This document shows, one piece after another, positions 1-64,000 of a stretch of DNA of 64,000 bases. The stretch's first letter is position 1. Each line of letters opens with the position of its first letter. The stretch lies in the NCBI GenBank assembly GCA_040219515.1, contig JAVJSI010000013.1, positions 1 to 64,000 on the forward strand, given 5' to 3'. Both the position numbers and the translations under genes were made by a program. The stretch comes from Acidimicrobiales bacterium (GTDB lineage: Bacteria; Actinomycetota; Acidimicrobiia; Acidimicrobiales; Aldehydirespiratoraceae). The notes under the pieces were generated by a model that did not search any database, had not been told where the DNA came from, and saw only the letters and a list, made by a program, of their open reading frames with translations.

Positions 1-146
1 CCTCAGAAGACGAACGAGCAGCCAGCTACGCCGGCTTCACCCACTTCTACAATCACCACAGATCACACGGCGCACTCAAATGGGCAACACCAGCCGGCAC
101 CCTCGCCACGATCATCAAGGACAACCTCCCCGAAGATCACATCTAG
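1..146 (+). CDS. IS481-type transposase, C-terminal fragment (5' end outside window)
   Basis: The frame that starts at base 3 is open from the window edge to a TAG at 144-146, giving 47 residues. The stretch FYNHHRSHGAL followed by a TPAG-type motif is the usual C-terminal tail of the rve/DDE integrase core in IS481-family transposases. The catalytic DDE residues would lie upstream, outside the window. The stop codon overlaps the stop of the convergent monooxygenase, so no terminal inverted repeat of an insertion sequence can fit after the gene without lying inside the neighbouring coding sequence. Whether the element is intact cannot be judged from here. Family assignment rests on a short tail only. 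Confidence 0.7.
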   Translation, partial: SEDERAASYAGFTHFYNHHRSHGALKWATPAGTLATIIKDNLPEDHI

Positions 147-1618
147 ACGTCGCCGGCGGCGGTGATCTGCTCGTAGCGATCGAGACTGACCTGTCGGCAC
201 TTCCGCCGGTAGTCGATGGTCGAACCGGGCCAGTTGTTGACGACCTTGCCCGAGTCGTTCTTGTACCAGCTGCTGCAGGAGGTGACCCAGACCCGCTTCT
301 TCATCCGCTCCTGGATACGCCGGTTGAAACGATCCTGTTCGTGGCGGTGGAGATCGATGGCGGCGATTCCCTCGTCCCGCATGCGTTCGAGCAGGCCGAC
401 GGTGTGGTGGATCTGCTGCTCGATCATGAAGATGATCGAGTTGTGGCCGAGGTTCGTGTTCGGCCCGTAGAGCATGAACAGGTTCGGGAAGTCGGCGACG
501 GTGATGCCGAGATAGGCCTCGGCTCCCTGGGCCCATCGGCGACGGATCGAGATGCCGTCACGCCCGATGAAGTCGACCGGGGCGAGGAAGTTGTTGGTGT
601 CGAACCCCGTGCCGAAGATGATGGTGTCGGCCGGTCGGTGCTCGCCGTCGTCGGTGATGACGCCGTCGGCGACGATCTCGCGGATGCCGGTGGTGACCAC
701 GTCGACCTGGGGTTCCTGCAAGGACGAGTACCACCCGTCGTGGCCGAGGATGCGAGTGCAGCCGATGGGGTACTCGGGGGTGAGACGCTCTCGCAGCTCG
801 TCGTCGGGCACGGCTGATTCGAGGTACTTCACCGCTTCTTCGGTCGCCTTCCGGTTGGCGAACGACCCGGTGTTGAACACCTGGTTCACGAGGATCTCGA
901 AGCGGAGATAGATCCCGAGTCGATGGAGGCGTCGCCAGCCCGGGATGCGGCGGAAGCGGCGGCGGGCAGCCGCACTGATCGGCGGGTTCCTGCGGGGCAT
1001 CACCCAGTTCGCCGACCGCTGATAGAGGTCGAGATGGGCGACGGACGGCACGATCTCGGGCACGAATTGCACAGCCGAGGCGCCGGTGCCGATCACCGCC
1101 ACCCGCCGTCCGGCCAGGTCGTGGTCGTGGTTCCACCGCGCCGAATGGAAGGTCGTGCCCGCGAAGGTGTCGAGCCCGGGAAGCGGCGGCACCGACGGCC
1201 GGTTGAGTTGACCGAGGCCGGAGATGACGATCGTGGCGCGGATCTCGTCGCCGTCGGTGGTGGTGAGCACCCACTCGGTGTGGTCGTGGTCCCATTCGGC
1301 GGCGGCGATCTCGGTGCCGAACCGGGCGACGTCGTCGAGCCCGTGTTTCGCCGCCGTCGCCTGGATGTGGGCGAGGATCTCCGGTTGGCCGGCGAAGGTC
1401 TCGCGCCAGTCGGGATTGGGTTCGAACGACAGCGTGTAGAGGTGGGCCGGGACGTCGCACGATGCCCCGGGGTAGGAGTTGTCGAGCCACGTGCCGCCGA
1501 AGGCGTGTGACTTCTCGACGATCTCGAAATTGTCGAAGCCGGCCTCGCGCAGCTTGATCGCCGTGCCGATGCCGGCGATGCCGGCCCCGATGATGACGAT
1601 CCTCGGATCGGCGCTCAC
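143..1618 (-). CDS. Flavin-containing Baeyer-Villiger-type monooxygenase
   Basis: This 491-residue protein is a class B flavoprotein monooxygenase, a family that uses FAD and NADPH to insert oxygen next to a ketone or to oxygenate heteroatoms. The N-terminus carries the FAD-binding GAGIAG motif, then a second Rossmann motif GTGASA for NADPH. Between them the fingerprint FAGTTFHSARWN fits the Baeyer-Villiger pattern FxGxxxHxxxW. The C-terminal part keeps YGPNTNLGHNS and the SWY/WPG block of this family, so it looks complete. The start is taken as the GTG at 1618, just before the FAD motif; the open frame runs further upstream but only through the thioesterase gene. It is the last gene of a four-gene minus-strand operon with a hydrolase and a thioesterase, which fits ketone-to-ester-to-acid degradation. 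The substrate is unknown. Confidence 0.85.
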   Translation of the reverse strand: MSADPRIVIIGAGIAGIGTAIKLREAGFDNFEIVEKSHAFGGTWLDNSYPGASCDVPAHLYTLSFEPNPDWRETFAGQPEILAHIQATAAKHGLDDVARFGTEIAAAEWDHDHTEWVLTTTDGDEIRATIVISGLGQLNRPSVPPLPGLDTFAGTTFHSARWNHDHDLAGRRVAVIGTGASAVQFVPEIVPSVAHLDLYQRSANWVMPRRNPPISAAARRRFRRIPGWRRLHRLGIYLRFEILVNQVFNTGSFANRKATEEAVKYLESAVPDDELRERLTPEYPIGCTRILGHDGWYSSLQEPQVDVVTTGIREIVADGVITDDGEHRPADTIIFGTGFDTNNFLAPVDFIGRDGISIRRRWAQGAEAYLGITVADFPNLFMLYGPNTNLGHNSIIFMIEQQIHHTVGLLERMRDEGIAAIDLHRHEQDRFNRRIQERMKKRVWVTSCSSWYKNDSGKVVNNWPGSTIDYRRKCRQVSLDRYEQITAAGDV

Positions 1619-1631
1619 TTCGCGTCCCTGC

Positions 1632-2438
1632 TCATGAAGGCTCCTTGCGTCGCCGAGTGACCACAGACTGGCTGGCGATCGCCTGGAGTCGTCCATCGTC
1701 GCCCCAGATCCGGATCTGACCATGTCCGAAGCCGTGGCGGATGCCGGCGGCTTCGATCTCGAGCAGGTACCACTCCGTCGGGTGCACATCGAGCACGCGC
1801 AGCGTGTTGTCGAGGCTGTTGCTCGAGAGTGCTTCCCCCGAACTGATCGCGATACCCATCGGCACCCAGTCGCCGAGCACGGCAAGGGTGGTCGCCGACG
1901 GCTCGAACGCTTCGGGGGGCTTGGCCCACATGCAGACCCGACCCTCGCCGTGACCGGTCGGGCCATGGTGTGCCTCGCCGGGCGGCGCCATCGCCAACAG
2001 CTGGTCCATGTACTGGCCGAGGCTCTCCTCCTCGTAGTGCCGACCCCGGGGAAGGCACTCGGCGGGCGGGAGAACGCTCGGCATCTGCGGGAACTCCCGC
2101 TCGACATCGAGTTCGCGGCGGCCGAGCGCGGCCATGACCGCGATGACCTCGTTGTCGCCGACGTGGCCGATCACGCGTGCCTGGGAGGTGAACCGACTGC
2201 TCACCGACACGTGGATGTCCAGGTCCATCACCGAGCCGACGGGCGCGAACGACAGGTACTGCGCGGTTGCCCACACCACCGGACGACCGGTGGTCTGTTC
2301 GAGCGCCGCAGTGGCCGCACCGAGCGCGGCGCCGCCGAACAGGAACCTCGAGCCGACGCTGATCTTGGGCGTGATCGGCAGGATCCAGCGGGTCGGGTTG
2401 TGCGTGGGCTGCAGACCCAACCATTCGCGGGCGTCCAT
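1632..2438 (-). CDS. Acyl-CoA thioesterase-like protein (double hotdog)
   Basis: The 268-residue product has the layout of TesB-like thioesterases, two hotdog folds in tandem. The first half has FGGAALGAATAALEQ (near residues 34-48) followed by the ATAQYLSFAP strand, and the second half has SLDNTLRV and a WYLLEIEA strand near residue 220. Enzymes of this type hydrolyse acyl-CoA thioesters to free acid and CoA in the cytoplasm. It begins 2 nt after the stop of the alpha/beta hydrolase and ends about 14 nt before the monooxygenase start, so the genes are almost certainly co-transcribed. Acyl-chain preference cannot be read from the sequence. A non-thioesterase hotdog function remains possible. 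Confidence 0.72.
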   Translation of the reverse strand: MDAREWLGLQPTHNPTRWILPITPKISVGSRFLFGGAALGAATAALEQTTGRPVVWATAQYLSFAPVGSVMDLDIHVSVSSRFTSQARVIGHVGDNEVIAVMAALGRRELDVEREFPQMPSVLPPAECLPRGRHYEEESLGQYMDQLLAMAPPGEAHHGPTGHGEGRVCMWAKPPEAFEPSATTLAVLGDWVPMGIAISSGEALSSNSLDNTLRVLDVHPTEWYLLEIEAAGIRHGFGHGQIRIWGDDGRLQAIASQSVVTRRRKEPS

Positions 2439-2440
2439 CC

Positions 2441-3268
2441 TCAGGCCTCGGCCAGCGCCGCGATGATCTCGGCCGCGGCGCGCGCCGGGTCCTCGAACGG
2501 GCCGAAGTGGCTGCGGTCGGGCCAGCTGACCAGGCGGCCGGCGGGCAACTCGGCGGCCACCAGCGGCGCGGCCAGTGCGGGCGGCGCGCCGTCACCCGAG
2601 CCGACGACGGTGACCGGCACCCCGATCTCGTGGAGTCGGGGGAACAACTCGAGGTCGGCTCCCTCGAAGGTGCGGGCCTCGTTCTCGCCGGTGGTCGTGA
2701 GTGTGACCCCGTCGGCGGTGGGGCGGAAGCCGTGGGTGATGTAGTCCCGCAGGACGACCGGGTCGACCGCGGCGAAGGGGCCGCGCCCCGTGTAGCGCTC
2801 GATGACCTCGTCGAGTGACGCGAAGTCCTGTCGCCGGCGCCGCGCCCCTTCGGCGAGCGGATTCGCCCCGCTGCCGGCGGTGGCCGACGGCGGGAAGATG
2901 ATGGGCTCGAAGATCCACGCGGCGCGGACCGTGCCGGGCCGGCGGAGCTCGGTGGCCATCGCCGTGGCGCCGCCCATCGAGTGACCGCAGACCGCCAACG
3001 GCGCGTCCGCACCGAGATGGTCGAGCACGGCCAGCGCGTCGTCGACCATGCCTCGCCACGGCAGCGCCATGTCGGGGGTGATGCTGTCACCGTGGCCGCG
3101 GAGGTCGGGGGCCCAGACGCGGAAGTGGTCGTGGAGTCGGCGGGCGATCTGCGTGTAGGCCCGCCCGTGGAAGCCGGTGGCGTGCAGCAGCAACAGGGGC
3201 GGGCCGTCGCCGCCCAGGTCGTGCAGGGCGACCGACACCCCATCGGTCGATCGGATCAGCTCACCCAT
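2441..3268 (-). CDS. Alpha/beta hydrolase
   Basis: This is a 275-residue alpha/beta-hydrolase-fold enzyme. The oxyanion strand reads LLLLHATGF, the nucleophile elbow is GHSMGG (Ser near residue 96), and the catalytic His lies in DRSHFGPFEDP near the C-terminus. The size is normal for esterase or epoxide-hydrolase-like family members, and no signal peptide is visible. The ATG at 3268 follows the AhpD-like gene by 10 nt. With a Baeyer-Villiger monooxygenase in the same operon, hydrolysis of the ester or lactone made by that enzyme is an attractive role, but this is inference from gene order. Confidence 0.8.
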   Translation of the reverse strand: MGELIRSTDGVSVALHDLGGDGPPLLLLHATGFHGRAYTQIARRLHDHFRVWAPDLRGHGDSITPDMALPWRGMVDDALAVLDHLGADAPLAVCGHSMGGATAMATELRRPGTVRAAWIFEPIIFPPSATAGSGANPLAEGARRRRQDFASLDEVIERYTGRGPFAAVDPVVLRDYITHGFRPTADGVTLTTTGENEARTFEGADLELFPRLHEIGVPVTVVGSGDGAPPALAAPLVAAELPAGRLVSWPDRSHFGPFEDPARAAAEIIAALAEA

Positions 3269-3278
3269 CGGCTGCGGC

Positions 3279-3794
3279 TCAATCGCCCTCGGGGAGGATG
3301 TAGTGGCCGTCGTCGTCGGCTGCGATGTCGAGCACGGTCATGAAACGACCGTTGCCGACGGTCATGGCGCACAGGGCGGTGAGCTCGATGACCTCGACGT
3401 CGGTGAAGTGATTGCGGATCTCCTGGATGAAGGCGTCGTCGATCGAGTGGTGGTCGGTGGCGAACCGGTCGGCGAACTCGCCGGCGAGGCGTTCGCGATC
3501 GGTGAGGCCCTCGATCTCGGGTGCCTGCCCGATCGAACAGGCGATGACGTCCTGGACGCCGTCCTCGTCGAGCCCCTGGGCGGCTGCCTTGGGCGAGCGG
3601 GTGTTGAGACAGACGGGGCAGCCGTTGGCCACCGCCACGCGCAGACGCGCGATCTCGCGCACTCGTGGAGGGAGCGAGGTCTTCTCGTAGACGGCCTGGG
3701 AGTAGGCCCCCATGCCGATCGCGACGTCGGGCTGCATCATCAGCAGCCGTTCGCGCTCGAGTCCTCTGCCGTCGGGAACATCGATCCGTGCCAT
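3279..3794 (-). CDS. AhpD/carboxymuconolactone decarboxylase-like protein
   Basis: The 171-residue protein matches the AhpD-like/CMD fold: a helix with REIARLRVAVANGC, then a CPVC motif with two cysteines, then a long helical region. In AhpD peroxidases the CxxC pair is redox active and is followed by a His three residues later; here the following residues are LNTR, so that His is absent. A peroxidase or thiol-disulfide role is possible but unproven. The gene opens the operon: ATG at 3794 is preceded by TAGGCT and a 6-nt spacer with no Shine-Dalgarno site, the pattern of a leaderless transcript. Confidence 0.75.
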   Translation of the reverse strand: MARIDVPDGRGLERERLLMMQPDVAIGMGAYSQAVYEKTSLPPRVREIARLRVAVANGCPVCLNTRSPKAAAQGLDEDGVQDVIACSIGQAPEIEGLTDRERLAGEFADRFATDHHSIDDAFIQEIRNHFTDVEVIELTALCAMTVGNGRFMTVLDIAADDDGHYILPEGD

Positions 3795-3803
3795 CTGAGG
3801 AGC

Positions 3804-4544
3804 CTAGGAGCGGGTCAGCACCGCGGCCATCCAGCCATCCGATTCGATGTGGCGGTCCGTCGTTGCGCCGTAGGCGGCCGCACACCGGTCGAGCTGCGTC
3901 GGGCCGAGGATCCCTGCGACGATCAAGCGTGGGTGGGCGGGGTGCAGCTCACCGGCGATGTGCTCGTGGATGTCGATCGTCACGTTGACGACGACGAGGT
4001 CGTACGGGGTCCCGTCGCCGGGGTCGACGGAGCCGGATCTCACTGCGACCGAGTCGGCGACGCCGTTGCGGGCGACATTGGCGATCGTGGCGTCCACTGC
4101 GGCGGGATCGATGTCGACGGCGACGACCCCGGCACCGACGAGCGCGGCGGCGATCGAGAGCACCCCGGTGCCGCACCCGATGTCGAGCACCCGCTGGCCC
4201 TGGCGCACCTCGGTGCCGATGAGGTCGAGGGCCAGCCGCGTGCTCGGGTGCGACCCGCTCCCGAAGGCATGGCCGGGGTCGATCGCGATGCCGATGGAAC
4301 CGGTCGGCGGATCGAGCCACGGTGGGTGCACCGCGAAACCTCCCGCGACCTCGATGGTGAGCAGGTCACGCGCGGCGTCGAGTCCGTGGGTGTCGTCGAC
4401 GGTTTCGATCACGGCCTGCGGCGCCAGCCGGTCGCGGGCCGCGGCAGCCCGGGTTGCATCGGTGAACGCCGCCCGAAGCGCACCGTCGAGTTCCTCCACG
4501 CCGATCGCGCCGTGCTCCCAGAGTTGCGCCGACTGCGCATCCAC
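3804..4544 (-). CDS. prmA: Ribosomal protein L11 methyltransferase-like protein
   Basis: The product resembles PrmA, the SAM-dependent enzyme that trimethylates ribosomal protein L11. It has the DPGHAFGSGSHPSTR block, the SAM motif LDIGCGTGVLS, and an NVTIDIH segment where PrmA normally has an N(I/L)xA-type motif. At 246 residues it is shorter than typical PrmA. In-frame codons upstream of the GTG at 4544 encode SHFLFTVTVDRDG, which looks like the usual first strand of PrmA. No ATG, GTG or TTG is available there, but a CTG at 4586-4584 overlaps the cupin stop as CTGA and would add 14 residues. The gene is coupled to the cupin upstream. A different protein or small-molecule methyltransferase cannot be excluded. 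Confidence 0.75.
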   Translation of the reverse strand: MDAQSAQLWEHGAIGVEELDGALRAAFTDATRAAAARDRLAPQAVIETVDDTHGLDAARDLLTIEVAGGFAVHPPWLDPPTGSIGIAIDPGHAFGSGSHPSTRLALDLIGTEVRQGQRVLDIGCGTGVLSIAAALVGAGVVAVDIDPAAVDATIANVARNGVADSVAVRSGSVDPGDGTPYDLVVVNVTIDIHEHIAGELHPAHPRLIVAGILGPTQLDRCAAAYGATTDRHIESDGWMAAVLTRS

Positions 4545-4582
4545 ACCGTCGCGATCGACGGTGACCGTGAACAGGAAGTGGC

Positions 4583-5029
4583 TCAGGTGAGCACGTTGGG
4601 CCGACCGAGACCCTGGGCTTCACAGAGCGCCATGTAGGCCGCGTAGATGCCGGCGGCGTCGGTGATCGACTCGACATTGCCGTCGGCGTCGAGGTTGAGG
4701 TTGGCGCCGTAGATCTGGAACCAGACATCGGTGAGCTCGGTGTTGTCGGCGGGCACGGTGAGCGTGTGCTCGGACCCGGCCGGCTCGAACAGAAACGACC
4801 CGGCTCGGTTCACATAGGGATACTCGGCGTACTTCCAGGCGCCGGTGAGCGTGTAGCCGAACACCTGGCCCGTGTGCTTGTGCTTCTGGACCACCGTTCC
4901 CGGTTCGAAACGATTACGCACGATCCACAGCCCGAGCTCGATGTCGGCCTGGACCAGCTTGATCTCGACACCGGCACCGGTGCCGACCCACGGGATGTCG
5001 TCTTCTCCGAGATGCACTGCTTCAGTCAT
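4583..5029 (-). CDS. Cupin-domain protein (dihydroxyacetophenone dioxygenase-like)
   Basis: This 148-residue single-domain cupin has the first cupin motif in VQKHKHTGQVFGYTL (HxH near residues 50-52) and the second in SFLFEPAGSEHTLTV. The arrangement resembles ChrR-like cupins and 2,4'-dihydroxyacetophenone dioxygenase, which bind one metal ion. The substrate is not identifiable. ATG 5029 is preceded by TACGCT and a 7-nt spacer without a Shine-Dalgarno site, so it is probably a leaderless transcript start, and the prmA-like gene follows directly. Confidence 0.72.
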   Translation of the reverse strand: MTEAVHLGEDDIPWVGTGAGVEIKLVQADIELGLWIVRNRFEPGTVVQKHKHTGQVFGYTLTGAWKYAEYPYVNRAGSFLFEPAGSEHTLTVPADNTELTDVWFQIYGANLNLDADGNVESITDAAGIYAAYMALCEAQGLGRPNVLT

Positions 5030-5044
5030 GGACCGGAGCGTAGG

Positions 5045-5902
5045 TCAGCCGTCGTCGTGCTGGCGAAGGAAGCGTTCGAACTCGGCGGCCAGGTCGTCGG
5101 CGTTGGGCAGCGAGGATGCGGTCCGGGCGTCGTAGCGCTCTTCGAGATGACGGACGTAGCGAGAGATGTCGGCGTCGTCGGCCATGGCATCGTCGACCCG
5201 GGCCTCCCAGTCGCGGGCCTCCTGGTCGAGTCCGGCCCAGCCGGTGGGGAGACCGGTGACCCGCTCGAAGCGTTCGAGCAGCGCCCTCGAGGCCTTGGGA
5301 TTGGGCGCGCCGGCCACGTAGTGCGGCACGCTGGCCCGCAGCGACACCGCCGGTACGCCGATGCGATCGAGGTGTTCGTGGAGGGCACCGACCACCCCGG
5401 TCGGCCCCTGGTACGACGGCCGATCGAGACGCATCAGCGCGGCTAGTTCGGCATCGGTGGTGGAGCCGGTGATGGCCGGCGGTCGCGTGTGCGGGGTTTC
5501 GGCGATCATCGCGCCGAGGGTGACGACCATCCTCACGTCGAACCGGCGCACGACCTCGACCACCGCATCGACGAATGTGCGCCACCGCAGATGCGGTTCG
5601 ACACCCTCCATGAGGACGAGGTCACGATCGCGACCGTCGAGCGGCAGCGCGTAGATGTCGTTGTGGGGCCACTCGATCCGGCGGGCGCCCGATTCGTCGA
5701 TGCGCACATACGGCCGGCGCTCGTTGAAGTCGAAGAACTCGTCGGCGTCGATGTGGCCGACCTTGGTCGCATCGACACCGCGCAGCGCCTCGATCGCCCC
5801 GGTGGCTGCCCCGCCCACGTCGAACAGCCCGTCCCAGGCCGTGACCAGGATGGGGGAGTGCAGTCCCCGCGTCGGTTCGTTCTCCCAGATCAGCTGGTCC
5901 AC
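5045..5902 (-). CDS. PAC2 family protein
   Basis: The 285-residue product matches the PAC2 family (proteasome assembly chaperone fold), which is common in actinobacteria and archaea. Recognisable stretches are ILVTAWDGLFDVGGAA near the N-terminus, VVTLGAMIAETPHTRPP in the middle and the VPHYVAGAPNPKA loop near residue 190. The helical C-terminal tail is rich in acidic residues. The start is the GTG at 5902. A function in proteasome assembly is known for eukaryotic relatives; in actinobacteria the role is not established, so the name describes the fold only. The gene is followed after 15 nt by the separately promoted cupin gene. Confidence 0.82.
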   Translation of the reverse strand: MDQLIWENEPTRGLHSPILVTAWDGLFDVGGAATGAIEALRGVDATKVGHIDADEFFDFNERRPYVRIDESGARRIEWPHNDIYALPLDGRDRDLVLMEGVEPHLRWRTFVDAVVEVVRRFDVRMVVTLGAMIAETPHTRPPAITGSTTDAELAALMRLDRPSYQGPTGVVGALHEHLDRIGVPAVSLRASVPHYVAGAPNPKASRALLERFERVTGLPTGWAGLDQEARDWEARVDDAMADDADISRYVRHLEERYDARTASSLPNADDLAAEFERFLRQHDDG

Positions 5903-5980
5903 CCGACAAGTGTGCCTTCACGGCATCGCCGTGCCCACCCGTCGTACTCACGCCGAACGCAGAAATGCCGACTGAAGAGT

Positions 5981-7759
5981 GTGACCGCCGCGCCCGAGTT
6001 CGAGTTGGAGCCCCGTTGGGACCCTTCGCTCGTGGTTCGCGTCGTGTGGATTCGGACGATCTCCACGCTCTCGCTGGGCATCACCTGTGCGCTGCTCCCT
6101 GCCCTCGGTGACGATCGCTTCACGATCACCTTTCTGCTCCTGGGCCCGATTCCGATCGGGAGTGTCATCGTGTACCGACTCGTTCACCCCGACCGAATGC
6201 TCGCCGTGGCGACGGTGGTGGACATGGCGTGGTGCGTTGTCGTGGTATTGCTGCTGCCGAGCCTGTACGCGACGACGATGATCGTCGCGATGGCGATGCT
6301 CGCCTTCGTGGCCAATGAGGGGAAGCGCTACCTCAACATCTCCGCGGCCCTCGGTGCCGTCGGCTTCACGACCGCCGGGCTGTTGCACGATGTCGATCTC
6401 TGGGTCGTGATGATGGCGGTCTATCTCGTACTCCTGCCACTGATCAACTTTCTCGCTTCGGCCCAGGCCGAACGGGAGCGCCGATACAACGAGCGCATTC
6501 GCCACCGGGCCGAGCACGATTCGCTCACCGGCCTGCGGAATCGGGCCGGCCTCGCGACGTCCATGCTCCGGGGCAGGATCGACGCGGTCGTCGCGCTGGA
6601 TCTTGACGGCTTCAAGGACATCAACGACACGCTCGGTCACAAGGCAGGTGATGAGCTTCTGGTCGCGCTGGCCTCTCGCATGAGTGATGTGGTCGGCGAG
6701 GTCGGCGTGCTCGCCCGCACCGGTGGCGACGAGTTCTCGGTTCTCGTCCACGGCACCGATGCGGACCTGCTGGCCGGCGAGCTGTTGCGGGCCTGCCGCC
6801 AACGATTCACCCTGGGCGACATCGATGTTTCGATCGGGGCGTCGATCGGTGTCGCGTTCGCCGAGCCGGGTATCGACTCCTCGGAGCTGATCCGCCGCGC
6901 TGATCTCGCGATGTACGAGGCGAAGCGCAGCCAGGTCGGCGTGCGTCGGTGGAACGACACGACGCGTTCGGCGTCACGTCAGCGGGTGAGTCTGTCGGGT
7001 GATGTCGAACGAGGCTTCGAGACGAACGAGTTCGAGCTGTTCTTCCAACCGATCGTGGAAACGCAATCCGGTCGCGTCGTGGATGTCGAGGGACTGCTGC
7101 GGTGGCGCCACCCGGTCCACGGACTGCTCGTGCCCGGTGACTTCCTCGAGCTCGTCGAGGGAATCGGTCTCCGTTCGACGATGGATCGGATGGTCTTCGA
7201 TCAGGCCGCCTCGCTCGCTGCTCGGCTCCAGCCGATGAACATCGGGGTGTCGTTGAACGTGTCGGCGGGAAGCATCCTGCGCTCGTCGGTCCCCCAGGTG
7301 CTCGACGAGACGCTGCGCCGCTACGACGTCGTCCCGCAGCGGATCACGGTCGAGATGATCGAGGACGAGATGGCCGACGACCAATCGACCGCCAGAGCCG
7401 TGCTCGACGCACTGGGCGAACTCGGTGTGGGCATCGCGATCGACGACTTCGGCACGGGGCATTCGTCACTCTCCCGCCTGCGTCGACTTCCGGTGACCTC
7501 GCTCAAGATCGACCGCAGTTTCGTGTCGGGGATGCGCGAGTCCGAGGACGATCAGGCGATCGTGCGGGCCGTCAGCCACCTCGGTCGATCGCTCGACCTC
7601 ATCGTGGTCGCCGAAGGCGTGGAGAACGAGTCCGTGCACGACCACATTCGCGAGGCCGATCTGCCGATCGATCGTCTCCAGGGCTACGGGATCGCCGTAC
7701 CGATGCCGGCCGACGAGTTGCTCTCCTGGATCGAACCGCGTCGGATCAGCAGGGTCTAG
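5981..7759 (+). CDS. Membrane-anchored GGDEF/EAL protein (c-di-GMP turnover)
   Basis: The 592-residue protein has about five or six hydrophobic helices in residues 18-165, then a GGDEF domain with RTGGDEF near residue 248, then an EAL domain. GGDEF domains make c-di-GMP and EAL domains degrade it. The GGDEF motif is intact. The EAL signature reads EGLLRW instead of EALLRW, but the metal/catalytic segments NVSA, the Glu of VEMIEDE, DDFGTG and SLKIDRSF are present, so phosphodiesterase activity is plausible. The DDFGTGHSS and QGYGIAVP variants differ a little from consensus. The GTG at 5981 is the last start before the conserved region; the frame is open further upstream only as a shadow of the PAC2 gene. 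The stop overlaps the convergent amidohydrolase stop. Confidence 0.88.
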   Translation: MTAAPEFELEPRWDPSLVVRVVWIRTISTLSLGITCALLPALGDDRFTITFLLLGPIPIGSVIVYRLVHPDRMLAVATVVDMAWCVVVVLLLPSLYATTMIVAMAMLAFVANEGKRYLNISAALGAVGFTTAGLLHDVDLWVVMMAVYLVLLPLINFLASAQAERERRYNERIRHRAEHDSLTGLRNRAGLATSMLRGRIDAVVALDLDGFKDINDTLGHKAGDELLVALASRMSDVVGEVGVLARTGGDEFSVLVHGTDADLLAGELLRACRQRFTLGDIDVSIGASIGVAFAEPGIDSSELIRRADLAMYEAKRSQVGVRRWNDTTRSASRQRVSLSGDVERGFETNEFELFFQPIVETQSGRVVDVEGLLRWRHPVHGLLVPGDFLELVEGIGLRSTMDRMVFDQAASLAARLQPMNIGVSLNVSAGSILRSSVPQVLDETLRRYDVVPQRITVEMIEDEMADDQSTARAVLDALGELGVGIAIDDFGTGHSSLSRLRRLPVTSLKIDRSFVSGMRESEDDQAIVRAVSHLGRSLDLIVVAEGVENESVHDHIREADLPIDRLQGYGIAVPMPADELLSWIEPRRISRV

Positions 7760-8673
7760 TCCAGCCGGAGCACGCGTTGCGCGTTCGTGCGCAGGAAGGG
7801 CTCCCACACGTGCTCGCGGAAGGGCACGTCACGCATCTGCTCGAAGATCTTGTCGAGCGAGAGCCCCATGGGGAAGTAGCCGCCGTAGATGACCTTCTCG
7901 GCGCCGCGGGTGTTGGCGTAGTCGATGATCGCGCTCGGGTAGTGCTTCGGCGCGAACGCCGATGTGGAGTAGTGCAGGCCGGGCCACTTGAGCATGAGCT
8001 TCACCGCCAGGTCCTCCCACGGCTCGCAGCCGTGGCGGGTGACGAAGGTGAGCTCGGGGAAGTCGTACATCACGTTGTCGATCCGCCGGACGTGTTGGGC
8101 ATCGGCGGGCACGCGCGGACCCGGAATGCCGGCACAACAGAAGATGGGAATGTCGAGTTCGACGCACAGGGCGTAGATCGGATACATCAACGGCGCGTCG
8201 ATCGGCACCTGCGGGTTGCGTCCCGACGGGAACGCGGTGATGGCCTTGAGTCCCATCTCTGCGTGCATCCTGCGAATCTTTCGCAGCGCATCGACCCCCT
8301 CGTTCGGGTCGGCCTCATAGGCCGCGATGAACCGATCTGGGTGATCCTGCACGCACTGGTTGCCGTAGCCGTCACCCTCGGGTTTGCAGCCGACCATGGC
8401 GATCTCGACGCCGGCCCGGTCCATGAACGGCAGGAGGAGGTCGGCGCCCTGGGGTGGTTCCTCGAGCTCGCCGTCGGCGGTTCGGGCCTGATCGGAGAAG
8501 GGAACGTCCTTGAACATGTACTGGGCCGGGAAGTTCATGTTGGCCGACTCGGCGTCCTTGAGGGCCCGGTCGAGGAACTTGTAGCGGTCCTTGCCGGTGG
8601 TACCGGCGGTGGTACCCATCATCGTGTCGATTGCGGCGATGCCGTCAGGAAATGTGTTGGCCGTAGTACCCAT
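7756..8673 (-). CDS. Amidohydrolase-2-type protein lacking metal-site residues
   Basis: This 305-residue protein follows the TIM-barrel amidohydrolase (ACMSD-like) pattern: HPDRFIAAYEADPN, a strand GLKAITAFPSG, FPELTFVTRHGCEPWED and a C-terminal strand VIYGGYFP. Canonical members carry an N-terminal HxH pair and a C-terminal Asp in GSDYP. Here the N-terminal segment is AIDTMMG and the C-terminal one is YGGYFP, so both metal-site elements appear lost. It may be a non-metallic or non-catalytic relative. ATG 8673 is preceded by TAGGGT and a 6-nt spacer, the leaderless pattern, back to back with the hydrolase gene on the other strand. Confidence 0.75.
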   Translation of the reverse strand: MGTTANTFPDGIAAIDTMMGTTAGTTGKDRYKFLDRALKDAESANMNFPAQYMFKDVPFSDQARTADGELEEPPQGADLLLPFMDRAGVEIAMVGCKPEGDGYGNQCVQDHPDRFIAAYEADPNEGVDALRKIRRMHAEMGLKAITAFPSGRNPQVPIDAPLMYPIYALCVELDIPIFCCAGIPGPRVPADAQHVRRIDNVMYDFPELTFVTRHGCEPWEDLAVKLMLKWPGLHYSTSAFAPKHYPSAIIDYANTRGAEKVIYGGYFPMGLSLDKIFEQMRDVPFREHVWEPFLRTNAQRVLRLD

Positions 8674-8679
8674 GCCCGG

Positions 8680-8696
8680 ACCCTAACGGTTACGTT
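8680..8696. promoter_or_regulatory. Divergent compact promoter region with two TANNNT -10 boxes
   Basis: Only 31 bases separate the ATG of the minus-strand amidohydrolase (8673) and the ATG of the plus-strand hydrolase (8705). On the minus strand TAGGGT lies 6 nt before its ATG. On the plus strand TACGTT (8691-8696) lies 8 nt before its ATG. No Shine-Dalgarno site is present for either gene. The two -10 boxes do not overlap but the bound polymerases would, so the two transcripts probably exclude one another. This is inferred from sequence only. Confidence 0.5.
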
Positions 8697-8704
8697 CCTG
8701 GCCA

Positions 8705-9571
8705 ATGGAACCGAGTCGTACGACCTTCACGAGCCGCGACGGGCTCACCCTGGTCGCCGACCGTCGAGCCCCTGAAGACGAGGGTGTCGACACCGGCCGG
8801 CACGTGATCTTCCTCCACGGCGGCGGCCAGACGCGACACTCGTGGGGCGGCACGGCGGCCGCAGTCGCCGAGCGCGGCTGGACCGCGTGGACCGTCGACG
8901 CCCGCGGTCACGGCGAGAGCGACTGGTCGCCGAGTGGCGACTATCGCCTGTCGATGTTCGCCGCCGACCTGGGCCGGGTCATCGACGAGATCGGTGGTCG
9001 GCCGGCGCTGGTCGGTGCGTCACTGGGCGGACTGACATCGCTGCTGCTCCTCGGCCGTGACGCTACGGGAGCCGCGAGCGGGCTCGTGCTCGTCGACATC
9101 GTGCCCCGGATGGAGCAAAAGGGTGCCGACCGGATCTCGGACTTCATGACGGCCAACGCCCGCACCGGCTTCGCCACGCTCGAGGAGGCCGCCGACGCCG
9201 TCGCGGCCTACAACCACCATCGAGAACGACCGCCGTCGGTCGAGGGGCTGCGCAAGAACCTGCGCGAGCGGGACGGCCGCTGGTACTGGCACTGGGACCC
9301 TGCCTTCATCATGCCGACGGCCGAGAGGGGCCCGTCGGAGATCACCGACCCGGTGCTGCTGACCGAGTGTTCGATGGCGATCGACGAGCCGATCCTGCTG
9401 GTGAGGGGCCGGATGAGCGACGTCGTCAGTGCCGAGGGCGCCGCCGAGTTCGTGGCCGAGGTGCCCAACGCCGAGTTCGCCGACGTGAGCGACGCCGGCC
9501 ACATGGTCGCCGGCGACCGCAACGACGCCTTCACCTCCGAGGTCGTCAGCTTCCTCAACCGCCTCCCCTGA
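8705..9571 (+). CDS. Alpha/beta hydrolase
   Basis: The 288-residue product has the oxyanion strand HVIFLHGGGQTRHSW, DARGHGESDW after the second strand, the nucleophile elbow GASLGG (Ser near residue 104) and the catalytic His in VSDAGHMVAGD close to the C-terminus. This set fits soluble epoxide-hydrolase or ester-hydrolase relatives. No signal peptide is visible. It is a single gene: transcription is divergent from the amidohydrolase and it is followed by a palindromic repeat. The substrate is unknown. Confidence 0.82.
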   Translation: MEPSRTTFTSRDGLTLVADRRAPEDEGVDTGRHVIFLHGGGQTRHSWGGTAAAVAERGWTAWTVDARGHGESDWSPSGDYRLSMFAADLGRVIDEIGGRPALVGASLGGLTSLLLLGRDATGAASGLVLVDIVPRMEQKGADRISDFMTANARTGFATLEEAADAVAAYNHHRERPPSVEGLRKNLRERDGRWYWHWDPAFIMPTAERGPSEITDPVLLTECSMAIDEPILLVRGRMSDVVSAEGAAEFVAEVPNAEFADVSDAGHMVAGDRNDAFTSEVVSFLNRLP

Positions 9572-9580
9572 GTTGGGACG

Positions 9581-9644
9581 CCGGGGTCAGACCCCCGTCC
9601 CATCTCCACCGTTTGCCCGAACTGCAACGGGGGTCTGACCCCGG
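9581..9644. repeat. REP-like inverted repeat, GGGGTCAGACCCC core
   Basis: An 18-bp perfect inverted repeat has arms at 9581-9598 and 9627-9644 around a 28-nt loop. Each arm contains the self-complementary core GGGGTCAGACCCC. It sits between the convergent ends of the hydrolase and the phosphatase-like gene, where it could also act as a two-way terminator, although no T-tract follows. A related element with the core GGTGTCAGACACC lies at 48618-48691, so this is probably one member of a dispersed family. Confidence 0.75.
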
Positions 9645-9653
9645 ATGCAACGG

Positions 9654-11129
9654 TCAGCGGAGGTAGACGTATTGGGCGTCGACCATCAGATGGTCGACGC
9701 CGGCGTCACGAAGGGGAACCGACAGGTCGACGGGTTCACCCTCGGCGGTGGTCTGCATGCCGTGGTCGGCGCACATGACGATGGCGGTGCGGTCGAGCAC
9801 CCCGCGGCGGTCGATCTCGTCGATGATCTCACCCATCCGGGCATCGGTGTCGCGGATGGCGGCGCGGCCGATCTCGCTGTGGGGGCCGCCGTAGTGGCCG
9901 ATCGAGTCGGTGAGATTCAACGTGAACCACGAGAAGCGGGGGAGCCCACCCAGGTCGCCCGACCAGCAATGGCGGGCGTCGGCCACACTGTGGGCGTCGT
10001 AGACGCTATAGCTGCGAAACTCGGGAATGCCCATGAACTCGGTGCTGCGGTGGCGGCGACGATCGTCGTCGGTGAGCGGCCCCTGCGGCTCCCGGTTGGT
10101 CATCTGGAGGTAGCTGGACCAGTCGGCGCCGCGGTCGCCGTACTCGTAGGTGGCCACCGAGATCGCGTCGGGTTCGTTGCGATGCAACGCCTCGTGGATC
10201 GTCTCGATGTCGTCGCGCAGATGATCACGAGCCGTGATCATCTGGCCGAACTCCAGCAGGTCGACGAGCTGGTCGCGGCCGCGGTCGTACCAGGTGTTGT
10301 GCAGGATCCCCGAGCGCCCGGGAAACACACCCGTGGCGGCGGCCGAATGGTTGGCCAGCGTGGCGGTGGGGAGGCTCGCGTAGGCACCGTGGCGAAACGA
10401 CGTGCCCCGCTCGATCAGCTCGGCGATACGGGGCGCCGCACCCGACGCCGCGGCCGCGTGCAGCGCCTGCGGGTTGCAGCCGTCCCAGAGGAAGAGCACC
10501 ACATGATCGGGACGGGTGTCGGGGTCGAGGACGGCGGTGCACTCGTCGCCGTCCTGCACGGCGACGCGCACCCCCGAGCGAGGTCGGCCGAGCCCGTCGA
10601 CCCCTTCGATCGGCGCACAATCGAGGAGGGCCGCGAGGGTCGGGGCGATGTCGACCGTGCGGAGATGGTCGTCGACGATGCCACGCGCGGCCACGCCGGG
10701 GCCGGCGGCGATGAAGGGCGCGCGGGCCTGGGTGGTGGCGAGCGACCCGTGCTCGCCCACGTTGCCGTGGAACCGGTGGGTCGGGGCGTGGAGCACGACC
10801 AGGTCGGGCGCGTGGGGTGAGTCGAAGTACTGCGCAACGCTGGCCATGGCGTGGGGAGTCGGATGCTCGCCGAGGAGGGCCCACGGATCATCGGTCTCTT
10901 CGTCGATGGCGGTGCGCTGATCGGTGCGCTGGTCGGCCAACGAATGAGCTCCCGACTCGGCCAGGATCTCGATCGTTCCCTCGCCGGTACGGGTGAAGTC
11001 GACGGCACCGCGCGCCGACGCGGCCCGGTAGCCGTCGGCCGTTCGGCGCAGCACGGTGTCGACTTCCTGGTCGAGGGCTGCGTCGGTGAGCACCGACTCT
11101 GCGAGGTCGCGGGTCGCCGGGTTCGTCAT
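9654..11129 (-). CDS. Alkaline-phosphatase-superfamily phosphodiesterase with permuted block order
   Basis: The 491-residue protein has the metal and nucleophile motifs of nucleotide pyrophosphatase/phosphodiesterases: VLFLWDG (metal Asp, near residue 214), LPTATLANH with the nucleophile Thr and TGVFPGRSG after it, LTDSIGHYGG, and CADHGM near residue 455. The protein ends about 35 residues after DHGM. In the known family a further His-containing block (HG...GPG...DIAPTLAALL type) follows there. Here that block, GEHGSLATTQ...APFIAAGPG...DIAPTLAALL, lies at about residues 120-165, before the metal-Asp strand. The order is therefore circularly permuted relative to the family. ATG 11129 is preceded by TAGCGT and 6 nt, a leaderless pattern. 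No signal peptide is seen, so it is probably cytoplasmic. Confidence 0.8.
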   Translation of the reverse strand: MTNPATRDLAESVLTDAALDQEVDTVLRRTADGYRAASARGAVDFTRTGEGTIEILAESGAHSLADQRTDQRTAIDEETDDPWALLGEHPTPHAMASVAQYFDSPHAPDLVVLHAPTHRFHGNVGEHGSLATTQARAPFIAAGPGVAARGIVDDHLRTVDIAPTLAALLDCAPIEGVDGLGRPRSGVRVAVQDGDECTAVLDPDTRPDHVVLFLWDGCNPQALHAAAASGAAPRIAELIERGTSFRHGAYASLPTATLANHSAAATGVFPGRSGILHNTWYDRGRDQLVDLLEFGQMITARDHLRDDIETIHEALHRNEPDAISVATYEYGDRGADWSSYLQMTNREPQGPLTDDDRRRHRSTEFMGIPEFRSYSVYDAHSVADARHCWSGDLGGLPRFSWFTLNLTDSIGHYGGPHSEIGRAAIRDTDARMGEIIDEIDRRGVLDRTAIVMCADHGMQTTAEGEPVDLSVPLRDAGVDHLMVDAQYVYLR

Positions 11130-11185
11130 GCCCGAACGCTAATGCAGGTTGACATGCCGGCCGATGGCTCTGCTGTCGAAGGTGA

Positions 11186-11191
11186 TAAGCT
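11186..11191 (+). promoter_or_regulatory. Probable -10 box for the leaderless leu leader transcript
   Basis: TAAGCT fits the actinobacterial TANNNT -10 pattern and lies 7 nt before the GTG of the leader peptide, so transcription would start at or very near that GTG. A TTGACA at 11149-11154 is too far upstream (31 nt) to be its -35 box. Confidence 0.5.
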
Positions 11192-11198
11192 GAACAAC

Positions 11199-11246
11199 GT
11201 GAAGACCGGACGCGACACCCAACCGAACCTGCTTCTTCTCATGTAG
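11199..11246 (+). CDS. Leucine-rich leader peptide of leuA
   Basis: A 15-residue reading frame, GTG to TAG, encodes VKTGRDTQPNLLLLM. The four consecutive leucine codons at 11229-11240 (CTG CTT CTT CTC) include the less usual CTT twice in a GC-rich genome, as expected for a sensor of charged leucyl-tRNA. The frame ends immediately before a stem-loop and an intrinsic terminator, and leuA follows. Leader peptides with runs of Leu codons in front of leuA are an established attenuation device in actinobacteria. The start is chosen because TAAGCT lies 7 nt upstream; the frame is open further upstream, so a longer peptide is formally possible. Confidence 0.75.
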   Translation: MKTGRDTQPNLLLLM

Positions 11247-11269
11247 GCGAGTGCCCCATAGGCGCTCGC
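11247..11269 (+). promoter_or_regulatory. Stem-loop following the leu leader peptide stop
   Basis: GCGAGTGCC (11247-11255) pairs with GGCGCTCGC (11261-11269) around a CCATA loop, nine pairs with one G-T wobble. It starts directly after the leader stop codon, so a ribosome at the stop or on the Leu codons would decide whether it can form. It probably acts as the pause or protector hairpin of the attenuator. Confidence 0.6.
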
Positions 11270-11271
11270 CC

Positions 11272-11310
11272 AACCCCTCGTGCCCTCGGGCCGGGGGGTT
11301 TCGTGTTTTT
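11272..11310 (+). terminator. Intrinsic attenuator terminator upstream of leuA
   Basis: AACCCCTCG (11272-11280) pairs with CGGGGGGTT (11292-11300), and the loop can pair further through GCCC/GGGC. A T-rich tract with five consecutive T residues follows (11306-11310). This is a strong rho-independent terminator within the leader of leuA. An alternative perfect stem, CGGGCCGG (11287-11294) with CCGGCCCG (11311-11318), overlaps the 3' arm and is incompatible with the terminator, so it is a candidate antiterminator. Confidence 0.75.
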
Positions 11311-11363
11311 CCGGCCCGCATGTTTTTAGAATCGAACCGACCAACCCCGTCACGGAGAATCCC

Positions 11364-13079
11364 ATGACCACCCAGGCAGACAACAAGATGCCGTTCGAGA
11401 AGTACCGGCCCTATCCCGCCGTCGAGCTTCCCGATCGGACCTGGCCGGGCCGGCGCATCGACGCTGCGCCCATCTGGTGTTCGGTCGACCTCCGCGACGG
11501 CAACCAGGCCCTGGTCGATCCGATGGACTCGACCCGCAAGCGCCGCCTGTGGGACCAACTCGTGCACATGGGCTTCAAGCAGATCGAGGTCGGGTTCCCG
11601 GCCGCATCGCAGACCGACTTCGACTTCGTGCGAGAACTGATCGACGACGGGTTGATCCCCGACGACGTCACCATCCAGGTGCTCACCCAGGCCCGCAAGG
11701 ACCTGATCGACCGCACCTTCGAGGCGATCGAGGGCGCGCCGAGCGCGATCGTCCATCTCTACAACTCCACCTCGGCAACCCAGCGACGTGTGGTGTTCGG
11801 TCTCGACCGGCAGGGCATCATCGACATCGCGGTCAACGGCGCCAAGATCTGCATGGAGGGCCTCGAGCGTTCGAGCAACCCCGAGTCGATCAGCTGGGAG
11901 TACTCGCCCGAGAGCTACACCGGCACCGAACCCGACTTCGCGATCGAGGTGTGCGAGGCCGTGATGGACGTGTTCGGGCCCACGGCCGAGAAACCCCTGA
12001 TCCTCAACCTGCCGGCCACCGTCGAGATGTCGACGCCGAACCTCTACGCCGATCTGATCGAGCGCTTCGATCGCGACATCAAGGACCGCGACACCGTGCA
12101 GCTCTCGCTGCATCCCCACAACGACCGGGGCACCGCGGTCGCCGCCGCCGAGATGGGCCTCATGGCAGGCGCCGATCGCGTCGAGGGCACGCTGTTCGGC
12201 AACGGTGAGCGCACCGGCAATGTCGACCTCGTCACCATCGGGCTCAACCTGTTCACCCAGGGCGTCGACCCCAAGCTCGACATGAGCGACATCGACGAGA
12301 TGCGGCGGGTCTACGAGTTCGCCAACCGGATGACCATCGACCCGCGCCACCCCTACGTGGGTGATCTCGTCTACACCGCGTTCTCCGGCAGCCACCAGGA
12401 CGCGATCAAGAAGGGCATGGCCCACATCTACGACGCCCAGCCGGGCGAGGAGCTCGTGGGCGACTACGACTCGTGGGACGTGCCCTACCTGCCGATCGAT
12501 CCCCGTCATCTCGGGCGCAGCTACGAGGCCGTGATCCGGGTCAACAGCCAGTCCGGCAAGGGTGGCGTGTCCTACGTGCTCCTGCACGAGTACGGGATGG
12601 ATCTGCCGCGTGGACTCCAGGTCGACTTCTCCCGGAAGATCCAGAAGGTGACCGAGGAGTCGGGCACCGAGATCACGTCCTACGAGATCCATCGCCGATT
12701 CATGTCCGAGTACGTCGAACCCGAGACGCGTACGGTCGAGATCGTCGGTCACCGGGCCACGAGCGACACCATCGACAGTGGGCTCACGACGCTCGAAGCG
12801 AAGATGATCATCGACGGCGAGGAGCGGATGATCACCGGCGAGGGCAACGGCCCGATCGACGCCTTCGTCCGCGGACTCACCGAGGCGGGTCTGTTCGAGG
12901 GCAAGATCGAGGACTACACCGAGCACACGATGGGCGCCGGTTCCGATGCGACGGCGGCGGCCTACGTCGCGGTGGACACCGGAGCGCGAGAGGTGGTCTG
13001 GGGTGTGGGCCTTCACGAGTCGATCGTGTCGGCCTCGCTGCGGGCGATCGTGTCAGCCGTCAACCGCGTGCGGGCCTGA
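11364..13079 (+). CDS. leuA: 2-isopropylmalate synthase
   Basis: LeuA condenses acetyl-CoA with 2-oxoisovalerate, the first committed step of leucine synthesis. The 571-residue protein is of the long actinobacterial type. It shows SVDLRDGNQALVDPM near residue 40, GFKQIEVGFPAAS, and LHPHNDRGTAVAAAE (metal-binding His/Asn), followed by a C-terminal regulatory domain with the typical GPIDAFVR and DATAAAYV motifs that bind leucine for feedback inhibition. The ATG at 11364 has a good GGAG site 7-10 nt upstream, unlike most genes here, as expected downstream of a leader. Expression is probably controlled by the Leu-codon attenuator at 11199-11310. No other leu gene is in the window. Confidence 0.95.
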   Translation: MTTQADNKMPFEKYRPYPAVELPDRTWPGRRIDAAPIWCSVDLRDGNQALVDPMDSTRKRRLWDQLVHMGFKQIEVGFPAASQTDFDFVRELIDDGLIPDDVTIQVLTQARKDLIDRTFEAIEGAPSAIVHLYNSTSATQRRVVFGLDRQGIIDIAVNGAKICMEGLERSSNPESISWEYSPESYTGTEPDFAIEVCEAVMDVFGPTAEKPLILNLPATVEMSTPNLYADLIERFDRDIKDRDTVQLSLHPHNDRGTAVAAAEMGLMAGADRVEGTLFGNGERTGNVDLVTIGLNLFTQGVDPKLDMSDIDEMRRVYEFANRMTIDPRHPYVGDLVYTAFSGSHQDAIKKGMAHIYDAQPGEELVGDYDSWDVPYLPIDPRHLGRSYEAVIRVNSQSGKGGVSYVLLHEYGMDLPRGLQVDFSRKIQKVTEESGTEITSYEIHRRFMSEYVEPETRTVEIVGHRATSDTIDSGLTTLEAKMIIDGEERMITGEGNGPIDAFVRGLTEAGLFEGKIEDYTEHTMGAGSDATAAAYVAVDTGAREVVWGVGLHESIVSASLRAIVSAVNRVRA

Positions 13080-13103
13080 GCTCGCCGGCGGCCCGGTCGA
13101 GCA

Positions 13104-14057
13104 TCAGCGTTCTTCGCGCCGGTAGGCGAGGCCGAGCCCGGCCGGGGCCGGCGACGGCTGGTTGCGAGCGCGGTAGGAGATGACGACCAGGACGAAGACC
13201 GTCATCAGGTAGGGCATCATCGACACGAGTGTGCCCGAGACATTGATGTCGAAGAAGCTCAGCCGGGTCTGTAGGGCCAGGGTGAGTCCGAACACGCCTG
13301 CGCCGATGGCCACCCGGCCCGGGCGCCACGCCCCGAAGATGACCAGGGCGACGGCGATCCACCCGCGCCCGGCGGTGATGCCCTCGTTCCACGAAGTGCC
13401 GAGCAGCGTGTTGGTGAGATAGGCGCCCGACATGCCGGCGAACGCGCCACCGATGGCGATCGCGCCGACCCGGATGGCGGCGACCCGATGGCCGGCCGCG
13501 TCGGCGGTCGACGCGCTCTCGCCCGCGGCCCGGATGCCGAGCCCGACGCTGGTGCGGTTGAGCACCCACCAGGCGCCGATGCCCAGCACCGCGGCGAGAT
13601 AGGTGACCGGGGTCGCCGAGAAGACGGTCTCTCCCAGCCACGGGATGTCGCGGAGCCCCGGGACGTCGACCTCGATGAACCAGGCTCGTCGGGTGTCGCC
13701 GGTGTAGTCGGTGCCGATGAAGTTGGCGAGACCGAGGCCGAGGATCGTGAGGGCGAGGCCGCTGACGACCTGGTCGGCTCCCAGTCCCACGGCGGCCAGC
13801 GCGTGGACGAGTGAGAGGAGGGCGCCACAACCGGCGCCCACGAGCAGGCCGACCCACGGTGACCCCGAGGTCGCGCCGGCGATGTAGCCGGTCACGGCAC
13901 CGACGGCCATCATTCCCTCGACGCCGAGGTTGATCACCCCTGCCTTCTCGGCGATCGTCTCGCCGAGGGCAGCCAGGTAGAGCAACGTGCCGAACTGGAT
14001 CGCGGCGACGACCAGGCCGATGACGGCGTCTTCGCTGAAGGTGATGCCGAGGATCAT
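13104..14057 (-). CDS. BMP-type ABC transporter permease
   Basis: This 317-residue integral membrane protein belongs to the branched-chain-amino-acid/sugar permease superfamily (BPD_transp_2). EKAGVINLGVEGMMAVGAV near residues 37-55 is the hallmark of permeases paired with BMP-family binding proteins. About eight to ten hydrophobic segments are visible. It overlaps the upstream permease gene by ATGA and is the last gene of the importer operon (binding protein, ATPase, permease, permease). Transporters of this class commonly import nucleosides, which is the likely but unproven substrate. Confidence 0.88.
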   Translation of the reverse strand: MILGITFSEDAVIGLVVAAIQFGTLLYLAALGETIAEKAGVINLGVEGMMAVGAVTGYIAGATSGSPWVGLLVGAGCGALLSLVHALAAVGLGADQVVSGLALTILGLGLANFIGTDYTGDTRRAWFIEVDVPGLRDIPWLGETVFSATPVTYLAAVLGIGAWWVLNRTSVGLGIRAAGESASTADAAGHRVAAIRVGAIAIGGAFAGMSGAYLTNTLLGTSWNEGITAGRGWIAVALVIFGAWRPGRVAIGAGVFGLTLALQTRLSFFDINVSGTLVSMMPYLMTVFVLVVISYRARNQPSPAPAGLGLAYRREER

Positions 14058-15121
14058 GTGACCACCTTCCGGTCGACGAGCTGGAGGCGATAGGTCGACA
14101 GCACGCCGGCCCCGAGGGCGCCGAACAGGATGAGGGCCTGGAGGATCGACGCCACCGATGACGACACGCCGATCGACTGGATGCTGAGGCCGCCCACCTG
14201 GACCGCGCCGAACGCGATGGCGACGAGGGCGACACCGCTCGGTCGCATGAGCGCGAGGGCGGCGACGATGATGCCGGCGAACCCGAACCCGTTGGACAGG
14301 TTCTCGTTGAGCCGCACCGCGGTGCCCGACAACTCGATGCCGCCGGCGAGGCCGGCGACGCCGCCGGAGAGCAGCATGACGCCGAGGACCTTGCGGCGCA
14401 CGGAGATGCCGGCATAAGCGGCCGTCTTCGGTGACGAGCCGGTGATGCGCAGCTCGTAGCCCCACACGCTGCGACTGCTGAACCACGCGAACAGCGCGAT
14501 GAAGGCGAACGCGATCAGCACGCCGAGGTGGACCCGCTCCCAGACCTGGCCGAATGCCGCCTGCTCGGGACGGGCATCGATCTGAGGGAAGGAGAATCCC
14601 TCGGGATCCTTCCAGGGACCCTGCTGGAGATAGACCACGAGTCGGATGGCCACCTCGTTGAGCATGAGGGTGGTGATGATCTCGCTCACGCCCAGCTCGG
14701 CCCGGGCCAGACCGGGGCCCGCCGCCCAGAGGGCGCCGCCGATGACCGCACCGGCGAGCATGGCCACGATCAGCACGGGGCCGGGAAGGTCGGGGAACAC
14801 CCGGCCGACGAAGGTGGCGGCGGTGGCGCCGAACATGATCTGGCCCTCGGCCCCGATGTTCCAGAGGCCCATGGTTGCGGCGATGCCGACGGCCAACCCG
14901 GCCAAGGCGAGCGGTGTGGCGCGGTTCAGCGTGGCGGCGATCACGTCCTTCGAGCCGAGGCTGCGTTCGAACATGCGCTGGTAGACGTCGATGACCGGGT
15001 CGCCGGCGATCGACAACAGGATCGCGCCGAGCAACAGTGCGAAGAGGAGCCCGGCGACGAACGCGACCGGTTGCCCCCCGCGCGTCGGGGTTTCGCGGCG
15101 AACCAGGACGAGACGTTTCAT
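14054..15121 (-). CDS. BMP-type ABC transporter permease
   Basis: The 355-residue protein is the partner permease. It has WNIGAEGQIMFGATAATFVG near residue 80, the second version of the conserved permease loop, and multiple hydrophobic segments from residue 20 onward. The ATG at 15121 (MKRLVLVRRE) lies 13 nt after the ATPase stop; an in-frame ATG at 15148 would overlap the ATPase gene. The spacer between the two genes is part of a 17-bp tandem duplication, which may have altered the original ribosome binding site. The gene overlaps the next permease by ATGA. Confidence 0.88.
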   Translation of the reverse strand: MKRLVLVRRETPTRGGQPVAFVAGLLFALLLGAILLSIAGDPVIDVYQRMFERSLGSKDVIAATLNRATPLALAGLAVGIAATMGLWNIGAEGQIMFGATAATFVGRVFPDLPGPVLIVAMLAGAVIGGALWAAGPGLARAELGVSEIITTLMLNEVAIRLVVYLQQGPWKDPEGFSFPQIDARPEQAAFGQVWERVHLGVLIAFAFIALFAWFSSRSVWGYELRITGSSPKTAAYAGISVRRKVLGVMLLSGGVAGLAGGIELSGTAVRLNENLSNGFGFAGIIVAALALMRPSGVALVAIAFGAVQVGGLSIQSIGVSSSVASILQALILFGALGAGVLSTYRLQLVDRKVVT

Positions 15122-15134
15122 GCCGGTGCGCCCA

Positions 15135-16630
<1,496 letters not shown>

Positions 16631-16634
<4 letters not shown>

Positions 16635-17845
16635 CCTTCGGCCGAACCGACCACGCCTTCGACGAAGACGGACATGCTGAGCAGGCTGAGTGTTCCCTCG
16701 TCGGCGAAGTCCGGGGGAACCTCACCGTCGGCGATGATCTCGTTGCCGTCCTGATCGTTGATCGGGCCGGTGAACGGGTCGAAGGAGCCGTCGATGATGG
16801 CGGCGGACTTCTCGTCGATCATTGCCTTGGTCTCGTCGGAGACGTCGTCGGCGAGACTGCCGATCTGCACCAGGCCGGTCTCCATGCCGTCCCACTGCGA
16901 GCCCCCGGCGAAGCTGCCGTCGGCGACCGATTCGATGGCCGAGGTGTAGTAGGGGCCCCAGTCCCAGATGGCCGAGGCGAGATAGGCGTCGGGGGCGAAC
17001 GCGCTCATGTCGGAGTTGTAGGAGACCCAGCGGGCGCCCGCTTCCTCGGCCCGCTCACCCGTGGCCGTCGAGTCCTGGTGCATCGCGAGCACGTCGACGC
17101 CGTCGTCGAGCAGGCCCTGGGCCGTGTCGCCCTCGACCGCGGGATCGAACCAGGTGGAGGTCCAGCTGACCGTGACCGTCGCGTCGGGGTTGCTCTCCTG
17201 CACGCCGAGCGTGAAGGCGTTGATGCCGCGGATGACCTCGGGGATCGGGAAGGCGGCGACATAGCCGATGTTGCCCGACTCGCTGGCCGCGCCGGCGGCG
17301 ATACCGGTGAGGTAGCGGGCCTGGTAGATGCGACCGAAGTAGTTCGCGAAGTTCGTGTCGTTGGACTTGAAGCCGGTGGCGTGGAAGAAGGCGACGTCGG
17401 GGAACTCGGCCGCCAGCGTCTCCATGGCGTCCATGTAGCCGAACGACGTCGCGAAGATGGCGTTGGCCCCGTCGGCGATGAAGTCGCGAACGGCCTGGTC
17501 GAACTCGGGACTGCCCTCGGCGATGTTGTTGATCGTCAGGGTGGTGGCGCCCGTGGCGGCCTCCGCCTCCATCCGACCCTGGTCGTGGGCCCAGGTCCAA
17601 CCGGCGTCGCCGGGTTCGCCGATGTAGATGAACGCGGCCGTGACGTCGGACGCATCGCCGGCGACGGCATCGCCGCTGTCGTCGTCGTCGGCCGTGCCGG
17701 TGTCGGCATCGCCGCTGTCGTCGTCGGTCGAGCCGGTGTCGTCGTTGCCGGCGTCGGCATCGCCGCTGTCGTCGTCGCCACAGGCGGCGGCGATCAGCGA
17801 GAAGCTCATCAGGACGGCAAGGACGAGCAGAAGTCGTCGTTTCAT
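16631..17845 (-). CDS. BMP-family substrate-binding lipoprotein
   Basis: This 404-residue protein is the solute-binding component of the importer. An N-terminal signal sequence ends in the lipobox SLIAAAC, so the mature protein should be lipid-anchored at Cys22. A low-complexity Asp/Thr/Gly linker covers about residues 24-64. The BMP (PnrA-like) domain follows: AAFIYIGEPGDAGWTWAHDQG, FFHATGFKSND, NYFGRIYQARYLTGIAAG. Relatives bind purine nucleosides. The ATG at 17845 has a strong GGAGGGG site, and a good -35/-10 promoter lies upstream. The linker is encoded by repeated short GC-rich units. Confidence 0.92.
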
Positions 17846-17875
17846 AGTGGTTCCCCTCCAAGGTGAATTGCCGGA

Positions 17876-17903
17876 AACCTACGTGATGGGTGCGGCGTGT
17901 CAA
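17876..17903 (-). promoter_or_regulatory. Sigma-70-type promoter of the BMP importer operon
   Basis: On the minus strand TTGACA (17898-17903) is followed by a 16-nt spacer and TAGGTT (17876-17881). Transcription would start about 7 nt later and give a leader of roughly 25-30 nt with the GGAGGGG ribosome binding site before the ATG at 17845. It is the best -35/-10 pair in the window. Confidence 0.65.
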
Positions 17904-17938
17904 CTTGTCGGGGAGACTTGTTCATCCCGCCGAAACGA

Positions 17939-18658
17939 ATGCCCGACCCCATCGACATCGACCAGCTCGCTGCCGCCCTGGCTCCCGGTGCGACATCGGT
18001 TGTCTCGCTGGTCGGCGGAGGCGGGAAGACGACGGCGCTGTTCGCGCTGGGGCGACAGCTGCCCGGACGCGTGCTGCTCTCGACGACGACCAAGATGGGC
18101 AGTGACCGTCGCGACGGTCTCGAGCCTCTCGTGGGCGCGACGGCGGCCCAGATCTCGGCCGCCCTCGATCGCGACCGCGTGGCTCTCGCGTGGAAACGCG
18201 TCGAGGATCATCGGGCTGTCGGCTACCCGCCGGCCGAGTGCACGGCGTGGCACGGATTGGCCGACCACCTGGTTCTGGAGGCCGACGGTTCTCGACGACG
18301 GCCGTTCAAGGCACCGGCCGAGCACGAGCCGGTGGTGCCCGGTGCCACCACCCTGCTCGTGGCGTGCGTGGGCGCGGCGGCGTTCGGCGCACCGATCGAG
18401 GAGGTCTGTCATCGGCCTGAGTCGGTGGCACGCCTCGCCGGCTGTGAGACCGGCGACGTCCTGTCTCCCGTTCGCCTGGCTGCCGTACTCACCAGCCCGG
18501 CCGGTTCACGGAAGGACTGCCCGCCGGCCGCCCGATTCGTGGTGCTCGCGAATCAGGTATCGCCCGGCGACGGCGACTTCATCGACGAGCTCGTCGGCCA
18601 TCTGGGCGACGACGCACCGCTCGTCGCGGTCGCGTCGTTCACGGAGCCACGGCGATGA
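17939..18658 (+). CDS. yqeC: YqeC-type selenium/molybdenum hydroxylase accessory protein
   Basis: The 239-residue product matches YqeC, a putative P-loop protein linked to maturation of selenium-dependent molybdenum hydroxylases. Typical elements are VVSLVGGGGKTTALFALG, STTTKMG, LEADGSRRRPFKAPAEHEP and the CHRPE segment. The exact biochemical role of YqeC is not established. The ATG at 17939 gives the conserved N-terminus; a GTG at 17897 in frame would add 14 residues but overlaps the -35 box of the divergent transporter promoter. No other hydroxylase or selenium gene is in the window. The neighbour across the promoter is a nucleoside-type importer, which would suit purine or xanthine metabolism. 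Its 3' end overlaps the convergent MaoC-like gene by 20 nt. Confidence 0.82.
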   Translation: MPDPIDIDQLAAALAPGATSVVSLVGGGGKTTALFALGRQLPGRVLLSTTTKMGSDRRDGLEPLVGATAAQISAALDRDRVALAWKRVEDHRAVGYPPAECTAWHGLADHLVLEADGSRRRPFKAPAEHEPVVPGATTLLVACVGAAAFGAPIEEVCHRPESVARLAGCETGDVLSPVRLAAVLTSPAGSRKDCPPAARFVVLANQVSPGDGDFIDELVGHLGDDAPLVAVASFTEPRR

Positions 18659-19613
18659 GCGTCCAGTCGAGGATCCCGTGCGTTCCGTCGTCGCGATGCG
18701 CGGTGCCGATCACCCGGATCGCGAACGCGCGCCCCTGACCGGCCGGCGTCACATCGAGCAGCGTGTGTTCGAACGACAGCAGATCACTTTCGAATGCCGG
18801 ACCGGTGTGATCGCAGCCGTGCCAGCCCACGACGGTGGCCATGCCCGGCAGCACTCGCGACAGCGAGGCCTGCGCGAGTCCGACGACATGTCCGCCGTAG
18901 ACGAGGCGCCTGGGGTATGGCGAGCGCGCCGCGTCGCGATGGATCATGGCCAGATTGTGGGTGAGGCGGACCATACCGGTGGCGCCGTCGATCACGTCAC
19001 GCGTCGGATCGGCGATCGTCTCGCCCGGCGCCCAGTCGGTGGCCGGGCCGAGCGGACCGAAGTCCCAGTGGGTGGGCACGAGGGCGGCGTAGTCGACGAG
19101 GTCGAGGTCGCCATCGGCACCGAGGTCGTCGTCGTTGCCGGGGGCTGTCTCGTGCTGGGCCTGCGGGAGCATGGGGCAACGCTGGTACTCCACGGCCGGC
19201 GTGCCGTCGGCGGTGGTGATGATGTCGACCAGCACCTTCCCGCGCCGGTCGCGCCCCTCCTTGTGGGAGCCGTCGGCCAGACCGACCACGGTCACGACCG
19301 TGGCCATCGATGCGCCGAGAACCACCGGTTGCACCAGCCGTACGTCGCGGTAGAACAGGTTGGCGATGGCCCGGCGGCTGATGGTGGTGCTCTGCCCGAT
19401 CGACAGCTGCATGACCAGGCCCGGGCTGGCGAGCCGCCCTGGCGTGCCGGTGACGGCCTCGTGGACGCTGTGGTCCAGCGCCATCGGAAGCCGTTCGCCG
19501 ACCCACGACTGATAGAGGGCGGCCATGCCCGCGTCGAGCGTGACCGCGGGCTGGCGGGGCAGCTCGTCACCCACGGCGAGCTGGTCGTAGAACGGTCCGT
19601 CGAGCGGGATCAT
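18639..19613 (-). CDS. MaoC-like dehydratase (double hotdog)
   Basis: This 324-residue protein resembles the two-hotdog MaoC-type hydratases (mesaconyl-CoA hydratase group). The N-terminal half starts with GPFYDQLAVGDELP and the second half has NLAMIHRDAAR and RRLVYGGHVVGLAQASLSRVLPG, where the Asp/His hydratase residues normally lie. Such enzymes hydrate enoyl-CoA thioesters. ATG 19613 is preceded by TACACT and a 6-nt spacer with no Shine-Dalgarno site. It is divergent from the SDR at 19640 and convergent with yqeC. The acyl-CoA substrate is unknown. Confidence 0.75.
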   Translation of the reverse strand: MIPLDGPFYDQLAVGDELPRQPAVTLDAGMAALYQSWVGERLPMALDHSVHEAVTGTPGRLASPGLVMQLSIGQSTTISRRAIANLFYRDVRLVQPVVLGASMATVVTVVGLADGSHKEGRDRRGKVLVDIITTADGTPAVEYQRCPMLPQAQHETAPGNDDDLGADGDLDLVDYAALVPTHWDFGPLGPATDWAPGETIADPTRDVIDGATGMVRLTHNLAMIHRDAARSPYPRRLVYGGHVVGLAQASLSRVLPGMATVVGWHGCDHTGPAFESDLLSFEHTLLDVTPAGQGRAFAIRVIGTAHRDDGTHGILDWTLIAVAP

Positions 19614-19639
19614 GGCTGGAGTGTAGGAGCACGCCTATC

Positions 19640-20419
19640 GTGACGCCGATGAGTGAGGACAGTCTGCGCGACCGGGTCATCGTCGTGACCGGGGCGACGA
19701 GGGGAATCGGTCACGGCTTGGCCCGCCACCTCGGTTCCCGAGGGGCGAAGATCGTCATCACCGGTCGCAAGGCCGATCGGGTGGCGGCGGTCGGCGAGGA
19801 GCTCCACGGGCTCGGCATCGATCACCTGGCCGCGGCCGCCGATGTGGCCGACCGCGAGGCGATGCTGGCCCTCGCTTCGAAGGCGGTCGTGCGATGGGGG
19901 CGGATCGACGGCCTGGTGGCCAACGCCCAGAGCTTCCGACCGGTCACTCCGCTCGAGGACGTGACCGCCGACGACATGGACCTGCTGTTCGACACCGGCC
20001 CCAAGGGCACGCTCTGGTCGATGCAGGCGGTGCTGCCCTACATGCAGAAGCAGGGCTGGGGTCGCATCGTCACGATGGCCACGTCGATCGGCCTCACCGG
20101 GGCGTCGGGCTACGGGCCCTATGCCGCGTCGAACGAGGCGATCCGCTCGCTCACCCGCACCGCGGCCAACGAATGGGGCCGCGACGGCATCACCGTGAAC
20201 TGTGTGCTGCCCGCCTCGGCCGCCCACCGGCTCGAACCCGACTCCAGCGACGACCGCAAGGCGGCTTTCGCCGCCATGTACGACGATCATCCGCTTGGCC
20301 GCGATGGCGATCCCGAACTCGACATCGCCCCCGTCGTGGCGTTCCTGCTCTCCGACAACAGCCGCTATGTCACCGGCCAGACGATCGGCGTCGACGGCGG
20401 CGGGATCATGCGGGCCTGA
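19640..20419 (+). CDS. Short-chain dehydrogenase-like protein with Lys-to-Asn change in the active site
   Basis: The 259-residue protein has the classical SDR fold: cofactor motif TGATRGIG, NAQS in place of the usual NNAG, the Ser in MATSIG and the Tyr in PYAASNEA. SDRs need a Tyr-x-x-x-Lys pair, but here the codon after YAAS is AAC, so Lys is replaced by Asn. The rest of the fold, including the C-terminal GQTIGVDGGG segment, is well kept. It may be catalytically altered or a non-catalytic partner. GTG 19640 has AGGAG upstream (19626-19630) and is preferred to the ATG at 19649. Confidence 0.82.
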   Translation: MTPMSEDSLRDRVIVVTGATRGIGHGLARHLGSRGAKIVITGRKADRVAAVGEELHGLGIDHLAAAADVADREAMLALASKAVVRWGRIDGLVANAQSFRPVTPLEDVTADDMDLLFDTGPKGTLWSMQAVLPYMQKQGWGRIVTMATSIGLTGASGYGPYAASNEAIRSLTRTAANEWGRDGITVNCVLPASAAHRLEPDSSDDRKAAFAAMYDDHPLGRDGDPELDIAPVVAFLLSDNSRYVTGQTIGVDGGGIMRA

Positions 20420-20434
20420 TCGTCGGGCCGGGGC

Positions 20435-21187
20435 CTAACCGTTCGGCGCGGGCCGCCGGCTGGCCGCGCGGATGTTGGACTGCACACACATGCCGCTGAC
20501 GCTCGATGCCTGGTCCGACGCGAGCCACACCACGATCGCGGCGACCTCGTCGGGCTCGGTGAGTCGGGCCAGGTTGAGGTCGGCCGTGTGGGCGGCCACC
20601 CCGCCGGGCTGTTCGTCGAGGTAGGCGAGCAACGGCGCAGTGGCCGTCGGCCCCGGGGTGACCGAGTTCGCCCTGATGCCGTCGGTGCCGTACTCGGTGG
20701 CGACGGTCTCCATCAGCGAGATCACGCCGGCCTTGGCCGCGGCGTAGCCGCCCAGCCCGTACTGGCCACCGATGCCGGCGCCCGACGACATGCTGACGAT
20801 GCTGCCACCCCCGGCGGAAACCATGTGGGGCAGCACGGTTCGGGTCGCGTAGAAGCAGGAGTCGAGGGTGAGCCGCTGCTGGAATCGCCACTCCTCGTCG
20901 GTGAGGTCGCCGATCCGCCCCGACCGGGAGACGCCGACGTTGTTGTAGAGCACGTCGATGCGACCGTGGTTGCGCATGGCCTCGGTCACCCAGGTGGCCA
21001 CGAACTCGGGGTCGGAGGCGTCGCCCGACATGCCACCGCCACCCGTCTCCTCGATCAGTGCAGCGAGTGCGTCGTCGTCGATGTCGTTGAGCCACAGCGT
21101 GGCGCCTTCGGCCGCGAACCGCCGGGCCACCGCGGCACCGATCCCCGCCCCCGCTCCGGTGATGAGCGCGATCTTGTCGTTGAGCAT
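20435..21187 (-). CDS. Short-chain dehydrogenase/reductase
   Basis: A 250-residue classical SDR with cofactor motif TGAGAGIG, YNNVG, catalytic Ser in VSMSSGAG and the YAAAK active-site pair. The acidic LNDIDDDA after the second strand favours NAD(H). The ATG at 21187 overlaps the stop of the phosphotransferase gene as TGATG; an in-frame GTG at 21190 is also possible. It is the last gene of the M24/phosphotransferase operon. The alcohol or ketone substrate is unknown. Confidence 0.85.
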   Translation of the reverse strand: MLNDKIALITGAGAGIGAAVARRFAAEGATLWLNDIDDDALAALIEETGGGGMSGDASDPEFVATWVTEAMRNHGRIDVLYNNVGVSRSGRIGDLTDEEWRFQQRLTLDSCFYATRTVLPHMVSAGGGSIVSMSSGAGIGGQYGLGGYAAAKAGVISLMETVATEYGTDGIRANSVTPGPTATAPLLAYLDEQPGGVAAHTADLNLARLTEPDEVAAIVVWLASDQASSVSGMCVQSNIRAASRRPAPNG

Positions 21188-22239
21188 CACGCCAGTCTGG
21201 TCGACGCCGCTAGGTCCGCGGCCCGAGCGGCCATCGACAGCACGACGTCGCCGAACGCGGCCATCTTCGGATTGTCGGCCCCGCCCTGCACGTAGCGGGC
21301 GTAGCCGCCCTCCAGCACGATCGCCATCTTGAAGCGGGCGAGGATCACGTAGTAGTCGATCTCGTCGACATCACGCCCCGAGACCATCGAGTACCGCTCG
21401 AGCAGGTCGGCCCGATTCGGCATGCCCTCGTAGTCGACATAGCCGGACCCGCTGCGGTCCTCGCCCTCGTCGGGCCAGCCCATCACCACCCAGGCCAGGT
21501 CGAGCAGTGGGTCGCCGACGGTGCCCATCTCCCAGTCGACGATGGCGGCCATGCGGGCCGGTGCGCCATGGTGGAACATCACGTTGGCGAACTGATAGTC
21601 CCCGTGCATGATCCCCGGCGCGTAGCTGCGAGGGCGGCGGTCGCGCAGCCACGCGGCGGCCTCGTCGAGCCCGGGGATCTCGCGGAACGAGAAGGCATCG
21701 AGATGGGCCGTCCAGCGATCGACCTGGCGATCGTGGAACCCGTCGGGCCGCCCGAGGCCCTCGAGCCCCCGGGCCTTCCAGTCCACCTTCGACAGCTCGG
21801 CGATGGCGTCGACGAGTTCGTAGGCCAGCGCCGGTCGGAGTTCGAGGTCGGACAGGAACGGCTCGGGCCACTCGGGCTCGCTGATCGGCGACCAGCCGTC
21901 GATGAACTCCATCAGATAAAAGGTGCTGCCCAGGATCGAGGTGTCCTCGCACACCCCCCAGGCCCGACAGTGGGGCACCGCGGTGTCGGTGAGCGCCTCG
22001 ATGATCCGGTACTCGCGCAGCATCGTCTCGTTGCGCCCCTTGGGCACGACGCGGGGCGGCCGCCGCAACGCCCACCGCGCACCGCCGCGCGCGATCTCGA
22101 AGATCTCGTTCGACGCGCCGCCCGAGACGAACCGGGCGGTGATCGGCTCGCCCGCGCCGGGAAGGCCCTGTTCGTCCATCCAGCGGCCGAGGGCGATCGG
22201 CTCGATCAGCCCGGCTGTTCGGTCGGATTCGTCATTCAT
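21187..22239 (-). CDS. Aminoglycoside phosphotransferase-like kinase (ACAD10/11-type)
   Basis: The 350-residue protein has the APH kinase fold: a glycine-rich N-lobe with FVSGGASNEIFEI, a Lys/Arg-containing strand with WALRRPP, the catalytic loop MHGDYQFANVMF and the metal Asp in VDWEMGTVGDPLLDLAW. This version, with the HGDYxxxN and DWE motifs, matches the family next to acyl-CoA dehydrogenases (ACAD10/11 kinase domain), which phosphorylate 4-hydroxyacyl-CoA in animals. A similar role in fatty-acid or xenobiotic breakdown is possible. ATG 22239 has a clear GAGGAG site and overlaps the preceding gene by ATGA. Confidence 0.8.
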   Translation of the reverse strand: MNDESDRTAGLIEPIALGRWMDEQGLPGAGEPITARFVSGGASNEIFEIARGGARWALRRPPRVVPKGRNETMLREYRIIEALTDTAVPHCRAWGVCEDTSILGSTFYLMEFIDGWSPISEPEWPEPFLSDLELRPALAYELVDAIAELSKVDWKARGLEGLGRPDGFHDRQVDRWTAHLDAFSFREIPGLDEAAAWLRDRRPRSYAPGIMHGDYQFANVMFHHGAPARMAAIVDWEMGTVGDPLLDLAWVVMGWPDEGEDRSGSGYVDYEGMPNRADLLERYSMVSGRDVDEIDYYVILARFKMAIVLEGGYARYVQGGADNPKMAAFGDVVLSMAARAADLAASTRLA

Positions 22240-23195
22240 GTCGATCTCTCCTCGGAGTGGGGCCTCTGTGACAGGACGACGGGCCCGGTCGCCGTCACCG
22301 CCACCACGTCTCGCCGGTCGCCGTCGCGGACACTGAGGACCATGCCGTCCTCCAGCACCTCGCCGACACCGAGTGTGGGTGTGATCACCGGCTTCTCGTA
22401 GCCCATGCCGAGCCCCCGGACGAACCAGTCGTCCGCCGCGGCGGCGACCAGATCGGCATGGGTCGCACCCGGCCGGCACGCCATCGCGAGATCGTCGGCG
22501 CCGACCCGCCGCCCATCGACGAAACACCCGCCGACGCCGCCCTCGTAACCGTCGAGCATCACGCCCAGGTCGATCGTCGAGCCCTCGGGCGATCGACGAA
22601 TCACCGGGGCCGACGACGGGGTGGTCACGCCCTCCGCCGCCATCGCCTCGATCGCCTCGGCGAGGCCCAGTGTCGGATCGGGTGACGCCGATTGGCGCAG
22701 CGCCGCTTCGACACCGCGCCACGCCACCACGCAGGCCGCGCGGATGCGGTCGAGTTCGTCGGGTGACTTGAGCCGTCGGGCGGCGGCGATGACGACGTCG
22801 GCCGGCACCACCACGGCGTCGGGGGCCAGGCGGGCCACCGCCCGGCCGAAGGAGGGCGACATCTCGTCGACGCCGATCCGACGGGCGTCGGCCAGCCCCG
22901 GCACCGTGGCCATGTGGCCGGCCATGATGCGGGGGTTCCACGAGGCCGGGAACAGGTCGTCGCGCGACATCGTCGGGGGCAGTCCGGCGTCCCAGCTCGA
23001 GAGCACATGCGTGCGGCCCGTCGATCGCACGACGATGCACCCGGCGCCGAACGGCCGTGTGCCGGCGGTCCACAAGCGGTGCATGCCGCTGGCGAAGTTG
23101 GCGTCGTCCTGGCGTCCGAGCACGAGCACGTCGAGCTCGGCGTCGGCCATGGCCGCGAGCACCCGGTCGCGTCGGGATCTCAGTAACGAGGTCAT
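22236..23195 (-). CDS. M24-like (creatinase/prolidase) protein without metal ligands
   Basis: This 319-residue protein has the creatinase N-terminal region and the pita-bread M24 outline, but the metal ligands appear lost. STIDLGVMLDGYEGGVGG keeps one Asp but has no second Asp; GLGMGYEKP replaces the GHG motif; the C-terminal strand GMVLSVRDG has Arg where Glu is expected, and the last Glu position reads RRDVVAV. It overlaps the active-looking M24 gene upstream by ATGA. It is probably a pseudo-enzyme partner, or binds a ligand without hydrolysis. Confidence 0.75.
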   Translation of the reverse strand: MTSLLRSRRDRVLAAMADAELDVLVLGRQDDANFASGMHRLWTAGTRPFGAGCIVVRSTGRTHVLSSWDAGLPPTMSRDDLFPASWNPRIMAGHMATVPGLADARRIGVDEMSPSFGRAVARLAPDAVVVPADVVIAAARRLKSPDELDRIRAACVVAWRGVEAALRQSASPDPTLGLAEAIEAMAAEGVTTPSSAPVIRRSPEGSTIDLGVMLDGYEGGVGGCFVDGRRVGADDLAMACRPGATHADLVAAAADDWFVRGLGMGYEKPVITPTLGVGEVLEDGMVLSVRDGDRRDVVAVTATGPVVLSQRPHSEERST

Positions 23196-24376
23196 GGCGT
23201 CGGTCCCTCGAACGGGAGATACCCCGGTGCGCCGGTGAGCACCCGGCACCCGTCGGCGGTGACGACCACGATCTCCTCGGCGCGGTAGCTGGCCACGCCG
23301 TCGACCCAGACGATCGGTTCGAGCACGAGGACCATCCCCTCGGCGAGCACGAACCCGTCGTCGAACTCGTCGCCCAGGTCCGACCCGATCATCGGCATCT
23401 CCGCGCTGGACAGCCCGACGCCGTGGGCGAGATAGAAGTGCGGCAGCCAGGGCCGTTCGCCGCTATTGGCCGCCGTCGCGGCGCGGCCGACGTCGCCCAG
23501 CGTGGCGCCCGGCCGCACGGCGTCCATCGACGCCGCGAGGATCTCCTTCCAGCGGGCGAAGCACGCGTGCTCGTCGGCGTTGGGTGGGCGGCCGACGATC
23601 CACGTGCGCCCGTAGTCGGAGGCGTAGCCCTCGACCGCGTGGCCGCCGTCGACCCAGACCAGGTCGCCTTCGGCGAACTCGGGGTCCTCGATGCCGGTGG
23701 GGAAGGCGACGGCGCCGACGTCGGTCTGCACGCCGTCCGCTCGTCGACGGGTCATCACCTGGAAGATCGGGTCGATTTCGTTGTGATCGGCACCGAGCCG
23801 TCGCAGCTCGGCCAGGAGCGCCCCGGCCACCTCGGAGCGCCGGGCGCCGGGCACACAGCGTTGTCGGGCCGCCTCCATCGCCTGCTCGTTGAGTCGTTGA
23901 GCCTGCTCGATGCAGGCGATCTCGTCGTCGGTCTTGCTCAGGCGAGCCGGTCCGAGCACCCGAGTGGCGTCACTCAGTTCGGCCGTGCCGAACACGCCGG
24001 CGCGATGCATCGCGCCGGTGATCGAGTCGACCGCGATGCGTTTGCCGTCGAGATCCCCGAGCGCGTCCCGTATCGCCCCGATGACGTCGTCCATGCCCTC
24101 GTCGAGTTCGGGCCACAGCGGATCGCGGGTCGGGTGGGCGTGGAGCCGGGCCGGCCCTTCGGCCGCGACGATGGCGACGGCGCGGTGGTGGACGGCGTGG
24201 CTCCCATCCACCGCGTCGGGCACGAACCCGGTGGCGTAGGTGACATGTGGTCCGTGCAGAAGCACGGCGCCATCGACCCCCTGGCCCTGCATCTCGGCCT
24301 GCAGACGATCGAGCCGGGTGCGGCGAAGGCGGTCGACATCCACGCCGTCGGCGTCGGGGTTCGCGGCACCGACCAT
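23192..24376 (-). CDS. M24-family metallopeptidase (Xaa-Pro aminopeptidase-like)
   Basis: The 394-residue protein has all five M24 metal ligands: two Asp in VWVDGGHAVEGYASDYGRT, His in LAHGVGL, Glu in LVLEPIV and Glu in YRAEEIVV. The N-terminal creatinase-type domain covers about residues 20-165. The family includes Xaa-Pro aminopeptidases, creatinases and DMSP-lyase-like enzymes, so the true reaction is open. The ATG at 24376 lies 6 nt after CATGCT, which resembles the leaderless spacing; a GTG at 24394 would add six residues. It opens a four-gene operon through overlapping ATGA junctions. Confidence 0.83.
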   Translation of the reverse strand: MVGAANPDADGVDVDRLRRTRLDRLQAEMQGQGVDGAVLLHGPHVTYATGFVPDAVDGSHAVHHRAVAIVAAEGPARLHAHPTRDPLWPELDEGMDDVIGAIRDALGDLDGKRIAVDSITGAMHRAGVFGTAELSDATRVLGPARLSKTDDEIACIEQAQRLNEQAMEAARQRCVPGARRSEVAGALLAELRRLGADHNEIDPIFQVMTRRRADGVQTDVGAVAFPTGIEDPEFAEGDLVWVDGGHAVEGYASDYGRTWIVGRPPNADEHACFARWKEILAASMDAVRPGATLGDVGRAATAANSGERPWLPHFYLAHGVGLSSAEMPMIGSDLGDEFDDGFVLAEGMVLVLEPIVWVDGVASYRAEEIVVVTADGCRVLTGAPGYLPFEGPTP

Positions 24377-24438
24377 GGCGCCAGCATGCACCACTTCTGA
24401 CAGTCACGTCACTTCTGCGCGGGCGGCACCGGCCCCGC

Positions 24439-25344
24439 TCAGGTCGGGTTGGCCTTGAGCCCCTCGAGGATCAGCTTCATCTCGTCGCCGACGTTGTCGG
24501 GCACCGTGTAGCCGTCCTCGTCCATGATCTCGTCGATGTTGGCGGCGACGGTGTCGATCGACAGGTCACGATCGAAGATGCCGGGGGTGACGCCCACGAA
24601 GGCGCGGGCGACGCGACCGGCGGCGCAGGCGAGCACCTCGCCGTTGAGCTCACAGCTCTCGTGACAGAGGTAGCCGACCACCGCGGTGATGTGCTCGGGC
24701 TGGGAGTCCTCGGCGATCGTGCCGAGCAGGCCTTCGGTCATGCGGGTGTCGGCGGTTGGCGCGATGACGTTGGCGTGCACGCCCTTGCGACCGCCCTCCT
24801 GCTTGATGGCCCGGGCGAACCCGACGAGCCCCATCTTCGCCGACGAGTAGTTGGTCTGGCCGAAGTTGCCGTAGAGCCCGGCGGGGGAGGAGGTCATCAC
24901 GATGCGTCCGTAGCCCTGCTCACGCATGTGCTGGAAAGCCGGCAACGTGACGTTGTAGGCGCCGGTGAGGTGCACGTCGATCACGGCCTGCCAGTTCTCG
25001 AGGGTCGAGTTGTGGAAGGCCTTGTCGCGCAGGATGCCGGCGTTGTTGACCACGATGTCGAGGCGTCCGAACTCGTCGATCGCCTGGTCGACCATCGACC
25101 GCGCGGCGGCGGCATCGGTGACGGAGTCGGTGTTGGCAACCGCGATGCCACCGGCCGCGGTGATCTCGTCGACCACGAGCTGGGCCGCGCTCGAGTCCGT
25201 ACCGTCGCCGTCCACCGCGCCGCCGAGATCGTTGACGACCACCATCGCGCCACGGCGGGCGAGCTCCAGCGCGTGGGCCTTGCCCAGCCCGTTGCCGGCC
25301 CCGGTGATGATGGCCACCCGCTCGTCGAATCGGAGTTCGCTCAT
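24439..25344 (-). CDS. SDR, MFE-2-like 3-hydroxyacyl-CoA dehydrogenase
   Basis: The 301-residue protein resembles the dehydrogenase domain of multifunctional enzyme type 2. It has TGAGNGLGKAHALELARRGA, NDLGG, NNAGILRDKAF, TSSPAGLYGNFGQ and YSSAKMG with the Tyr/Lys pair. Such enzymes oxidise (3R)-hydroxyacyl-CoA. A C-terminal extension past residue 250 is present, as in this subgroup. The gene overlaps the acyl-CoA synthetase stop by ATGA, which supports a shared role in beta-oxidation of a CoA-activated acid. Confidence 0.85.
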   Translation of the reverse strand: MSELRFDERVAIITGAGNGLGKAHALELARRGAMVVVNDLGGAVDGDGTDSSAAQLVVDEITAAGGIAVANTDSVTDAAAARSMVDQAIDEFGRLDIVVNNAGILRDKAFHNSTLENWQAVIDVHLTGAYNVTLPAFQHMREQGYGRIVMTSSPAGLYGNFGQTNYSSAKMGLVGFARAIKQEGGRKGVHANVIAPTADTRMTEGLLGTIAEDSQPEHITAVVGYLCHESCELNGEVLACAAGRVARAFVGVTPGIFDRDLSIDTVAANIDEIMDEDGYTVPDNVGDEMKLILEGLKANPT

Positions 25345-27005
25345 GGTTGTTGCTCCTGTTTCACGATCTCGGCCGCCCATCGATAGTCGGCCTTGCCGTT
25401 GGGGCCGCGCACGACCTCGGGCACGGCGACCACTGTACGGGGCAGCTTGTAGCGGGCCAGATGTCCGTCGCAGTGGGCGATGAGTTCGTCGGCCGTCACC
25501 GGCGCCGAGGTCGACACGACTGCGCACACCTCGTTGCCCCAGCGATCGTTGGGTCGGCCGACCACCACGGCGTCACGCACGGCCGGGTGGGCGTGCAGCA
25601 CCGCCTCGACCTCCTCGACGAACACCTTCTCGCCACCGGTGTTGATGCACACGGAGTCTCGCCCGAGCAGCTTCAGCCGTCCGTCGGCCAGCCACTCGGC
25701 CCGATCGCCGGGCACGGAGTAGCGGACCCCGTCGACGGTCGGGAACGTGCGGGCGGTCTTCTCGGCATCACCGAGATACCCGAGCGGAATGCGGCCGCGG
25801 CGGACGAGCCAGCCGGTGGCCCCTTCCCGGGGTGCGACGGCCTCCGTCATGTCTTCGGTGATCAGGCCGGTACCGGGCCCGGGCTCGAACACGCCGGCCT
25901 CGACATCGGCGTCGTCGGTGCTCACGTTGCGGCCCTGCGTGCCGCTTTCCGACGCGCCCATCGAGTCGATGATCCGCAGCCCGGGCCGGTGGGCCAGGAA
26001 CTCCTCCTTGACCCCGGTGGTCATCGCCGCCGCGCCGGTGGCGAGCACCTTCAGCGCCGAGATGTCGTAGGGCTCGCCGGCCTCGATCGCCCGGTTCAGT
26101 TCGTCGAGGATGGGTCGCCCGAACGCGTTGCCGATCACGATGATGAACGAGCACTGCTCCCGCTCGATCGTGCGGAGCACGTCGGCCGGGTCGAGCCGGT
26201 CGACGACCTCGCCGAGCACGACCGGGTTCCCGCCCATCCAGGCCAACCACGCGAGCCACTGGCCGCCGCCGTGCATCAGCGGTGCGGCGATGAGATACGG
26301 ATACACCCGCTCACCCGCCGCGTCCTCGACGACCGCGTCGTAACTCTCGAACTCCTCGCCGTCGCGGGGGTCCGCTCCACCCATCGCCGCGGCCCAGATG
26401 TCGGCCTGACGCCACAGGACGCCCTTGGGGACCCCGGTCGTGCCGCCGGTGTAGACCATGTAGAGATCGTCGGGCGAACGGTCGAGCTCGGGTCGGCGGG
26501 GCGACGACGCTGCAAGAAGCTGCTCGTAGTCGTGGGCACCGTCGAGGAGTGGCTCGCCGCTGGCGTCGGCGACCTGGATCAGTGTGTGGACGGCGGGCAG
26601 CTGCGACCGGATCTCGTCGATCACCGGCGCGAAGCACGCGTGGTAGACGACGGCCTTCGCGTCCGCGTCGGTCAGCAACTGCACCAGCTCGTCGGCCACG
26701 TAGCGATAGTTGACGTTGAGTGAGACGCCGCGTGCCTTCCACGCGGCGAGCATCCCCTCCAGATACTCCGGTCCGTTGTGGAGGCAGAGGGCGACATGGT
26801 CCTGCCCCGACTCCCACGGCTCGAGCTCGGCCCGTTCGGTGTGGCAGCCGATGCCGGCGGCCACGAGTGCGTTGGCGAGCCGATTGGCCCGGGCGTCCAC
26901 GTCGGCAAACGTCAACCGCCGCTGCGACGTGATGAGGGCCTCCTTCTCGGGAACCCGCGCCGCGATCCGCTCGAACGCCTCGGCAATGTTTGCGTCAAAC
27001 CCCAC
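25341..27005 (-). CDS. Acyl-CoA synthetase (AMP-forming)
   Basis: The 554-residue ANL-superfamily enzyme activates a carboxylic acid with ATP and CoA. The P-loop is YTGGTTGVPKGVLW, A5 is MGASESGTQ, and the C-terminal domain has GRDSVCINTGGEKVF and the catalytic Lys in NGKADYRW. The N-terminal region fits the FadD-type group with a short insertion near residue 85. The start is placed at GTG 27005, because TAGATT lies exactly 7 nt upstream and conserved residues begin there; an in-frame ATG at 27086 exists. The -10 box lies inside a 12-bp palindrome (27012-27023), a possible operator. Confidence 0.9.
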   Translation of the reverse strand: MGFDANIAEAFERIAARVPEKEALITSQRRLTFADVDARANRLANALVAAGIGCHTERAELEPWESGQDHVALCLHNGPEYLEGMLAAWKARGVSLNVNYRYVADELVQLLTDADAKAVVYHACFAPVIDEIRSQLPAVHTLIQVADASGEPLLDGAHDYEQLLAASSPRRPELDRSPDDLYMVYTGGTTGVPKGVLWRQADIWAAAMGGADPRDGEEFESYDAVVEDAAGERVYPYLIAAPLMHGGGQWLAWLAWMGGNPVVLGEVVDRLDPADVLRTIEREQCSFIIVIGNAFGRPILDELNRAIEAGEPYDISALKVLATGAAAMTTGVKEEFLAHRPGLRIIDSMGASESGTQGRNVSTDDADVEAGVFEPGPGTGLITEDMTEAVAPREGATGWLVRRGRIPLGYLGDAEKTARTFPTVDGVRYSVPGDRAEWLADGRLKLLGRDSVCINTGGEKVFVEEVEAVLHAHPAVRDAVVVGRPNDRWGNEVCAVVSTSAPVTADELIAHCDGHLARYKLPRTVVAVPEVVRGPNGKADYRWAAEIVKQEQQP

Positions 27006-27113
27006 GGCGGCGAATCTAGATTCCCCGGCCGCTGTGAACACTTCCGGGCCCTCGCCCCCGGAGGCGAGTTCCTGGAGATCGCCCATGTGCGGGCGAAATC
27101 GAACCGGGCTGAC

Positions 27114-28430
27114 TCAGGCCGCGTCGGCTTGGTCGTCGTCGGTTTCGTGGCGTGGGTTGGGCCAGTGGGTTTGGTGGTTGGGGATTGGTTGGCCGTTGGG
27201 GCGGGTGAGTTCCCACTCGCCCGTTTCGGTGCGCCAGGCGTGGTAGCCGCGTTGTTTGGTGCGGTTGTGTGTCCCGCAGGCGGGTGCCCCGTTGTCGGGG
27301 TTGGTTCTGCCGGGGTCTTGGCCGGTGGTGGGGGTCCATGGGGTGAGGTGGTCGATCTGGCATTTGGTGGCGGGGACCCAGCAGCCGGTCCAGTAGCAGG
27401 CGGTCTCGGCGAGGAGGGCGGCGTGGCGGGCGTTGCCGGTGAAGAGTCGGTTGCGGCGGCCGAGGTCGGTGACGACGCCGGCGGCGTTGGTGACGACCCG
27501 CCGGACGTGGTCGACCAGAGTCTGGGCGACGATTTCGGCGGGGTTGACGTAGGTGCCGTCGAGGGTGCGCGAGAACCGGTTGCGGTCGGTCGGATCCAAC
27601 GGGGCAGGGGTGGCGCCGACCAGTTTGGCGAGGTGGTGTTCGTAGGTGGTGTGGTCGATGACGAGGTCGGTGGTGGTGTCGAGGGGTTGGTTGTCGGGGC
27701 CGACCGCGGCGCCGCGGCGAACCAGTTCCATGAAGGCGTCGTAGCGGAGCTGTGTGTCGGTGCGGAGGAGGTGTTGGCGCCAGTTGTCGCCGTGCTCGGC
27801 TTGCGCGCGCTCGATGTCGGCGAGCCGTAGCGCGTCGACGAGATGAGAGAGGGTTTCGTCGAGTTGTGCGCCGTCGAGGCTGAGGAGGCGGCCTCTCAGG
27901 TCCCAGAAGCCGTTGAAGTCCTGCACGGTCTTGATCGAGCGGCGGCGCCAGCGTCGGTTGGTGTTGTCGTGGGCGCCGTCGTGGTCGACATGGTTGACCC
28001 ATTGCACACAGAACGTGTCGAAGTCGGGGTACTCGAGCTCGCGGGCGGCGAGAAGGAATTCGTCTTCGCACACGGTCAGGTACTCGCGGACCCGAGGGTT
28101 GGCCCACACCGCGGCGATGCGCCGTACTTGGTCGGTGCCGACGAGACCATCGCCGTAACACTCCGCCACCGCCGGCAACCCGCGCAGGCATTTCATGACC
28201 CGGTCACGCTGAAACGCCTCGGACCCCGACAACTGTCCGTGCACCCGCATCATGATCTTGGCCGAGAAATGCGCGTCGGCCAGAAACACCCCGGTGCGGT
28301 CGATCCGGTCCAGCAACGCCACCCGGCGGGCATCCAGGCGGCGGGCCTCACGCTCGAGAGAAGCGATCTCGGCCGCGGCGGTATCGGCATCGAATTCCTC
28401 CGTCTCGAAACACCCGTCAGTAGCGAACAT
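27114..28430 (-). CDS. DUF222/13E12-type HNH endonuclease-domain protein
   Basis: The 438-residue protein has an N-terminal helical DUF222 region and a C-terminal HNH motif: CQIDHLTPWT, then NPDNGAPACGTHNRTK, then a GYHAWR tail. These 13E12-like proteins are abundant in actinobacteria, often in many copies, and their function is unknown. The C-terminal third is encoded by unusually T/G-rich plus-strand DNA compared with neighbours, which hints at a different history. The ATG at 28430 follows TAGAGT with a 7-nt spacer, so it is probably leaderless; a longer in-frame start at 28541 lacks support. Confidence 0.85.
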   Translation of the reverse strand: MFATDGCFETEEFDADTAAAEIASLEREARRLDARRVALLDRIDRTGVFLADAHFSAKIMMRVHGQLSGSEAFQRDRVMKCLRGLPAVAECYGDGLVGTDQVRRIAAVWANPRVREYLTVCEDEFLLAARELEYPDFDTFCVQWVNHVDHDGAHDNTNRRWRRRSIKTVQDFNGFWDLRGRLLSLDGAQLDETLSHLVDALRLADIERAQAEHGDNWRQHLLRTDTQLRYDAFMELVRRGAAVGPDNQPLDTTTDLVIDHTTYEHHLAKLVGATPAPLDPTDRNRFSRTLDGTYVNPAEIVAQTLVDHVRRVVTNAAGVVTDLGRRNRLFTGNARHAALLAETACYWTGCWVPATKCQIDHLTPWTPTTGQDPGRTNPDNGAPACGTHNRTKQRGYHAWRTETGEWELTRPNGQPIPNHQTHWPNPRHETDDDQADAA

Positions 28431-28648
28431 ACGTTCGACTCTAGTGAGTGGGTATGACAGCCAGATCAGCCGAAGACTCACGCACTGATCGTTTGTGCTT
28501 CCCTCGAACTTGATGGAGTTGCCCACCGTAGGGGTGGTCAACTCGCCTCAATTTCGGGGGTTCGGGGGTGTGGGTGGAGCTGGCGGTCTTGCGTTGGGGG
28601 CGTGTGCGGAACACGCTGGAGCGTCACCTCGAGAGAGAGAAGTCCGCC

Positions 28649-29824
28649 ATGACCGACGTCGTGATCGTCGAAGCCGTCCGTTCCGCCGTGGGCAAGAAGA
28701 ACGGCACCCTGGGTCACACCCACCCGACCGACTTGCTGGGCACGGTGCAGATGGCGTGTCTCGAACGGGCCGGGGTGGACAGCGCCGACGTCGACCAGGT
28801 GGTCGGCGGGTGCATCAACCAGATCGGGGCGCAGGGAATGAACGTCACCCGCACGGCGTGGCTGAGTCACGGCGGCGACGAGAACACGGCGTGTTCGACG
28901 GTCGATTCGCAGTGCGGGTCGAGCCAGCATGCGGTGAACCTCGCGTACTCCCTGATCGCGTCGGGCGTGGAGGACGTCGTGCTGGCCTGCGGGGTCGAGG
29001 TGATGACGATGCTGCCGGTCGGGTCGAACACGGCCAACGGTCCCGGGCGTCCGGTGAGCCGCAGCTACTTCGATCACTACGAGTTCACCTCGCAGTTCGA
29101 GGGGGCCGAACGGATCGCCACGAAGTACGGCATCACCCGCGACGACACCGACGCATTCGGGCTCGAGTCGCAGGAACGCGCCGCCCGTGCCCGCGACGAG
29201 GGTCGCTTCGAGACGCAGATCGTGCCGGTCGACGCGGTGCTGGTCGACGACGAGGGCAAGAAGACCGGCGACACGGTGGAATTCGCCCGCGACGAGGTGC
29301 CGCGCGACACGAGCCGCGAGGCGCTGGCCAACCTGAAGCCGGTCGCGCGGGAGGACGGCATCCACACCGCCGGCACGTCGTCGCAGATCTCCGACGGCGC
29401 CGCTGCGGTGCTCATGATGTCGGCCGAGAAGGCAGCCGAGCTCGGCCTCAAGCCGCGTGCCCGCGTGGCCCAGACCGCGCTCGTCGGCTGCGATCCGGTC
29501 CTCATGCTCGAGGGGCCGATCCCGGCGACCGAACGGGTGCTCAGCCGTGAGGGCATCTCGATCGACGACGTCGACGTGTTCGAGGTGAACGAGGCGTTCG
29601 CCTCGGTGGTGCTCGCCTGGGCCAAGGCCACCGGTGCCGACCTCGAGAAGACGAACCCCAACGGCGGTGCCATCGCCCTCGGTCACCCGCTCGGCGGCAC
29701 TGGCTGCATCCTCACCACCAAGGCGCTGCACGAGCTCGAACGAACCGACGGTGAGTGGGGCCTCATCTCCATGTGCTGCGGTGGCGGACTCGGCACCGGC
29801 ACGCTGATCCAGCGCCTGCCCTGA
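28649..29824 (+). CDS. Thiolase (acetyl-CoA acyltransferase)
   Basis: The 391-residue enzyme fits type I/II thiolases, which cleave 3-ketoacyl-CoA or condense acyl-CoA units. The nucleophilic Cys is in DSQCGSSQHA near residue 91, the His is in GHPLGGTG, the NEAF segment is present and the second Cys is in MCCGGGLG. Position and length are normal. The ATG at 28649 follows a GAGAGAGAGAAG purine tract that serves as the ribosome binding site. It is a single gene between two minus-strand genes, probably feeding beta-oxidation. Confidence 0.92.
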   Translation: MTDVVIVEAVRSAVGKKNGTLGHTHPTDLLGTVQMACLERAGVDSADVDQVVGGCINQIGAQGMNVTRTAWLSHGGDENTACSTVDSQCGSSQHAVNLAYSLIASGVEDVVLACGVEVMTMLPVGSNTANGPGRPVSRSYFDHYEFTSQFEGAERIATKYGITRDDTDAFGLESQERAARARDEGRFETQIVPVDAVLVDDEGKKTGDTVEFARDEVPRDTSREALANLKPVAREDGIHTAGTSSQISDGAAAVLMMSAEKAAELGLKPRARVAQTALVGCDPVLMLEGPIPATERVLSREGISIDDVDVFEVNEAFASVVLAWAKATGADLEKTNPNGGAIALGHPLGGTGCILTTKALHELERTDGEWGLISMCCGGGLGTGTLIQRLP

Positions 29825-29834
29825 CGAATCCGGC

Positions 29835-30941
29835 TTACGCGCTCGACGAGAGCCTCGGCCGGAGCGGGGCGTGGTCGATGGCGGGCAAGACGTGTTCGGC
29901 CACGAGGTCGCACTCGGCCAGGTGGGTGTAGCCCGACAGGATGAAGGCGTCGACACCCACTGCTCGGTAGGCGCGCAGCTTGGCGACCACTTGGTCCGGG
30001 TCGCCCACGATGGCGGCGCCGGCCCCGCTGCGGGCGCGGCCGATGCCGGTCCACAGGTTGGGCTCGGCGTAGCCGTCGTCGTCGGCGGCGTCGCGCAGCT
30101 CGGCCTGGCGGGACACACCCACCGATGCGGCGTCGAGTGATCGGTTGCGGATCGTGGCGCCGGTGTCGTCGTCGAGCTGCGACACGAGTCGGTCGGCCGC
30201 GGCTCGGGCTTCGGACTCGGTTTCGCGGACGATGACATGGGCGCGCAATCCGTAGCGGAGCGTCCGATCGAACCGTGCGGCTCGCGTCCGCATGTCGACG
30301 ATCGTCTCGCCGACCGAGGCGACGGTGTCGGGCCAGGTGAGGAACACGTCGGCGCACTCCGCCGCCGTTTCCTTGGCGGCTTCGCTGAATCCGCCGAAGT
30401 ACATCGGCGGGCAGCCCGTCCCCTCGGTGGCGATGCGGGGCGGATCGAGCGCGAGATCGACGAAGTCGCCGTGCATCTCGAGCCGCTCACCGTCGAGCAG
30501 CTGCCGGAGTCCGTGCATGAACTCGCGGGTGCGTTGGTAGCGGGGTTCGCTGTCGAGCGACTGGCCGGGGAGGTCCGACGAGATGATGTTGATCGTGAGG
30601 CGCCCCCCGCACATCTGGTCGAGGGTGGCGAGCTGACGGGCGAGCTGCGGCAACCACATCTCGCCGACCCGCACGGCCAGCAGCAGATGGATCTGCTCGG
30701 TCGACGGACCCACGCCGCCGGCGAACGCAACCGAGTCGATGCCGAGCTGGTAGCCCGACGGCAGGAGGATGTTGTCGAAGCCGTGGCGATCGGCCGCGAG
30801 CGTGATGTCGCGGCAGTGCGACCACGAGCTGCGCAGCAGATCATCGGGTACGCCGAGGAACTCGTAGTCGTCGTCGCACAGGGCGGCGAACCAGCTGATC
30901 TCGACCGGCTCGGCTCTCTCGCTCACGGCGCTCTCGTTCAC
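29835..30941 (-). CDS. LLM-class flavin-dependent oxidoreductase (SsuD-like)
   Basis: The 368-residue protein belongs to the bacterial luciferase-like superfamily, near the alkanesulfonate monooxygenase SsuD type. It has ADRHGFDNILLPSGY after the first barrel strand, TLDQMCGGRLTINIISSD, and QRTREFMHGLRQLL, with PPMYFGGFSEAAKE in the middle. These enzymes use reduced FMN from a separate reductase. The GTG at 30941 overlaps the aldo/keto reductase stop as GTGA. The substrate could be a sulfonate, a sulfur compound or another organic molecule. Confidence 0.82.
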   Translation of the reverse strand: MNESAVSERAEPVEISWFAALCDDDYEFLGVPDDLLRSSWSHCRDITLAADRHGFDNILLPSGYQLGIDSVAFAGGVGPSTEQIHLLLAVRVGEMWLPQLARQLATLDQMCGGRLTINIISSDLPGQSLDSEPRYQRTREFMHGLRQLLDGERLEMHGDFVDLALDPPRIATEGTGCPPMYFGGFSEAAKETAAECADVFLTWPDTVASVGETIVDMRTRAARFDRTLRYGLRAHVIVRETESEARAAADRLVSQLDDDTGATIRNRSLDAASVGVSRQAELRDAADDDGYAEPNLWTGIGRARSGAGAAIVGDPDQVVAKLRAYRAVGVDAFILSGYTHLAECDLVAEHVLPAIDHAPLRPRLSSSA

Positions 30942-31840
30942 GGAAGCGGCACGCCTTCGGACGCCTGGACGATGGCGTAGACGTCGGCCCGGTCCAGCAT
31001 CACGCCCAGCGCAGTGGCTGCGGTGGCGAGGCGGGCCGGGGTCTGGGTGCCGAGGATCGCCACCGGTGCCGATGGGTGGGCGAGCACGAAGGCGAGGCAG
31101 ATCGCGGCGCGGTCGACGTTCTCACGCTCGGCCAGGTCGTCGAGCACCGCGAGCAACTCGGGGCGGATGCCCTCGCCCGACACGAGGCGACCGCCGGCCA
31201 GCGGGCTCCAGGCCAGCGGCACGACGCCGTCACGCAGGCAGAGGTCGAACGTGCCGTCGCGCAGCGGCGTGAGCACGGCGGGGGAGTATTCGGGTTGGGT
31301 GGTGAGGATCGGGAAGGGGAGGTGGGCGGCCAGTGCTTCGTGTTGCGCGGGCGTGTGGTTGGAGACGCCGACCTCACGGATCTTGCCCTTCTCCCGCAGC
31401 CGGGTGAGCGTGGCCGCGACGTCGGCGGGATGAGAGAAGAGATCGGGTCGGTGGATCTGGTAGACATCGATCACGTCGGTCTGGAGACGGCGCAGGCTCG
31501 CGTCGCAGGCCGCCTCGAGCGCGAGCGGACTCGAGTCATACGGCGTGGGTGGCACGATGCCGCCCTTGGTCGCCAGCACCATGCGTTCGCGAAGCGAGGG
31601 GGCTGACGCCAGCACCGCGCCCAGCACCTCCTCGTTGGCGCCGAACCCGCCGCCGCCCCAGTCGAATCCGTAGACGTCGGCGTTGTCGATGAGGTTGAGC
31701 CCGAGGTCGAGGGCGGTCTCCACGAGCGCGCGAGCGTCGTCGGTCACCGAGGTGGTCAGGCGCCAACACCCGAAGGCAAGTGGGCCGACCTCGAAGGGCC
31801 CGATCGTGCGGGCCGCGGTGTTGATCAGCGAAACAGTCAT
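30938..31840 (-). CDS. Aldo/keto reductase
   Basis: The 300-residue TIM-barrel enzyme shows the AKR catalytic elements: NLIDNADVYG (Asp, Tyr), ATKGGI with Lys, and YQIHRPD with His. The cofactor tail has ILGTQTPARL near the C-terminus. AKRs reduce carbonyls with NADPH. ATG 31840 lies 7 nt after TACCTT, so the transcript is probably leaderless, back to back with the oxidoreductase at 31862. Translation is coupled to the LLM oxidoreductase that follows. Confidence 0.88.
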   Translation of the reverse strand: MTVSLINTAARTIGPFEVGPLAFGCWRLTTSVTDDARALVETALDLGLNLIDNADVYGFDWGGGGFGANEEVLGAVLASAPSLRERMVLATKGGIVPPTPYDSSPLALEAACDASLRRLQTDVIDVYQIHRPDLFSHPADVAATLTRLREKGKIREVGVSNHTPAQHEALAAHLPFPILTTQPEYSPAVLTPLRDGTFDLCLRDGVVPLAWSPLAGGRLVSGEGIRPELLAVLDDLAERENVDRAAICLAFVLAHPSAPVAILGTQTPARLATAATALGVMLDRADVYAIVQASEGVPLP

Positions 31841-31846
31841 CGCCCG

Positions 31847-31853
31847 TAAGGTA
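31847..31853. promoter_or_regulatory. Divergent promoter with overlapping -10 boxes
   Basis: On the minus strand TACCTT lies 7 nt before ATG 31840. On the plus strand TAAGGT (31847-31852) lies 9 nt before ATG 31862. The two hexamers overlap on opposite strands, so initiation in one direction should block the other. No Shine-Dalgarno site precedes either start. Confidence 0.45.
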
Positions 31854-31861
31854 CTCATCTC

Positions 31862-32929
31862 ATGGATTTGCGCTACGGGATCATCGGAACCGGGATGATG
31901 GGTGTCGAGCACATCCACAACCTCCTGCATGTCGAGGGTGCCATCATCACGGCGCTGGCCGACCCTCATCAGGCGAGCCGCGACACCGCCGCAGCGCTGG
32001 TTCCCGACGCTGCGGTCCACACCGACCACGTGCGCCTGATCGCCGACGGTGGGTGTGATGCGGTCGTCGTGGCATCGCCGAACATGACCCATGTCGACGT
32101 GCTGCGCGATGTGTTGGCCACCGACCTCCACGTGCTCGTGGAGAAGCCGCTCTGCACGACGGTCGACGACTGCTACGCCGTGCTCGACCTCGCCGAAGGT
32201 CGCGACGCGCTCACGTGGGTCGGCCTCGAATACCGCTACATACCCCAGATCGCCCGGCTGATCGACGAGGTCGACGGTGGCGCCGTCGGGCGACCCCGGA
32301 TGGTCGCCATCCGCGAGCACCGGTTCCCGTTCCTCGAGAAGGTGGGCGACTGGAATCGGTTCTCGCGCAACACCGGCGGCACGCTGGTGGAGAAGACGTG
32401 TCACTTCTTCGACCTGATGTGTCGGCTCATGCCCGGGGAACCGGTGCGGGTGATGGCGAGCGGGGCCCAGGACGTGAACCATCTCGACGAGATCTACGAC
32501 GGCGAGGTGCCCGACATCCTCGACAACGCGTTCGTGATCGTGGAGTTCGACGACGGCGGCCGAGGCATGCTCGACCTCTGCATGTTCGCCGAAGCGACCC
32601 ATCACCAGGAGGAGCTGAGCGTGGTGGGCGCCGCCGGCAAGGTCGAGACGTCGGTGCCCGAACCCATCGTGCGCATCGGCCGCCGCGGGGAGCACTGGAT
32701 CGGCGGGGTCGAGGCCCACGAGGTCCATGACGAGTCGGTGGCCTACGAGGGCTACCACGACGGTTCGTCGTATCTCGAACACCTGCGCTTCCGGGACGCG
32801 ATCCGAGAAGGTCGCCCTCCGGAGGTGTCACTCGAGGACGGGCTCCGGTCGGTCGCCATCGGCGCCGCTGCGCATCGCTCGATCGACGAGGGTCGCATCG
32901 TCGCCCTGTCGGAGTTCCTGCGGTCATGA
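31862..32929 (+). CDS. Gfo/Idh/MocA-family oxidoreductase
   Basis: The 355-residue NAD(P)-dependent enzyme has the Rossmann motif GIIGTGMMG, the conserved EKP motif in VLVEKPLCTT near residue 98 and GTLVEKTCHFFDLM near residue 182, matching the GG...HxxD signature of Gfo/Idh/MocA proteins. These enzymes oxidise or reduce sugars, inositols or related polyols. The substrate is unknown. The stop overlaps the next gene by ATGA. Confidence 0.88.
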   Translation: MDLRYGIIGTGMMGVEHIHNLLHVEGAIITALADPHQASRDTAAALVPDAAVHTDHVRLIADGGCDAVVVASPNMTHVDVLRDVLATDLHVLVEKPLCTTVDDCYAVLDLAEGRDALTWVGLEYRYIPQIARLIDEVDGGAVGRPRMVAIREHRFPFLEKVGDWNRFSRNTGGTLVEKTCHFFDLMCRLMPGEPVRVMASGAQDVNHLDEIYDGEVPDILDNAFVIVEFDDGGRGMLDLCMFAEATHHQEELSVVGAAGKVETSVPEPIVRIGRRGEHWIGGVEAHEVHDESVAYEGYHDGSSYLEHLRFRDAIREGRPPEVSLEDGLRSVAIGAAAHRSIDEGRIVALSEFLRS

Positions 32930-33582
32930 GCGGCATCGACGAGACATCGCATTTCGCCCAGGCGCTCGCAGCGCTGACAGCGGAAGACACCGAACTGGCG
33001 GCCGATCAGATCGCTCGGGCCGAGCGGCAGGCGCGCCAGCTGAAGCAGTACTCGATCCGGTGGATCGCGGAGTTGCTGTCGTGGATCGGGGAGACCGAAG
33101 GCGAAGCTGCGGTCGAGGCCGCGCTGCGCCGGTTCGGCGACCGCAATCTTGCCGACCGGGCCGAGGCCGAGAACGACTGGTGGTCGGTGCCGGCCGAGGT
33201 GCGAGCCAAGGTCGTGGCCCGGGCGATGCTGGCCAACGGCGCCGACGTCGAACTCGCCGAAGACGACGAGAAGATCGTGATGTCGTTTCGCTGCGGCAGC
33301 GGCGGGTGGCTCATCGATTCCGGGGCCTACGAGGGCGACGACGCCCTGATGACGCTCACCGAGCCGGGCCCGCGCACCTTCGGCCGCGACTCGATGTGGG
33401 TCTACTGCGCCCATTGCTCGGTGAACAACGAGATGCAGTCGGTGGAGACGACCGGCCGACTGACCTCGGTCGAGTTCCCTCCGGAGCAGGCCGGTGATCC
33501 CTGTGTGCATCACGTCTACCGACGAGTGGAGGACGTGCCGGAGGAGATCTACCTGCGGATCGGGAAACGCAAGCCCGAGTAG
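32926..33582 (+). CDS. Conserved-looking protein of unknown function, coupled to oxidoreductase
   Basis: I do not recognise this 218-residue protein. The first 110 residues are mainly helical and charged. The second half has several motifs that look functional: FRCGSGGWL, YCAHCSVNNEM with a CxxC pair, and PCVHHVYRR. The Cys/His content suggests a metal site or a redox pair, and a similar Cys/His layout occurs in some thiazoline-carboxylate hydrolase-like proteins, but I cannot assign it. No signal peptide or membrane helix is seen. It overlaps the Gfo/Idh gene by ATGA, so it should be translated with it and may act on the same compound. Confidence 0.75.
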   Translation: MSGIDETSHFAQALAALTAEDTELAADQIARAERQARQLKQYSIRWIAELLSWIGETEGEAAVEAALRRFGDRNLADRAEAENDWWSVPAEVRAKVVARAMLANGADVELAEDDEKIVMSFRCGSGGWLIDSGAYEGDDALMTLTEPGPRTFGRDSMWVYCAHCSVNNEMQSVETTGRLTSVEFPPEQAGDPCVHHVYRRVEDVPEEIYLRIGKRKPE

Positions 33583-33624
33583 CGTCCCGCCTCGCTACGG
33601 CAGGAAGTGCTCGAAGCCGCTCTC

Positions 33625-34182
33625 TCAGGCGTCGAGATCGAGCGCCGCGGCGAATCGCCGGTAGGTGCGGTCGACGTCACCTCGAATGACCTCGACTCGC
33701 CGGGTCGCGGGACGATGCTCGACGACGTCGACGAACGCGTGGTACATCCGGCCGACCGGGTCGGCGTCGTCGGAGCGATCGACCAGCGCGGCGGCGTCGT
33801 GGTGGGTCGGGTCGCTCGGGGTTGCTCGACGCTGGGCGAATGCGTCGAGTGCGCTCGCGCGATCGAGCCACAGAGCGGCTTCGACGAACGTCGACCGGGT
33901 GCGCGCAGCGACGTCGGACAGCTGATCGATGAACTCGGGGCGGCCGAGGAACTGCGGCACGATCACATCGTGTCCCGCCGCGAGGTGCGTCTCGGCCATC
34001 GCCAGTGCGAGTGAGCGAGCGCTCGCCCCCGCCTTCGAAGGGTCATCGAGCCATGCACCGAGCATGCTCCGAACGACATCGATGTCGAGGTTCAGAGCGA
34101 GTGGGCGGGTGTCGACGAAACGTCGAGCGATCGTCGACTTCCCGCTCGCCGGCGGACCGTTCAGCAGTACGAGCAGCGCCAT
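33625..34182 (-). CDS. P-loop kinase-like ATPase
   Basis: The 185-residue protein has a Walker A motif NGPPASGKST at residues 8-17, a DIDVVRSML segment after the second strand and an arginine-containing C-terminal half. It fits small AAA/kinase proteins such as chloramphenicol phosphotransferase- or nucleotide-kinase-like enzymes. The phosphate acceptor is unknown. ATG 34182 lies 6 nt after TACGCT with no Shine-Dalgarno site, a leaderless pattern. It is the downstream neighbour of the PIN-domain ORF on the same strand. Confidence 0.75.
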   Translation of the reverse strand: MALLVLLNGPPASGKSTIARRFVDTRPLALNLDIDVVRSMLGAWLDDPSKAGASARSLALAMAETHLAAGHDVIVPQFLGRPEFIDQLSDVAARTRSTFVEAALWLDRASALDAFAQRRATPSDPTHHDAAALVDRSDDADPVGRMYHAFVDVVEHRPATRRVEVIRGDVDRTYRRFAAALDLDA

Positions 34183-34229
34183 GCCCTCAGCGTAGGTGTG
34201 AAGCGGAACGCCACTGCGACGCGAGCTCG

Positions 34230-34763
34230 TCAGTGGATTGTCGCGGGGGCAACAGCCAGACCGGCGGCTGTGGCGGCGGCGTGGAGACGTCGATCCCAGA
34301 CGGTCACCGTGAGGGCTGCATCTCCCAGGATGAGCGCGCTCGCGAGGTGGACGGCGTCGGCGCCACGAAGCGCGTGGACCGCCGCGAGTTCGCCGGCGAG
34401 CCGCTCGACCTCGGTGGACAACTCGACGGGGCGCATCGCTGACCAGAAGGCCTCCCATTCCTCACGGGCCGCGCCGGCCTCGGAGCGCGTGAGGTCGTGG
34501 TTGCGGCCGGCAGATGCGAGCGCGGCGCACACCTCGGGGTGCGCCAACCGGCTGGAGAGCGCAGCGTCGCATCCGTTCCAGAGCGCCACCACCACCTCGG
34601 ACCCGGGCTCGTCCACGACGAGTTTGACGAGCGCGCTCGAGTCGATACAGACGAGCCCCCGCTCAGACGATGGCCTCGGCCCGGAGACGAGCGATCTCCG
34701 GGGCGGCCAGGGCGAGCACGGTCGACAGCACCTCGTCGGTGTGCTCGCCGAGCCGGGGGGCAC
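34230..34763 (-). CDS. PIN-domain (VapC-like) ORF with unclear start
   Basis: The C-terminal 140 residues match a PIN ribonuclease domain. The acidic residues are all present: Asp in VCIDSSALVK, Glu in HPEVCAAL, Asp in GADAVHLASAL and Asp in VWDRRLH. No ATG, GTG or TTG occurs just before VCIDSS; the coordinates use the first in-frame ATG, which lies inside the upstream CaiB gene, so the real N-terminus is unknown. Homology would begin near 34652, overlapping the CaiB stop. No VapB-like antitoxin is visible next to it. It may be a decayed toxin, or use a rare start codon. Confidence 0.55.
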   Translation of the reverse strand: MPPGSASTPTRCCRPCSPWPPRRSLVSGPRPSSERGLVCIDSSALVKLVVDEPGSEVVVALWNGCDAALSSRLAHPEVCAALASAGRNHDLTRSEAGAAREEWEAFWSAMRPVELSTEVERLAGELAAVHALRGADAVHLASALILGDAALTVTVWDRRLHAAATAAGLAVAPATIH

Positions 34764-35862
34764 CGGTGGGCGCCTCGTGGGCCTGTCCGGCGAGGCGGGG
34801 AAAGGGGGCCTGCTGGCGGACGGCGCCGATGATCGGGTCGACGACCGAGAGGATGTCGCCGCGGGCGAGGACGTGTTCGTCGTTGCTCAGGTCGGCGGCG
34901 TCGTAGACCGTGCCCACGGGTACGTCGTGGGCCACGCACCGTTCCTCGATCTCGGCCGCGGTAGAGGCCGCGACCCAGTCGGCGACGATCTGGTTGATCG
35001 CCTCGTTGTTCGCGGCACGACCCTGCGGCGTGGCGTAGCGCTCGTCGGCGAGGAGATCGTCGCGGTCCATCGCGGCACACAGGCGCACGAAGTTGTTCTG
35101 GGCGGCGGCCACGATACAGACGTAGCGGTTGTCGCTGCTTCGATAGTTGTCGAGTGGTGCGGAGTGGTCGAGCCGGTTGCCGGTGCGGGAGCGCACGATG
35201 CCGAGCTTGTCGTAGGCGGCGATCGTCCATTCGAGGATGCGCAGGGCCGAGCCGTAGAGGTAGGCGTCGATCACGCCGCCCTCGCCGGTGCCGCGGGCGT
35301 CTCGTTCGTAGAGCAGGGCCAGCGCGGCCTGGGCCGCGAACACGCCGGTGAGGTAGTCGGTCACGGTCACGCCCGGCCGCACCGGCGGGCGGTCGGGTTC
35401 GCCGGTGAGGTGGAGCAGCCCGCCGTAGGCGACACCGTTGCGGTCGAGCCCGGGTCGCAGCGACTTGGGACCGTCCTGGCCGAACACGCTGATGCGGATG
35501 GTGACGAGCTTCGGGTCGAGGCGGGTGGGGTCGATGTTCCAGCGCTCGAGGGTGCCGGGGCGGAAGTTCTCGCAGACCACGTCGGACTCGGCGGCGAGGC
35601 GGCGGAAGAGCTCCTGACCCTCGGGCTTGCGGAGATCGAGGGTGACCGACTTGCGGCCCCGCCCCTCGACCGACCAGTAGAGCGAATACGGGCCCTCGTC
35701 GGTGTCGACGAACGGGCCGAGATCGCGTAGAGGGTCGCCGCCATCGGGCTGCTCGATCTTGATGACCTCGGCGCCCTGCTCGCCGAGCAGTCCGGCACAG
35801 AACGGCGCCGCGATCCGGGTGCCGAGATCGAGGACCCGCAGGCCCTCGAGCGGTCGCCTCAC
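34663..35862 (-). CDS. CaiB/BaiF-family CoA transferase
   Basis: The 399-residue protein is a class III CoA transferase, a family that moves CoA between carboxylic acids. Typical segments are LRVLDLGTRIAAPFCAGLLG, AEVIKIEQPDGGDPLR, DLRKPEGQELFRRL, ENFRPGTLERW, and the later LLHLTGEPDRPP. The conserved catalytic Asp region is within the AEVIKIE to RPGT span. The GTG at 35862 overlaps the enoyl-CoA hydratase stop as GTGA; the frame runs further upstream but only inside that gene. It completes an ACAD-hydratase-CoA transferase operon. Confidence 0.9.
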   Translation of the reverse strand: MRRPLEGLRVLDLGTRIAAPFCAGLLGEQGAEVIKIEQPDGGDPLRDLGPFVDTDEGPYSLYWSVEGRGRKSVTLDLRKPEGQELFRRLAAESDVVCENFRPGTLERWNIDPTRLDPKLVTIRISVFGQDGPKSLRPGLDRNGVAYGGLLHLTGEPDRPPVRPGVTVTDYLTGVFAAQAALALLYERDARGTGEGGVIDAYLYGSALRILEWTIAAYDKLGIVRSRTGNRLDHSAPLDNYRSSDNRYVCIVAAAQNNFVRLCAAMDRDDLLADERYATPQGRAANNEAINQIVADWVAASTAAEIEERCVAHDVPVGTVYDAADLSNDEHVLARGDILSVVDPIIGAVRQQAPFPRLAGQAHEAPTGAPRLGEHTDEVLSTVLALAAPEIARLRAEAIV

Positions 35863-36692
35863 GCGTTGTCCTGGTGTTCGGCGAACACTTCCTTCATCGA
35901 GCCCTTTGACTTGCGGGCCTCGAGCGCGTCGAGCGCAGTGGCGGTGTTGTGCATCCAGTGGTGTGCCTGGAAGTGGTAGTCCCACGAGTCGCGCTGGCCC
36001 TGGAGATCGAGCGTCTTGTTGATCGATCGTTTCACCACCTGGGCGGTGGCCGGCGGGACCAGGGCGATCCGGCCGGCGAGTTCGGCCGCGGCGGTGGCCA
36101 GCTCGTCGCGGGGCACGACCCGGTTGACCATGCCCAATCGCTCAGCCTCGGCGGCACTGAAGGTCTCGGCCGCGAGCAGGAACTCCTTGGCCTTGCGGGC
36201 CGGCATCTCCCATGGTTCGACCAGGATCTCCACCGCGGCGCCGGTCATCCGCAGGACCGGGTTCTGGAACGAGGCGTCGTCGCTCGCCACGATGAGGTCG
36301 CACATGCATGCGAGCATCACGCCGGCCGCGATGCACTTGCCCTGGACGGCGGCGATGGTGGGCTTGCGGAAGTCGCGCAGGCGAAGGCAACGGTCGAAGT
36401 ACATCGTCTTCTCGTGGTGCCACTTGCCTTCGGGGGTTTCGCGCATGAGCCGCCACTCGTCGGGCTCGGTGTCGCCCACGAGGGCCTTCAGGTCGTGGCC
36501 GGCCGACCAGTGCTTGCCGTTGGCGGCGAGCACGACGACGCGCACGGCATCGTCGGCGTCGGCCCGGTCGAGGGCGGCGTCGAGCTCGTCGATCATCGCG
36601 GTGTTCTGCGCGTTGGCGACCTCGGGTCGATCGAGGGTGATCGTGCAGATCGCATCGTCGACCGCGTAGGTGATCGTGTGGAACTCGTTCAT
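35859..36692 (-). CDS. Enoyl-CoA hydratase/isomerase
   Basis: This 277-residue crotonase-fold enzyme has the oxyanion motif GKHWSAGHDLKAL and VQGKCIAAGVMLACMCDL, followed by FQNPVLRMTG, where catalytic Glu residues commonly sit in this family. Its C-terminal tail is longer than average and helical. The gene overlaps the ACAD stop by ATGA. It probably hydrates an enoyl-CoA made by the dehydrogenase upstream; the exact acyl group is unknown. Confidence 0.88.
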   Translation of the reverse strand: MNEFHTITYAVDDAICTITLDRPEVANAQNTAMIDELDAALDRADADDAVRVVVLAANGKHWSAGHDLKALVGDTEPDEWRLMRETPEGKWHHEKTMYFDRCLRLRDFRKPTIAAVQGKCIAAGVMLACMCDLIVASDDASFQNPVLRMTGAAVEILVEPWEMPARKAKEFLLAAETFSAAEAERLGMVNRVVPRDELATAAAELAGRIALVPPATAQVVKRSINKTLDLQGQRDSWDYHFQAHHWMHNTATALDALEARKSKGSMKEVFAEHQDNA

Positions 36693-37891
36693 CTCTTCAT
36701 GCTTTCAGGTGGGAGCGGTTCGCGGGGGAGGCCGAGGGTGCGTTCGCCGATGATGTTGCGCTGGATCTCGTTCGTGCCGGCGAAGATCGACGCGGCTCGG
36801 TAGTAGAGCCACGACCGTTGCCAGCGACCGTCGGCGGGGTTGCCCTCGGCGCCGCGCCACAGCGGCGCCTCGTCGCCCAGGATGTCCATCGCCGTGTGGT
36901 GGAGGCGCTGGCTCATCTCGCTCCAGTAGAGCTTGGCGGTTGCCGCTTCGGGTCCGAGTTCGCGACCGTTGGCGAGCCGGCTGAGTGAGCGCCAGTTCTG
37001 GAGCTGGAACAGGCGGAGCTCCACGAAGGACTGGGCGAGAGCCTGCGCAGTACGGGGATCGTCGGTGAGGCCACGATCGTCGGCCAGATGGAACAACTCG
37101 TCGAGAAGCTGCGTGTGGATGACGAGCTGGCGCGGGTTGGTGCCCCGCTCGTGGGTGAGCGTCGACCCCGATACGGCCCAGCCGCCGTGGAGCGGGCCGA
37201 TCAGCTGGTCGTCGGCCACGAAGGTCCCGTCGAAGAACACCTCGTTGAAGTCGGCCTCGTCGGTGATCTGGCGCAGCGGCCGGATGTCGATGCCCGGTGC
37301 CCGCATGTCGACCATGAAGGCGGAGATGCCGTGCCGCTTCGGTGCATCGGGATCGGTGCGGGCCAGACACAGGCCCCAGTCGGCGAACTGGGCGTAGGAC
37401 GTCCAGACCTTCTGGCCGTGGAGCTCCCACCCGCCGGCCACGGCAACCGCTCGGGTCGACAACGCGGCGAGGTCGGACCCGGCGTCGGGCTCGGAGAACA
37501 GCTGACAGAACAAATGGCCGGCATCGAGAATGCTCGGGAGCCAACGCAGCTTCTGCTCGTCGGTGCCGTGGGCCAGCACGGTGGGGCCGACCAGGTTGAC
37601 GCCGATGCGGCCGACCAGCTCCGGGGCGCGGGCCCGGGCCAGCTCCTCCTGCACGATGTAGTGATCCAGTGGTCCGGCGTCGCGGCCGCCGTAGGCGATC
37701 GGCCAGGTGACCCCGACGAAGCCGGCGGCGGCCAGTCGGCCCTGCCACTCGCGGAGGAACTCGACCTCCTCGGACAGGTCGTCGAAGTGCGGGGGCAGGC
37801 CGACGCCGTACTCCCACGGCAAATTTGCCCGCAGCCACGCACGACACTCGGCCCGGAACGTCTCTTGTTCCTCGGTCGGTGACAGGTCCAC
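36689..37891 (-). CDS. Acyl-CoA dehydrogenase
   Basis: The 400-residue FAD enzyme shows FSEPDAGSDLA, the WTSYAQFADWG strand, and RQITDEADFNEVFFD, typical for ACADs of the FadE17-like group in actinobacteria. The C-terminal part has ASIFAGTNEIQRNIIGERTLG, the FAD-contacting loop. A close paralogue is at 51655-52818. The GTG at 37891 opens the operon; TAGACC lies 6 nt upstream, near the leaderless pattern but with C instead of T. The ACAD at 37960 lies back to back with it. Confidence 0.9.
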   Translation of the reverse strand: MDLSPTEEQETFRAECRAWLRANLPWEYGVGLPPHFDDLSEEVEFLREWQGRLAAAGFVGVTWPIAYGGRDAGPLDHYIVQEELARARAPELVGRIGVNLVGPTVLAHGTDEQKLRWLPSILDAGHLFCQLFSEPDAGSDLAALSTRAVAVAGGWELHGQKVWTSYAQFADWGLCLARTDPDAPKRHGISAFMVDMRAPGIDIRPLRQITDEADFNEVFFDGTFVADDQLIGPLHGGWAVSGSTLTHERGTNPRQLVIHTQLLDELFHLADDRGLTDDPRTAQALAQSFVELRLFQLQNWRSLSRLANGRELGPEAATAKLYWSEMSQRLHHTAMDILGDEAPLWRGAEGNPADGRWQRSWLYYRAASIFAGTNEIQRNIIGERTLGLPREPLPPESMKR

Positions 37892-37959
37892 GCCGCGGGT
37901 CTACCAGGCAGGTGACACAACTGTCAGAAATCTCCACCCCGATCTACGATGCCTCCCGC

Positions 37960-38994
37960 ATGGACTTCGACCTGTCGCCCGACCAGGCTGCGCTGCGCGA
38001 CGCGGCGCGGGACCTGTTGGACGCCCGCTGTCGTCCCGACCGGGTGCGGGCGGCGCGCGGATTCGACGTCGACCTCTGGGCCGCGATGGTCGAGCAGGGG
38101 TGGACGGGGATCGCCGTCGCCGAGTCGCTCGGCGGTGTCGGCCTCGGCCTGGTGGAGGTCGCCGTGCTCCTCGAACAGGCGGGCGCCCACCTGGCCCCGG
38201 TGCCCCTCACCCAGCAACTCCTGGGGCTGTCGGTGCTGGCCGGCACCGAGTGGGGCCCGTCGTTGCTCGACGGCAGTGCGGTGGCAACGGCCGCTCGGTC
38301 GCCCCTCACCCGTCATGGCGACGGGACGGTCTCGGGTCGACCCGAGCCGGTGATCCACGGCGCTCGGGCCGACGTGCTCGTCGTCCCCGCCGGCGACGAG
38401 CTCGTCGCCATCGATCTCCGAGGCATCGAGCGGACGGCTCAACCGTCGATGGACCTCACCCGTGAGCTGGCATGGATCGACCTCGACCATGCGCCCGCCA
38501 TGGTCGTGGGCGGTGCGCAGGAGGTCGCCGCCCATCTCGACCGCGGTGCGGTTTTCCATGCCGCGGAGATGCTCGGTGGGGCCGAGGCAGTGATGCATCT
38601 TGCCGTCGACTACGCCAAGGAACGCGAACAGTTCGGGCGCCCGATCGGCAGCTTCCAGGCGGTCAAGCATCGTTGCGCCGACATGCTCGTCGACGTCGAG
38701 GGCATGCGGTCGGCGGTGTACCACGCGGCGTGGGCGCTGGGCGCCGGCGATGTGGAGGGACCGATCTCCGCGGCCACTGCCAAGGTGTGGTGCAGCGACG
38801 CCGGCGTTCGGGTGGCCGAATCCGCGCTCCAGGTACACGGCGGCATCGGGTTCACCTGGGAGAGCGACGTGCACCTGTTCCTGAAACGGGCCCAGCTCGA
38901 TTCCGTCGCGTTCGGCGATGCCCGCCACCACCGTCGCCGTCTCGCCGCGCTGCTCTCGGCCCGTATGGAGAGTGGCGGCTCGGTCCTCGCGTGA
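37960..38994 (+). CDS. Acyl-CoA dehydrogenase (short type)
   Basis: The 344-residue protein has the ACAD N-terminal helix (MDFDLSPDQAALRDAARDLL), then a middle beta domain without the usual SEPxAGSD loop, and a C-terminal half with KEREQFGRPIGSFQAVKHR and QVHGGIGFTWESDVHLFLKR. This short form, often forming heteromers with another ACAD subunit, is common in steroid-degrading actinobacteria. ATG 37960 lies 9 nt after TACGAT. The next gene is a phytanoyl-CoA-dioxygenase-like enzyme 35 nt downstream. Confidence 0.88.
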   Translation: MDFDLSPDQAALRDAARDLLDARCRPDRVRAARGFDVDLWAAMVEQGWTGIAVAESLGGVGLGLVEVAVLLEQAGAHLAPVPLTQQLLGLSVLAGTEWGPSLLDGSAVATAARSPLTRHGDGTVSGRPEPVIHGARADVLVVPAGDELVAIDLRGIERTAQPSMDLTRELAWIDLDHAPAMVVGGAQEVAAHLDRGAVFHAAEMLGGAEAVMHLAVDYAKEREQFGRPIGSFQAVKHRCADMLVDVEGMRSAVYHAAWALGAGDVEGPISAATAKVWCSDAGVRVAESALQVHGGIGFTWESDVHLFLKRAQLDSVAFGDARHHRRRLAALLSARMESGGSVLA

Positions 38995-39029
38995 ACCACA
39001 CTTGTCACAACCACACAGGAGGTCGCGTG

Positions 39030-40277
39030 ATGTCGATCGATCATCGGACCCGGCTGTACAAGGACGAACGACCCTTGGCGCGCGACGAGGTGTTCGACGA
39101 GATCATCGTCACCGCGCTGCACACGCACGGCGACCTCGCCGGACGCGGCGCGACCTACAAGCAGGCACCCTCGCTCGGCTTCCATGTCGATGGCAGGGGC
39201 ATCACGTTGTCGGTGCGTGACGGCGTGCTCATCGCCTCGGAGGGCACGGATGGCGCCGCGGTGGTGGCCGAGATGGCGGCCGACGCCCTGTCCGATCTCG
39301 TCCAGGATGTTCAGTCCACCATGGGCTTGGCCATGACCTCGCGGGTGCAGCTGCGGGCCGGCAACATCAACGAATGGATCGGATGGGAACCCATCCTGCG
39401 GGCGCTGTTCGACGGCCGTCGGGTGCACGAGACCGGCGATGTCACGTTCAGCGATCTCGACGGCAATCCGCTGGATCTTTCGCGCACCTTCACGATCGAC
39501 GACGACCACGAGGAGATCGCCCACTTTCTGAGCGAGGCCGGATTCCTCCACATCGAGCAGGTGTTCGACGAGGGCGAGATGGCCGTAGTGGCCGACGACA
39601 TCGACCACTGGATCGCGCAGGCCACCCCGGACGACGGCGAGTCGTGGTGGGCCACCGACGAGGACGGGCTGGACCAGGCCGTGCGGGTGCTCTTCTTCTA
39701 CGAGAAGTCCGACGCCCTTCGCGAGCTGGTGAACGACGAGCGGTACCAATGGCTCGCCGGGCTCACGGGCGATGGCCACGTCCACAAGGGTGGGGCCGAA
39801 GGTCTGGTGAAGCCGCTGGGGATCGTGAAGGGCCTGTCGGACCTGCCCTGGCACAAGGACTGTGGCCAGGGCCGCCATTCGTACATGTGCAACTCGATGA
39901 CGTGCGGCATCTCCGTCACCGGTGCCGATCGGGTCAGCGGTGCCCTCGGGGTGATCCCCGGTTCGCATCGGGCCAACACCATGGCCACTGGCCGAGACCC
40001 GTTGCTCGACCTTGCGCCGCGCATGCTCGAGACCCGCACCGGCGATGTCACCGTGCATTGCAGCGACACGCTGCATCGCGCCCACCCGCCCGTCGAACGT
40101 CCTCGCAAGGTCGTCTATTCGGGGTTCGGCTTGGCGCCGATGCCGGGTGACGAGGTCAAGGCCGATCCCCGCTACAGCCGAGAAGCGCGAGCCGAACTCA
40201 CCAACGTCCAGGACCGGATATCAGCCGCCGACAACCCCGAGGCCGCCAACCGCTACACCCCGGGCCGAGGTCGCTGA
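39030..40277 (+). CDS. Phytanoyl-CoA dioxygenase-like protein with extra N-terminal domain
   Basis: The 415-residue protein has a C-terminal PhyH-type Fe(II)/2-oxoglutarate oxygenase core. The metal-binding HxD is in LPWHKDCGQG, and the distal His and 2-oxoglutarate Arg region is HRAHPPVERPRKVV. The first 130 residues are an additional domain of unknown identity, with ITLSVRDGVLIASEG and LRALFDGRRVHETGDV, vaguely like an SCP2 lipid-binding fold (weak call). ATG 39030 has a strong AGGAGG site. It is next to an ACAD, as is the second PhyH-type gene at 50879. Confidence 0.82.
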   Translation: MSIDHRTRLYKDERPLARDEVFDEIIVTALHTHGDLAGRGATYKQAPSLGFHVDGRGITLSVRDGVLIASEGTDGAAVVAEMAADALSDLVQDVQSTMGLAMTSRVQLRAGNINEWIGWEPILRALFDGRRVHETGDVTFSDLDGNPLDLSRTFTIDDDHEEIAHFLSEAGFLHIEQVFDEGEMAVVADDIDHWIAQATPDDGESWWATDEDGLDQAVRVLFFYEKSDALRELVNDERYQWLAGLTGDGHVHKGGAEGLVKPLGIVKGLSDLPWHKDCGQGRHSYMCNSMTCGISVTGADRVSGALGVIPGSHRANTMATGRDPLLDLAPRMLETRTGDVTVHCSDTLHRAHPPVERPRKVVYSGFGLAPMPGDEVKADPRYSREARAELTNVQDRISAADNPEAANRYTPGRGR

Positions 40278-40281
40278 CCGT

Positions 40282-43200
40282 TCACTGCGTCGGCGGCAGC
40301 GCGGCCCGCGTCCCGATCCATGCCGCCGCCTCGTCCCCCGGAAGCGAGGGGCTCCAGAGGAATCCCTGGCCGTGGCGGCAGCCGAGCTTCCGCAGGAAGC
40401 GGGCCTGGTAGTCGTTCTCGACACCTTCAGCCACGATGTCGAGATCGAGCGTGGAAGCAAGAGCGACGATCGTGCGGACGATCGCGGTTCGCTCGGCCGA
40501 CACGTGGAGCTCGCGCACGAAGGCGCGATCGATCTTGATCACGTCGATCGGGAGCCGGTCGAGGTAGCTGAGCGACGAGTAGCCGGTCCCGAAATCGTCG
40601 ATGCTGACCTTGATGCCGTGGTTCCGCAGTCGCACGAGGGTGTCGGAGGATGTCTCGGTTTCGTGGAGCGCGGCGCTCTCCGTGACCTCGAGGTGCAGGT
40701 TGCGGAACGGGACCCCGTGAGATCGCATGAGATCCAGGACCGTGTCGACGAACTCGGGTCGGTCGAGTTGGCGGGCGGAGACGTTCACCGAGAGCCATAC
40801 ATCGCACGCAGTGTCGACCGCGCGCCAGCTCGCGAGCTGGGCGAGCGCCCGATCGAGCACCCAGCGGCCGATACGGACGATCAGGCCGCTCGCTTCCGCG
40901 ATCGGGATGAATTCGGCCGGGGACACATCGCCGAACGCGTCGCTGGTCCAACGAAGGAGCGCTTCGAAGCCCGCAGCGGTGCCGTCGCCGAGATCGATCA
41001 CCGGCTGGTACTCGACCCGCAACTCGTCGTTGTCGATGGCCCGGGCCAGCGCCGACTCGAGGTTGTGGAGACGATTGGCGGCCGCCCGGGAGGCGGGGTC
41101 GAACACCGCGATCTCCGAGCGACCGCACTGCTTCGCGAGGTGGACCGCGGCATCGGCGTGGCTCAACAGCGAGTCGACGTCGGTATCGGCCGTGGAGATC
41201 GCGACACCCACACAGCAGGACACGTGGAAGCGACGGTGGCCCAGCAGGATCTCGTCGTCGAGGGTCCGCTGGATGTCGGCGCCGAGCGCCTCCGCCTCCT
41301 CGGACGTGGCGACGTCGGTGCGGATCACGACGAACTCGTCCCCCCCGAAGCGGGCGACGATGTCAGTGCTTGGTAGCCCCTGTTCGAAGCGGCTACTGAC
41401 GGCCTTGAGTACCTCGTCGCCGACGGTGTGACCGAGCGTGTCGTTGATCTGGTTGAACTGATCGAGGTCGAGCATTGCGACCGCCACCGACTGACCCTGG
41501 GGCCTCGTTCGAGCGAGGAGTTGGCCGACGGATCGCGCCAAACCGACTCGGTTTTCGAGGCCGGTCAGCGGGTCGTGGGACGCCTGATGTTCGAGAGTGA
41601 GCTGGGCGACCCGTTGTTCGGTGATGTCGAGCACGGTGCCGCAGATGATCCGGCCGCGGGAGAGATCGCTGGTGCGGGAAACGACCCATCGCACCTCGCC
41701 GTCGGGCCGGACGATGCGATGTGTCATTTCGACGTCGACCTCTCCGTCGACGATGCGGCGCATGGCGGTGGCGCACTCCTCTCGATCGTCCGGGTGCACC
41801 CACTCGAGGTCGATGCTGCCCGACGATTCGACGGGAAGGCCGAGGATGCGACACAGCTCCTCTGAGCGTGTGCTCCTGCCGGTGTCCAGGTCGAGTTCGA
41901 AACTTCCGAGCCGGGCACAGCGTTGGGCATCGGCCAAACGCCGACGCTCCTGGTCGATGCCCCGGTGGAGACGGAGTCGCTCGGTGATGTCGCGGGCGAT
42001 GACGGAGATTCCGATCGTCGTGTGGTCGACTGAACGTCTGATCGGTGAGAAGGTCACCCCGAGCTCGATCGAATCGCCGTCCGGCCCGTCAGTGCGGAGC
42101 TCCAGACCGGTCACGGGTCCGCCGTCGGCGACTTGGCCGATCGTGGCCTCGACGACTGCTCGGTTCTCGCTGTCGAAGAGGTCCACCAGTTGTCGGCCGT
42201 TGAAGTCGCGACTCGAGGGGTCGAAGAGCTCGCGAGCCCGATGGTTCCAGGTGTCGACGGCACCGTTCAGATCGGCGGACACGACCGCATCGCCCGAGGA
42301 CTCGACGATGGCCGAGAGTCGTGCCGTGATCTCCTCCGATCGGATTCGCTCGGTGATATCCGTGCCGACACCGATGGTGGCCACGTGTCCCCCGTCGTCA
42401 TCGAAGACGGGCGTGTCGGATACCAGCAGAGGTATCTCGCGCCCGTCCTTTCCCACGATCCGGATCTCGCCATCCCACGGGAGGCCCCGCCTGAGTCGGT
42501 CCTGGATCTGGTCGCTGATCGACTCCCAACCCTCCGCCGCAGGAAGGAGTTCGGTCAGCGATCGGCCCAGAGCCTCGTCGCGTCGGTAACCGTAGAGCGC
42601 CGTGGCGGCCTCGTTCCAGTAGATGATCGCACCCGGCTGGTCGATGGCGACGACGGCCTGTCGCACCGCGTCGAGGAGGCGAGCCTGGAAGCGCACGGCG
42701 TCCTCGGCCTGCTTTCGATCGGTGATGTCGCGGAGGTTTCCGACGATCATCCCGACGTTGGGGTCCTCGAGAAGGTTGGTGGCGATCTCGTCGACCCAGC
42801 CCACCCGGCCGTCGGGCGTGACGATCCTGAACTCGGTGCGCACGCGGTCCTCGAGGTTCGGGATCGACATGAAGTCGCCGATCACCCGATCCCGGTCCGA
42901 TGGGTGGATCATGTCGAAGCCGTTCAGGCCGACCAGCGCCTCGGGCGCCACACCGAAGACACGTTGGCTCGCCCGACTGACCCACTCGATCGTTCCGTCC
43001 TGGGCGAAGAACATCACGAGGTCGTTGGAGTTGGCCACCACGGCGTCGGTCATGGCCGACGCGATCACCCGCTTCGCCTCTGACCCGCGGGTGTTCGCGG
43101 CGGTGGGTTCGAAATGCCGTTCCGCATCAGCTGATGAACTCGGGGCGATCGGGAGAGGTGGGGCCGTGGTCGGCGGGCTCGTTTCGTTCTCGTACCTGCG

Positions 43201-44100
43201 ACGCTTGTCGTCGTACATTCTGCGGTCGACGACGTCGAGGAGTTCGGCCGGGGTCAGGGAGCGGTCGACCTGGATCAGGCCGATCGATGCACCGAGCGCT
43301 ACTTCGAGCGATCGGATCTGGAACGGTTGGGCGAGCGAGACCCGGAGTCGCTCAGCGAGCACCAGGGCTCCCTCTTCCGGGAGGTTCTCGCAGAGGAGAA
43401 CGAACTCGTCGCCACCGAGACGCGCCACCATGTCGCCGTCTCGAACGATGCGTTGGGCGCGGGCGGCCACGAGTCCGAGTAGGTCGTCACCGATCTGGTG
43501 GCCGTGGTCGTCGTTGACCCTCTTGAAACCGTCGAGATCGAACAAGAAGAGCCAGCTCGGGTTCGGTCCGACCGCGTGCTCCCTGCGCAGGTTCTCCAGC
43601 CGGCGGGTCAGCGCCCGGCGGTTCGGGAGGCCGGTCAGCTCGTCGTGGTACGCCTCGAAGGACAGTCGGTCTCGACGCGCCTTTTCAGTGGTGATGTCGA
43701 CGTGGAACACGATCGCGCCACCGCCGGTCGTCACCGGCGCGGACGATGCCTGCAGGAGGAACCAACGATCCTCGGTGGCCGTGGGACAGGGATACTCGAA
43801 CTCGAAGTGCGTCGTTTCACCGGACAGTACCCGCCGGAGTCCACGCGCGATCGACCCGGCCACCGCGTCGCCGTCGGCTCCTGCCCGCTCGCAGAGCTTG
43901 ACGTAGTTCGTCCCCGGTCCGGTCGTCGCGATCGTTCCCCCGTTCAGAGATGCGAACAGTCGCCACGCTGCGTTGGTGTCGACGATGGTGCCCTCGTTGT
44001 CGATGACGGCCGCAACGGCAGCCAGGTGTTCGAACGCGAAGGATCGAGCGTCGGTGACCGCCGGGGCGGTTCCGGTGCGCTCCTCGGATTCGGCGTTCAT
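40282..44100 (-). CDS. Multi-PAS protein with two GGDEF domains and one EAL domain
   Basis: The 1272-residue protein is a soluble c-di-GMP signalling hub. From the N-terminus: PAS (about 25-140), GGDEF with ARLGGDEF near 229, PAS regions near 350-470, 475-590, 597-720 and 725-845, a second GGDEF with ARFGGDEF near 918, and an EAL domain with FEALLRW near 1045, NVSA, the Glu of EVTESA, DDFGTGYSSL and VIKIDRAF. Both GGDEF motifs and the EAL metal ligands are intact, so synthesis and breakdown are both possible. No membrane helix is evident. A folded leader hides its AGAAGG ribosome binding site. Two GGDEF domains in one chain are uncommon. Confidence 0.9.
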   Translation of the reverse strand: MNAESEERTGTAPAVTDARSFAFEHLAAVAAVIDNEGTIVDTNAAWRLFASLNGGTIATTGPGTNYVKLCERAGADGDAVAGSIARGLRRVLSGETTHFEFEYPCPTATEDRWFLLQASSAPVTTGGGAIVFHVDITTEKARRDRLSFEAYHDELTGLPNRRALTRRLENLRREHAVGPNPSWLFLFDLDGFKRVNDDHGHQIGDDLLGLVAARAQRIVRDGDMVARLGGDEFVLLCENLPEEGALVLAERLRVSLAQPFQIRSLEVALGASIGLIQVDRSLTPAELLDVVDRRMYDDKRRRYENETSPPTTAPPLPIAPSSSADAERHFEPTAANTRGSEAKRVIASAMTDAVVANSNDLVMFFAQDGTIEWVSRASQRVFGVAPEALVGLNGFDMIHPSDRDRVIGDFMSIPNLEDRVRTEFRIVTPDGRVGWVDEIATNLLEDPNVGMIVGNLRDITDRKQAEDAVRFQARLLDAVRQAVVAIDQPGAIIYWNEAATALYGYRRDEALGRSLTELLPAAEGWESISDQIQDRLRRGLPWDGEIRIVGKDGREIPLLVSDTPVFDDDGGHVATIGVGTDITERIRSEEITARLSAIVESSGDAVVSADLNGAVDTWNHRARELFDPSSRDFNGRQLVDLFDSENRAVVEATIGQVADGGPVTGLELRTDGPDGDSIELGVTFSPIRRSVDHTTIGISVIARDITERLRLHRGIDQERRRLADAQRCARLGSFELDLDTGRSTRSEELCRILGLPVESSGSIDLEWVHPDDREECATAMRRIVDGEVDVEMTHRIVRPDGEVRWVVSRTSDLSRGRIICGTVLDITEQRVAQLTLEHQASHDPLTGLENRVGLARSVGQLLARTRPQGQSVAVAMLDLDQFNQINDTLGHTVGDEVLKAVSSRFEQGLPSTDIVARFGGDEFVVIRTDVATSEEAEALGADIQRTLDDEILLGHRRFHVSCCVGVAISTADTDVDSLLSHADAAVHLAKQCGRSEIAVFDPASRAAANRLHNLESALARAIDNDELRVEYQPVIDLGDGTAAGFEALLRWTSDAFGDVSPAEFIPIAEASGLIVRIGRWVLDRALAQLASWRAVDTACDVWLSVNVSARQLDRPEFVDTVLDLMRSHGVPFRNLHLEVTESAALHETETSSDTLVRLRNHGIKVSIDDFGTGYSSLSYLDRLPIDVIKIDRAFVRELHVSAERTAIVRTIVALASTLDLDIVAEGVENDYQARFLRKLGCRHGQGFLWSPSLPGDEAAAWIGTRAALPPTQ

Positions 44101-44160
44101 TTCACAGCCCTTCTGGCGCGAGACAGTCTCCTGTCGGCCGCGAGGGCTGTGCCTTTAACG
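44101..44160 (-). promoter_or_regulatory. Structured 5' leader of the PAS-GGDEF-EAL gene
   Basis: On the minus strand CACAGCCC pairs perfectly with GGGCTGTG over an enclosed region that contains GACAG-GAGA-CTGTC, a 5-bp hairpin with a GNRA tetraloop. The AGAAGGG ribosome binding site runs into the 3' arm of the outer stem, so closing the stem should lower translation. It does not match the c-di-GMP-I consensus I know, so I call it only a candidate regulatory RNA. Confidence 0.5.
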
Positions 44161-44183
44161 AATGCCGTGACGGCGGCGGAAGG

Positions 44184-44624
44184 TCAGGTGTCGATCATCT
44201 CGAAGCACTGCACCTCGACCATCATGGGGAGCAGGTACCCGACGTAGAAGTTGTGGAGCTTCAGCACGCCGTGGTCCTCCACCTCGTAGTCGATCACATC
44301 GACTCGGTCGTCCCGTTCGGCGTAGGCCTTGGCCCGACCGAGCACCTCGTGGAGTTGGTCGACGGTGTCGACAGCGAGGCCGAAGTGATCGAGCCGGGGC
44401 GCGGACATCGGCTCGTCGTCGGCGATGAGGAACACGAATTGGTCATAGGCGTGCACGCCCATGACGAGGCGCTTGCGGTCCTCGGTCATGGTCGGGTGTT
44501 CGACCCAGCCGAACACGTCGGAGTAGAAGTCGACGATGTCGGTGCGGGACCGTTCGTCGAGGGCGTCGGCGGGCATGCTCATCGCCACGTGGTTGAAGCG
44601 GGCGGGGCCGCGGAACTCACTCAT
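44184..44624 (-). CDS. VOC-superfamily (glyoxalase/dioxygenase fold) protein
   Basis: The 146-residue protein has the beta-alpha-beta-beta-beta repeats of the vicinal oxygen chelate fold, with NHVAMSMPADAL, FYSDVFGWVEHP in the first module and LDHFGLAVDTVDQL in the second. Glu/His ligands typical of metal-binding members are partly visible (His12, His83, Glu near the C-terminus), but the activity is not identifiable. It overlaps the alcohol dehydrogenase stop by ATGA and is the last gene of the run. Confidence 0.75.
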   Translation of the reverse strand: MSEFRGPARFNHVAMSMPADALDERSRTDIVDFYSDVFGWVEHPTMTEDRKRLVMGVHAYDQFVFLIADDEPMSAPRLDHFGLAVDTVDQLHEVLGRAKAYAERDDRVDVIDYEVEDHGVLKLHNFYVGYLLPMMVEVQCFEMIDT

Positions 44625-45706
44625 GTCGTCCTTCCCATCGGTCGCACCAGCGCTTTGCCGGCGATCGAGCCCGTCCGGAGACGGTGCATCGTTGCGAGCA
44701 GATCGTCGAGTCGCACCTCGTCGGGCGCCAGGAGATCGTCGAGGGGCAGACTGCCCGATCCGATGAGGGTGAGCGCGTCGGCGAAGCCGTCGGCGTCGTA
44801 GTTGAACGCGCCGGTGACCTCGAGTTCGTTGAGGATGACCCGGTTGGTGTCGAGCTGGGGAAGGTCGAGCCCCGTGCCCACGAGGACGAGGGTGCCGCCG
44901 GGCTTCAGCTGGGTGAGCGCAGTCTCGACGGCAGCCCGGGCGCCGGAGGTTTCGAAGACCACGTCGACGGCGTCGGCCGGCGCGGCGCCGGGGTGTGCGG
45001 TGATCTCGAGATCCTCGACGGCGCGGACCTCGGCGCCCAGTCGGTGGGCGAGGGCGGCACGGTGTTCGCCGGGCTCGACTGCGGCCGTGGCGATGCCGGC
45101 CCCGGCCAGCACGGCGATGATCGCCGCACCGATCGGTCCCGCGCCCATGACGAGCGCTCGTTGGTCGTGTCCACCCTCGGTGTGTACCCGCGGACCGGAC
45201 CACGATGATCGGGGTGGATGCACGGACAAACCGGAGCGCGTGATGGCGTGGAGGGCGACGGCGAGCGGCTCGGTGTAGGCCGCGGCGCGAGCATCGACAC
45301 CCGACGGTACGGGGAACAGGCGGTCGGCGCCGGCGGCGACGAACTCGGCGAAGGCGCCCCGTTCCGGGCCGGTTCCGGCCTCGGGTCGGTTGCGGCAGAG
45401 GCTGGTCCGCCCGGCCCGACAGAGCGCACACGAACCGCAGGCGGGCGAGGGCAGGCCGACGACGAGTGTGCCCGTTGCCAGGCCGGTGGTGCCGGGATCG
45501 TGTATCCGACCCGACCACTCGTGGCCGAAGACCGAGTCGGGCGGGCCCCAGCCGTCGAGCATCATGTGCAGATCGGTGCCGCAGATGCCGCAGTACTCGA
45601 CCGCGACCAACGCGTCGGTTTCGCCTCCGGGTCGCGGGAGATCGACGACGTCGACCTCACCCCGCCGGCGATAGATCGCCGCTCTCATCGTGGGCTGGGT
45701 GGACAT
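44621..45706 (-). CDS. Zinc-dependent alcohol dehydrogenase
   Basis: The 361-residue MDR-family enzyme has the catalytic zinc residues Cys in GICGTD and His-Glu in FGHEWSG, the structural zinc cluster CGSCALCRAGRTSLC and the cofactor motif MGAGPIGAA. Before the Rossmann fold there is an extra segment of about 20 residues (from SGLSVHPPRSS to GGHDQR) where relatives have a short turn. The reaction is oxidation of an alcohol or reduction of an aldehyde; the substrate is unknown. The ATG at 45706 follows the CoA ligase gene by 24 nt. Confidence 0.88.
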   Translation of the reverse strand: MSTQPTMRAAIYRRRGEVDVVDLPRPGGETDALVAVEYCGICGTDLHMMLDGWGPPDSVFGHEWSGRIHDPGTTGLATGTLVVGLPSPACGSCALCRAGRTSLCRNRPEAGTGPERGAFAEFVAAGADRLFPVPSGVDARAAAYTEPLAVALHAITRSGLSVHPPRSSWSGPRVHTEGGHDQRALVMGAGPIGAAIIAVLAGAGIATAAVEPGEHRAALAHRLGAEVRAVEDLEITAHPGAAPADAVDVVFETSGARAAVETALTQLKPGGTLVLVGTGLDLPQLDTNRVILNELEVTGAFNYDADGFADALTLIGSGSLPLDDLLAPDEVRLDDLLATMHRLRTGSIAGKALVRPMGRTT

Positions 45707-45730
45707 GGTCGAGAGCTTCGTCGGGTTCGC

Positions 45731-47149
45731 TCAGCCGTGCAATCGGTCGGGCGCCACCAGTGATGCCGCCAGCGTCGCACGATCGACCTTGCCCGATGTG
45801 AGGAGCGGCATCTCGTCGACGATCTCGAGCCGTTCGGGGGTGATGAACTTCGCCGCGCCGCGCTCGCTGAACCAGCGACGGCACTCGTCGAGATCGAACC
45901 CGTCGGGGGCGACCACGAACGCGGCCACCCGCTCGCCCAGCCGCTCGTGGGGCTCCGCCACGGCGACGGCCTGACGCACCGAGGGGTGGGCCTCGAGATG
46001 ACGTTCGACCTCACCGGCCGAGATGTTCTCGCCGCCGCGGATGATGCGTTCACCGAGGCGGCCCGTGATCGTCAACCAGCCGTCGTCGATCGAGGCGAGG
46101 TCACCGGTGCGGAACCAACCATCGACGAAGTGCTCCGCGGTGCGGGCGTCGTCGAGATAGCCCCGGGCGAGCTCCGGCCCACGGAGCCAGAGTTGGCCGT
46201 CGTCGTCGATGCGGATCTCGGAGCCGCCGAACGGTCGACCGTCGGTCGACACCATGCGCTCGGGTGGGTCGTCGAAGCGACTCGTCGTGATGGTGGGTGC
46301 CTCGGTGGAACCGTAGGCCCGCTTCACGACCACGCCGAGCTCCTCGCGAGCCCGCGCCGCGAACTCGGGACTGACCCCGGCACCGCCGCACGAGACGAGC
46401 CGCAGCGAGCCGACCCGTTCGGGTCGGAATGCGGGGTCGTCCATGAGGCCGAGGAAGAAGGTGGGAGGTCCGACCATCCAGGTCACTCCCTCGGCCTCGA
46501 TCAGGTCGAGGGCCGCTCCCGGGTTCCACTTCGACATGAGCACCGCCTTCGCGCCGGCCGCCCCGGGCACGAGCACGCCATGGAGCAGTCCCGAGACATG
46601 GGCGAGCGGCGCGGGCATGAGCACGACGTCGTCGGCGGTGAAGCCGTGGACCTCGACGGACTCGGCCGTCTTGTAAGCGAGCGACGCGTGGGTGTGCACC
46701 ACCCCCTTGGGCACACCGGTACTGCCGGAGGTGAACATCACGAGTGCGTCGTCCGTCGGCTCGACGGTCACCGGGGGAGCGACACCCCCGGAGAGTTCAC
46801 TCATCCGCACGGCACCGGGGACATCGGCGAGCGCGCTGTCGGGGTGGGCGATCAGCAGGGCCGGTTCGCACTGGTCGAGCGCGTGACGCAGCTGGTCGGG
46901 GCCGGCCAACGGGTGCAGCGCCACCGGTACGACGCCGATCGACCAGCAGGCGCGATAGACGACCACGGCTTCGATGCCGACGGGCAGCTGGAAGGCGACG
47001 TGGTCACCGTGGCCGATACCCCGGGCGTTGAACGCACCGGCCTGTGCGGCCGCCCGTGTGTGCAGGGCCGCGCTCGACCATCGTTCGTCGCCATGGACGA
47101 TCGCGTCGGGCCGAGGCGGGGCCGCGTCGAGCAGCGCGGTGAGCGTCAC
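45731..47149 (-). CDS. Acyl-CoA synthetase (AMP-forming)
   Basis: The 472-residue ANL-type ligase is shorter than usual because the N-terminal region is compact. It has the P-loop TSGSTGVPKGVVH, A5-type AYGSTEAPT, the hinge in GRLGERIIRGGENIS and the catalytic Lys in LTSGKVDR. GTG 47149 is the first start near the conserved region and overlaps the next gene upstream as GTGA. The neighbouring NDP-forming-type ligase and ACAD suggest that it activates the same organic acid for breakdown. Confidence 0.88.
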   Translation of the reverse strand: MTLTALLDAAPPRPDAIVHGDERWSSAALHTRAAAQAGAFNARGIGHGDHVAFQLPVGIEAVVVYRACWSIGVVPVALHPLAGPDQLRHALDQCEPALLIAHPDSALADVPGAVRMSELSGGVAPPVTVEPTDDALVMFTSGSTGVPKGVVHTHASLAYKTAESVEVHGFTADDVVLMPAPLAHVSGLLHGVLVPGAAGAKAVLMSKWNPGAALDLIEAEGVTWMVGPPTFFLGLMDDPAFRPERVGSLRLVSCGGAGVSPEFAARAREELGVVVKRAYGSTEAPTITTSRFDDPPERMVSTDGRPFGGSEIRIDDDGQLWLRGPELARGYLDDARTAEHFVDGWFRTGDLASIDDGWLTITGRLGERIIRGGENISAGEVERHLEAHPSVRQAVAVAEPHERLGERVAAFVVAPDGFDLDECRRWFSERGAAKFITPERLEIVDEMPLLTSGKVDRATLAASLVAPDRLHG

Positions 47150-48600
47150 GGGCGGCGTCGGGCGTGGTGCCAGAGGTGCTCGAGCGCGGCGACGGCTTCC
47201 TCGCCGGCGCTGTGACAGAACCGGCCCGTGGCCCGCACGGTGGCGGGTCCGGGGTTGTCGGGATCGGTCAGCGCGAGCTCGGTGAAGGCGATGACCGGCT
47301 TGCCGCTCCGGTCGCTCGCCGCCGCGGCGGCCTCGGCGAACCGGGTGTCCTGCCGCTCGTGGTACTCGACGATGCGCTCGAGGCCGTGGTCGGGGTAGTA
47401 GCGCCCACCGCGCTCCATGGCCGCCGTGTTCGACTGGATGCCGAGGCCGAGGTAGATGACCGCGTCGACGTCGGGATGCGACGCGATGATCGGGAGGAGC
47501 TCGGGGATCGTGTCGCGGGTCTCGCCGCCGGCCAGGTCGACCGGATTGCGGCGGCTCCAGCGCGGCGGCACCCGGGCGTCGATCTCGGCGCGGAGATCGT
47601 CGGGCAGTTCGACGAGGTCGAGCTCGCTCGCCTCGACCGCGTCGCCGGTGATCACGCACCAGCCGCCGGCCGTCCCGAAGACCAGCGTGCGGGGCCCGCG
47701 GGGGAGGGGCTGGGTCGCGAAGGTGGCTGCGGTGCGGTAGGCCTCGCCGATGGTGTCGACGACGGTGACGCCGGCGGCGGCGAGGGATTCGTCGGTGCCG
47801 TCGCGTCCGGCCCGTGAACCGGTGTGGGCGGCGACGGCGTCGACGCCCGAACGTGATCGTCCGCCCCGCATGACGACCACGGGCATCTCGTCGGCCACGG
47901 CGCCGAGTCGTTCGACGGTGTCGTCGGCGATGTCCTCGAGATAGGCGAGACCGACGGTGGTCTCGGGGTCGGTGGCGTACCACTCCATGAAGTCGGCCAC
48001 GCCGACCTGGGCGCCGTTGCCGACCGAGACGGCGCGGCTGATCCCGACCCCGGCCTGGCGGGCGAGGTTGCCGAAGGTCGACACCATGCCGCCCGACTGG
48101 CTCGCGATGGCGATCGGGCCTCGCGGTGGCATCGGCGCCACGATCTGGGCGCACATGGCGACCGGCGTGGAGATCACCCCCTGCCCGTTGGGACCGGCCA
48201 GCAGGATGCCGAGACTGTCGGCCAGTTCGGCCAACTCGTCCTGGTGGGCGCGGCCTCGGTCGTCGATCTCGCCGAAGCCGGCCGACGCGCAGAACGCGGC
48301 CGTGATGCCCCGGTCGGCTGCCTGACGCAGCACGTCGGCGGTGGCTGACGCGGGCACGCCGAGGAACACCAGGTCGAGGTCGGCCTCCGGGATGTCGTCC
48401 AGCGAGGCGTAGGTCGTCTCACCCAGCACGTCCTCACCGGTCAGGTTGGTGCCGAACAGCGCGCCCTCGTAGCCGACGGCGCGCAGGTTGTGAAACGCCA
48501 CGAAGCCGAACTTCCCGGGGTGGGTGGCCGCTCCGGCCACCACGATGCCGCGCGGTTCGAACAGCGCCCGGAACCGCTCGGCCGGTTGACGGATCGTCAT
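47146..48600 (-). CDS. NDP-forming acyl-CoA synthetase-like protein (CoA-binding and ligase domains)
   Basis: The 484-residue protein resembles the alpha part of NDP-forming acyl-CoA synthetases. The CoA-binding Rossmann domain is at about 15-125 (GIVVAGAATHPGKFG, GPNGQG where GPNCxG is usual), then a ligase-CoA domain with SQSGGMVSTFGNLARQ, and the phospho-His segment AAHTGSRAG near residue 262. No ATP-grasp domain follows, so a partner beta subunit may be encoded elsewhere, or the protein may have another role. ATG 48600 has a GGGGAGAGG site. The large palindromic repeat lies just upstream. Confidence 0.82.
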   Translation of the reverse strand: MTIRQPAERFRALFEPRGIVVAGAATHPGKFGFVAFHNLRAVGYEGALFGTNLTGEDVLGETTYASLDDIPEADLDLVFLGVPASATADVLRQAADRGITAAFCASAGFGEIDDRGRAHQDELAELADSLGILLAGPNGQGVISTPVAMCAQIVAPMPPRGPIAIASQSGGMVSTFGNLARQAGVGISRAVSVGNGAQVGVADFMEWYATDPETTVGLAYLEDIADDTVERLGAVADEMPVVVMRGGRSRSGVDAVAAHTGSRAGRDGTDESLAAAGVTVVDTIGEAYRTAATFATQPLPRGPRTLVFGTAGGWCVITGDAVEASELDLVELPDDLRAEIDARVPPRWSRRNPVDLAGGETRDTIPELLPIIASHPDVDAVIYLGLGIQSNTAAMERGGRYYPDHGLERIVEYHERQDTRFAEAAAAASDRSGKPVIAFTELALTDPDNPGPATVRATGRFCHSAGEEAVAALEHLWHHARRRP

Positions 48601-48617
48601 CGTCGTTTCCTCTCCCC

Positions 48618-48691
48618 GTCCCAAAGGTGTCAGACACCCGTCCCGAAGGGGTCTGACACCGATGGGGACGGGTGTCTGACACCTTTGGGAC
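48618..48691. repeat. Large palindromic repeat, GGTGTCAGACACC family
   Basis: Perfect 27-bp inverted repeats at 48618-48644 and 48665-48691 enclose a 20-nt loop that contains a third degenerate copy, GGGGTCTGACACC. Each arm carries the palindrome GGTGTCAGACACC. The element sits between the ACAD stop and the ribosome binding site of the downstream ligase gene. The element at 9581-9644 has the related core GGGGTCAGACCCC. It can form a long hairpin in the transcript and may reduce read-through to the ligase gene. Confidence 0.8.
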
Positions 48692-48693
48692 GG

Positions 48694-49848
48694 TCAGTCG
48701 ATCGCGTGGCGTTCGCGGAGCTTGCGGGCGATGACCATCTTCTGCACCTCGCTGGTGCCCTCGCCGATGATCATCAGCGGCGAGTCGCGGAAATAACGCT
48801 CGACGTCGTACTCCTGCGTGTAGCCGTTGCCGCCATGGATACGCAGCGCATCGGTGCAGATCTCGAAGCACGCTTCGGAGGCGAAGAGTTTCGCCATGCC
48901 CGCTTCGAGGTCGATGCGTTCGCCGCGGTCGTAGCGAGCCGCCGCGTCGTAGGTCATCAATCGCGCCGCCTGGAGCTTGGTGGCCATCTCGGCGAGCTTG
49001 AACTGGATCGCCTGGTGTTCGAAGATCGGCTTGCCGAAGGTCTCGCGTTCCTGGGCGTACTTCATCGCCGCGTCGAACGCGGCCTGGCCCACTCCGACGG
49101 CGCGCGACGCGATGTTGATGCGACCGAGTTCGAGGGCGGAGAGGGCGTAGCGCAAGCCGTTGCCCATCCCCTCGGGTCCCCCGAGCATGTTGGCGGCCGG
49201 CACCCGATGGTCGACGTAGGACATCTCGACGGTCTCGAGGCCCTTGTAGCCGAGCTTGTGGATCTTCTTCGACGTCCGAATGCCCTCGAATTCGTCGCCT
49301 GGCTCTTTCTCGACGAGGAAGCAGGTGACCCGATCGTCGGGCGTTCGTGCGAGGAGCATCACGAGGTTGGCCCGCACGCCGTTGGTCACCCACATCTTGG
49401 TGCCGTTGATGACCCACTCGTCGCCGTCCTGCGTGGCCTTGCAGCGCAGGGCGCCGGCGTCGGAGCCGGAGTCGGGCTCGCTCAGCGAGAACGCGGCACG
49501 AAAGCTGCCGTCGACCATGCGGGGCAGATAGTCCTGCCGCTGCTCGTCGGTGCCGTAGCGGCCGATCATGGTCGCCGCGATCTTGTGGGTGTTGAGGATG
49601 CCCGACAGCGTCATCCAGCCCCGGCTCAGCTCCTCGACGATACGGGCATAGGTCGTGATGTCGAGGCCGAGCCCGCCGAACTCCTCGGGGATGGTGGCGC
49701 CGAAGAGTCCGAACTCGCACATCTGGTCGAACATCGCCTGGGGGAACTCGTCGGCGTGCTCGAGCTCGGCGGCGTGGGGGACGACGTCCTTGTCGACCCA
49801 CTTGGCGATGGTCTCGATGATCTGGTCGGCCACATCCTGGCTGGTCAT
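48694..49848 (-). CDS. Acyl-CoA dehydrogenase
   Basis: The 384-residue canonical ACAD has the SLSEPDSGSDAGALR loop, the WVINGTKMWVTNG strand, KIHKLGYKGLETVEM, RETFGKPIFEHQAIQFKLAE and the C-terminal RIHGGNGYTQEYDVERYFRD and IIGEGTSEVQKMVIAR segments; the Glu of GEGTSE is in the region of the catalytic base of many ACADs. It oxidises an acyl-CoA to enoyl-CoA with electron transfer to ETF. The ATG at 49848 overlaps the NTF2-like gene by ATGA; longer frames upstream are shadows of it. Confidence 0.93.
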   Translation of the reverse strand: MTSQDVADQIIETIAKWVDKDVVPHAAELEHADEFPQAMFDQMCEFGLFGATIPEEFGGLGLDITTYARIVEELSRGWMTLSGILNTHKIAATMIGRYGTDEQRQDYLPRMVDGSFRAAFSLSEPDSGSDAGALRCKATQDGDEWVINGTKMWVTNGVRANLVMLLARTPDDRVTCFLVEKEPGDEFEGIRTSKKIHKLGYKGLETVEMSYVDHRVPAANMLGGPEGMGNGLRYALSALELGRINIASRAVGVGQAAFDAAMKYAQERETFGKPIFEHQAIQFKLAEMATKLQAARLMTYDAAARYDRGERIDLEAGMAKLFASEACFEICTDALRIHGGNGYTQEYDVERYFRDSPLMIIGEGTSEVQKMVIARKLRERHAID

Positions 49849-50231
49849 TCCGGTTGGTCTCCTGTGAAGACGATCTCTCGTCGTCGAAACTTCCAGCGAC
49901 CGCCGTGGTGGACGAGCTGATCGACGTAGCGGCCACTCTGACCGACTGCTCCCTTCATTGAAACCCAGACGAAGTCGGTGCGCACTGTCGCGGCGGTGGT
50001 GGATTCGAGCTCGATCCACGGCTCGCTGAGCATGTGCTTGCCCCGGGCATCGGCTTGCTGGCTCGGTTCGATGAACCCGCGGAGCTCGTCGTGGCCGTGC
50101 TGGTGCATGCCCATGACCACGAATTCGATGTCGTCGGTGAAGAGGGTGATCCACTCGTCGAAGTGTCCGTCGTCGATCAGCTGGCAGTAGCTCGCCAGCA
50201 GGGCGCGAATCTGCTCCTCAGCCCCAGGCAT
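49845..50231 (-). CDS. NTF2/SnoaL-like protein
   Basis: The 128-residue protein has the cone-shaped NTF2-like fold pattern: a first helix QIRALLASYCQLIDDG, HFDEWITLFTDDIEFV, and the late strand GRWKFRRREIVFTG. This group includes small dehydratases, isomerases and dioxygenase beta subunits. The ATG at 50231 has AGGAG 7 nt upstream and overlaps the nitroreductase end; an ATG at 50255 gives an eight-residue extension. The role is not identifiable from sequence. Confidence 0.78.
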   Translation of the reverse strand: MPGAEEQIRALLASYCQLIDDGHFDEWITLFTDDIEFVVMGMHQHGHDELRGFIEPSQQADARGKHMLSEPWIELESTTAATVRTDFVWVSMKGAVGQSGRYVDQLVHHGGRWKFRRREIVFTGDQPE

Positions 50232-50841
50232 GGCCGTACTCCTCTCGATGGGCATGGGCGTGGACCGGTTCGCGACGCGACGGCCCCAGGTTCCGGGCCG
50301 GATGGCCGACGGGGATCACCGCCTGCGGGATGACGTGCTCGGGCAGTTTCAGGATCGCCCGCAGGTCGTCGACCAGGATCGTGCCGATCGTCGTCAGCGC
50401 ACTCCCGAGACCGTGAGCGGTGGCTGCGGTCATCAGGTTCTGGGTGGCCGGCCAGATCGAACTGTCCATGAGTTCGGCGTTCCACCTTTCGGCGTTCGCG
50501 CAGACGACGATCGAGACCGGGGCGCCGGCGAAGCCACCGCGCACGCCCTGTTCCACGTCGTCGCGCATGGTGGTGCTCACCTTGCCGTCGGTCGCGTCCT
50601 TGGCGCCCATGTCCCAGAGGCGTGATGCCAGTTCCCACAAGGCGGCCCGGCGATCCGGATCCTGCACGACCACGAACTCCCACGGTTGGGTGTTCTGCGC
50701 GCTCGGGGCGCGGGTGGCCAGCTCCAGGATGTCGGTGATGACGTCGTCGGGCACCGGTTCGTCGGTGAACGAGCGGTGGGCCCGTTGACGACGCAGGACC
50801 GAGCGGACGGCCTCCAGATCGGACATGACGAGGTCGGACAT
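50218..50841 (-). CDS. Nitroreductase-family FMN oxidoreductase
   Basis: The 207-residue protein shows LRRQRAHRSFTDEPVP near residues 14-30, ATRAPSAQNTQPWEFVVV (FMN-contacting), and a C-terminal AVIPVGHPARN segment. The family binds FMN and reduces nitro groups, quinones or enones with NAD(P)H. The ATG at 50841 lies 7 nt after TAACGT with no Shine-Dalgarno site, a leaderless pattern; an in-frame ATG at 50826 is possible. It opens the long minus-strand run that ends at 44184. Confidence 0.85.
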   Translation of the reverse strand: MSDLVMSDLEAVRSVLRRQRAHRSFTDEPVPDDVITDILELATRAPSAQNTQPWEFVVVQDPDRRAALWELASRLWDMGAKDATDGKVSTTMRDDVEQGVRGGFAGAPVSIVVCANAERWNAELMDSSIWPATQNLMTAATAHGLGSALTTIGTILVDDLRAILKLPEHVIPQAVIPVGHPARNLGPSRREPVHAHAHREEYGHAWG

Positions 50842-50878
50842 GACACGGACGTTAGAACAGTCGATACTGGCACCCAAG

Positions 50879-51655
50879 ATGAACGACGTCGCCCCCGACA
50901 CGCTCGACCGGTTCTGGTCCGACGGTTGGGCCGTGATTCCCGACGTGCTGTCGACGGCGGAGATCGCTGCAGCCCGCGCCGCGTTGATCGACGCCGCCGC
51001 CGCATCCGAGGCGCAAGGCATGCCGGTGCGCCTCGATGCCCTCGACCCGGGCGGGCGCAACATCCGGGTCTACGACCTCGTCGCCCACGCCAAGGTGTTC
51101 GCCGACCTGGCCGAACATCCGTCGGTGCTGCCGGCGGTCGAGGCGATCCTCGGGCCCGACATCGTCCTGTCGAACTTCACGGCCAACACGGCGCTGCCGG
51201 GCAGCGGGTCGATGAACGCCCATTGTGACCAGTCGACCGTCATGCCCGAGCCGTGGCTCGAGACCTGGGCGATGAATGCGATCTGGTGTCTGCACGACAC
51301 CGACGAGGACAACGGTGCCACCCGCTACCTGCCGGGCTCCCACGAGTTCACCGCCTTCGATCAGGTGCCCGATGACCCGAAGGAGGGCATGGCGCCCTTC
51401 ACGGCAACCGCCGGGTCGGTGATCCTCATGCACGGCCGCCTCTGGCACACCTCGGGCGCCAATCGCTCGACCGATCGCGACCGGGCCCTGCTCTTCGCGT
51501 TCTACACGGCGGGATTCCTCCGGCCGCAGACGAACTGGTGGCGTTCGCTGGCCGACGACGTCGTGGACCAACTCTCGCCCCGGATGCGCCGCCTCTGCGC
51601 GCTCGACTACGGCAATCTCGCCCACGGCGGATATCTCGCCGAACCGGGCCGCTGA
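50879..51655 (+). CDS. Phytanoyl-CoA dioxygenase-family protein
   Basis: The 258-residue protein is a PhyH-type Fe(II)/2-oxoglutarate-dependent oxygenase. The metal-binding His and Asp are in AHCDQSTV, the distal His in LWHTSGANRS and the 2-oxoglutarate Arg in DRDRALLF. Family members hydroxylate acyl-CoA or small molecules. ATG 50879 was chosen because conserved residues begin after it. Its stop overlaps the ACAD start as TGATG, so the two proteins are translationally coupled. Confidence 0.85.
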   Translation: MNDVAPDTLDRFWSDGWAVIPDVLSTAEIAAARAALIDAAAASEAQGMPVRLDALDPGGRNIRVYDLVAHAKVFADLAEHPSVLPAVEAILGPDIVLSNFTANTALPGSGSMNAHCDQSTVMPEPWLETWAMNAIWCLHDTDEDNGATRYLPGSHEFTAFDQVPDDPKEGMAPFTATAGSVILMHGRLWHTSGANRSTDRDRALLFAFYTAGFLRPQTNWWRSLADDVVDQLSPRMRRLCALDYGNLAHGGYLAEPGR

Positions 51656-52818
51656 TGGATCTGACCCTGGCGCCGTCCGATGCCGCGTTCGCGGCCGAGG
51701 TGCGGTCGTGGCTGGCGGCAAACCTGGACCGGCCCGACCGCTTCTCGTCGATCGACCAGGAGTTCGACTGGGGTCGCCGGTGGCAGGCCCGGATGGCGGC
51801 TGATCGCATGGTGGCGATCTCGTGGCCCGAGACGGTGGGCGGTCGCGGCGCGTCGTCGGTCGAGGTGGCGCTCTACAACATGGAGTACGCCCGGGCGGGA
51901 GCGCCTCAACCGGTCAATCGGGTCGGCATCAACCTGGCCGGCCCGACCCTGCTGGCCTGTGCCACCGCCGAGCAACAGGCACGGTGGCTGCCGTCGATCC
52001 TCGATGCGAGCGAGATCTGGTGCCAGCTGTTCTCCGAGCCCGACGCCGGATCCGACCTCGCCTCGCTGCGAACCAGTGCGGTGCGAGACGATGGCGGTTG
52101 GTTGGTCTCCGGCCAGAAGGTGTGGACGTCCTACGCCCAGTTCGCCCGGTGGGGGATCGCCCTCGTGCGCACCGACCCCGGGGCGAGGAAACACGCAGGG
52201 ATCTCCTTCATGGTGATCGACATGGAGGCCGACGGGATCGAGATTCGGCCGCTGCGTCAGATCACCGACGAAGCCGAGTTCAACGAGGTCTTCCTCGACG
52301 ACGTGTACGTGCCGGACGACCAGATCATCGGCGGACTCAACCAGGGATGGACGGTGGCGAACACGACCCTGGCTCACGAGCGAGGCACCAACTTCCCGTT
52401 CAAGGAGCAGGTGGTCCACGAGGTCTATCTCGACGAACTCGCCCGCCTCGCAACGGCGCGCGGGGTGCTCGACGATCCGCTGATCGCCGACGACCTGGCC
52501 GACGCGTTCGTGCAGCTGCGCCTGCTGCGGCTCCAGAACTGGCGTACCCTCTCGGCCCTCGGTCAGGGACGGGAACCCGGCCCCGAGTCGTCGGTGGTGA
52601 AGCTCACGTGGTCGGACATGACACAGCATCTGTCGGCGCTGGCGCTCTCGATCCTCGGTGACGAGGCCCCGCTGTGGCCCGTGCCGACGGGAGCATCCGC
52701 TGCGGGCTCGTGGCAACGCCAGTGGTTGTGGTCGAAGTCCGCGTCGATCGCGGGAGGCACCAGCGAGGTGCAGCGCACGATCATCGCCGAACGGATGCTG
52801 GGGATGCCGCGCGGCTGA
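51655..52818 (+). CDS. Acyl-CoA dehydrogenase
   Basis: The 387-residue ACAD is a paralogue of the gene at 36689. Shared blocks are QLFSEPDAGSDLASL, VWTSYAQFARWG, RPLRQITDEAEFNEVF and AHERGTNF, and the C-terminal loop is SIAGGTSEVQRTIIAERMLG. It oxidises an acyl-CoA with FAD. The start is TGATG-coupled to the dioxygenase upstream. The stop lies close to a 15-bp tandem repeat and a convergent membrane-protein gene. Confidence 0.92.
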   Translation: MDLTLAPSDAAFAAEVRSWLAANLDRPDRFSSIDQEFDWGRRWQARMAADRMVAISWPETVGGRGASSVEVALYNMEYARAGAPQPVNRVGINLAGPTLLACATAEQQARWLPSILDASEIWCQLFSEPDAGSDLASLRTSAVRDDGGWLVSGQKVWTSYAQFARWGIALVRTDPGARKHAGISFMVIDMEADGIEIRPLRQITDEAEFNEVFLDDVYVPDDQIIGGLNQGWTVANTTLAHERGTNFPFKEQVVHEVYLDELARLATARGVLDDPLIADDLADAFVQLRLLRLQNWRTLSALGQGREPGPESSVVKLTWSDMTQHLSALALSILGDEAPLWPVPTGASAAGSWQRQWLWSKSASIAGGTSEVQRTIIAERMLGMPRG

Positions 52819-52834
52819 GCGCCCGCCGGTACTC

Positions 52835-52877
52835 GTTCAACCAGTGTTTGTTCAACCAGTGTTGGTCAACCAGTGCC
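52835..52877. repeat. 15-bp tandem repeat at a convergent gene junction
   Basis: Three units related to GTTCAACCAGTGTTT lie at 52835-52849, 52850-52864 and 52865-52877; the third lacks one base. They overlap the 3' end of the minus-strand membrane-protein gene. The missing base changes the frame between units. Confidence 0.75.
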
Positions 52878-53994
52878 GACGGCGACCGAGTCCGGCCGAC
52901 CTCATCCCCGGATCCCGGGCGATCGTCGCGGCGATGAGCGCGATCGTGAGCACGGCGACGCGGGCGGCGCGGCCCGGCCCCACGGCGACATCGGGCACCG
53001 CGCTGAGCTCGAGGACGATGGCCGCGACCACGGTGTACCAGGGCGGCCTGCCCGGTCGAAGTCGGTGCTCCACGAGGAGTGCGCCGATGACGAAGCCGGC
53101 CGTGTAGTACCGATGCACACCCGGATCGAGTAGCAGTCGCCAGGAGATGCCGGCGAGGATCGCTCCCGGCCACCGGTGGAAGAGGACGAGCAGGGCCACG
53201 ATCGCCAGTCCGCCGATGAGCTGGGCCGGACGGATCCATGCCGGTGTCGTCGCCGCGTCGATTCCGAAGAAGCGGAGCGACGAGGTCGGGTCGTTGGCGA
53301 TGCCGAAGTCGGAGGTGTCGAGGGTGTCGGGTTCGGCGAGGATGAACGGCAACCAGGTCGCCACGCCGGCGCCCGCAGCGAGGATGGGTCGTCGCCAGCT
53401 GCCCGGGCGGATCGGGAGCGCGCACAGCGGTACGAAGACGACGGCCCACGGTTTGGCCGCGGTGGCGAGCGCCAGGAACGCAGTTGCCGGGACCGTGTGT
53501 CCTCGGCGCACGGCGACGAGTCCGGCGGCGATTGCGGCCAGCGCGATGGCATCGTCGAGGTGCGCCGTCCGCACCGCGATGTCGCCCCAGACGACCACGA
53601 GCGTGACGCCGATCACCCACTCCCGCACGGTCGCACCGGAGCGGCCGGCCGGGTTCTCCTGCGAGAGCAGTGTCATTTCGGAAAGCAGCGTCAGCACGAC
53701 CCCGACCACAGCGAGACCGAGCACGGACCCGGCGACCATCACCGCGGTCTCGCCGGCACCGGAACCGAGCAGGGTGAACGGCAACGCGACGAGGATGCTC
53801 ACCGGCCCGAACTGGAGCTCGGGGTGATCGCGGTAGAGACCGAGTCCGCCACGATCGCCCGGCGGTCCGTTGCCGGTCAGGAGGTCGACCGCGAGCTCGA
53901 AGAAGTGCCAGGCGGTCGCGTGGGTTCCCGGCAGCTGCACCAGCAGCACGATCGCCGCCACTGCCGCCAGACCGCACCAGTAGCGTCGGGGCAC
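52852..53994 (-). CDS. Polytopic membrane protein, GT87/DUF2029-like glycosyltransferase
   Basis: The 380-residue protein has about eight or more hydrophobic segments, beginning with GLAAVAAIVLLVQLPG. Features suggestive of GT-C polyprenyl-phosphate mannosyltransferases are the extracytoplasmic loop after the first helix (HFFELAVDLLTG), YRDHPELQFGPVS and AHLDDAIALA. The donor would be a lipid-linked sugar. The assignment is from topology and loop composition only. The GTG at 53994 is 4 nt after the CoA ligase stop. The 3' end lies in a tandem repeat. Confidence 0.65.
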   Translation of the reverse strand: MPRRYWCGLAAVAAIVLLVQLPGTHATAWHFFELAVDLLTGNGPPGDRGGLGLYRDHPELQFGPVSILVALPFTLLGSGAGETAVMVAGSVLGLAVVGVVLTLLSEMTLLSQENPAGRSGATVREWVIGVTLVVVWGDIAVRTAHLDDAIALAAIAAGLVAVRRGHTVPATAFLALATAAKPWAVVFVPLCALPIRPGSWRRPILAAGAGVATWLPFILAEPDTLDTSDFGIANDPTSSLRFFGIDAATTPAWIRPAQLIGGLAIVALLVLFHRWPGAILAGISWRLLLDPGVHRYYTAGFVIGALLVEHRLRPGRPPWYTVVAAIVLELSAVPDVAVGPGRAARVAVLTIALIAATIARDPGMRSAGLGRRRHWLTNTG

Positions 53995-53998
53995 GCGG

Positions 53999-55639
53999 CT
54001 AGCTGCCGAAGCGCTCGATCAACGACTGCTGCACGGCCCGTCGGTCGATCTTGCCGCTGTCGAGCCAGGGCAACTCGTCGGGCGAGGCGTAGGTCGCGAC
54101 ATGGCGGGGCACCTTGTAGCTGGAGAGTTCGGCTTTCACGCGGGCCCGCAGCTGTTCGACGTCGGTTGTGTGGCCGGGCCGGAGAACGACCGCCGCGGCG
54201 ACGTCCTCGCCCCGCTCGGGATGGGGTACCCCCATGACGAACGCGTGCATCACCTCGGGTTGTTCCTCGATGACGAGCTCGATCTCGCGCGGGGTGATGT
54301 TCATTCCCGACGACTTGATCTGATCGCCCATGCGGCCCTTGAAGTAGAGGTGACCGTCGGCGTCGAGGTAACCGGCGTCGCCGGTGCGGAACCAGCCGTC
54401 CTTGGTGAAGATCTCGCGCCGGTCCTTCTTCAGATGACCGAGCAGGAGTGAGTAGCCCTTGATCCAGATCTCGCCCATCTCTCCGGGCGGTTGGTCACGG
54501 CCCGAGACCGGGTCGACGATGCGGTGTTCGACACCCGGCACCGCCCGCCCGAAGGAGCCGCGCTTCTCCGGCGGGAGTCGGCTGCCGATCATCTCGATCG
54601 AATGAGGCCCGAGCGATTCGGTCATGCCCAGTGAGTTCGCCCGTAGTTCGGGGTCGCCGACCCGGAGGTGCTCAGGGAGCAGGGCATCCAGCGAACCCCC
54701 TCGCACCGCCGAGAGGTCACGGTCGGGAAACGACGGGTGCTCGGTGAGCGCCTTGGCCATGTGGGGCCACCCGATCACATGGGTGACCCGCTCACGCTCG
54801 ATGAGGTCGAGGGTGGCGCCGGGATCGAACTGCTCCTCGAAGACCACGGTGGCGCCTGCGTGCATGCAGCTGATGAGGGTGTAGGTGAGGCCGCCCACCC
54901 AGAAGAGCGGCATCGGCGTATAGCAGACATCACCGGGTTCGAGATCGCGGAACGGCAACAGGTTGTAGGGGTGACGGAGCACGCCGCCATGGGAGTGGAT
55001 GACGCCCTTGGGTTCCGCGGTGCTGCCCGAGGTGTAGATCACGAGCATCGCGTCGGTCGGGCTGACACTCGCCTCGGCTTCGAGCAGGCGCGCGTCGGTG
55101 ACGCGGTCGGCATCGGTGAGAAGGTCGTCGACCGAGCCGGCCCACGACGGAACGGTGTCGCCCCACATCCAGACGGTGCGCAGCGACGGGTGGCTGTCGA
55201 TCCGGATGTCTCGATGCGTCTGGCGGCCCAGGTGCGGTGCGATGGCCTCCAGGCGTTCGGTGTAGTCGTGGCCGAGGTGTGAGCTGACGGTCAGCAGCAC
55301 CTGCACCTCGCTGTGGGCGAGCACCCAGCCGAGTTCGCGGGGTTTGTAGTAGGTGTTGAGCAGCGGGACCAGCGCCCCGATGCGGGTGGCGGCGAGCCAG
55401 CCGACGATCCAGTCCGGCCCGTTGGGGGCGAGGAGCCCGACGTGGGTGCCGGGCTTCACGCCGGTCGCCAGCAGCGCCCTGGCCATGGTGGCCGATCGGC
55501 GTTCGGCCTCGGCGAAGGTGAGGCGGTGGTCGCCGAGCACGGCCAGGTCCCGGTCACCCCACTCGGTCGCGATGTGGCGAATGAACTCGCCGGCGGTGGC
55601 CCGATAGTCGAGGGCCCGGAAACTGCGGCCGTCGGTCAT
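53999..55639 (-). CDS. Acyl-CoA synthetase (AMP-forming)
   Basis: The 546-residue ANL ligase has the P-loop IYTSGSTAEPKGVIH, LGMTESLGPHSIEM in the A5 region, the hinge KGRMGDQIKSSGMNITP and the catalytic Lys in WLDSGKIDRRAVQ. It resembles medium- or long-chain acyl-CoA synthetases. ATG 55639 is 4 nt from the P450 stop, so the genes are co-transcribed. Joint transcription with a cytochrome P450 suggests oxidation followed by CoA activation of an aliphatic or steroid-like substrate. Confidence 0.9.
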   Translation of the reverse strand: MTDGRSFRALDYRATAGEFIRHIATEWGDRDLAVLGDHRLTFAEAERRSATMARALLATGVKPGTHVGLLAPNGPDWIVGWLAATRIGALVPLLNTYYKPRELGWVLAHSEVQVLLTVSSHLGHDYTERLEAIAPHLGRQTHRDIRIDSHPSLRTVWMWGDTVPSWAGSVDDLLTDADRVTDARLLEAEASVSPTDAMLVIYTSGSTAEPKGVIHSHGGVLRHPYNLLPFRDLEPGDVCYTPMPLFWVGGLTYTLISCMHAGATVVFEEQFDPGATLDLIERERVTHVIGWPHMAKALTEHPSFPDRDLSAVRGGSLDALLPEHLRVGDPELRANSLGMTESLGPHSIEMIGSRLPPEKRGSFGRAVPGVEHRIVDPVSGRDQPPGEMGEIWIKGYSLLLGHLKKDRREIFTKDGWFRTGDAGYLDADGHLYFKGRMGDQIKSSGMNITPREIELVIEEQPEVMHAFVMGVPHPERGEDVAAAVVLRPGHTTDVEQLRARVKAELSSYKVPRHVATYASPDELPWLDSGKIDRRAVQQSLIERFGS

Positions 55640-55643
55640 CGCC

Positions 55644-56885
55644 TCACGAACTCGAGATCCGGTAGCGCACCGGGAGATGCTTCGGGCCGACCACGAAACT
55701 CGAGGCGACATAGTCGGCCGACCCGGCGGGTTCCATCGACTCCATTCTCGCCGCGAGTTCCTCGAGCAGCGCCTTGATCGAGGCGCGGGCAAGGTGGGCG
55801 CCGAGGCAGTAGTGCTCGGCCCACCCGAAGCCGAGATGGCGATTGGGGGAGCGACCGACGTCGAATCGGTCGGGGTCGTCGAACACCGCGGCGTCGCGAT
55901 TGGCCGAGGCGTAGAAGAGGGCGAACATGTCGCCCTTCGTGATCTCGTGACCTTCGTAGACGAGGTCGCGGGTGGCGGTGCGTTTCATGTAGTTCACCGG
56001 TGCCGCGAAACGCACGACCTCCTCGACCGCCGTCTTCATCAGGCTGGGGTCGTCCTTCAGCCGCTGGAGTTCGCCCGGGTTCTCGAGGAACGCCTGGATC
56101 GCACCGGTGAGCGAATGGCGGGTGGTGTCGTGGCCGGCGTTGAAGATGATCAGGTAGTAGCCGAGCGTTTCGATGTCGCCCAGCGGCTCGCCGTTCTCCA
56201 GCGTGGCGGTGGCCAGCATGGTGGCGAGGTCGTCGCGGGGGTTGGCCCGCCGGTCCTGGATGATCGTGTTGAACATCGTGAAGAAGTCCATGAACAAGGC
56301 CAGGTTGGCCTTGTCCCGGCTCTCGCCTTCGCGCTGGAGGTCGGGATCGTCGCCGCCGAAGAGCTGAGTCGTGAGCTCGAGCAGCTGTTGCTCCTGATCC
56401 GGTTCGATGCCCAGGATCGTCGACAGCACCCGGAGCGGATGTTGCTGGGTGATCTTCTCGACGAAGTCGGCCTCGCCCTCGGCACCGAGCGAGTCGATCA
56501 CCGTCCTGGCCGACTCGGTCACGATCTCGTCGAGCCGTTCGATGCCGCGAGGCGTGAAGTAGCCGCTGGCCACTTTGCGGAAAATCCGATGGTCGGGCGG
56601 GTCCATCTCGATGATGGTCTTCATCAGCATCGGGATCTCGGGATTGTCCCGGCGGTAGGCCTGCTCCTCGGTGAGCAGGACGATGCCGCCGCCGTTGCAG
56701 AAGTCCTCGGGGCGGCTCGAGATCTCGGTGATGTCCGCATGGCGGGTGACGGCCCAGAACGGTTCGTAGCCCGGCGGGTCGAAGTGGGTGAGCGGTTGGC
56801 TGCGCAGCTCGCGCCATTGGGCGTGCGGCGGACCGGCGTTTCCGTAGTGCGCCGACGAGATGAGGTCGAGTCCGTCGATGGCCAT
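55644..56885 (-). CDS. Cytochrome P450
   Basis: The 413-residue protein has the I-helix motif FNAGHDTTRHSL (AGxDTT), the K-helix ExxR in EEVVRF and the heme loop FGWAEHYCLGAHLAR, with Cys near residue 359. The heme loop has A where the second Gly of FGxGxHxC is usual, a minor variation. It is the soluble bacterial type and needs separate ferredoxin and reductase. The ATG at 56885 lies 5 nt after TAGGGT, close to the leaderless pattern. The substrate is unknown. Confidence 0.93.
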   Translation of the reverse strand: MAIDGLDLISSAHYGNAGPPHAQWRELRSQPLTHFDPPGYEPFWAVTRHADITEISSRPEDFCNGGGIVLLTEEQAYRRDNPEIPMLMKTIIEMDPPDHRIFRKVASGYFTPRGIERLDEIVTESARTVIDSLGAEGEADFVEKITQQHPLRVLSTILGIEPDQEQQLLELTTQLFGGDDPDLQREGESRDKANLALFMDFFTMFNTIIQDRRANPRDDLATMLATATLENGEPLGDIETLGYYLIIFNAGHDTTRHSLTGAIQAFLENPGELQRLKDDPSLMKTAVEEVVRFAAPVNYMKRTATRDLVYEGHEITKGDMFALFYASANRDAAVFDDPDRFDVGRSPNRHLGFGWAEHYCLGAHLARASIKALLEELAARMESMEPAGSADYVASSFVVGPKHLPVRYRISSS

Positions 56886-56931
56886 GGGAAACCCTAGGTC
56901 GACGGCTCGTCCGCCGCCCGTTGGTGGTCGG

Positions 56932-58026
56932 TCAGATGGCCGCGAGGATGTTGTCCTCGAACGACCAGTCGTGGGGTCGATCGGCCAGGCCCGTGTCGTG
57001 CCACCAGCGGAAGGTGTCGTCGGCCATCGACGCGAACGTGTGTTGCGGTTCCCAGCCCACGTCGTGGCGGAGTCGGTCGATCGAGAACACCGTCGACCGG
57101 TTCCAGTGATGGATGTTCGGCGCCAGGTGTTGCACCAACTGACTCAGTTGGAAACGCTGTCTCCCGGCCGAACGGTTCACGGTCGGGTTGCCGCTTCCGC
57201 GCGATCGCACCGCCAGGCTCATGCCGTTGTTGTCACCGAGATCGACGAGCACCTCACCGTTCCACAACTGGTCCATGGCGTCGGGTGCGATGTGGCGGAC
57301 GTCGGGCGATGTCACCCCGGCGGCCGCAGCCAGGCCGGCGACGTAGCCGTTGCGGGTGACGTACTCATTGCCGGTGAGGTTGTAGCGGCGCCCAATTGTG
57401 GCGGTGTTGCCCATCATCTGTTCGAGGGCCCGGGCCTGGTCGTCGACATGGCCGACCTGGAGCAGGGTGGTGCCGTCGCCGGGCATCAGGATGGGGCGGC
57501 CCTCGACGAGACGCCGGAACATCGCCTGCTCGCGGGCCGAGATCATGTTGTGAGGCCCGAAGACCATCGAGAACGGCACGCTCGTCGCCGGCAAGCCATG
57601 GTCGCGGCGGGCAGCCCACAACAGGTCCTCGCACAGCAGCTTGTGGAGGCCGTATTCGTTCTGGGCATCGGTGCGATCGTCGGGGTGGTCCTCGGTGATC
57701 GGAAGGAGGTCGGTGGCCGCGTAGGTGACGGTGGAACTGGCGAAGATGTAGTGACCGACCCGGTCGCGGAACAGTTCGATCATCAGGGCGACATCGTCGG
57801 GGTGATACGCGGTGACGTCCTGGATCACATCCCACTCGGTGCCGGCGAGGGCGGCCCGGATCGTGTCGGGCTCGCTGCGATCGCCCACGAGTCGGTGCAC
57901 CGAGTCGGGGATGTCGGCCTCACTCCTGCCCCGGTTGAGCACGGTGACGTCGTGGCCCTGGCGCACGAGTTCGTGCACGAGGGCGAGTCCGTTGAAGTTG
58001 GTGCCACCCATCACGAGAACCTTCAT
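56932..58026 (-). CDS. NAD-dependent epimerase/dehydratase-like protein
   Basis: The 364-residue protein has the Rossmann motif VMGGTNFNG, the strand DVIQDVTAYH, IFASSTVTYA and YGLHK, the Tyr/Lys pair of extended SDRs. Extended SDRs act on nucleotide sugars or related molecules, but the C-terminal domain here does not identify one. ATG 58026 is exactly 7 nt after TACGGT; an in-frame GTG at 58035 would have no such context. It is divergent from the GNAT gene. Confidence 0.83.
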   Translation of the reverse strand: MKVLVMGGTNFNGLALVHELVRQGHDVTVLNRGRSEADIPDSVHRLVGDRSEPDTIRAALAGTEWDVIQDVTAYHPDDVALMIELFRDRVGHYIFASSTVTYAATDLLPITEDHPDDRTDAQNEYGLHKLLCEDLLWAARRDHGLPATSVPFSMVFGPHNMISAREQAMFRRLVEGRPILMPGDGTTLLQVGHVDDQARALEQMMGNTATIGRRYNLTGNEYVTRNGYVAGLAAAAGVTSPDVRHIAPDAMDQLWNGEVLVDLGDNNGMSLAVRSRGSGNPTVNRSAGRQRFQLSQLVQHLAPNIHHWNRSTVFSIDRLRHDVGWEPQHTFASMADDTFRWWHDTGLADRPHDWSFEDNILAAI

Positions 58027-58032
58027 GGTCGT

Positions 58033-58043
58033 CACCGTAGGTT
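58033..58043. promoter_or_regulatory. Divergent promoter with two TANNNT -10 boxes
   Basis: Minus strand: TACGGT (58034-58039) is 7 nt before ATG 58026. Plus strand: TAGGTT (58038-58043) is 6 nt before GTG 58050. The boxes overlap by two bases, and neither gene has a Shine-Dalgarno site. The two start codons are only 23 bases apart. Confidence 0.55.
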
Positions 58044-58049
58044 GGCGTC

Positions 58050-58556
58050 GTGGAGTTTTCGATTCGTGAGATGACGGTGGACGACGCGCCGGCCGTCGCC
58101 GAAGTCCATGTCCGTTCGTGGCTCGCGACCTACGACGGGCTGCTCGACGCGGACTTGCTCGCGTCGCTCGGCGTGGCCGAACGGACCACGATGTGGACGT
58201 CGGTGTTGTCGTCCCCGAACGATGGTGTGCGGCTGCTGGTCGAGCGTGGTGGGGAAGCGGTCGGGTTCCTCGCCGGCGGGTCGAGCTCGCCGAGCGACCC
58301 GGACGCGGCCGAGGTGTTCTCGATCTACCTCGACCCGTCGGTCTGGCGACGCGGGCTGGGCTCGACCCTGCTCGACGCCGGCGTCGACGGGTTGCGAGCC
58401 GACGGACCGAAACCCGTCGTGCTCTGGGTCATGGACGGCAACGACGCGGCCTGCCGGTTCTACGAGGCCCGAGGCTGGCGCTTCGACGGCGCCCGCAAGG
58501 ATGAGCAGGTCGGTGCCGCACTCGTGCCGCATCTTCGCTACCGCCTCGCACCGTGA
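58050..58556 (+). CDS. GNAT-family acetyltransferase
   Basis: The 168-residue protein has the GNAT fold, with the acetyl-CoA-binding loop in WRRGLGSTLLDAGVD (Q/RxxGxG/A pattern) near residue 100 and the late strand NDAACRFYEARGWRFDG. The acceptor amine is unknown. GTG 58050 follows TAGGTT and 6 nt, so it is probably leaderless. The amidohydrolase gene follows 12 nt downstream. Confidence 0.85.
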   Translation: MEFSIREMTVDDAPAVAEVHVRSWLATYDGLLDADLLASLGVAERTTMWTSVLSSPNDGVRLLVERGGEAVGFLAGGSSSPSDPDAAEVFSIYLDPSVWRRGLGSTLLDAGVDGLRADGPKPVVLWVMDGNDAACRFYEARGWRFDGARKDEQVGAALVPHLRYRLAP

Positions 58557-58568
58557 CACGATGAGACC

Positions 58569-59762
58569 GTGACCGCGCTCGATCCCGATCTGTTCCTGCC
58601 CGACCCCGAACCGTCCGAGGTGAAGTACACCGTCATCTCCGTCGACGACCATGTCGTCGAACCGCCGCACCTGTTCGAGACCTACATGCAGCCGGAGCTG
58701 CGAGCGCGGGGCCCGCAGCTCGTCGAGAACGAGCACGGTCATCAGCTGTGGGAGTTCGACGGCAACCGCTATGTCCAGATGGGAATGAACGCGGTGGCCG
58801 GGCGGCGGCCCGACTCGGTGAAGATCGAACCGTTCCGTTTCGAGCACATGCGTCCGGGTTGCTACGACATCGAGGCCCGCATCGAGGACATGGACCTCGG
58901 CGGCGTGTGGGCGATGCTCAACTTCCCGAGCCAGATCACCGGCTTCTGCGGCTCGGTCTTCGCTCGGGCGTCGGACCCGGCGGTGGGGCTCGACGCGGTC
59001 CGGGCATGGAACGACTGGCTGTTCGCCGAGTGGTACGAGCCCCACCCTCAACGCGTGATCCCCGGCGGCATCACCTATCTCGGCGACGCCGCCGAGGCGG
59101 CAGCCGAGATCCATCGCAACGCGGCCCGCGGCTTCACGTCGGTCACCCTCCCCGAGCGACCCCACGCGATCGGCCTCCCCAACCTGTGGGACCGCGACTT
59201 CTGGGATCCGATCATCCAGGCCTGCGTCGACACCGACACGGTCATCTCGCTCCATGTCGGGTCGTCGGGGCTCCACGAGATTCCGAAGGGCGGGCCGTCG
59301 CTCCAGCTCGGCGCCACCATGTTCGGCCAGCTCTCGCTGGGCGCCTGCGCCGAATGGTTGTGGTCGGAGTATCCGCTGCGGCACCCGTCGCTGAAGATCG
59401 CGATGAGCGAGGGCGGCATCGGTTGGGTGGCGATGCTGATCGACCGCCTCGACAACATCGTCGATCGCAGCGGCTACGGGCTCGGCTGGGATGTGCGGCC
59501 CGCCGATGTGCTGCGCCGCAACTTCTGGTTCTGCACCATCGACGATCCGTCCACCATCCGCACCCGCGACGTGATCGGCGTGGAGAACATCTGCGTGGAG
59601 ACCGACTACCCCCACGGCGACAGCACCTGGCCCGACACCCAGCGCGTGATCGACGAGGTGTGGGGCGACCTGCCCGCCCACGAGCTGCGCATGATGTGCA
59701 GCGAGAATGCCGCGAAGCTCTACCGCCACCCGCTGCCCGACGTCGTTCTCCCGATCGGCTGA
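58569..59762 (+). CDS. Amidohydrolase (TIM-barrel, amidohydrolase-2 type)
   Basis: The 397-residue protein belongs to the amidohydrolase-2 family often seen in actinobacterial catabolic clusters. It starts with SVDDHVVEPPHLFE, has ISLHVGSSGLHE, IAMSEGGIGWV and the C-terminal strand CVETDYPHGDSTWP, so the His, Glu and Asp metal positions are mostly kept, unlike the relative at 7756. Typical reactions are decarboxylation or hydrolysis of ring or amide substrates. The GTG at 58569 has only a weak ribosome site. It is convergent with the DUF202 pair. Confidence 0.85.
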   Translation: MTALDPDLFLPDPEPSEVKYTVISVDDHVVEPPHLFETYMQPELRARGPQLVENEHGHQLWEFDGNRYVQMGMNAVAGRRPDSVKIEPFRFEHMRPGCYDIEARIEDMDLGGVWAMLNFPSQITGFCGSVFARASDPAVGLDAVRAWNDWLFAEWYEPHPQRVIPGGITYLGDAAEAAAEIHRNAARGFTSVTLPERPHAIGLPNLWDRDFWDPIIQACVDTDTVISLHVGSSGLHEIPKGGPSLQLGATMFGQLSLGACAEWLWSEYPLRHPSLKIAMSEGGIGWVAMLIDRLDNIVDRSGYGLGWDVRPADVLRRNFWFCTIDDPSTIRTRDVIGVENICVETDYPHGDSTWPDTQRVIDEVWGDLPAHELRMMCSENAAKLYRHPLPDVVLPIG

Positions 59763-59764
59763 GT

Positions 59765-60127
59765 TCAGCGGAGGGTGATCTCGAGAACGGCGAAGCCGAG
59801 GGCCGCCGCACTGAAGGCCACGGTGCCGAGCCCGATCACCCGGGTGGCCACGGGATGGACGACTGCAGTGCCTTCGAGCAGTGGACCGCGCAGTTCGGCA
59901 TAGTGCACGCCGGCCCACACGAGCAGACCCCCGCCGGCCATGGTCTGGGCCAGGCCGATCAGCGCCGTCGACCAGTGCGACGACTGGGCCGCGTAGCGAG
60001 CCAGGAGCACGCCGGAGACCATGATCGCGATGGCAGTGCGTTCCCAGGCGAGCGCGGTTCGTTCCTGCTGCAGCCCGGGGTCGACGACCTTGCTCCAGCG
60101 TCGCTCGGGTTTCGACAGTGCCCCCAC
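59765..60127 (-). CDS. DUF202 small membrane protein
   Basis: The 120-residue protein has the DUF202 hallmark DPGLQQERTALAWERTAIA near residues 18-36, followed by three hydrophobic segments. DUF202 proteins are small membrane proteins of unknown function, often in pairs. It follows the second DUF202 gene on the same strand; GTG 60127 sits 2 nt after that stop. Confidence 0.82.
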   Translation of the reverse strand: MGALSKPERRWSKVVDPGLQQERTALAWERTAIAIMVSGVLLARYAAQSSHWSTALIGLAQTMAGGGLLVWAGVHYAELRGPLLEGTAVVHPVATRVIGLGTVAFSAAALGFAVLEITLR

Positions 60128-60129
60128 GT

Positions 60130-60492
60130 TCAGTCGCCGGCGACGATGAACAGGATCGCGGCGCCCACACCGAGCAAGGCCGTGCCGATGGCGATGATCG
60201 CGGGGAGCCGCGACACCGGGAGCGACTCGCCCAGGCGCATCGAGCGCTCGTTGAGCGACCAACGCCGGTAGGCCGACGCGGCAGTGATGAAGCTGAGGGC
60301 CAGAAGGGCCAGCCCGATCCACTCCTGGCCGTAGAGGTCCTCGATGAGGCTGATCGCCCCGAGGCCACCCGCGGCGAGGGCCAGCGACGTGCGGATCCAC
60401 GCGAGGAACGTGCGCTCGTTGGCCAGCGTGAACCGATAGTCGGGTTCGTCGCCGACCGAGCGCGGGTCGATCCAATCGGGTCGGCGGGCCAT
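60130..60492 (-). CDS. DUF202/YidH-like small membrane protein
   Basis: The 120-residue protein has RFTLANERTFLAWIRTSLAL near residues 20-39 and three hydrophobic segments, the usual YidH-type layout of DUF202 proteins. Together with the gene at 59765 it forms a two-gene membrane-protein unit of unknown function, a common arrangement for this family. The alcohol dehydrogenase gene lies upstream. Confidence 0.85.
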   Translation of the reverse strand: MARRPDWIDPRSVGDEPDYRFTLANERTFLAWIRTSLALAAGGLGAISLIEDLYGQEWIGLALLALSFITAASAYRRWSLNERSMRLGESLPVSRLPAIIAIGTALLGVGAAILFIVAGD

Positions 60493-60502
60493 GGCCGGGC
60501 GG

Positions 60503-61594
60503 TCAGCCGTTGGGCAGGAGGATCGTGCGGGCTTCCTTGCCTTCCTTGATGGAATCGAAGGCGCCCTGGAGTCCGTCGAGGCCCGCAGTGTGGCTGATGA
60601 GCTCGTCGAGCTTCAGCTTCCCCTTGAGGTAGAGATCGGCGAGCATCGGGAAGTCCTTGCGAGGGCGGGCGCCGCCGGCCCGGATGCCCATCAGGTTCTT
60701 GTTCTGGTGGAGCGTCTGGAAGCCGTAGGTGACGGTGGCAGTGAGGTCGGGGACACCCACGGCACAGATGTTGCCGCCCGGGCGCGTCATCTGGAGACAG
60801 TCCGCCAGGAGCTGCGTGGAGCCGACGACCTCGAACGCATGGTTCACACCGCCGCCGGTCATCTTCTTCACCTCTTCGATCACGTCGACGCCCTCCTCGG
60901 CGAGGATGAAGTCGGTGGCGCCGAAGTCGGTCGCGTAGGCCTGCTTCTCGGGCACCCGATCGACGGCGATGATCTGCGAGGCGCCGCAGAGCTTGGCGGC
61001 CTGGATGACGTTGAGACCCACACCGCCGGCACCGATCACCACACAGGTGTCGCCGATCTGCACGTGGGCCCGGTTGAACACCGCACCGGTGCCGGTGATG
61101 ACACCGCAACCGATGAGGGCCGCCGCGGTGAGCGGCATCTCCTTCGGGATCGGGATGCACTGGTTCTCGCTGACGATGGTCTGCTGCACGAAGGCGCCGA
61201 TACCGGCGAAGTTGTAGAGCGCCTGATCACCCTCTGCGTAGGGCTGCGAGAGACCGCCGAGCGGTGAGTTGCTGCAGTTGCCGGGGTTGCCGCCCTCGCA
61301 GTCGGGGCAATGACCGCAGTTCGAGAACGTCGACAGGATGACGTGGTCGCCGACCTGGCAATAGGTGACGGCGTTGCCCACCTCGACCACCACGCCGGCC
61401 GCCTCGTGACCGGGGACCAGCGGGGTCGGCATGTAGTACTTGCCGTGCACGCAACTGAGATCGGAACCGCACACGCCGGCGGCCTTGATCTCGACCCGGA
61501 CCTGGCGCGGGGCGAGGTCGGGGTTGGCGAGCGAGACGTCGTCGGAGAGACGAACGCTGTCTTCGGTGGTTCCTTCGAGAATGAGTCCCTGCAT
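60503..61594 (-). CDS. Zinc-dependent alcohol dehydrogenase (NAD-type)
   Basis: The 363-residue MDR enzyme has the catalytic Cys in GVCGSDLSCVHG, PGHEAAG, a structural zinc-type group CGHCPDCEGGNPGNC and the cofactor motif VIGAGGVGLNVIQAAK. It resembles Zn-dependent alcohol dehydrogenases of the mycothiol- or class III-like group found in actinobacteria, but no motif fixes the substrate. GACACT lies 6 nt before ATG 61594, weakly like the leaderless pattern. It is followed by the DUF202 pair on the same strand. Confidence 0.88.
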   Translation of the reverse strand: MQGLILEGTTEDSVRLSDDVSLANPDLAPRQVRVEIKAAGVCGSDLSCVHGKYYMPTPLVPGHEAAGVVVEVGNAVTYCQVGDHVILSTFSNCGHCPDCEGGNPGNCSNSPLGGLSQPYAEGDQALYNFAGIGAFVQQTIVSENQCIPIPKEMPLTAAALIGCGVITGTGAVFNRAHVQIGDTCVVIGAGGVGLNVIQAAKLCGASQIIAVDRVPEKQAYATDFGATDFILAEEGVDVIEEVKKMTGGGVNHAFEVVGSTQLLADCLQMTRPGGNICAVGVPDLTATVTYGFQTLHQNKNLMGIRAGGARPRKDFPMLADLYLKGKLKLDELISHTAGLDGLQGAFDSIKEGKEARTILLPNG

Positions 61595-61670
61595 GCCGTC
61601 AGTGTCGCGCACCGCGCGCCCGTAGGGGGAATGCGGGAGGGATCGCCCCAATCGTGAGAAAGTCGTGCCC

Positions 61671-62417
61671 ATGGAAGCCAAGGGCATCATCTTCACGGCG
61701 CTCGACACCGACCACGACAACATCGAGAGTTGGCATCGTTGGTACGACCTCGAGCATCTCCCGCCCAACATCGCGATGCCCGAGATCGCAGCGGGCTGTC
61801 GCTATGTCGCGCCACCCGAACTGCACGAGATCCGACTGCCGGTCGTCGACACCCATCCGGGCTTCGATGCCGGCAAGGGTGTCAACGTCACGATCTATCT
61901 GACCGCGGTCGATCCCGGTGAGGCGATCGAGGCGATGACCGTGTTCCGCGACGTCCTCGAGGCCGGCGGTCGTATGGAGGGCGCCGGTCGGCGAACGGTC
62001 CGCACCGGCGATGCCATGGACCTCTCCTGGGTCGTCGGCGACCCCGCGCTGCGTCTCGACGATCGCGACGTGCCCCATCTCGGCCACACGGGCATCCGGG
62101 TCGTGCTGCGGCGCGGCGGCGATGCTCGATCGGTGGCCGAGGCGGCCGTCGCCGTCGAGGGCGTGCACGGCGTGTTCTCCTGTGCGAGTCGGTTCTTCCC
62201 CGGCCTCGAGGCCGACGTCTATCTGCTGTCGGGGGACACCGCCGATGTCACCCTGGCCGTGCGCGACGCGGCGCCCTATCCGAGCGATGCGCAGATCTCG
62301 CTCGACGCGCCGTTCGACGGCATCGCCCCGCTCGACTACTCGTTCGCCGACCGGATCCGCGCCAGCGACCTCCCCGCGGTGCTCGACACGGACTCGACGA
62401 GTCCACCGCGTGACTGA
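61671..62417 (+). CDS. EthD-like/dimeric alpha-beta barrel protein of unknown function
   Basis: The 248-residue protein begins with GIIFTALDTDHDNIESWHRW and YDLEHLPPNIAMPEI, typical of the EthD or dimeric alpha-beta barrel fold (small ferredoxin-like domains). The second half has GHTGIRVVLRRGG and SRFFPGLEADVYLLSGD, probably another module of the same fold. The function is unknown; it may modify or bind an aromatic or polyketide-like compound. ATG 61671 is preferred; a GTG at 61665 is also possible. The next gene has its own promoter. Confidence 0.7.
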   Translation: MEAKGIIFTALDTDHDNIESWHRWYDLEHLPPNIAMPEIAAGCRYVAPPELHEIRLPVVDTHPGFDAGKGVNVTIYLTAVDPGEAIEAMTVFRDVLEAGGRMEGAGRRTVRTGDAMDLSWVVGDPALRLDDRDVPHLGHTGIRVVLRRGGDARSVAEAAVAVEGVHGVFSCASRFFPGLEADVYLLSGDTADVTLAVRDAAPYPSDAQISLDAPFDGIAPLDYSFADRIRASDLPAVLDTDSTSPPRD

Positions 62418-62463
62418 TCTCTGACGAGTCGGCGAAGCGATGAGGCACGAAAATGTTGCGAGG

Positions 62464-62469
62464 TAGGGT
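62464..62469 (+). promoter_or_regulatory. Probable -10 box upstream of the CMD/ABC ATPase unit
   Basis: TAGGGT fits TANNNT and lies 33 nt before GTG 62502, so transcription would begin near 62476 and give a short leader. The GGGAGAA ribosome binding site at 62488-62494 is 7 nt from the GTG. No clear -35 was seen. Confidence 0.4.
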
Positions 62470-62501
62470 GACGGCGCCGCTGCCGACGGGAGAACCCACA
62501 C

Positions 62502-62912
62502 GTGAGCAATCCGAAGTTCGATGAGGGGATGGCCGCCCGGCGCCGGGTCCTCGGCGACGAGTACGTCGACCGGGCCTTCGCCGGTCTCGACTCGTTCAAC
62601 CAGGAGTTCCAGGAGACGGTCACCGAGTACTGCTGGGGCGGCGTGTGGGGACGGTCGACGCTCACCGACAAGCAGCGCAGCCTCAACAATCTGTGCATCC
62701 TCTCGGCGCTGAACCGCTCGCACGAGTTCAAGACCCATTTCCGGGCGGCCATCGGCAACGGCTGCACACTCGACGAGTTGCGCGACACGCTCCTGCAGGT
62801 CTCGGTCTACGCCGGCGTGCCCGCCGGGGTCGAAGCGTTCCGACTCGCCCGCGAGGTGCTCGACGATCTCGGCATCGTGCCCGAACCCTTCACCGAAGGG
62901 GAGTCCGCATGA
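62502..62912 (+). CDS. Carboxymuconolactone decarboxylase-like protein
   Basis: The 136-residue protein matches the PcaC-type carboxymuconolactone decarboxylase family, which acts in protocatechuate breakdown. It has TEYCWGGVWGRSTL, RSLNNLCILSALNRSHEFK and LDELRDTLLQVSVYAGVPAG, the typical helical bundle. No CxxC redox pair is present, unlike the AhpD-like protein at 3279. The gene overlaps the ABC ATPase by ATGA. The link to aromatic catabolism is inferred. Confidence 0.85.
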   Translation: MSNPKFDEGMAARRRVLGDEYVDRAFAGLDSFNQEFQETVTEYCWGGVWGRSTLTDKQRSLNNLCILSALNRSHEFKTHFRAAIGNGCTLDELRDTLLQVSVYAGVPAGVEAFRLAREVLDDLGIVPEPFTEGESA

Positions 62913-63721
62913 GCGAGGACGATGGCGCCGGGGTCGACCCCGGCGCACCTGCGGTCGAACTCCGAGGGGTCGACAAGATCTTCAACGAGGGCTCGGCCAA
63001 CGCGGTCGAGGCGTTGCGGGGCATCGACCTCACGGTCCAGCAGGGCGAGTTCATCTCGCTGATCGGCCCGTCGGGTTGCGGCAAGTCCACCCTGCTGCGC
63101 GTGATCGCCGATCTGCTGGCCCCCACCCACGGCACCGCCCGGGTCTTCGGCAAGGCCGCGTCGCAGGCCCGACTCGACCAGGACCACGCGATGGCGTTCC
63201 AGAAGGCGGGCCTCTTCGACTGGCGCACCGTGCGCGCCAACATCGAGTTGCCGCTCGAGCTCAAGGGGTGGTCGAAGTCGAAGCGTCGCGAGCGCAGCGA
63301 GCAGATGCTGGAGCTCGTCAAGCTGAGCGAGTTCGGCACCCACTACCCGGCGCAGCTGTCGGGTGGCATGCAGCAGCGCGTCGCCATCGCCCGCTGCCTC
63401 ACGTTCGCACCGAAGTTGCTCCTCATGGACGAGCCGTTCGGCGCGCTCGACGAGATGACCCGTGAGCACATGCAGGCCGAGCTGTTGCGGATCTATCGCG
63501 AGCTCGACACCACGATCGTGTTCGTCACCCACTCGGTGCCCGAGGCAGCGTTCCTGTCGTCGAGGGTCGTCGTCATGTCGCCGCGACCGGGCCGCATCCA
63601 CACGATGATCGACGTCGACCTCGGCGAGCGCAACGACGAGACCCGCAACGATCCGACCTTCTTCGAGAAGACCCGTGAGGTGCGAGAGGCACTCCGCTCG
63701 GTGGAGCAGGTCGCCAACTGA
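62909..63721 (+). CDS. ABC transporter ATP-binding protein (SsuB/NrtD-type), no permease nearby
   Basis: The 270-residue protein has Walker A GPSGCGKST, the Q-loop in AMAFQKAGLFDWRTV, the signature LSGGMQQRVAIAR and Walker B LLLMDEPFGALDE. It belongs to the nitrate/sulfonate/taurine-type group that works with a separate permease and a periplasmic-type binding protein. Neither is in the window downstream, since the next gene is convergent, and the genes upstream encode no permease. The ATG at 62909 overlaps the CMD stop by ATGA. Confidence 0.9.
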   Translation: MSEDDGAGVDPGAPAVELRGVDKIFNEGSANAVEALRGIDLTVQQGEFISLIGPSGCGKSTLLRVIADLLAPTHGTARVFGKAASQARLDQDHAMAFQKAGLFDWRTVRANIELPLELKGWSKSKRRERSEQMLELVKLSEFGTHYPAQLSGGMQQRVAIARCLTFAPKLLLMDEPFGALDEMTREHMQAELLRIYRELDTTIVFVTHSVPEAAFLSSRVVVMSPRPGRIHTMIDVDLGERNDETRNDPTFFEKTREVREALRSVEQVAN

Positions 63722-63757
63722 TCAGTAGTCGCCCGGCGTTCAGTAGTCGCCTGGAGC
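63722..63757. repeat. 18-bp tandem duplication at the nitrilase 3' end
   Basis: TCAGTAGTCGCC recurs at 63722-63733 and 63740-63751 with a period of 18 nt. On the minus strand this repeats the end of the nitrilase frame: APGDY-stop followed by TPGDY-stop in the same frame. It looks like a slipped-strand copy of the last codons and stop. Confidence 0.75.
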
Positions 63758-64000
63758 TTGGTCGGAACCGAGCATCTCGGCGTAGACGTCGGTGCGGCGA
63801 TCCCGCAGCGGCTGATTGAACGGGTTGCCCCGCCGGTCGGCGCGCGAACCGATGAGGTCGACGTCGGCGTAGATGATCTCGGGCTGCTCGGCGCTGGCCG
63901 GCCCGGCGAGCGGCCAACCGGTGTGGTCCACGATGATGCTCTGGCCGATGAAGGGCTGGTCGTCGTCGGCACCGACCCGACCGGCCGCGGCGACGTAGAC
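63740..64000 (-). CDS. Nitrilase-superfamily carbon-nitrogen hydrolase, C-terminal fragment
   Basis: The visible 86 residues at the end of a minus-strand gene that enters from the right edge match the C-terminal part of nitrilase/amidase-type enzymes: FIGQSIIVDHTGWPLAG, the IIYADVDL strand and the RRTDVYAEML tail. Such enzymes cleave nitriles or amides. The catalytic Glu-Lys-Cys residues lie outside the window. It ends 18 nt from the convergent ABC ATPase stop, in an 18-bp tandem duplication. Confidence 0.75.
   Translation of the reverse strand, partial: VYVAAAGRVGADDDQPFIGQSIIVDHTGWPLAGPASAEQPEIIYADVDLIGSRADRRGNPFNQPLRDRRTDVYAEMLGSDQAPGDY

Follow-up and report, generated by a model that had tools for sequence, protein, structure and literature searches.

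The gene examined here lies on the minus strand of a 64,000-nucleotide stretch of an Acidimicrobiales contig (the window) and encodes a 491-residue protein that is, with high confidence, a natural circular permutant of a phosphodiesterase of the alkaline-phosphatase (AP) superfamily (PF01663, NPP-like). The block order can be read as a canonical C-terminal part placed in front of a canonical N-terminal part (A and B blocks; Table 1). A permutation had been proposed in a sequence-only reading, and the proposal is upheld by a rotation scan with shuffled controls, by out-of-order matches to Xac NPP and PafA, by the conservation of block order and ligands, and by purifying selection. Both segments are homologous to the canonical protein and their order is swapped, as indicated by the rotation scan, hhalign and the order of the block matches. 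Since the whole bacterial family keeps this order together with every catalytic residue, the arrangement is read as a natural rewiring and not as a broken gene.

Gene and Motif Layout

In the translation, GEHGSL (residues 125-130), GPG (143-145) and DIAPTLAALL (160-169) are followed by VLFLWDG (211-217), LPTATLANH (253-261) and CADHGM (453-458), with 33 residues remaining after M458. The translated minus-strand ORF agrees with the motif positions named earlier and, together with the PF01663 coverage, confirms that the C-terminal His block stands at the N-terminus (H127) and is absent from the C-terminus.

PF01663 (Type I phosphodiesterase / nucleotide pyrophosphatase) matches residues 210-490 over profile positions 1-253 of 342, with 111.5 bits (E 8.5e-32) against a Pfam gathering cut-off of 23 bits; it also matches all 40 aligned family members at E 0.001 or better. 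Because the match is limited to this range, the C-terminal quarter of the profile is missing at its expected place, and no canonical-order match over the whole profile is obtained. The B block as a separate sequence covers the same 1-253 of 342 positions (E 2.5e-32). No AP-superfamily model in Pfam was matched by the A block as a single sequence, and rotation of the single sequence extends the PF01663 coverage only from 253 to 275 of 342 positions. No signal sequence was seen by eye, and the protein is presumably cytosolic.

The permuted gene is present once in its own genome, in an open frame of 494 codons. Five PF01663 matches are found there at E 0.001, three of them above the cut-off: the permuted gene, a canonical match of full length (C11, covering profile 1-341) and another that is partial (C7, covering 19-229).

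Table 1. Positions, within the window, of the gene, its blocks and the predicted active-site residues
Feature	Position	Strand	Basis or remark
Gene of the very probably circularly permuted AP-superfamily phosphodiesterase	9654..11129	-	491 aa + stop; near full-length relatives 60-83% identity
A block, residues 1-203, homologue of the canonical C-terminal part, now in front	10521..11129	-	Profile matches to AP-superfamily structures; hhalign
B block, residues 204-491, canonical N-terminal part from strand 1 to DHGM	9657..10520	-	PF01663; VIA
Linker joining old C-terminus to old N-terminus, about residues 178-203	10521..10598	-	Best rotation cuts 181-211
H127, predicted metal-1 ligand (SPAP His491), in the N-terminal block	10749..10751	-	60/60; aligned to GSHG His of Xac NPP
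D216, predicted metal-2 ligand (SPAP Asp49)	10482..10484	-	60/60
T257, predicted catalytic nucleophile (SPAP Thr89)	10359..10361	-	60/60
H261, equivalent of SPAP His93	10347..10349	-	60/60; SPAP role from PMC3145672
N278, predicted phosphate-contacting Asn (SPAP Asn110)	10296..10298	-	59/60, other His
D408, predicted metal-1 ligand (SPAP Asp300)	9906..9908	-	60/60
H412, predicted metal-1 ligand (SPAP His304)	9894..9896	-	60/60
D455-H456, predicted metal-2 ligands (SPAP Asp345, His346)	9762..9767	-	60/60 each

Correspondence of the A Block to the Canonical C-Terminus

Comparison of an A-block profile (25 members) with PDB sequences, at E values up to 10, gave 21 matches, 20 of which belong to the AP superfamily (sulfatases, LTA synthase and primase, iPGM, ENPP4 and PafA), each within the second half of its chain; the remaining match is a nanobody. 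The best E value is a modest 0.0011, and at the sequence level the likeness to the AP superfamily exceeds chance resemblance. Aligned by hhalign to the C-terminus of canonical relatives, the A block alone gives an E value of 5e-9 over residues 103-176 only (P0001 numbering); for this reason the placement of residues 1-102, which are positioned only through the rotated alignment and with gaps, is less certain.

When the family profile (40 members) is matched to the solved chains of Xac NPP and PafA, the front of the B block comes first, its end second and the A block last. Along the chain, the pieces are profile positions 212-286, 404-476 and 125-181 in Xac NPP, and 210-302, 393-469 and 136-180 in PafA. 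The third, out-of-order piece is weak by itself (3.0 and -0.2 bits in two comparisons with Xac NPP, 9.9 bits with PafA) and is absent in two of the five family-profile alignments displayed, both ENPP3. In Xac NPP it pairs the His of GEHG (H127) with the His of GSHG.

Of the loci that the A-block profile recovered in the phylum, 30 were retained: L127-L139 are permuted or four-block genes, and the remaining 17 (L140-L156) were examined for block order. In the latter group, 15 ORFs contain both blocks, and in each of them the best A-block match comes after all B-block matches in the chain. One canonical ORF, L156, has in addition a weak second A-block match (E 0.036) that falls between its B-block matches. 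L151 and L152 are without a B-block match, and one extra L146 frame has a B-block match only. Of the canonical-order loci seen, L140-L145 have the C-terminal block that matches the permuted A block most closely (E down to 2.3e-15).

Rotation Analysis of the Block Order

The 40-member alignment was cut at 36 positions, and every rotation was compared by hhalign with two canonical alignments: set 1, of six sequences, which combines three single proteins with three inner domains taken from four-block proteins, and set 2, of seven sequences from loci found with the A-block profile. The unrotated alignment scores 158.4 against each set, over 263 (set 1) and 242 (set 2) columns. A single peak appears for cuts at 181-211, the block junction, with scores of 204.8-208.3 (set 1) and 221-237 (set 2) over 386-398 columns. 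At residue 204 the alignment is nearly end-to-end, scoring 207.2 over 392 columns (set 1) and 236.8 over 390 (set 2). The score drops on both sides of the peak, to 191 and 209 at cut 166 and to 172 and 165 at cut 271. Within the B block, cutting gives scores below or close to the native one. When the A-block columns are shuffled (ten shuffles per set, cut 204), the scores are 158.2-163.2 (set 1) and 159.0-159.5 (set 2).

With HMMER, native and rotated profiles score about equally on canonical proteins, and on four-block proteins the native order scores higher; this comparison is no test of order, because HMMER sums local pieces in any order.

Predicted Structure

AlphaFold, supplied with the 40-member alignment, returns one compact domain with a pLDDT of 92.9, a pTM of 0.93 and no residue below 50, and the permuted protein is predicted to have a single-domain fold. 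In Foldseek and VIA comparisons the B block of the model matches NPPs, SPAP and PafA (VIA Z up to 18.9); residues 198-491 of the model match SPAP 31-403 by VIA, and the matches leave the permuted part uncovered. A domain-swapped oligomer, in which the A block of one chain would complete the site of another, is compatible with all sequence results and with a linker of about 26 residues; however, the single chain is modeled confidently as one domain (pTM 0.93), and we consider such swapping improbable.

Folded alone, the A block reaches a pLDDT of 81.4 and a pTM of 0.65, a lower confidence that is not a clean control because 25 rows were used and not 40. Over the His loop (residues 121-150), the 10-residue mean pLDDT is 42-58 in the A block alone vs 72-98 in the whole protein; for residues 11-60 of the lone block the corresponding means are 93-96. 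Against the PDB, the lone A block gave no match (Foldseek E 0.3 and VIA Z 3.9 at best), and no AP-superfamily chain occurs among its Foldseek or VIA matches. We read these results as a sign that the A block is a half-domain requiring its B-block partner, a reading that falls short of structural proof.

The partial folding of the lone block, together with the poor alignment of its first 100 residues to canonical C-termini, would also suit an A block that is a domain of its own, or that was joined on as a fragment from a different AP-superfamily protein, and that takes no part in completing the active site. Such an origin is very hard to reconcile with the absence of the canonical last His block from the C-terminus in 40/40 members, the presence of H127 in 60/60, a modeled His loop that is confident only with the B block present, and a nearly end-to-end collinearity after rotation; we give it very little credence. 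A second active site or an unrelated domain in the A block was likewise set aside on H127 conservation, the missing C-terminal block and the rotated collinearity.

Distribution, Conservation and Selection

Whole-genome searches for relatives were made within Actinomycetota. In the own class, 61 of 296 sampled genomes gave a match at E 1e-20, and in 57 of these a single match spans H127 to H456 in the permuted order. Four genomes depart from this: in G182 the match stops at residue 436, close to the start of a contig, in G142 it is partial, in G162 it comes in two pieces that lie on different contigs, and in G215 it is divided between two neighboring frames. A second, larger class gave matches in 36 of 197 genomes, 31 of them spanning both blocks, so that the same order, which the sequence-only reading had proposed to look for in relatives, is found in both classes. 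Across a phylum-wide sample, 14 of 396 genomes matched, with 11 permuted genes, two four-block proteins and one split copy. A contig scan reached only close relatives, five of which are Acidimicrobiia, Acidimicrobiales or Actinomycetes MAGs; a viral-contig scan and a plasmid search found no relatives in viral contigs or plasmids.

The 40-member alignment was built from the best matches, leaving out L004 (partial), L043 (split) and loci of other architecture, and the 60-member set adds 20 members from the second class. The retention of the metal and nucleophile motifs noticed at the outset holds throughout this set: H127, D216, T257, H261, D408, H412, D455 and H456 are each found in 60/60 members, and N278 in 59/60, the other having His. 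A second His block at the C-terminus is missing from all 40 aligned members, in which 2-15 residues follow Y489; homologues with a second standard block there, which would have spoken against a permutation, were not encountered among them. In comparisons with four close relatives, the A block has dN/dS values of 0.19-0.33 and the B block values of 0.11-0.17, which point to purifying selection on both halves.

An assembly artefact, a chimera or a decaying gene, for which nothing in the window gene and only a few split copies in relatives (G215, G344) could be cited, is practically dismissed by the shared order in 57/61 and 31/36 matching genomes, dN/dS well below 1 in both blocks and the 494-codon open frame in the own genome, and the earlier judgment that the gene is not decaying stands. 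The split permuted genes extend over two reading frames (G215:C1, about 1494880-1496285; G344:C81, about 3539-4725) and are either broken or misassembled.

Putative Active Site and Proposed Chemistry

In SPAP (PMC3145672), zinc 1 is bound by Asp300, His304 and His491 and zinc 2 by Asp49, Thr89, Asp345 and His346; the phosphate is touched by Asn110, and Thr89 is steadied by His93. Ligand roles in the permuted protein were assigned by motif from SPAP and by alignment to NPP (Table 1). The predicted two-metal site set of the AP superfamily (D, T, D/H, D-H, H) is complete and invariant in 60/60 sequences. Its last His ligand, residue 127, precedes the DHG motif, against the AP-superfamily rule that it follows DHG.

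In the proposed arrangement, the ancestral C-terminal part with the last metal-binding His would have become residues 1-203 and the ancestral N-terminal part residues 204-491. The linker would connect the two old ends, and the new ends would fall after the strand following DHGM. Folding of both parts into one domain would bring H127, D408 and H412 to one metal, with D216, T257, D455 and H456 binding the other. T257 would then attack the phosphoester, and the phospho-threonine intermediate would be hydrolyzed. A two-metal mechanism with a Thr nucleophile is the most likely one, because the ligand set corresponds by motif to that of SPAP. Metals and chemistry are assigned here by analogy with SPAP and NPP; on that analogy, the protein is probably a working Thr/two-metal phosphoesterase, and its substrate may be guessed, from the Pfam family, to be an NPP-like diester or pyrophosphate.

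Comparison with Known Systems

By homology and ligand set, the protein is placed on sequence grounds inside the AP superfamily and outside the canonical NPP layout. Its B block aligns by VIA with Xac NPP (2gsn, 7n1s) over 240-242 residues (Z 18.2-18.3, rmsd 2.5-2.7), and the D, T, D/H and DH motifs and the His block occur in both proteins; the His block, however, is C-terminal in NPP and N-terminal here. The best VIA Z scores, 18.9, 18.8 and 18.6 over 280-282 residues, are obtained with SPAP/PhoK (3q3q, 5xwk) and PafA (5tj3). The zinc ligands of SPAP correspond by motif to D216, T257, D408, H412, D455, H456 and H127, whereas the block order of SPAP and PafA differs from that of the permuted protein. 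The PafA equivalog NF042991 is matched with 41.9 bits, below the NCBIfam cut-off of 650. Likeness to the phosphonoacetate hydrolase PhnA (TIGR02335; 1ei6, 3szy) covers the D and T segments (residues 210-286, E 9.9e-9), but at 34.8 bits the protein is below that model's cut-off of 407.55.

A circularly permuted E. coli alkaline phosphatase was reportedly engineered by Kojima et al. in 2005, with high activity according to the title. That protein, as far as its title tells, is man-made, in contrast to the permutation described here, which would have arisen in nature and become established throughout a family. Among titles and abstract openings in the open-access literature, a body of text that leaves out most subscription papers and preprints, nothing was found on a circular permutation of natural origin in the AP superfamily.

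Gene Neighborhood and a Nearby Repeat

Neighbors were compared by an all-against-all ORF comparison around the gene in 23 loci, with Pfam applied to ten ORFs, four of which were without a family. Many ORFs in this comparison resemble shadow frames of GC-rich DNA. The window gene adjoins leuA and an alpha/beta hydrolase (both named by eye); in other clades the neighbors are RNA polymerase alpha (one group) or UvrD helicase, ABC1 kinase, ThiF and a zincin-like peptidase (another). Neighbors of this housekeeping kind, differing by clade, are uninformative about function.

The stretch that separates the phosphodiesterase gene from the convergent hydrolase gene contains GGGGTCTGACCCC twice, in inverted orientation (9583-9595 and 9630-9642), and the pair is predicted to form a very stable hairpin (-56.6 kcal/mol, z -5.6). 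The own genome contains 92 exact copies (47 forward, 45 reverse) vs 0 for the reversed control. Since two of three examined pairs lying about 1 kb apart enclose a Y1_Tnp transposase, the third enclosing another ORF, these repeats look like REP elements with their RAYT-type transposase.

Four-Block Relatives and Origin of the Permutation

Four open frames of 1181-1389 codons, in G296 (L047), G370 (L048), G305 (L046) and G559 (L123), have a four-block order: outer A, inner B, inner A and outer B (C-half, N-half, C-half, N-half). The inner part is a complete PF01663 domain that starts at profile position 2 or 3 and reaches 340 or 341 of 342. The outer A block carries the conserved His, the outer B block carries the D, T, N, D/H and DH residues, all invariant in 4/4, and no His block stands behind the outer B. 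Apart from two pieces with E above 1, A-block matches in these proteins are confined to the outer and inner A. The arrangement resembles a permuted domain that encloses a canonical one. Judged by eye, all four proteins start with a signal-like sequence and are apparently secreted, and L048 and L123 finish with an LPxTG-like tail, which together with the signal-like start suggests a location at the cell wall.

In a quick tree of B blocks, subject to long-branch warnings, SH-aLRT support is 96 for grouping the outer halves with the 40 single-domain proteins and also 96 for grouping the inner halves with canonical proteins. In the A-block tree, under the same warnings, the outer halves again join the singles (90), although they branch from within these with support 0, and canonical and inner A blocks are intermixed. 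The simplest reading is one permutation origin, with the canonical domain either nested in, or lost from, the linker. The permutation itself would probably have begun as an in-frame tandem duplication, after which the outer halves were lost.

As to the relation between the two architectures, the single-domain permuted family may have derived from four-block proteins by losing the nested canonical domain, as opposed to a later insertion of that domain. The grouping of the outer halves with the singles (96 and 90 in the two trees) and of the inner B halves with canonical proteins (96) is consistent with such a loss; however, the trees are quick ones with flagged long branches, neither gives the direction of change, and the outer A halves fall inside the singles on a support-0 branch. 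We hold the loss to be possible, on the doubtful side.

Implications

Whether these proteins represent the first natural circular permutation in the AP superfamily together with a surviving, secreted four-block intermediate, carrying two active sites with interleaved halves, we regard as evenly balanced. Family models may annotate proteins of this kind partially, as Pfam detects the B block and overlooks the moved His block. Enzyme evolution and promiscuity have a standard model in the AP superfamily, whose termini would in this family have been moved naturally with the two-metal site kept. Natural permuted proteins, canonical relatives and nested two-domain proteins resembling the intermediate expected from permutation by duplication occur side by side; because the family offers all three, the proposed evolutionary route is testable on real sequences.
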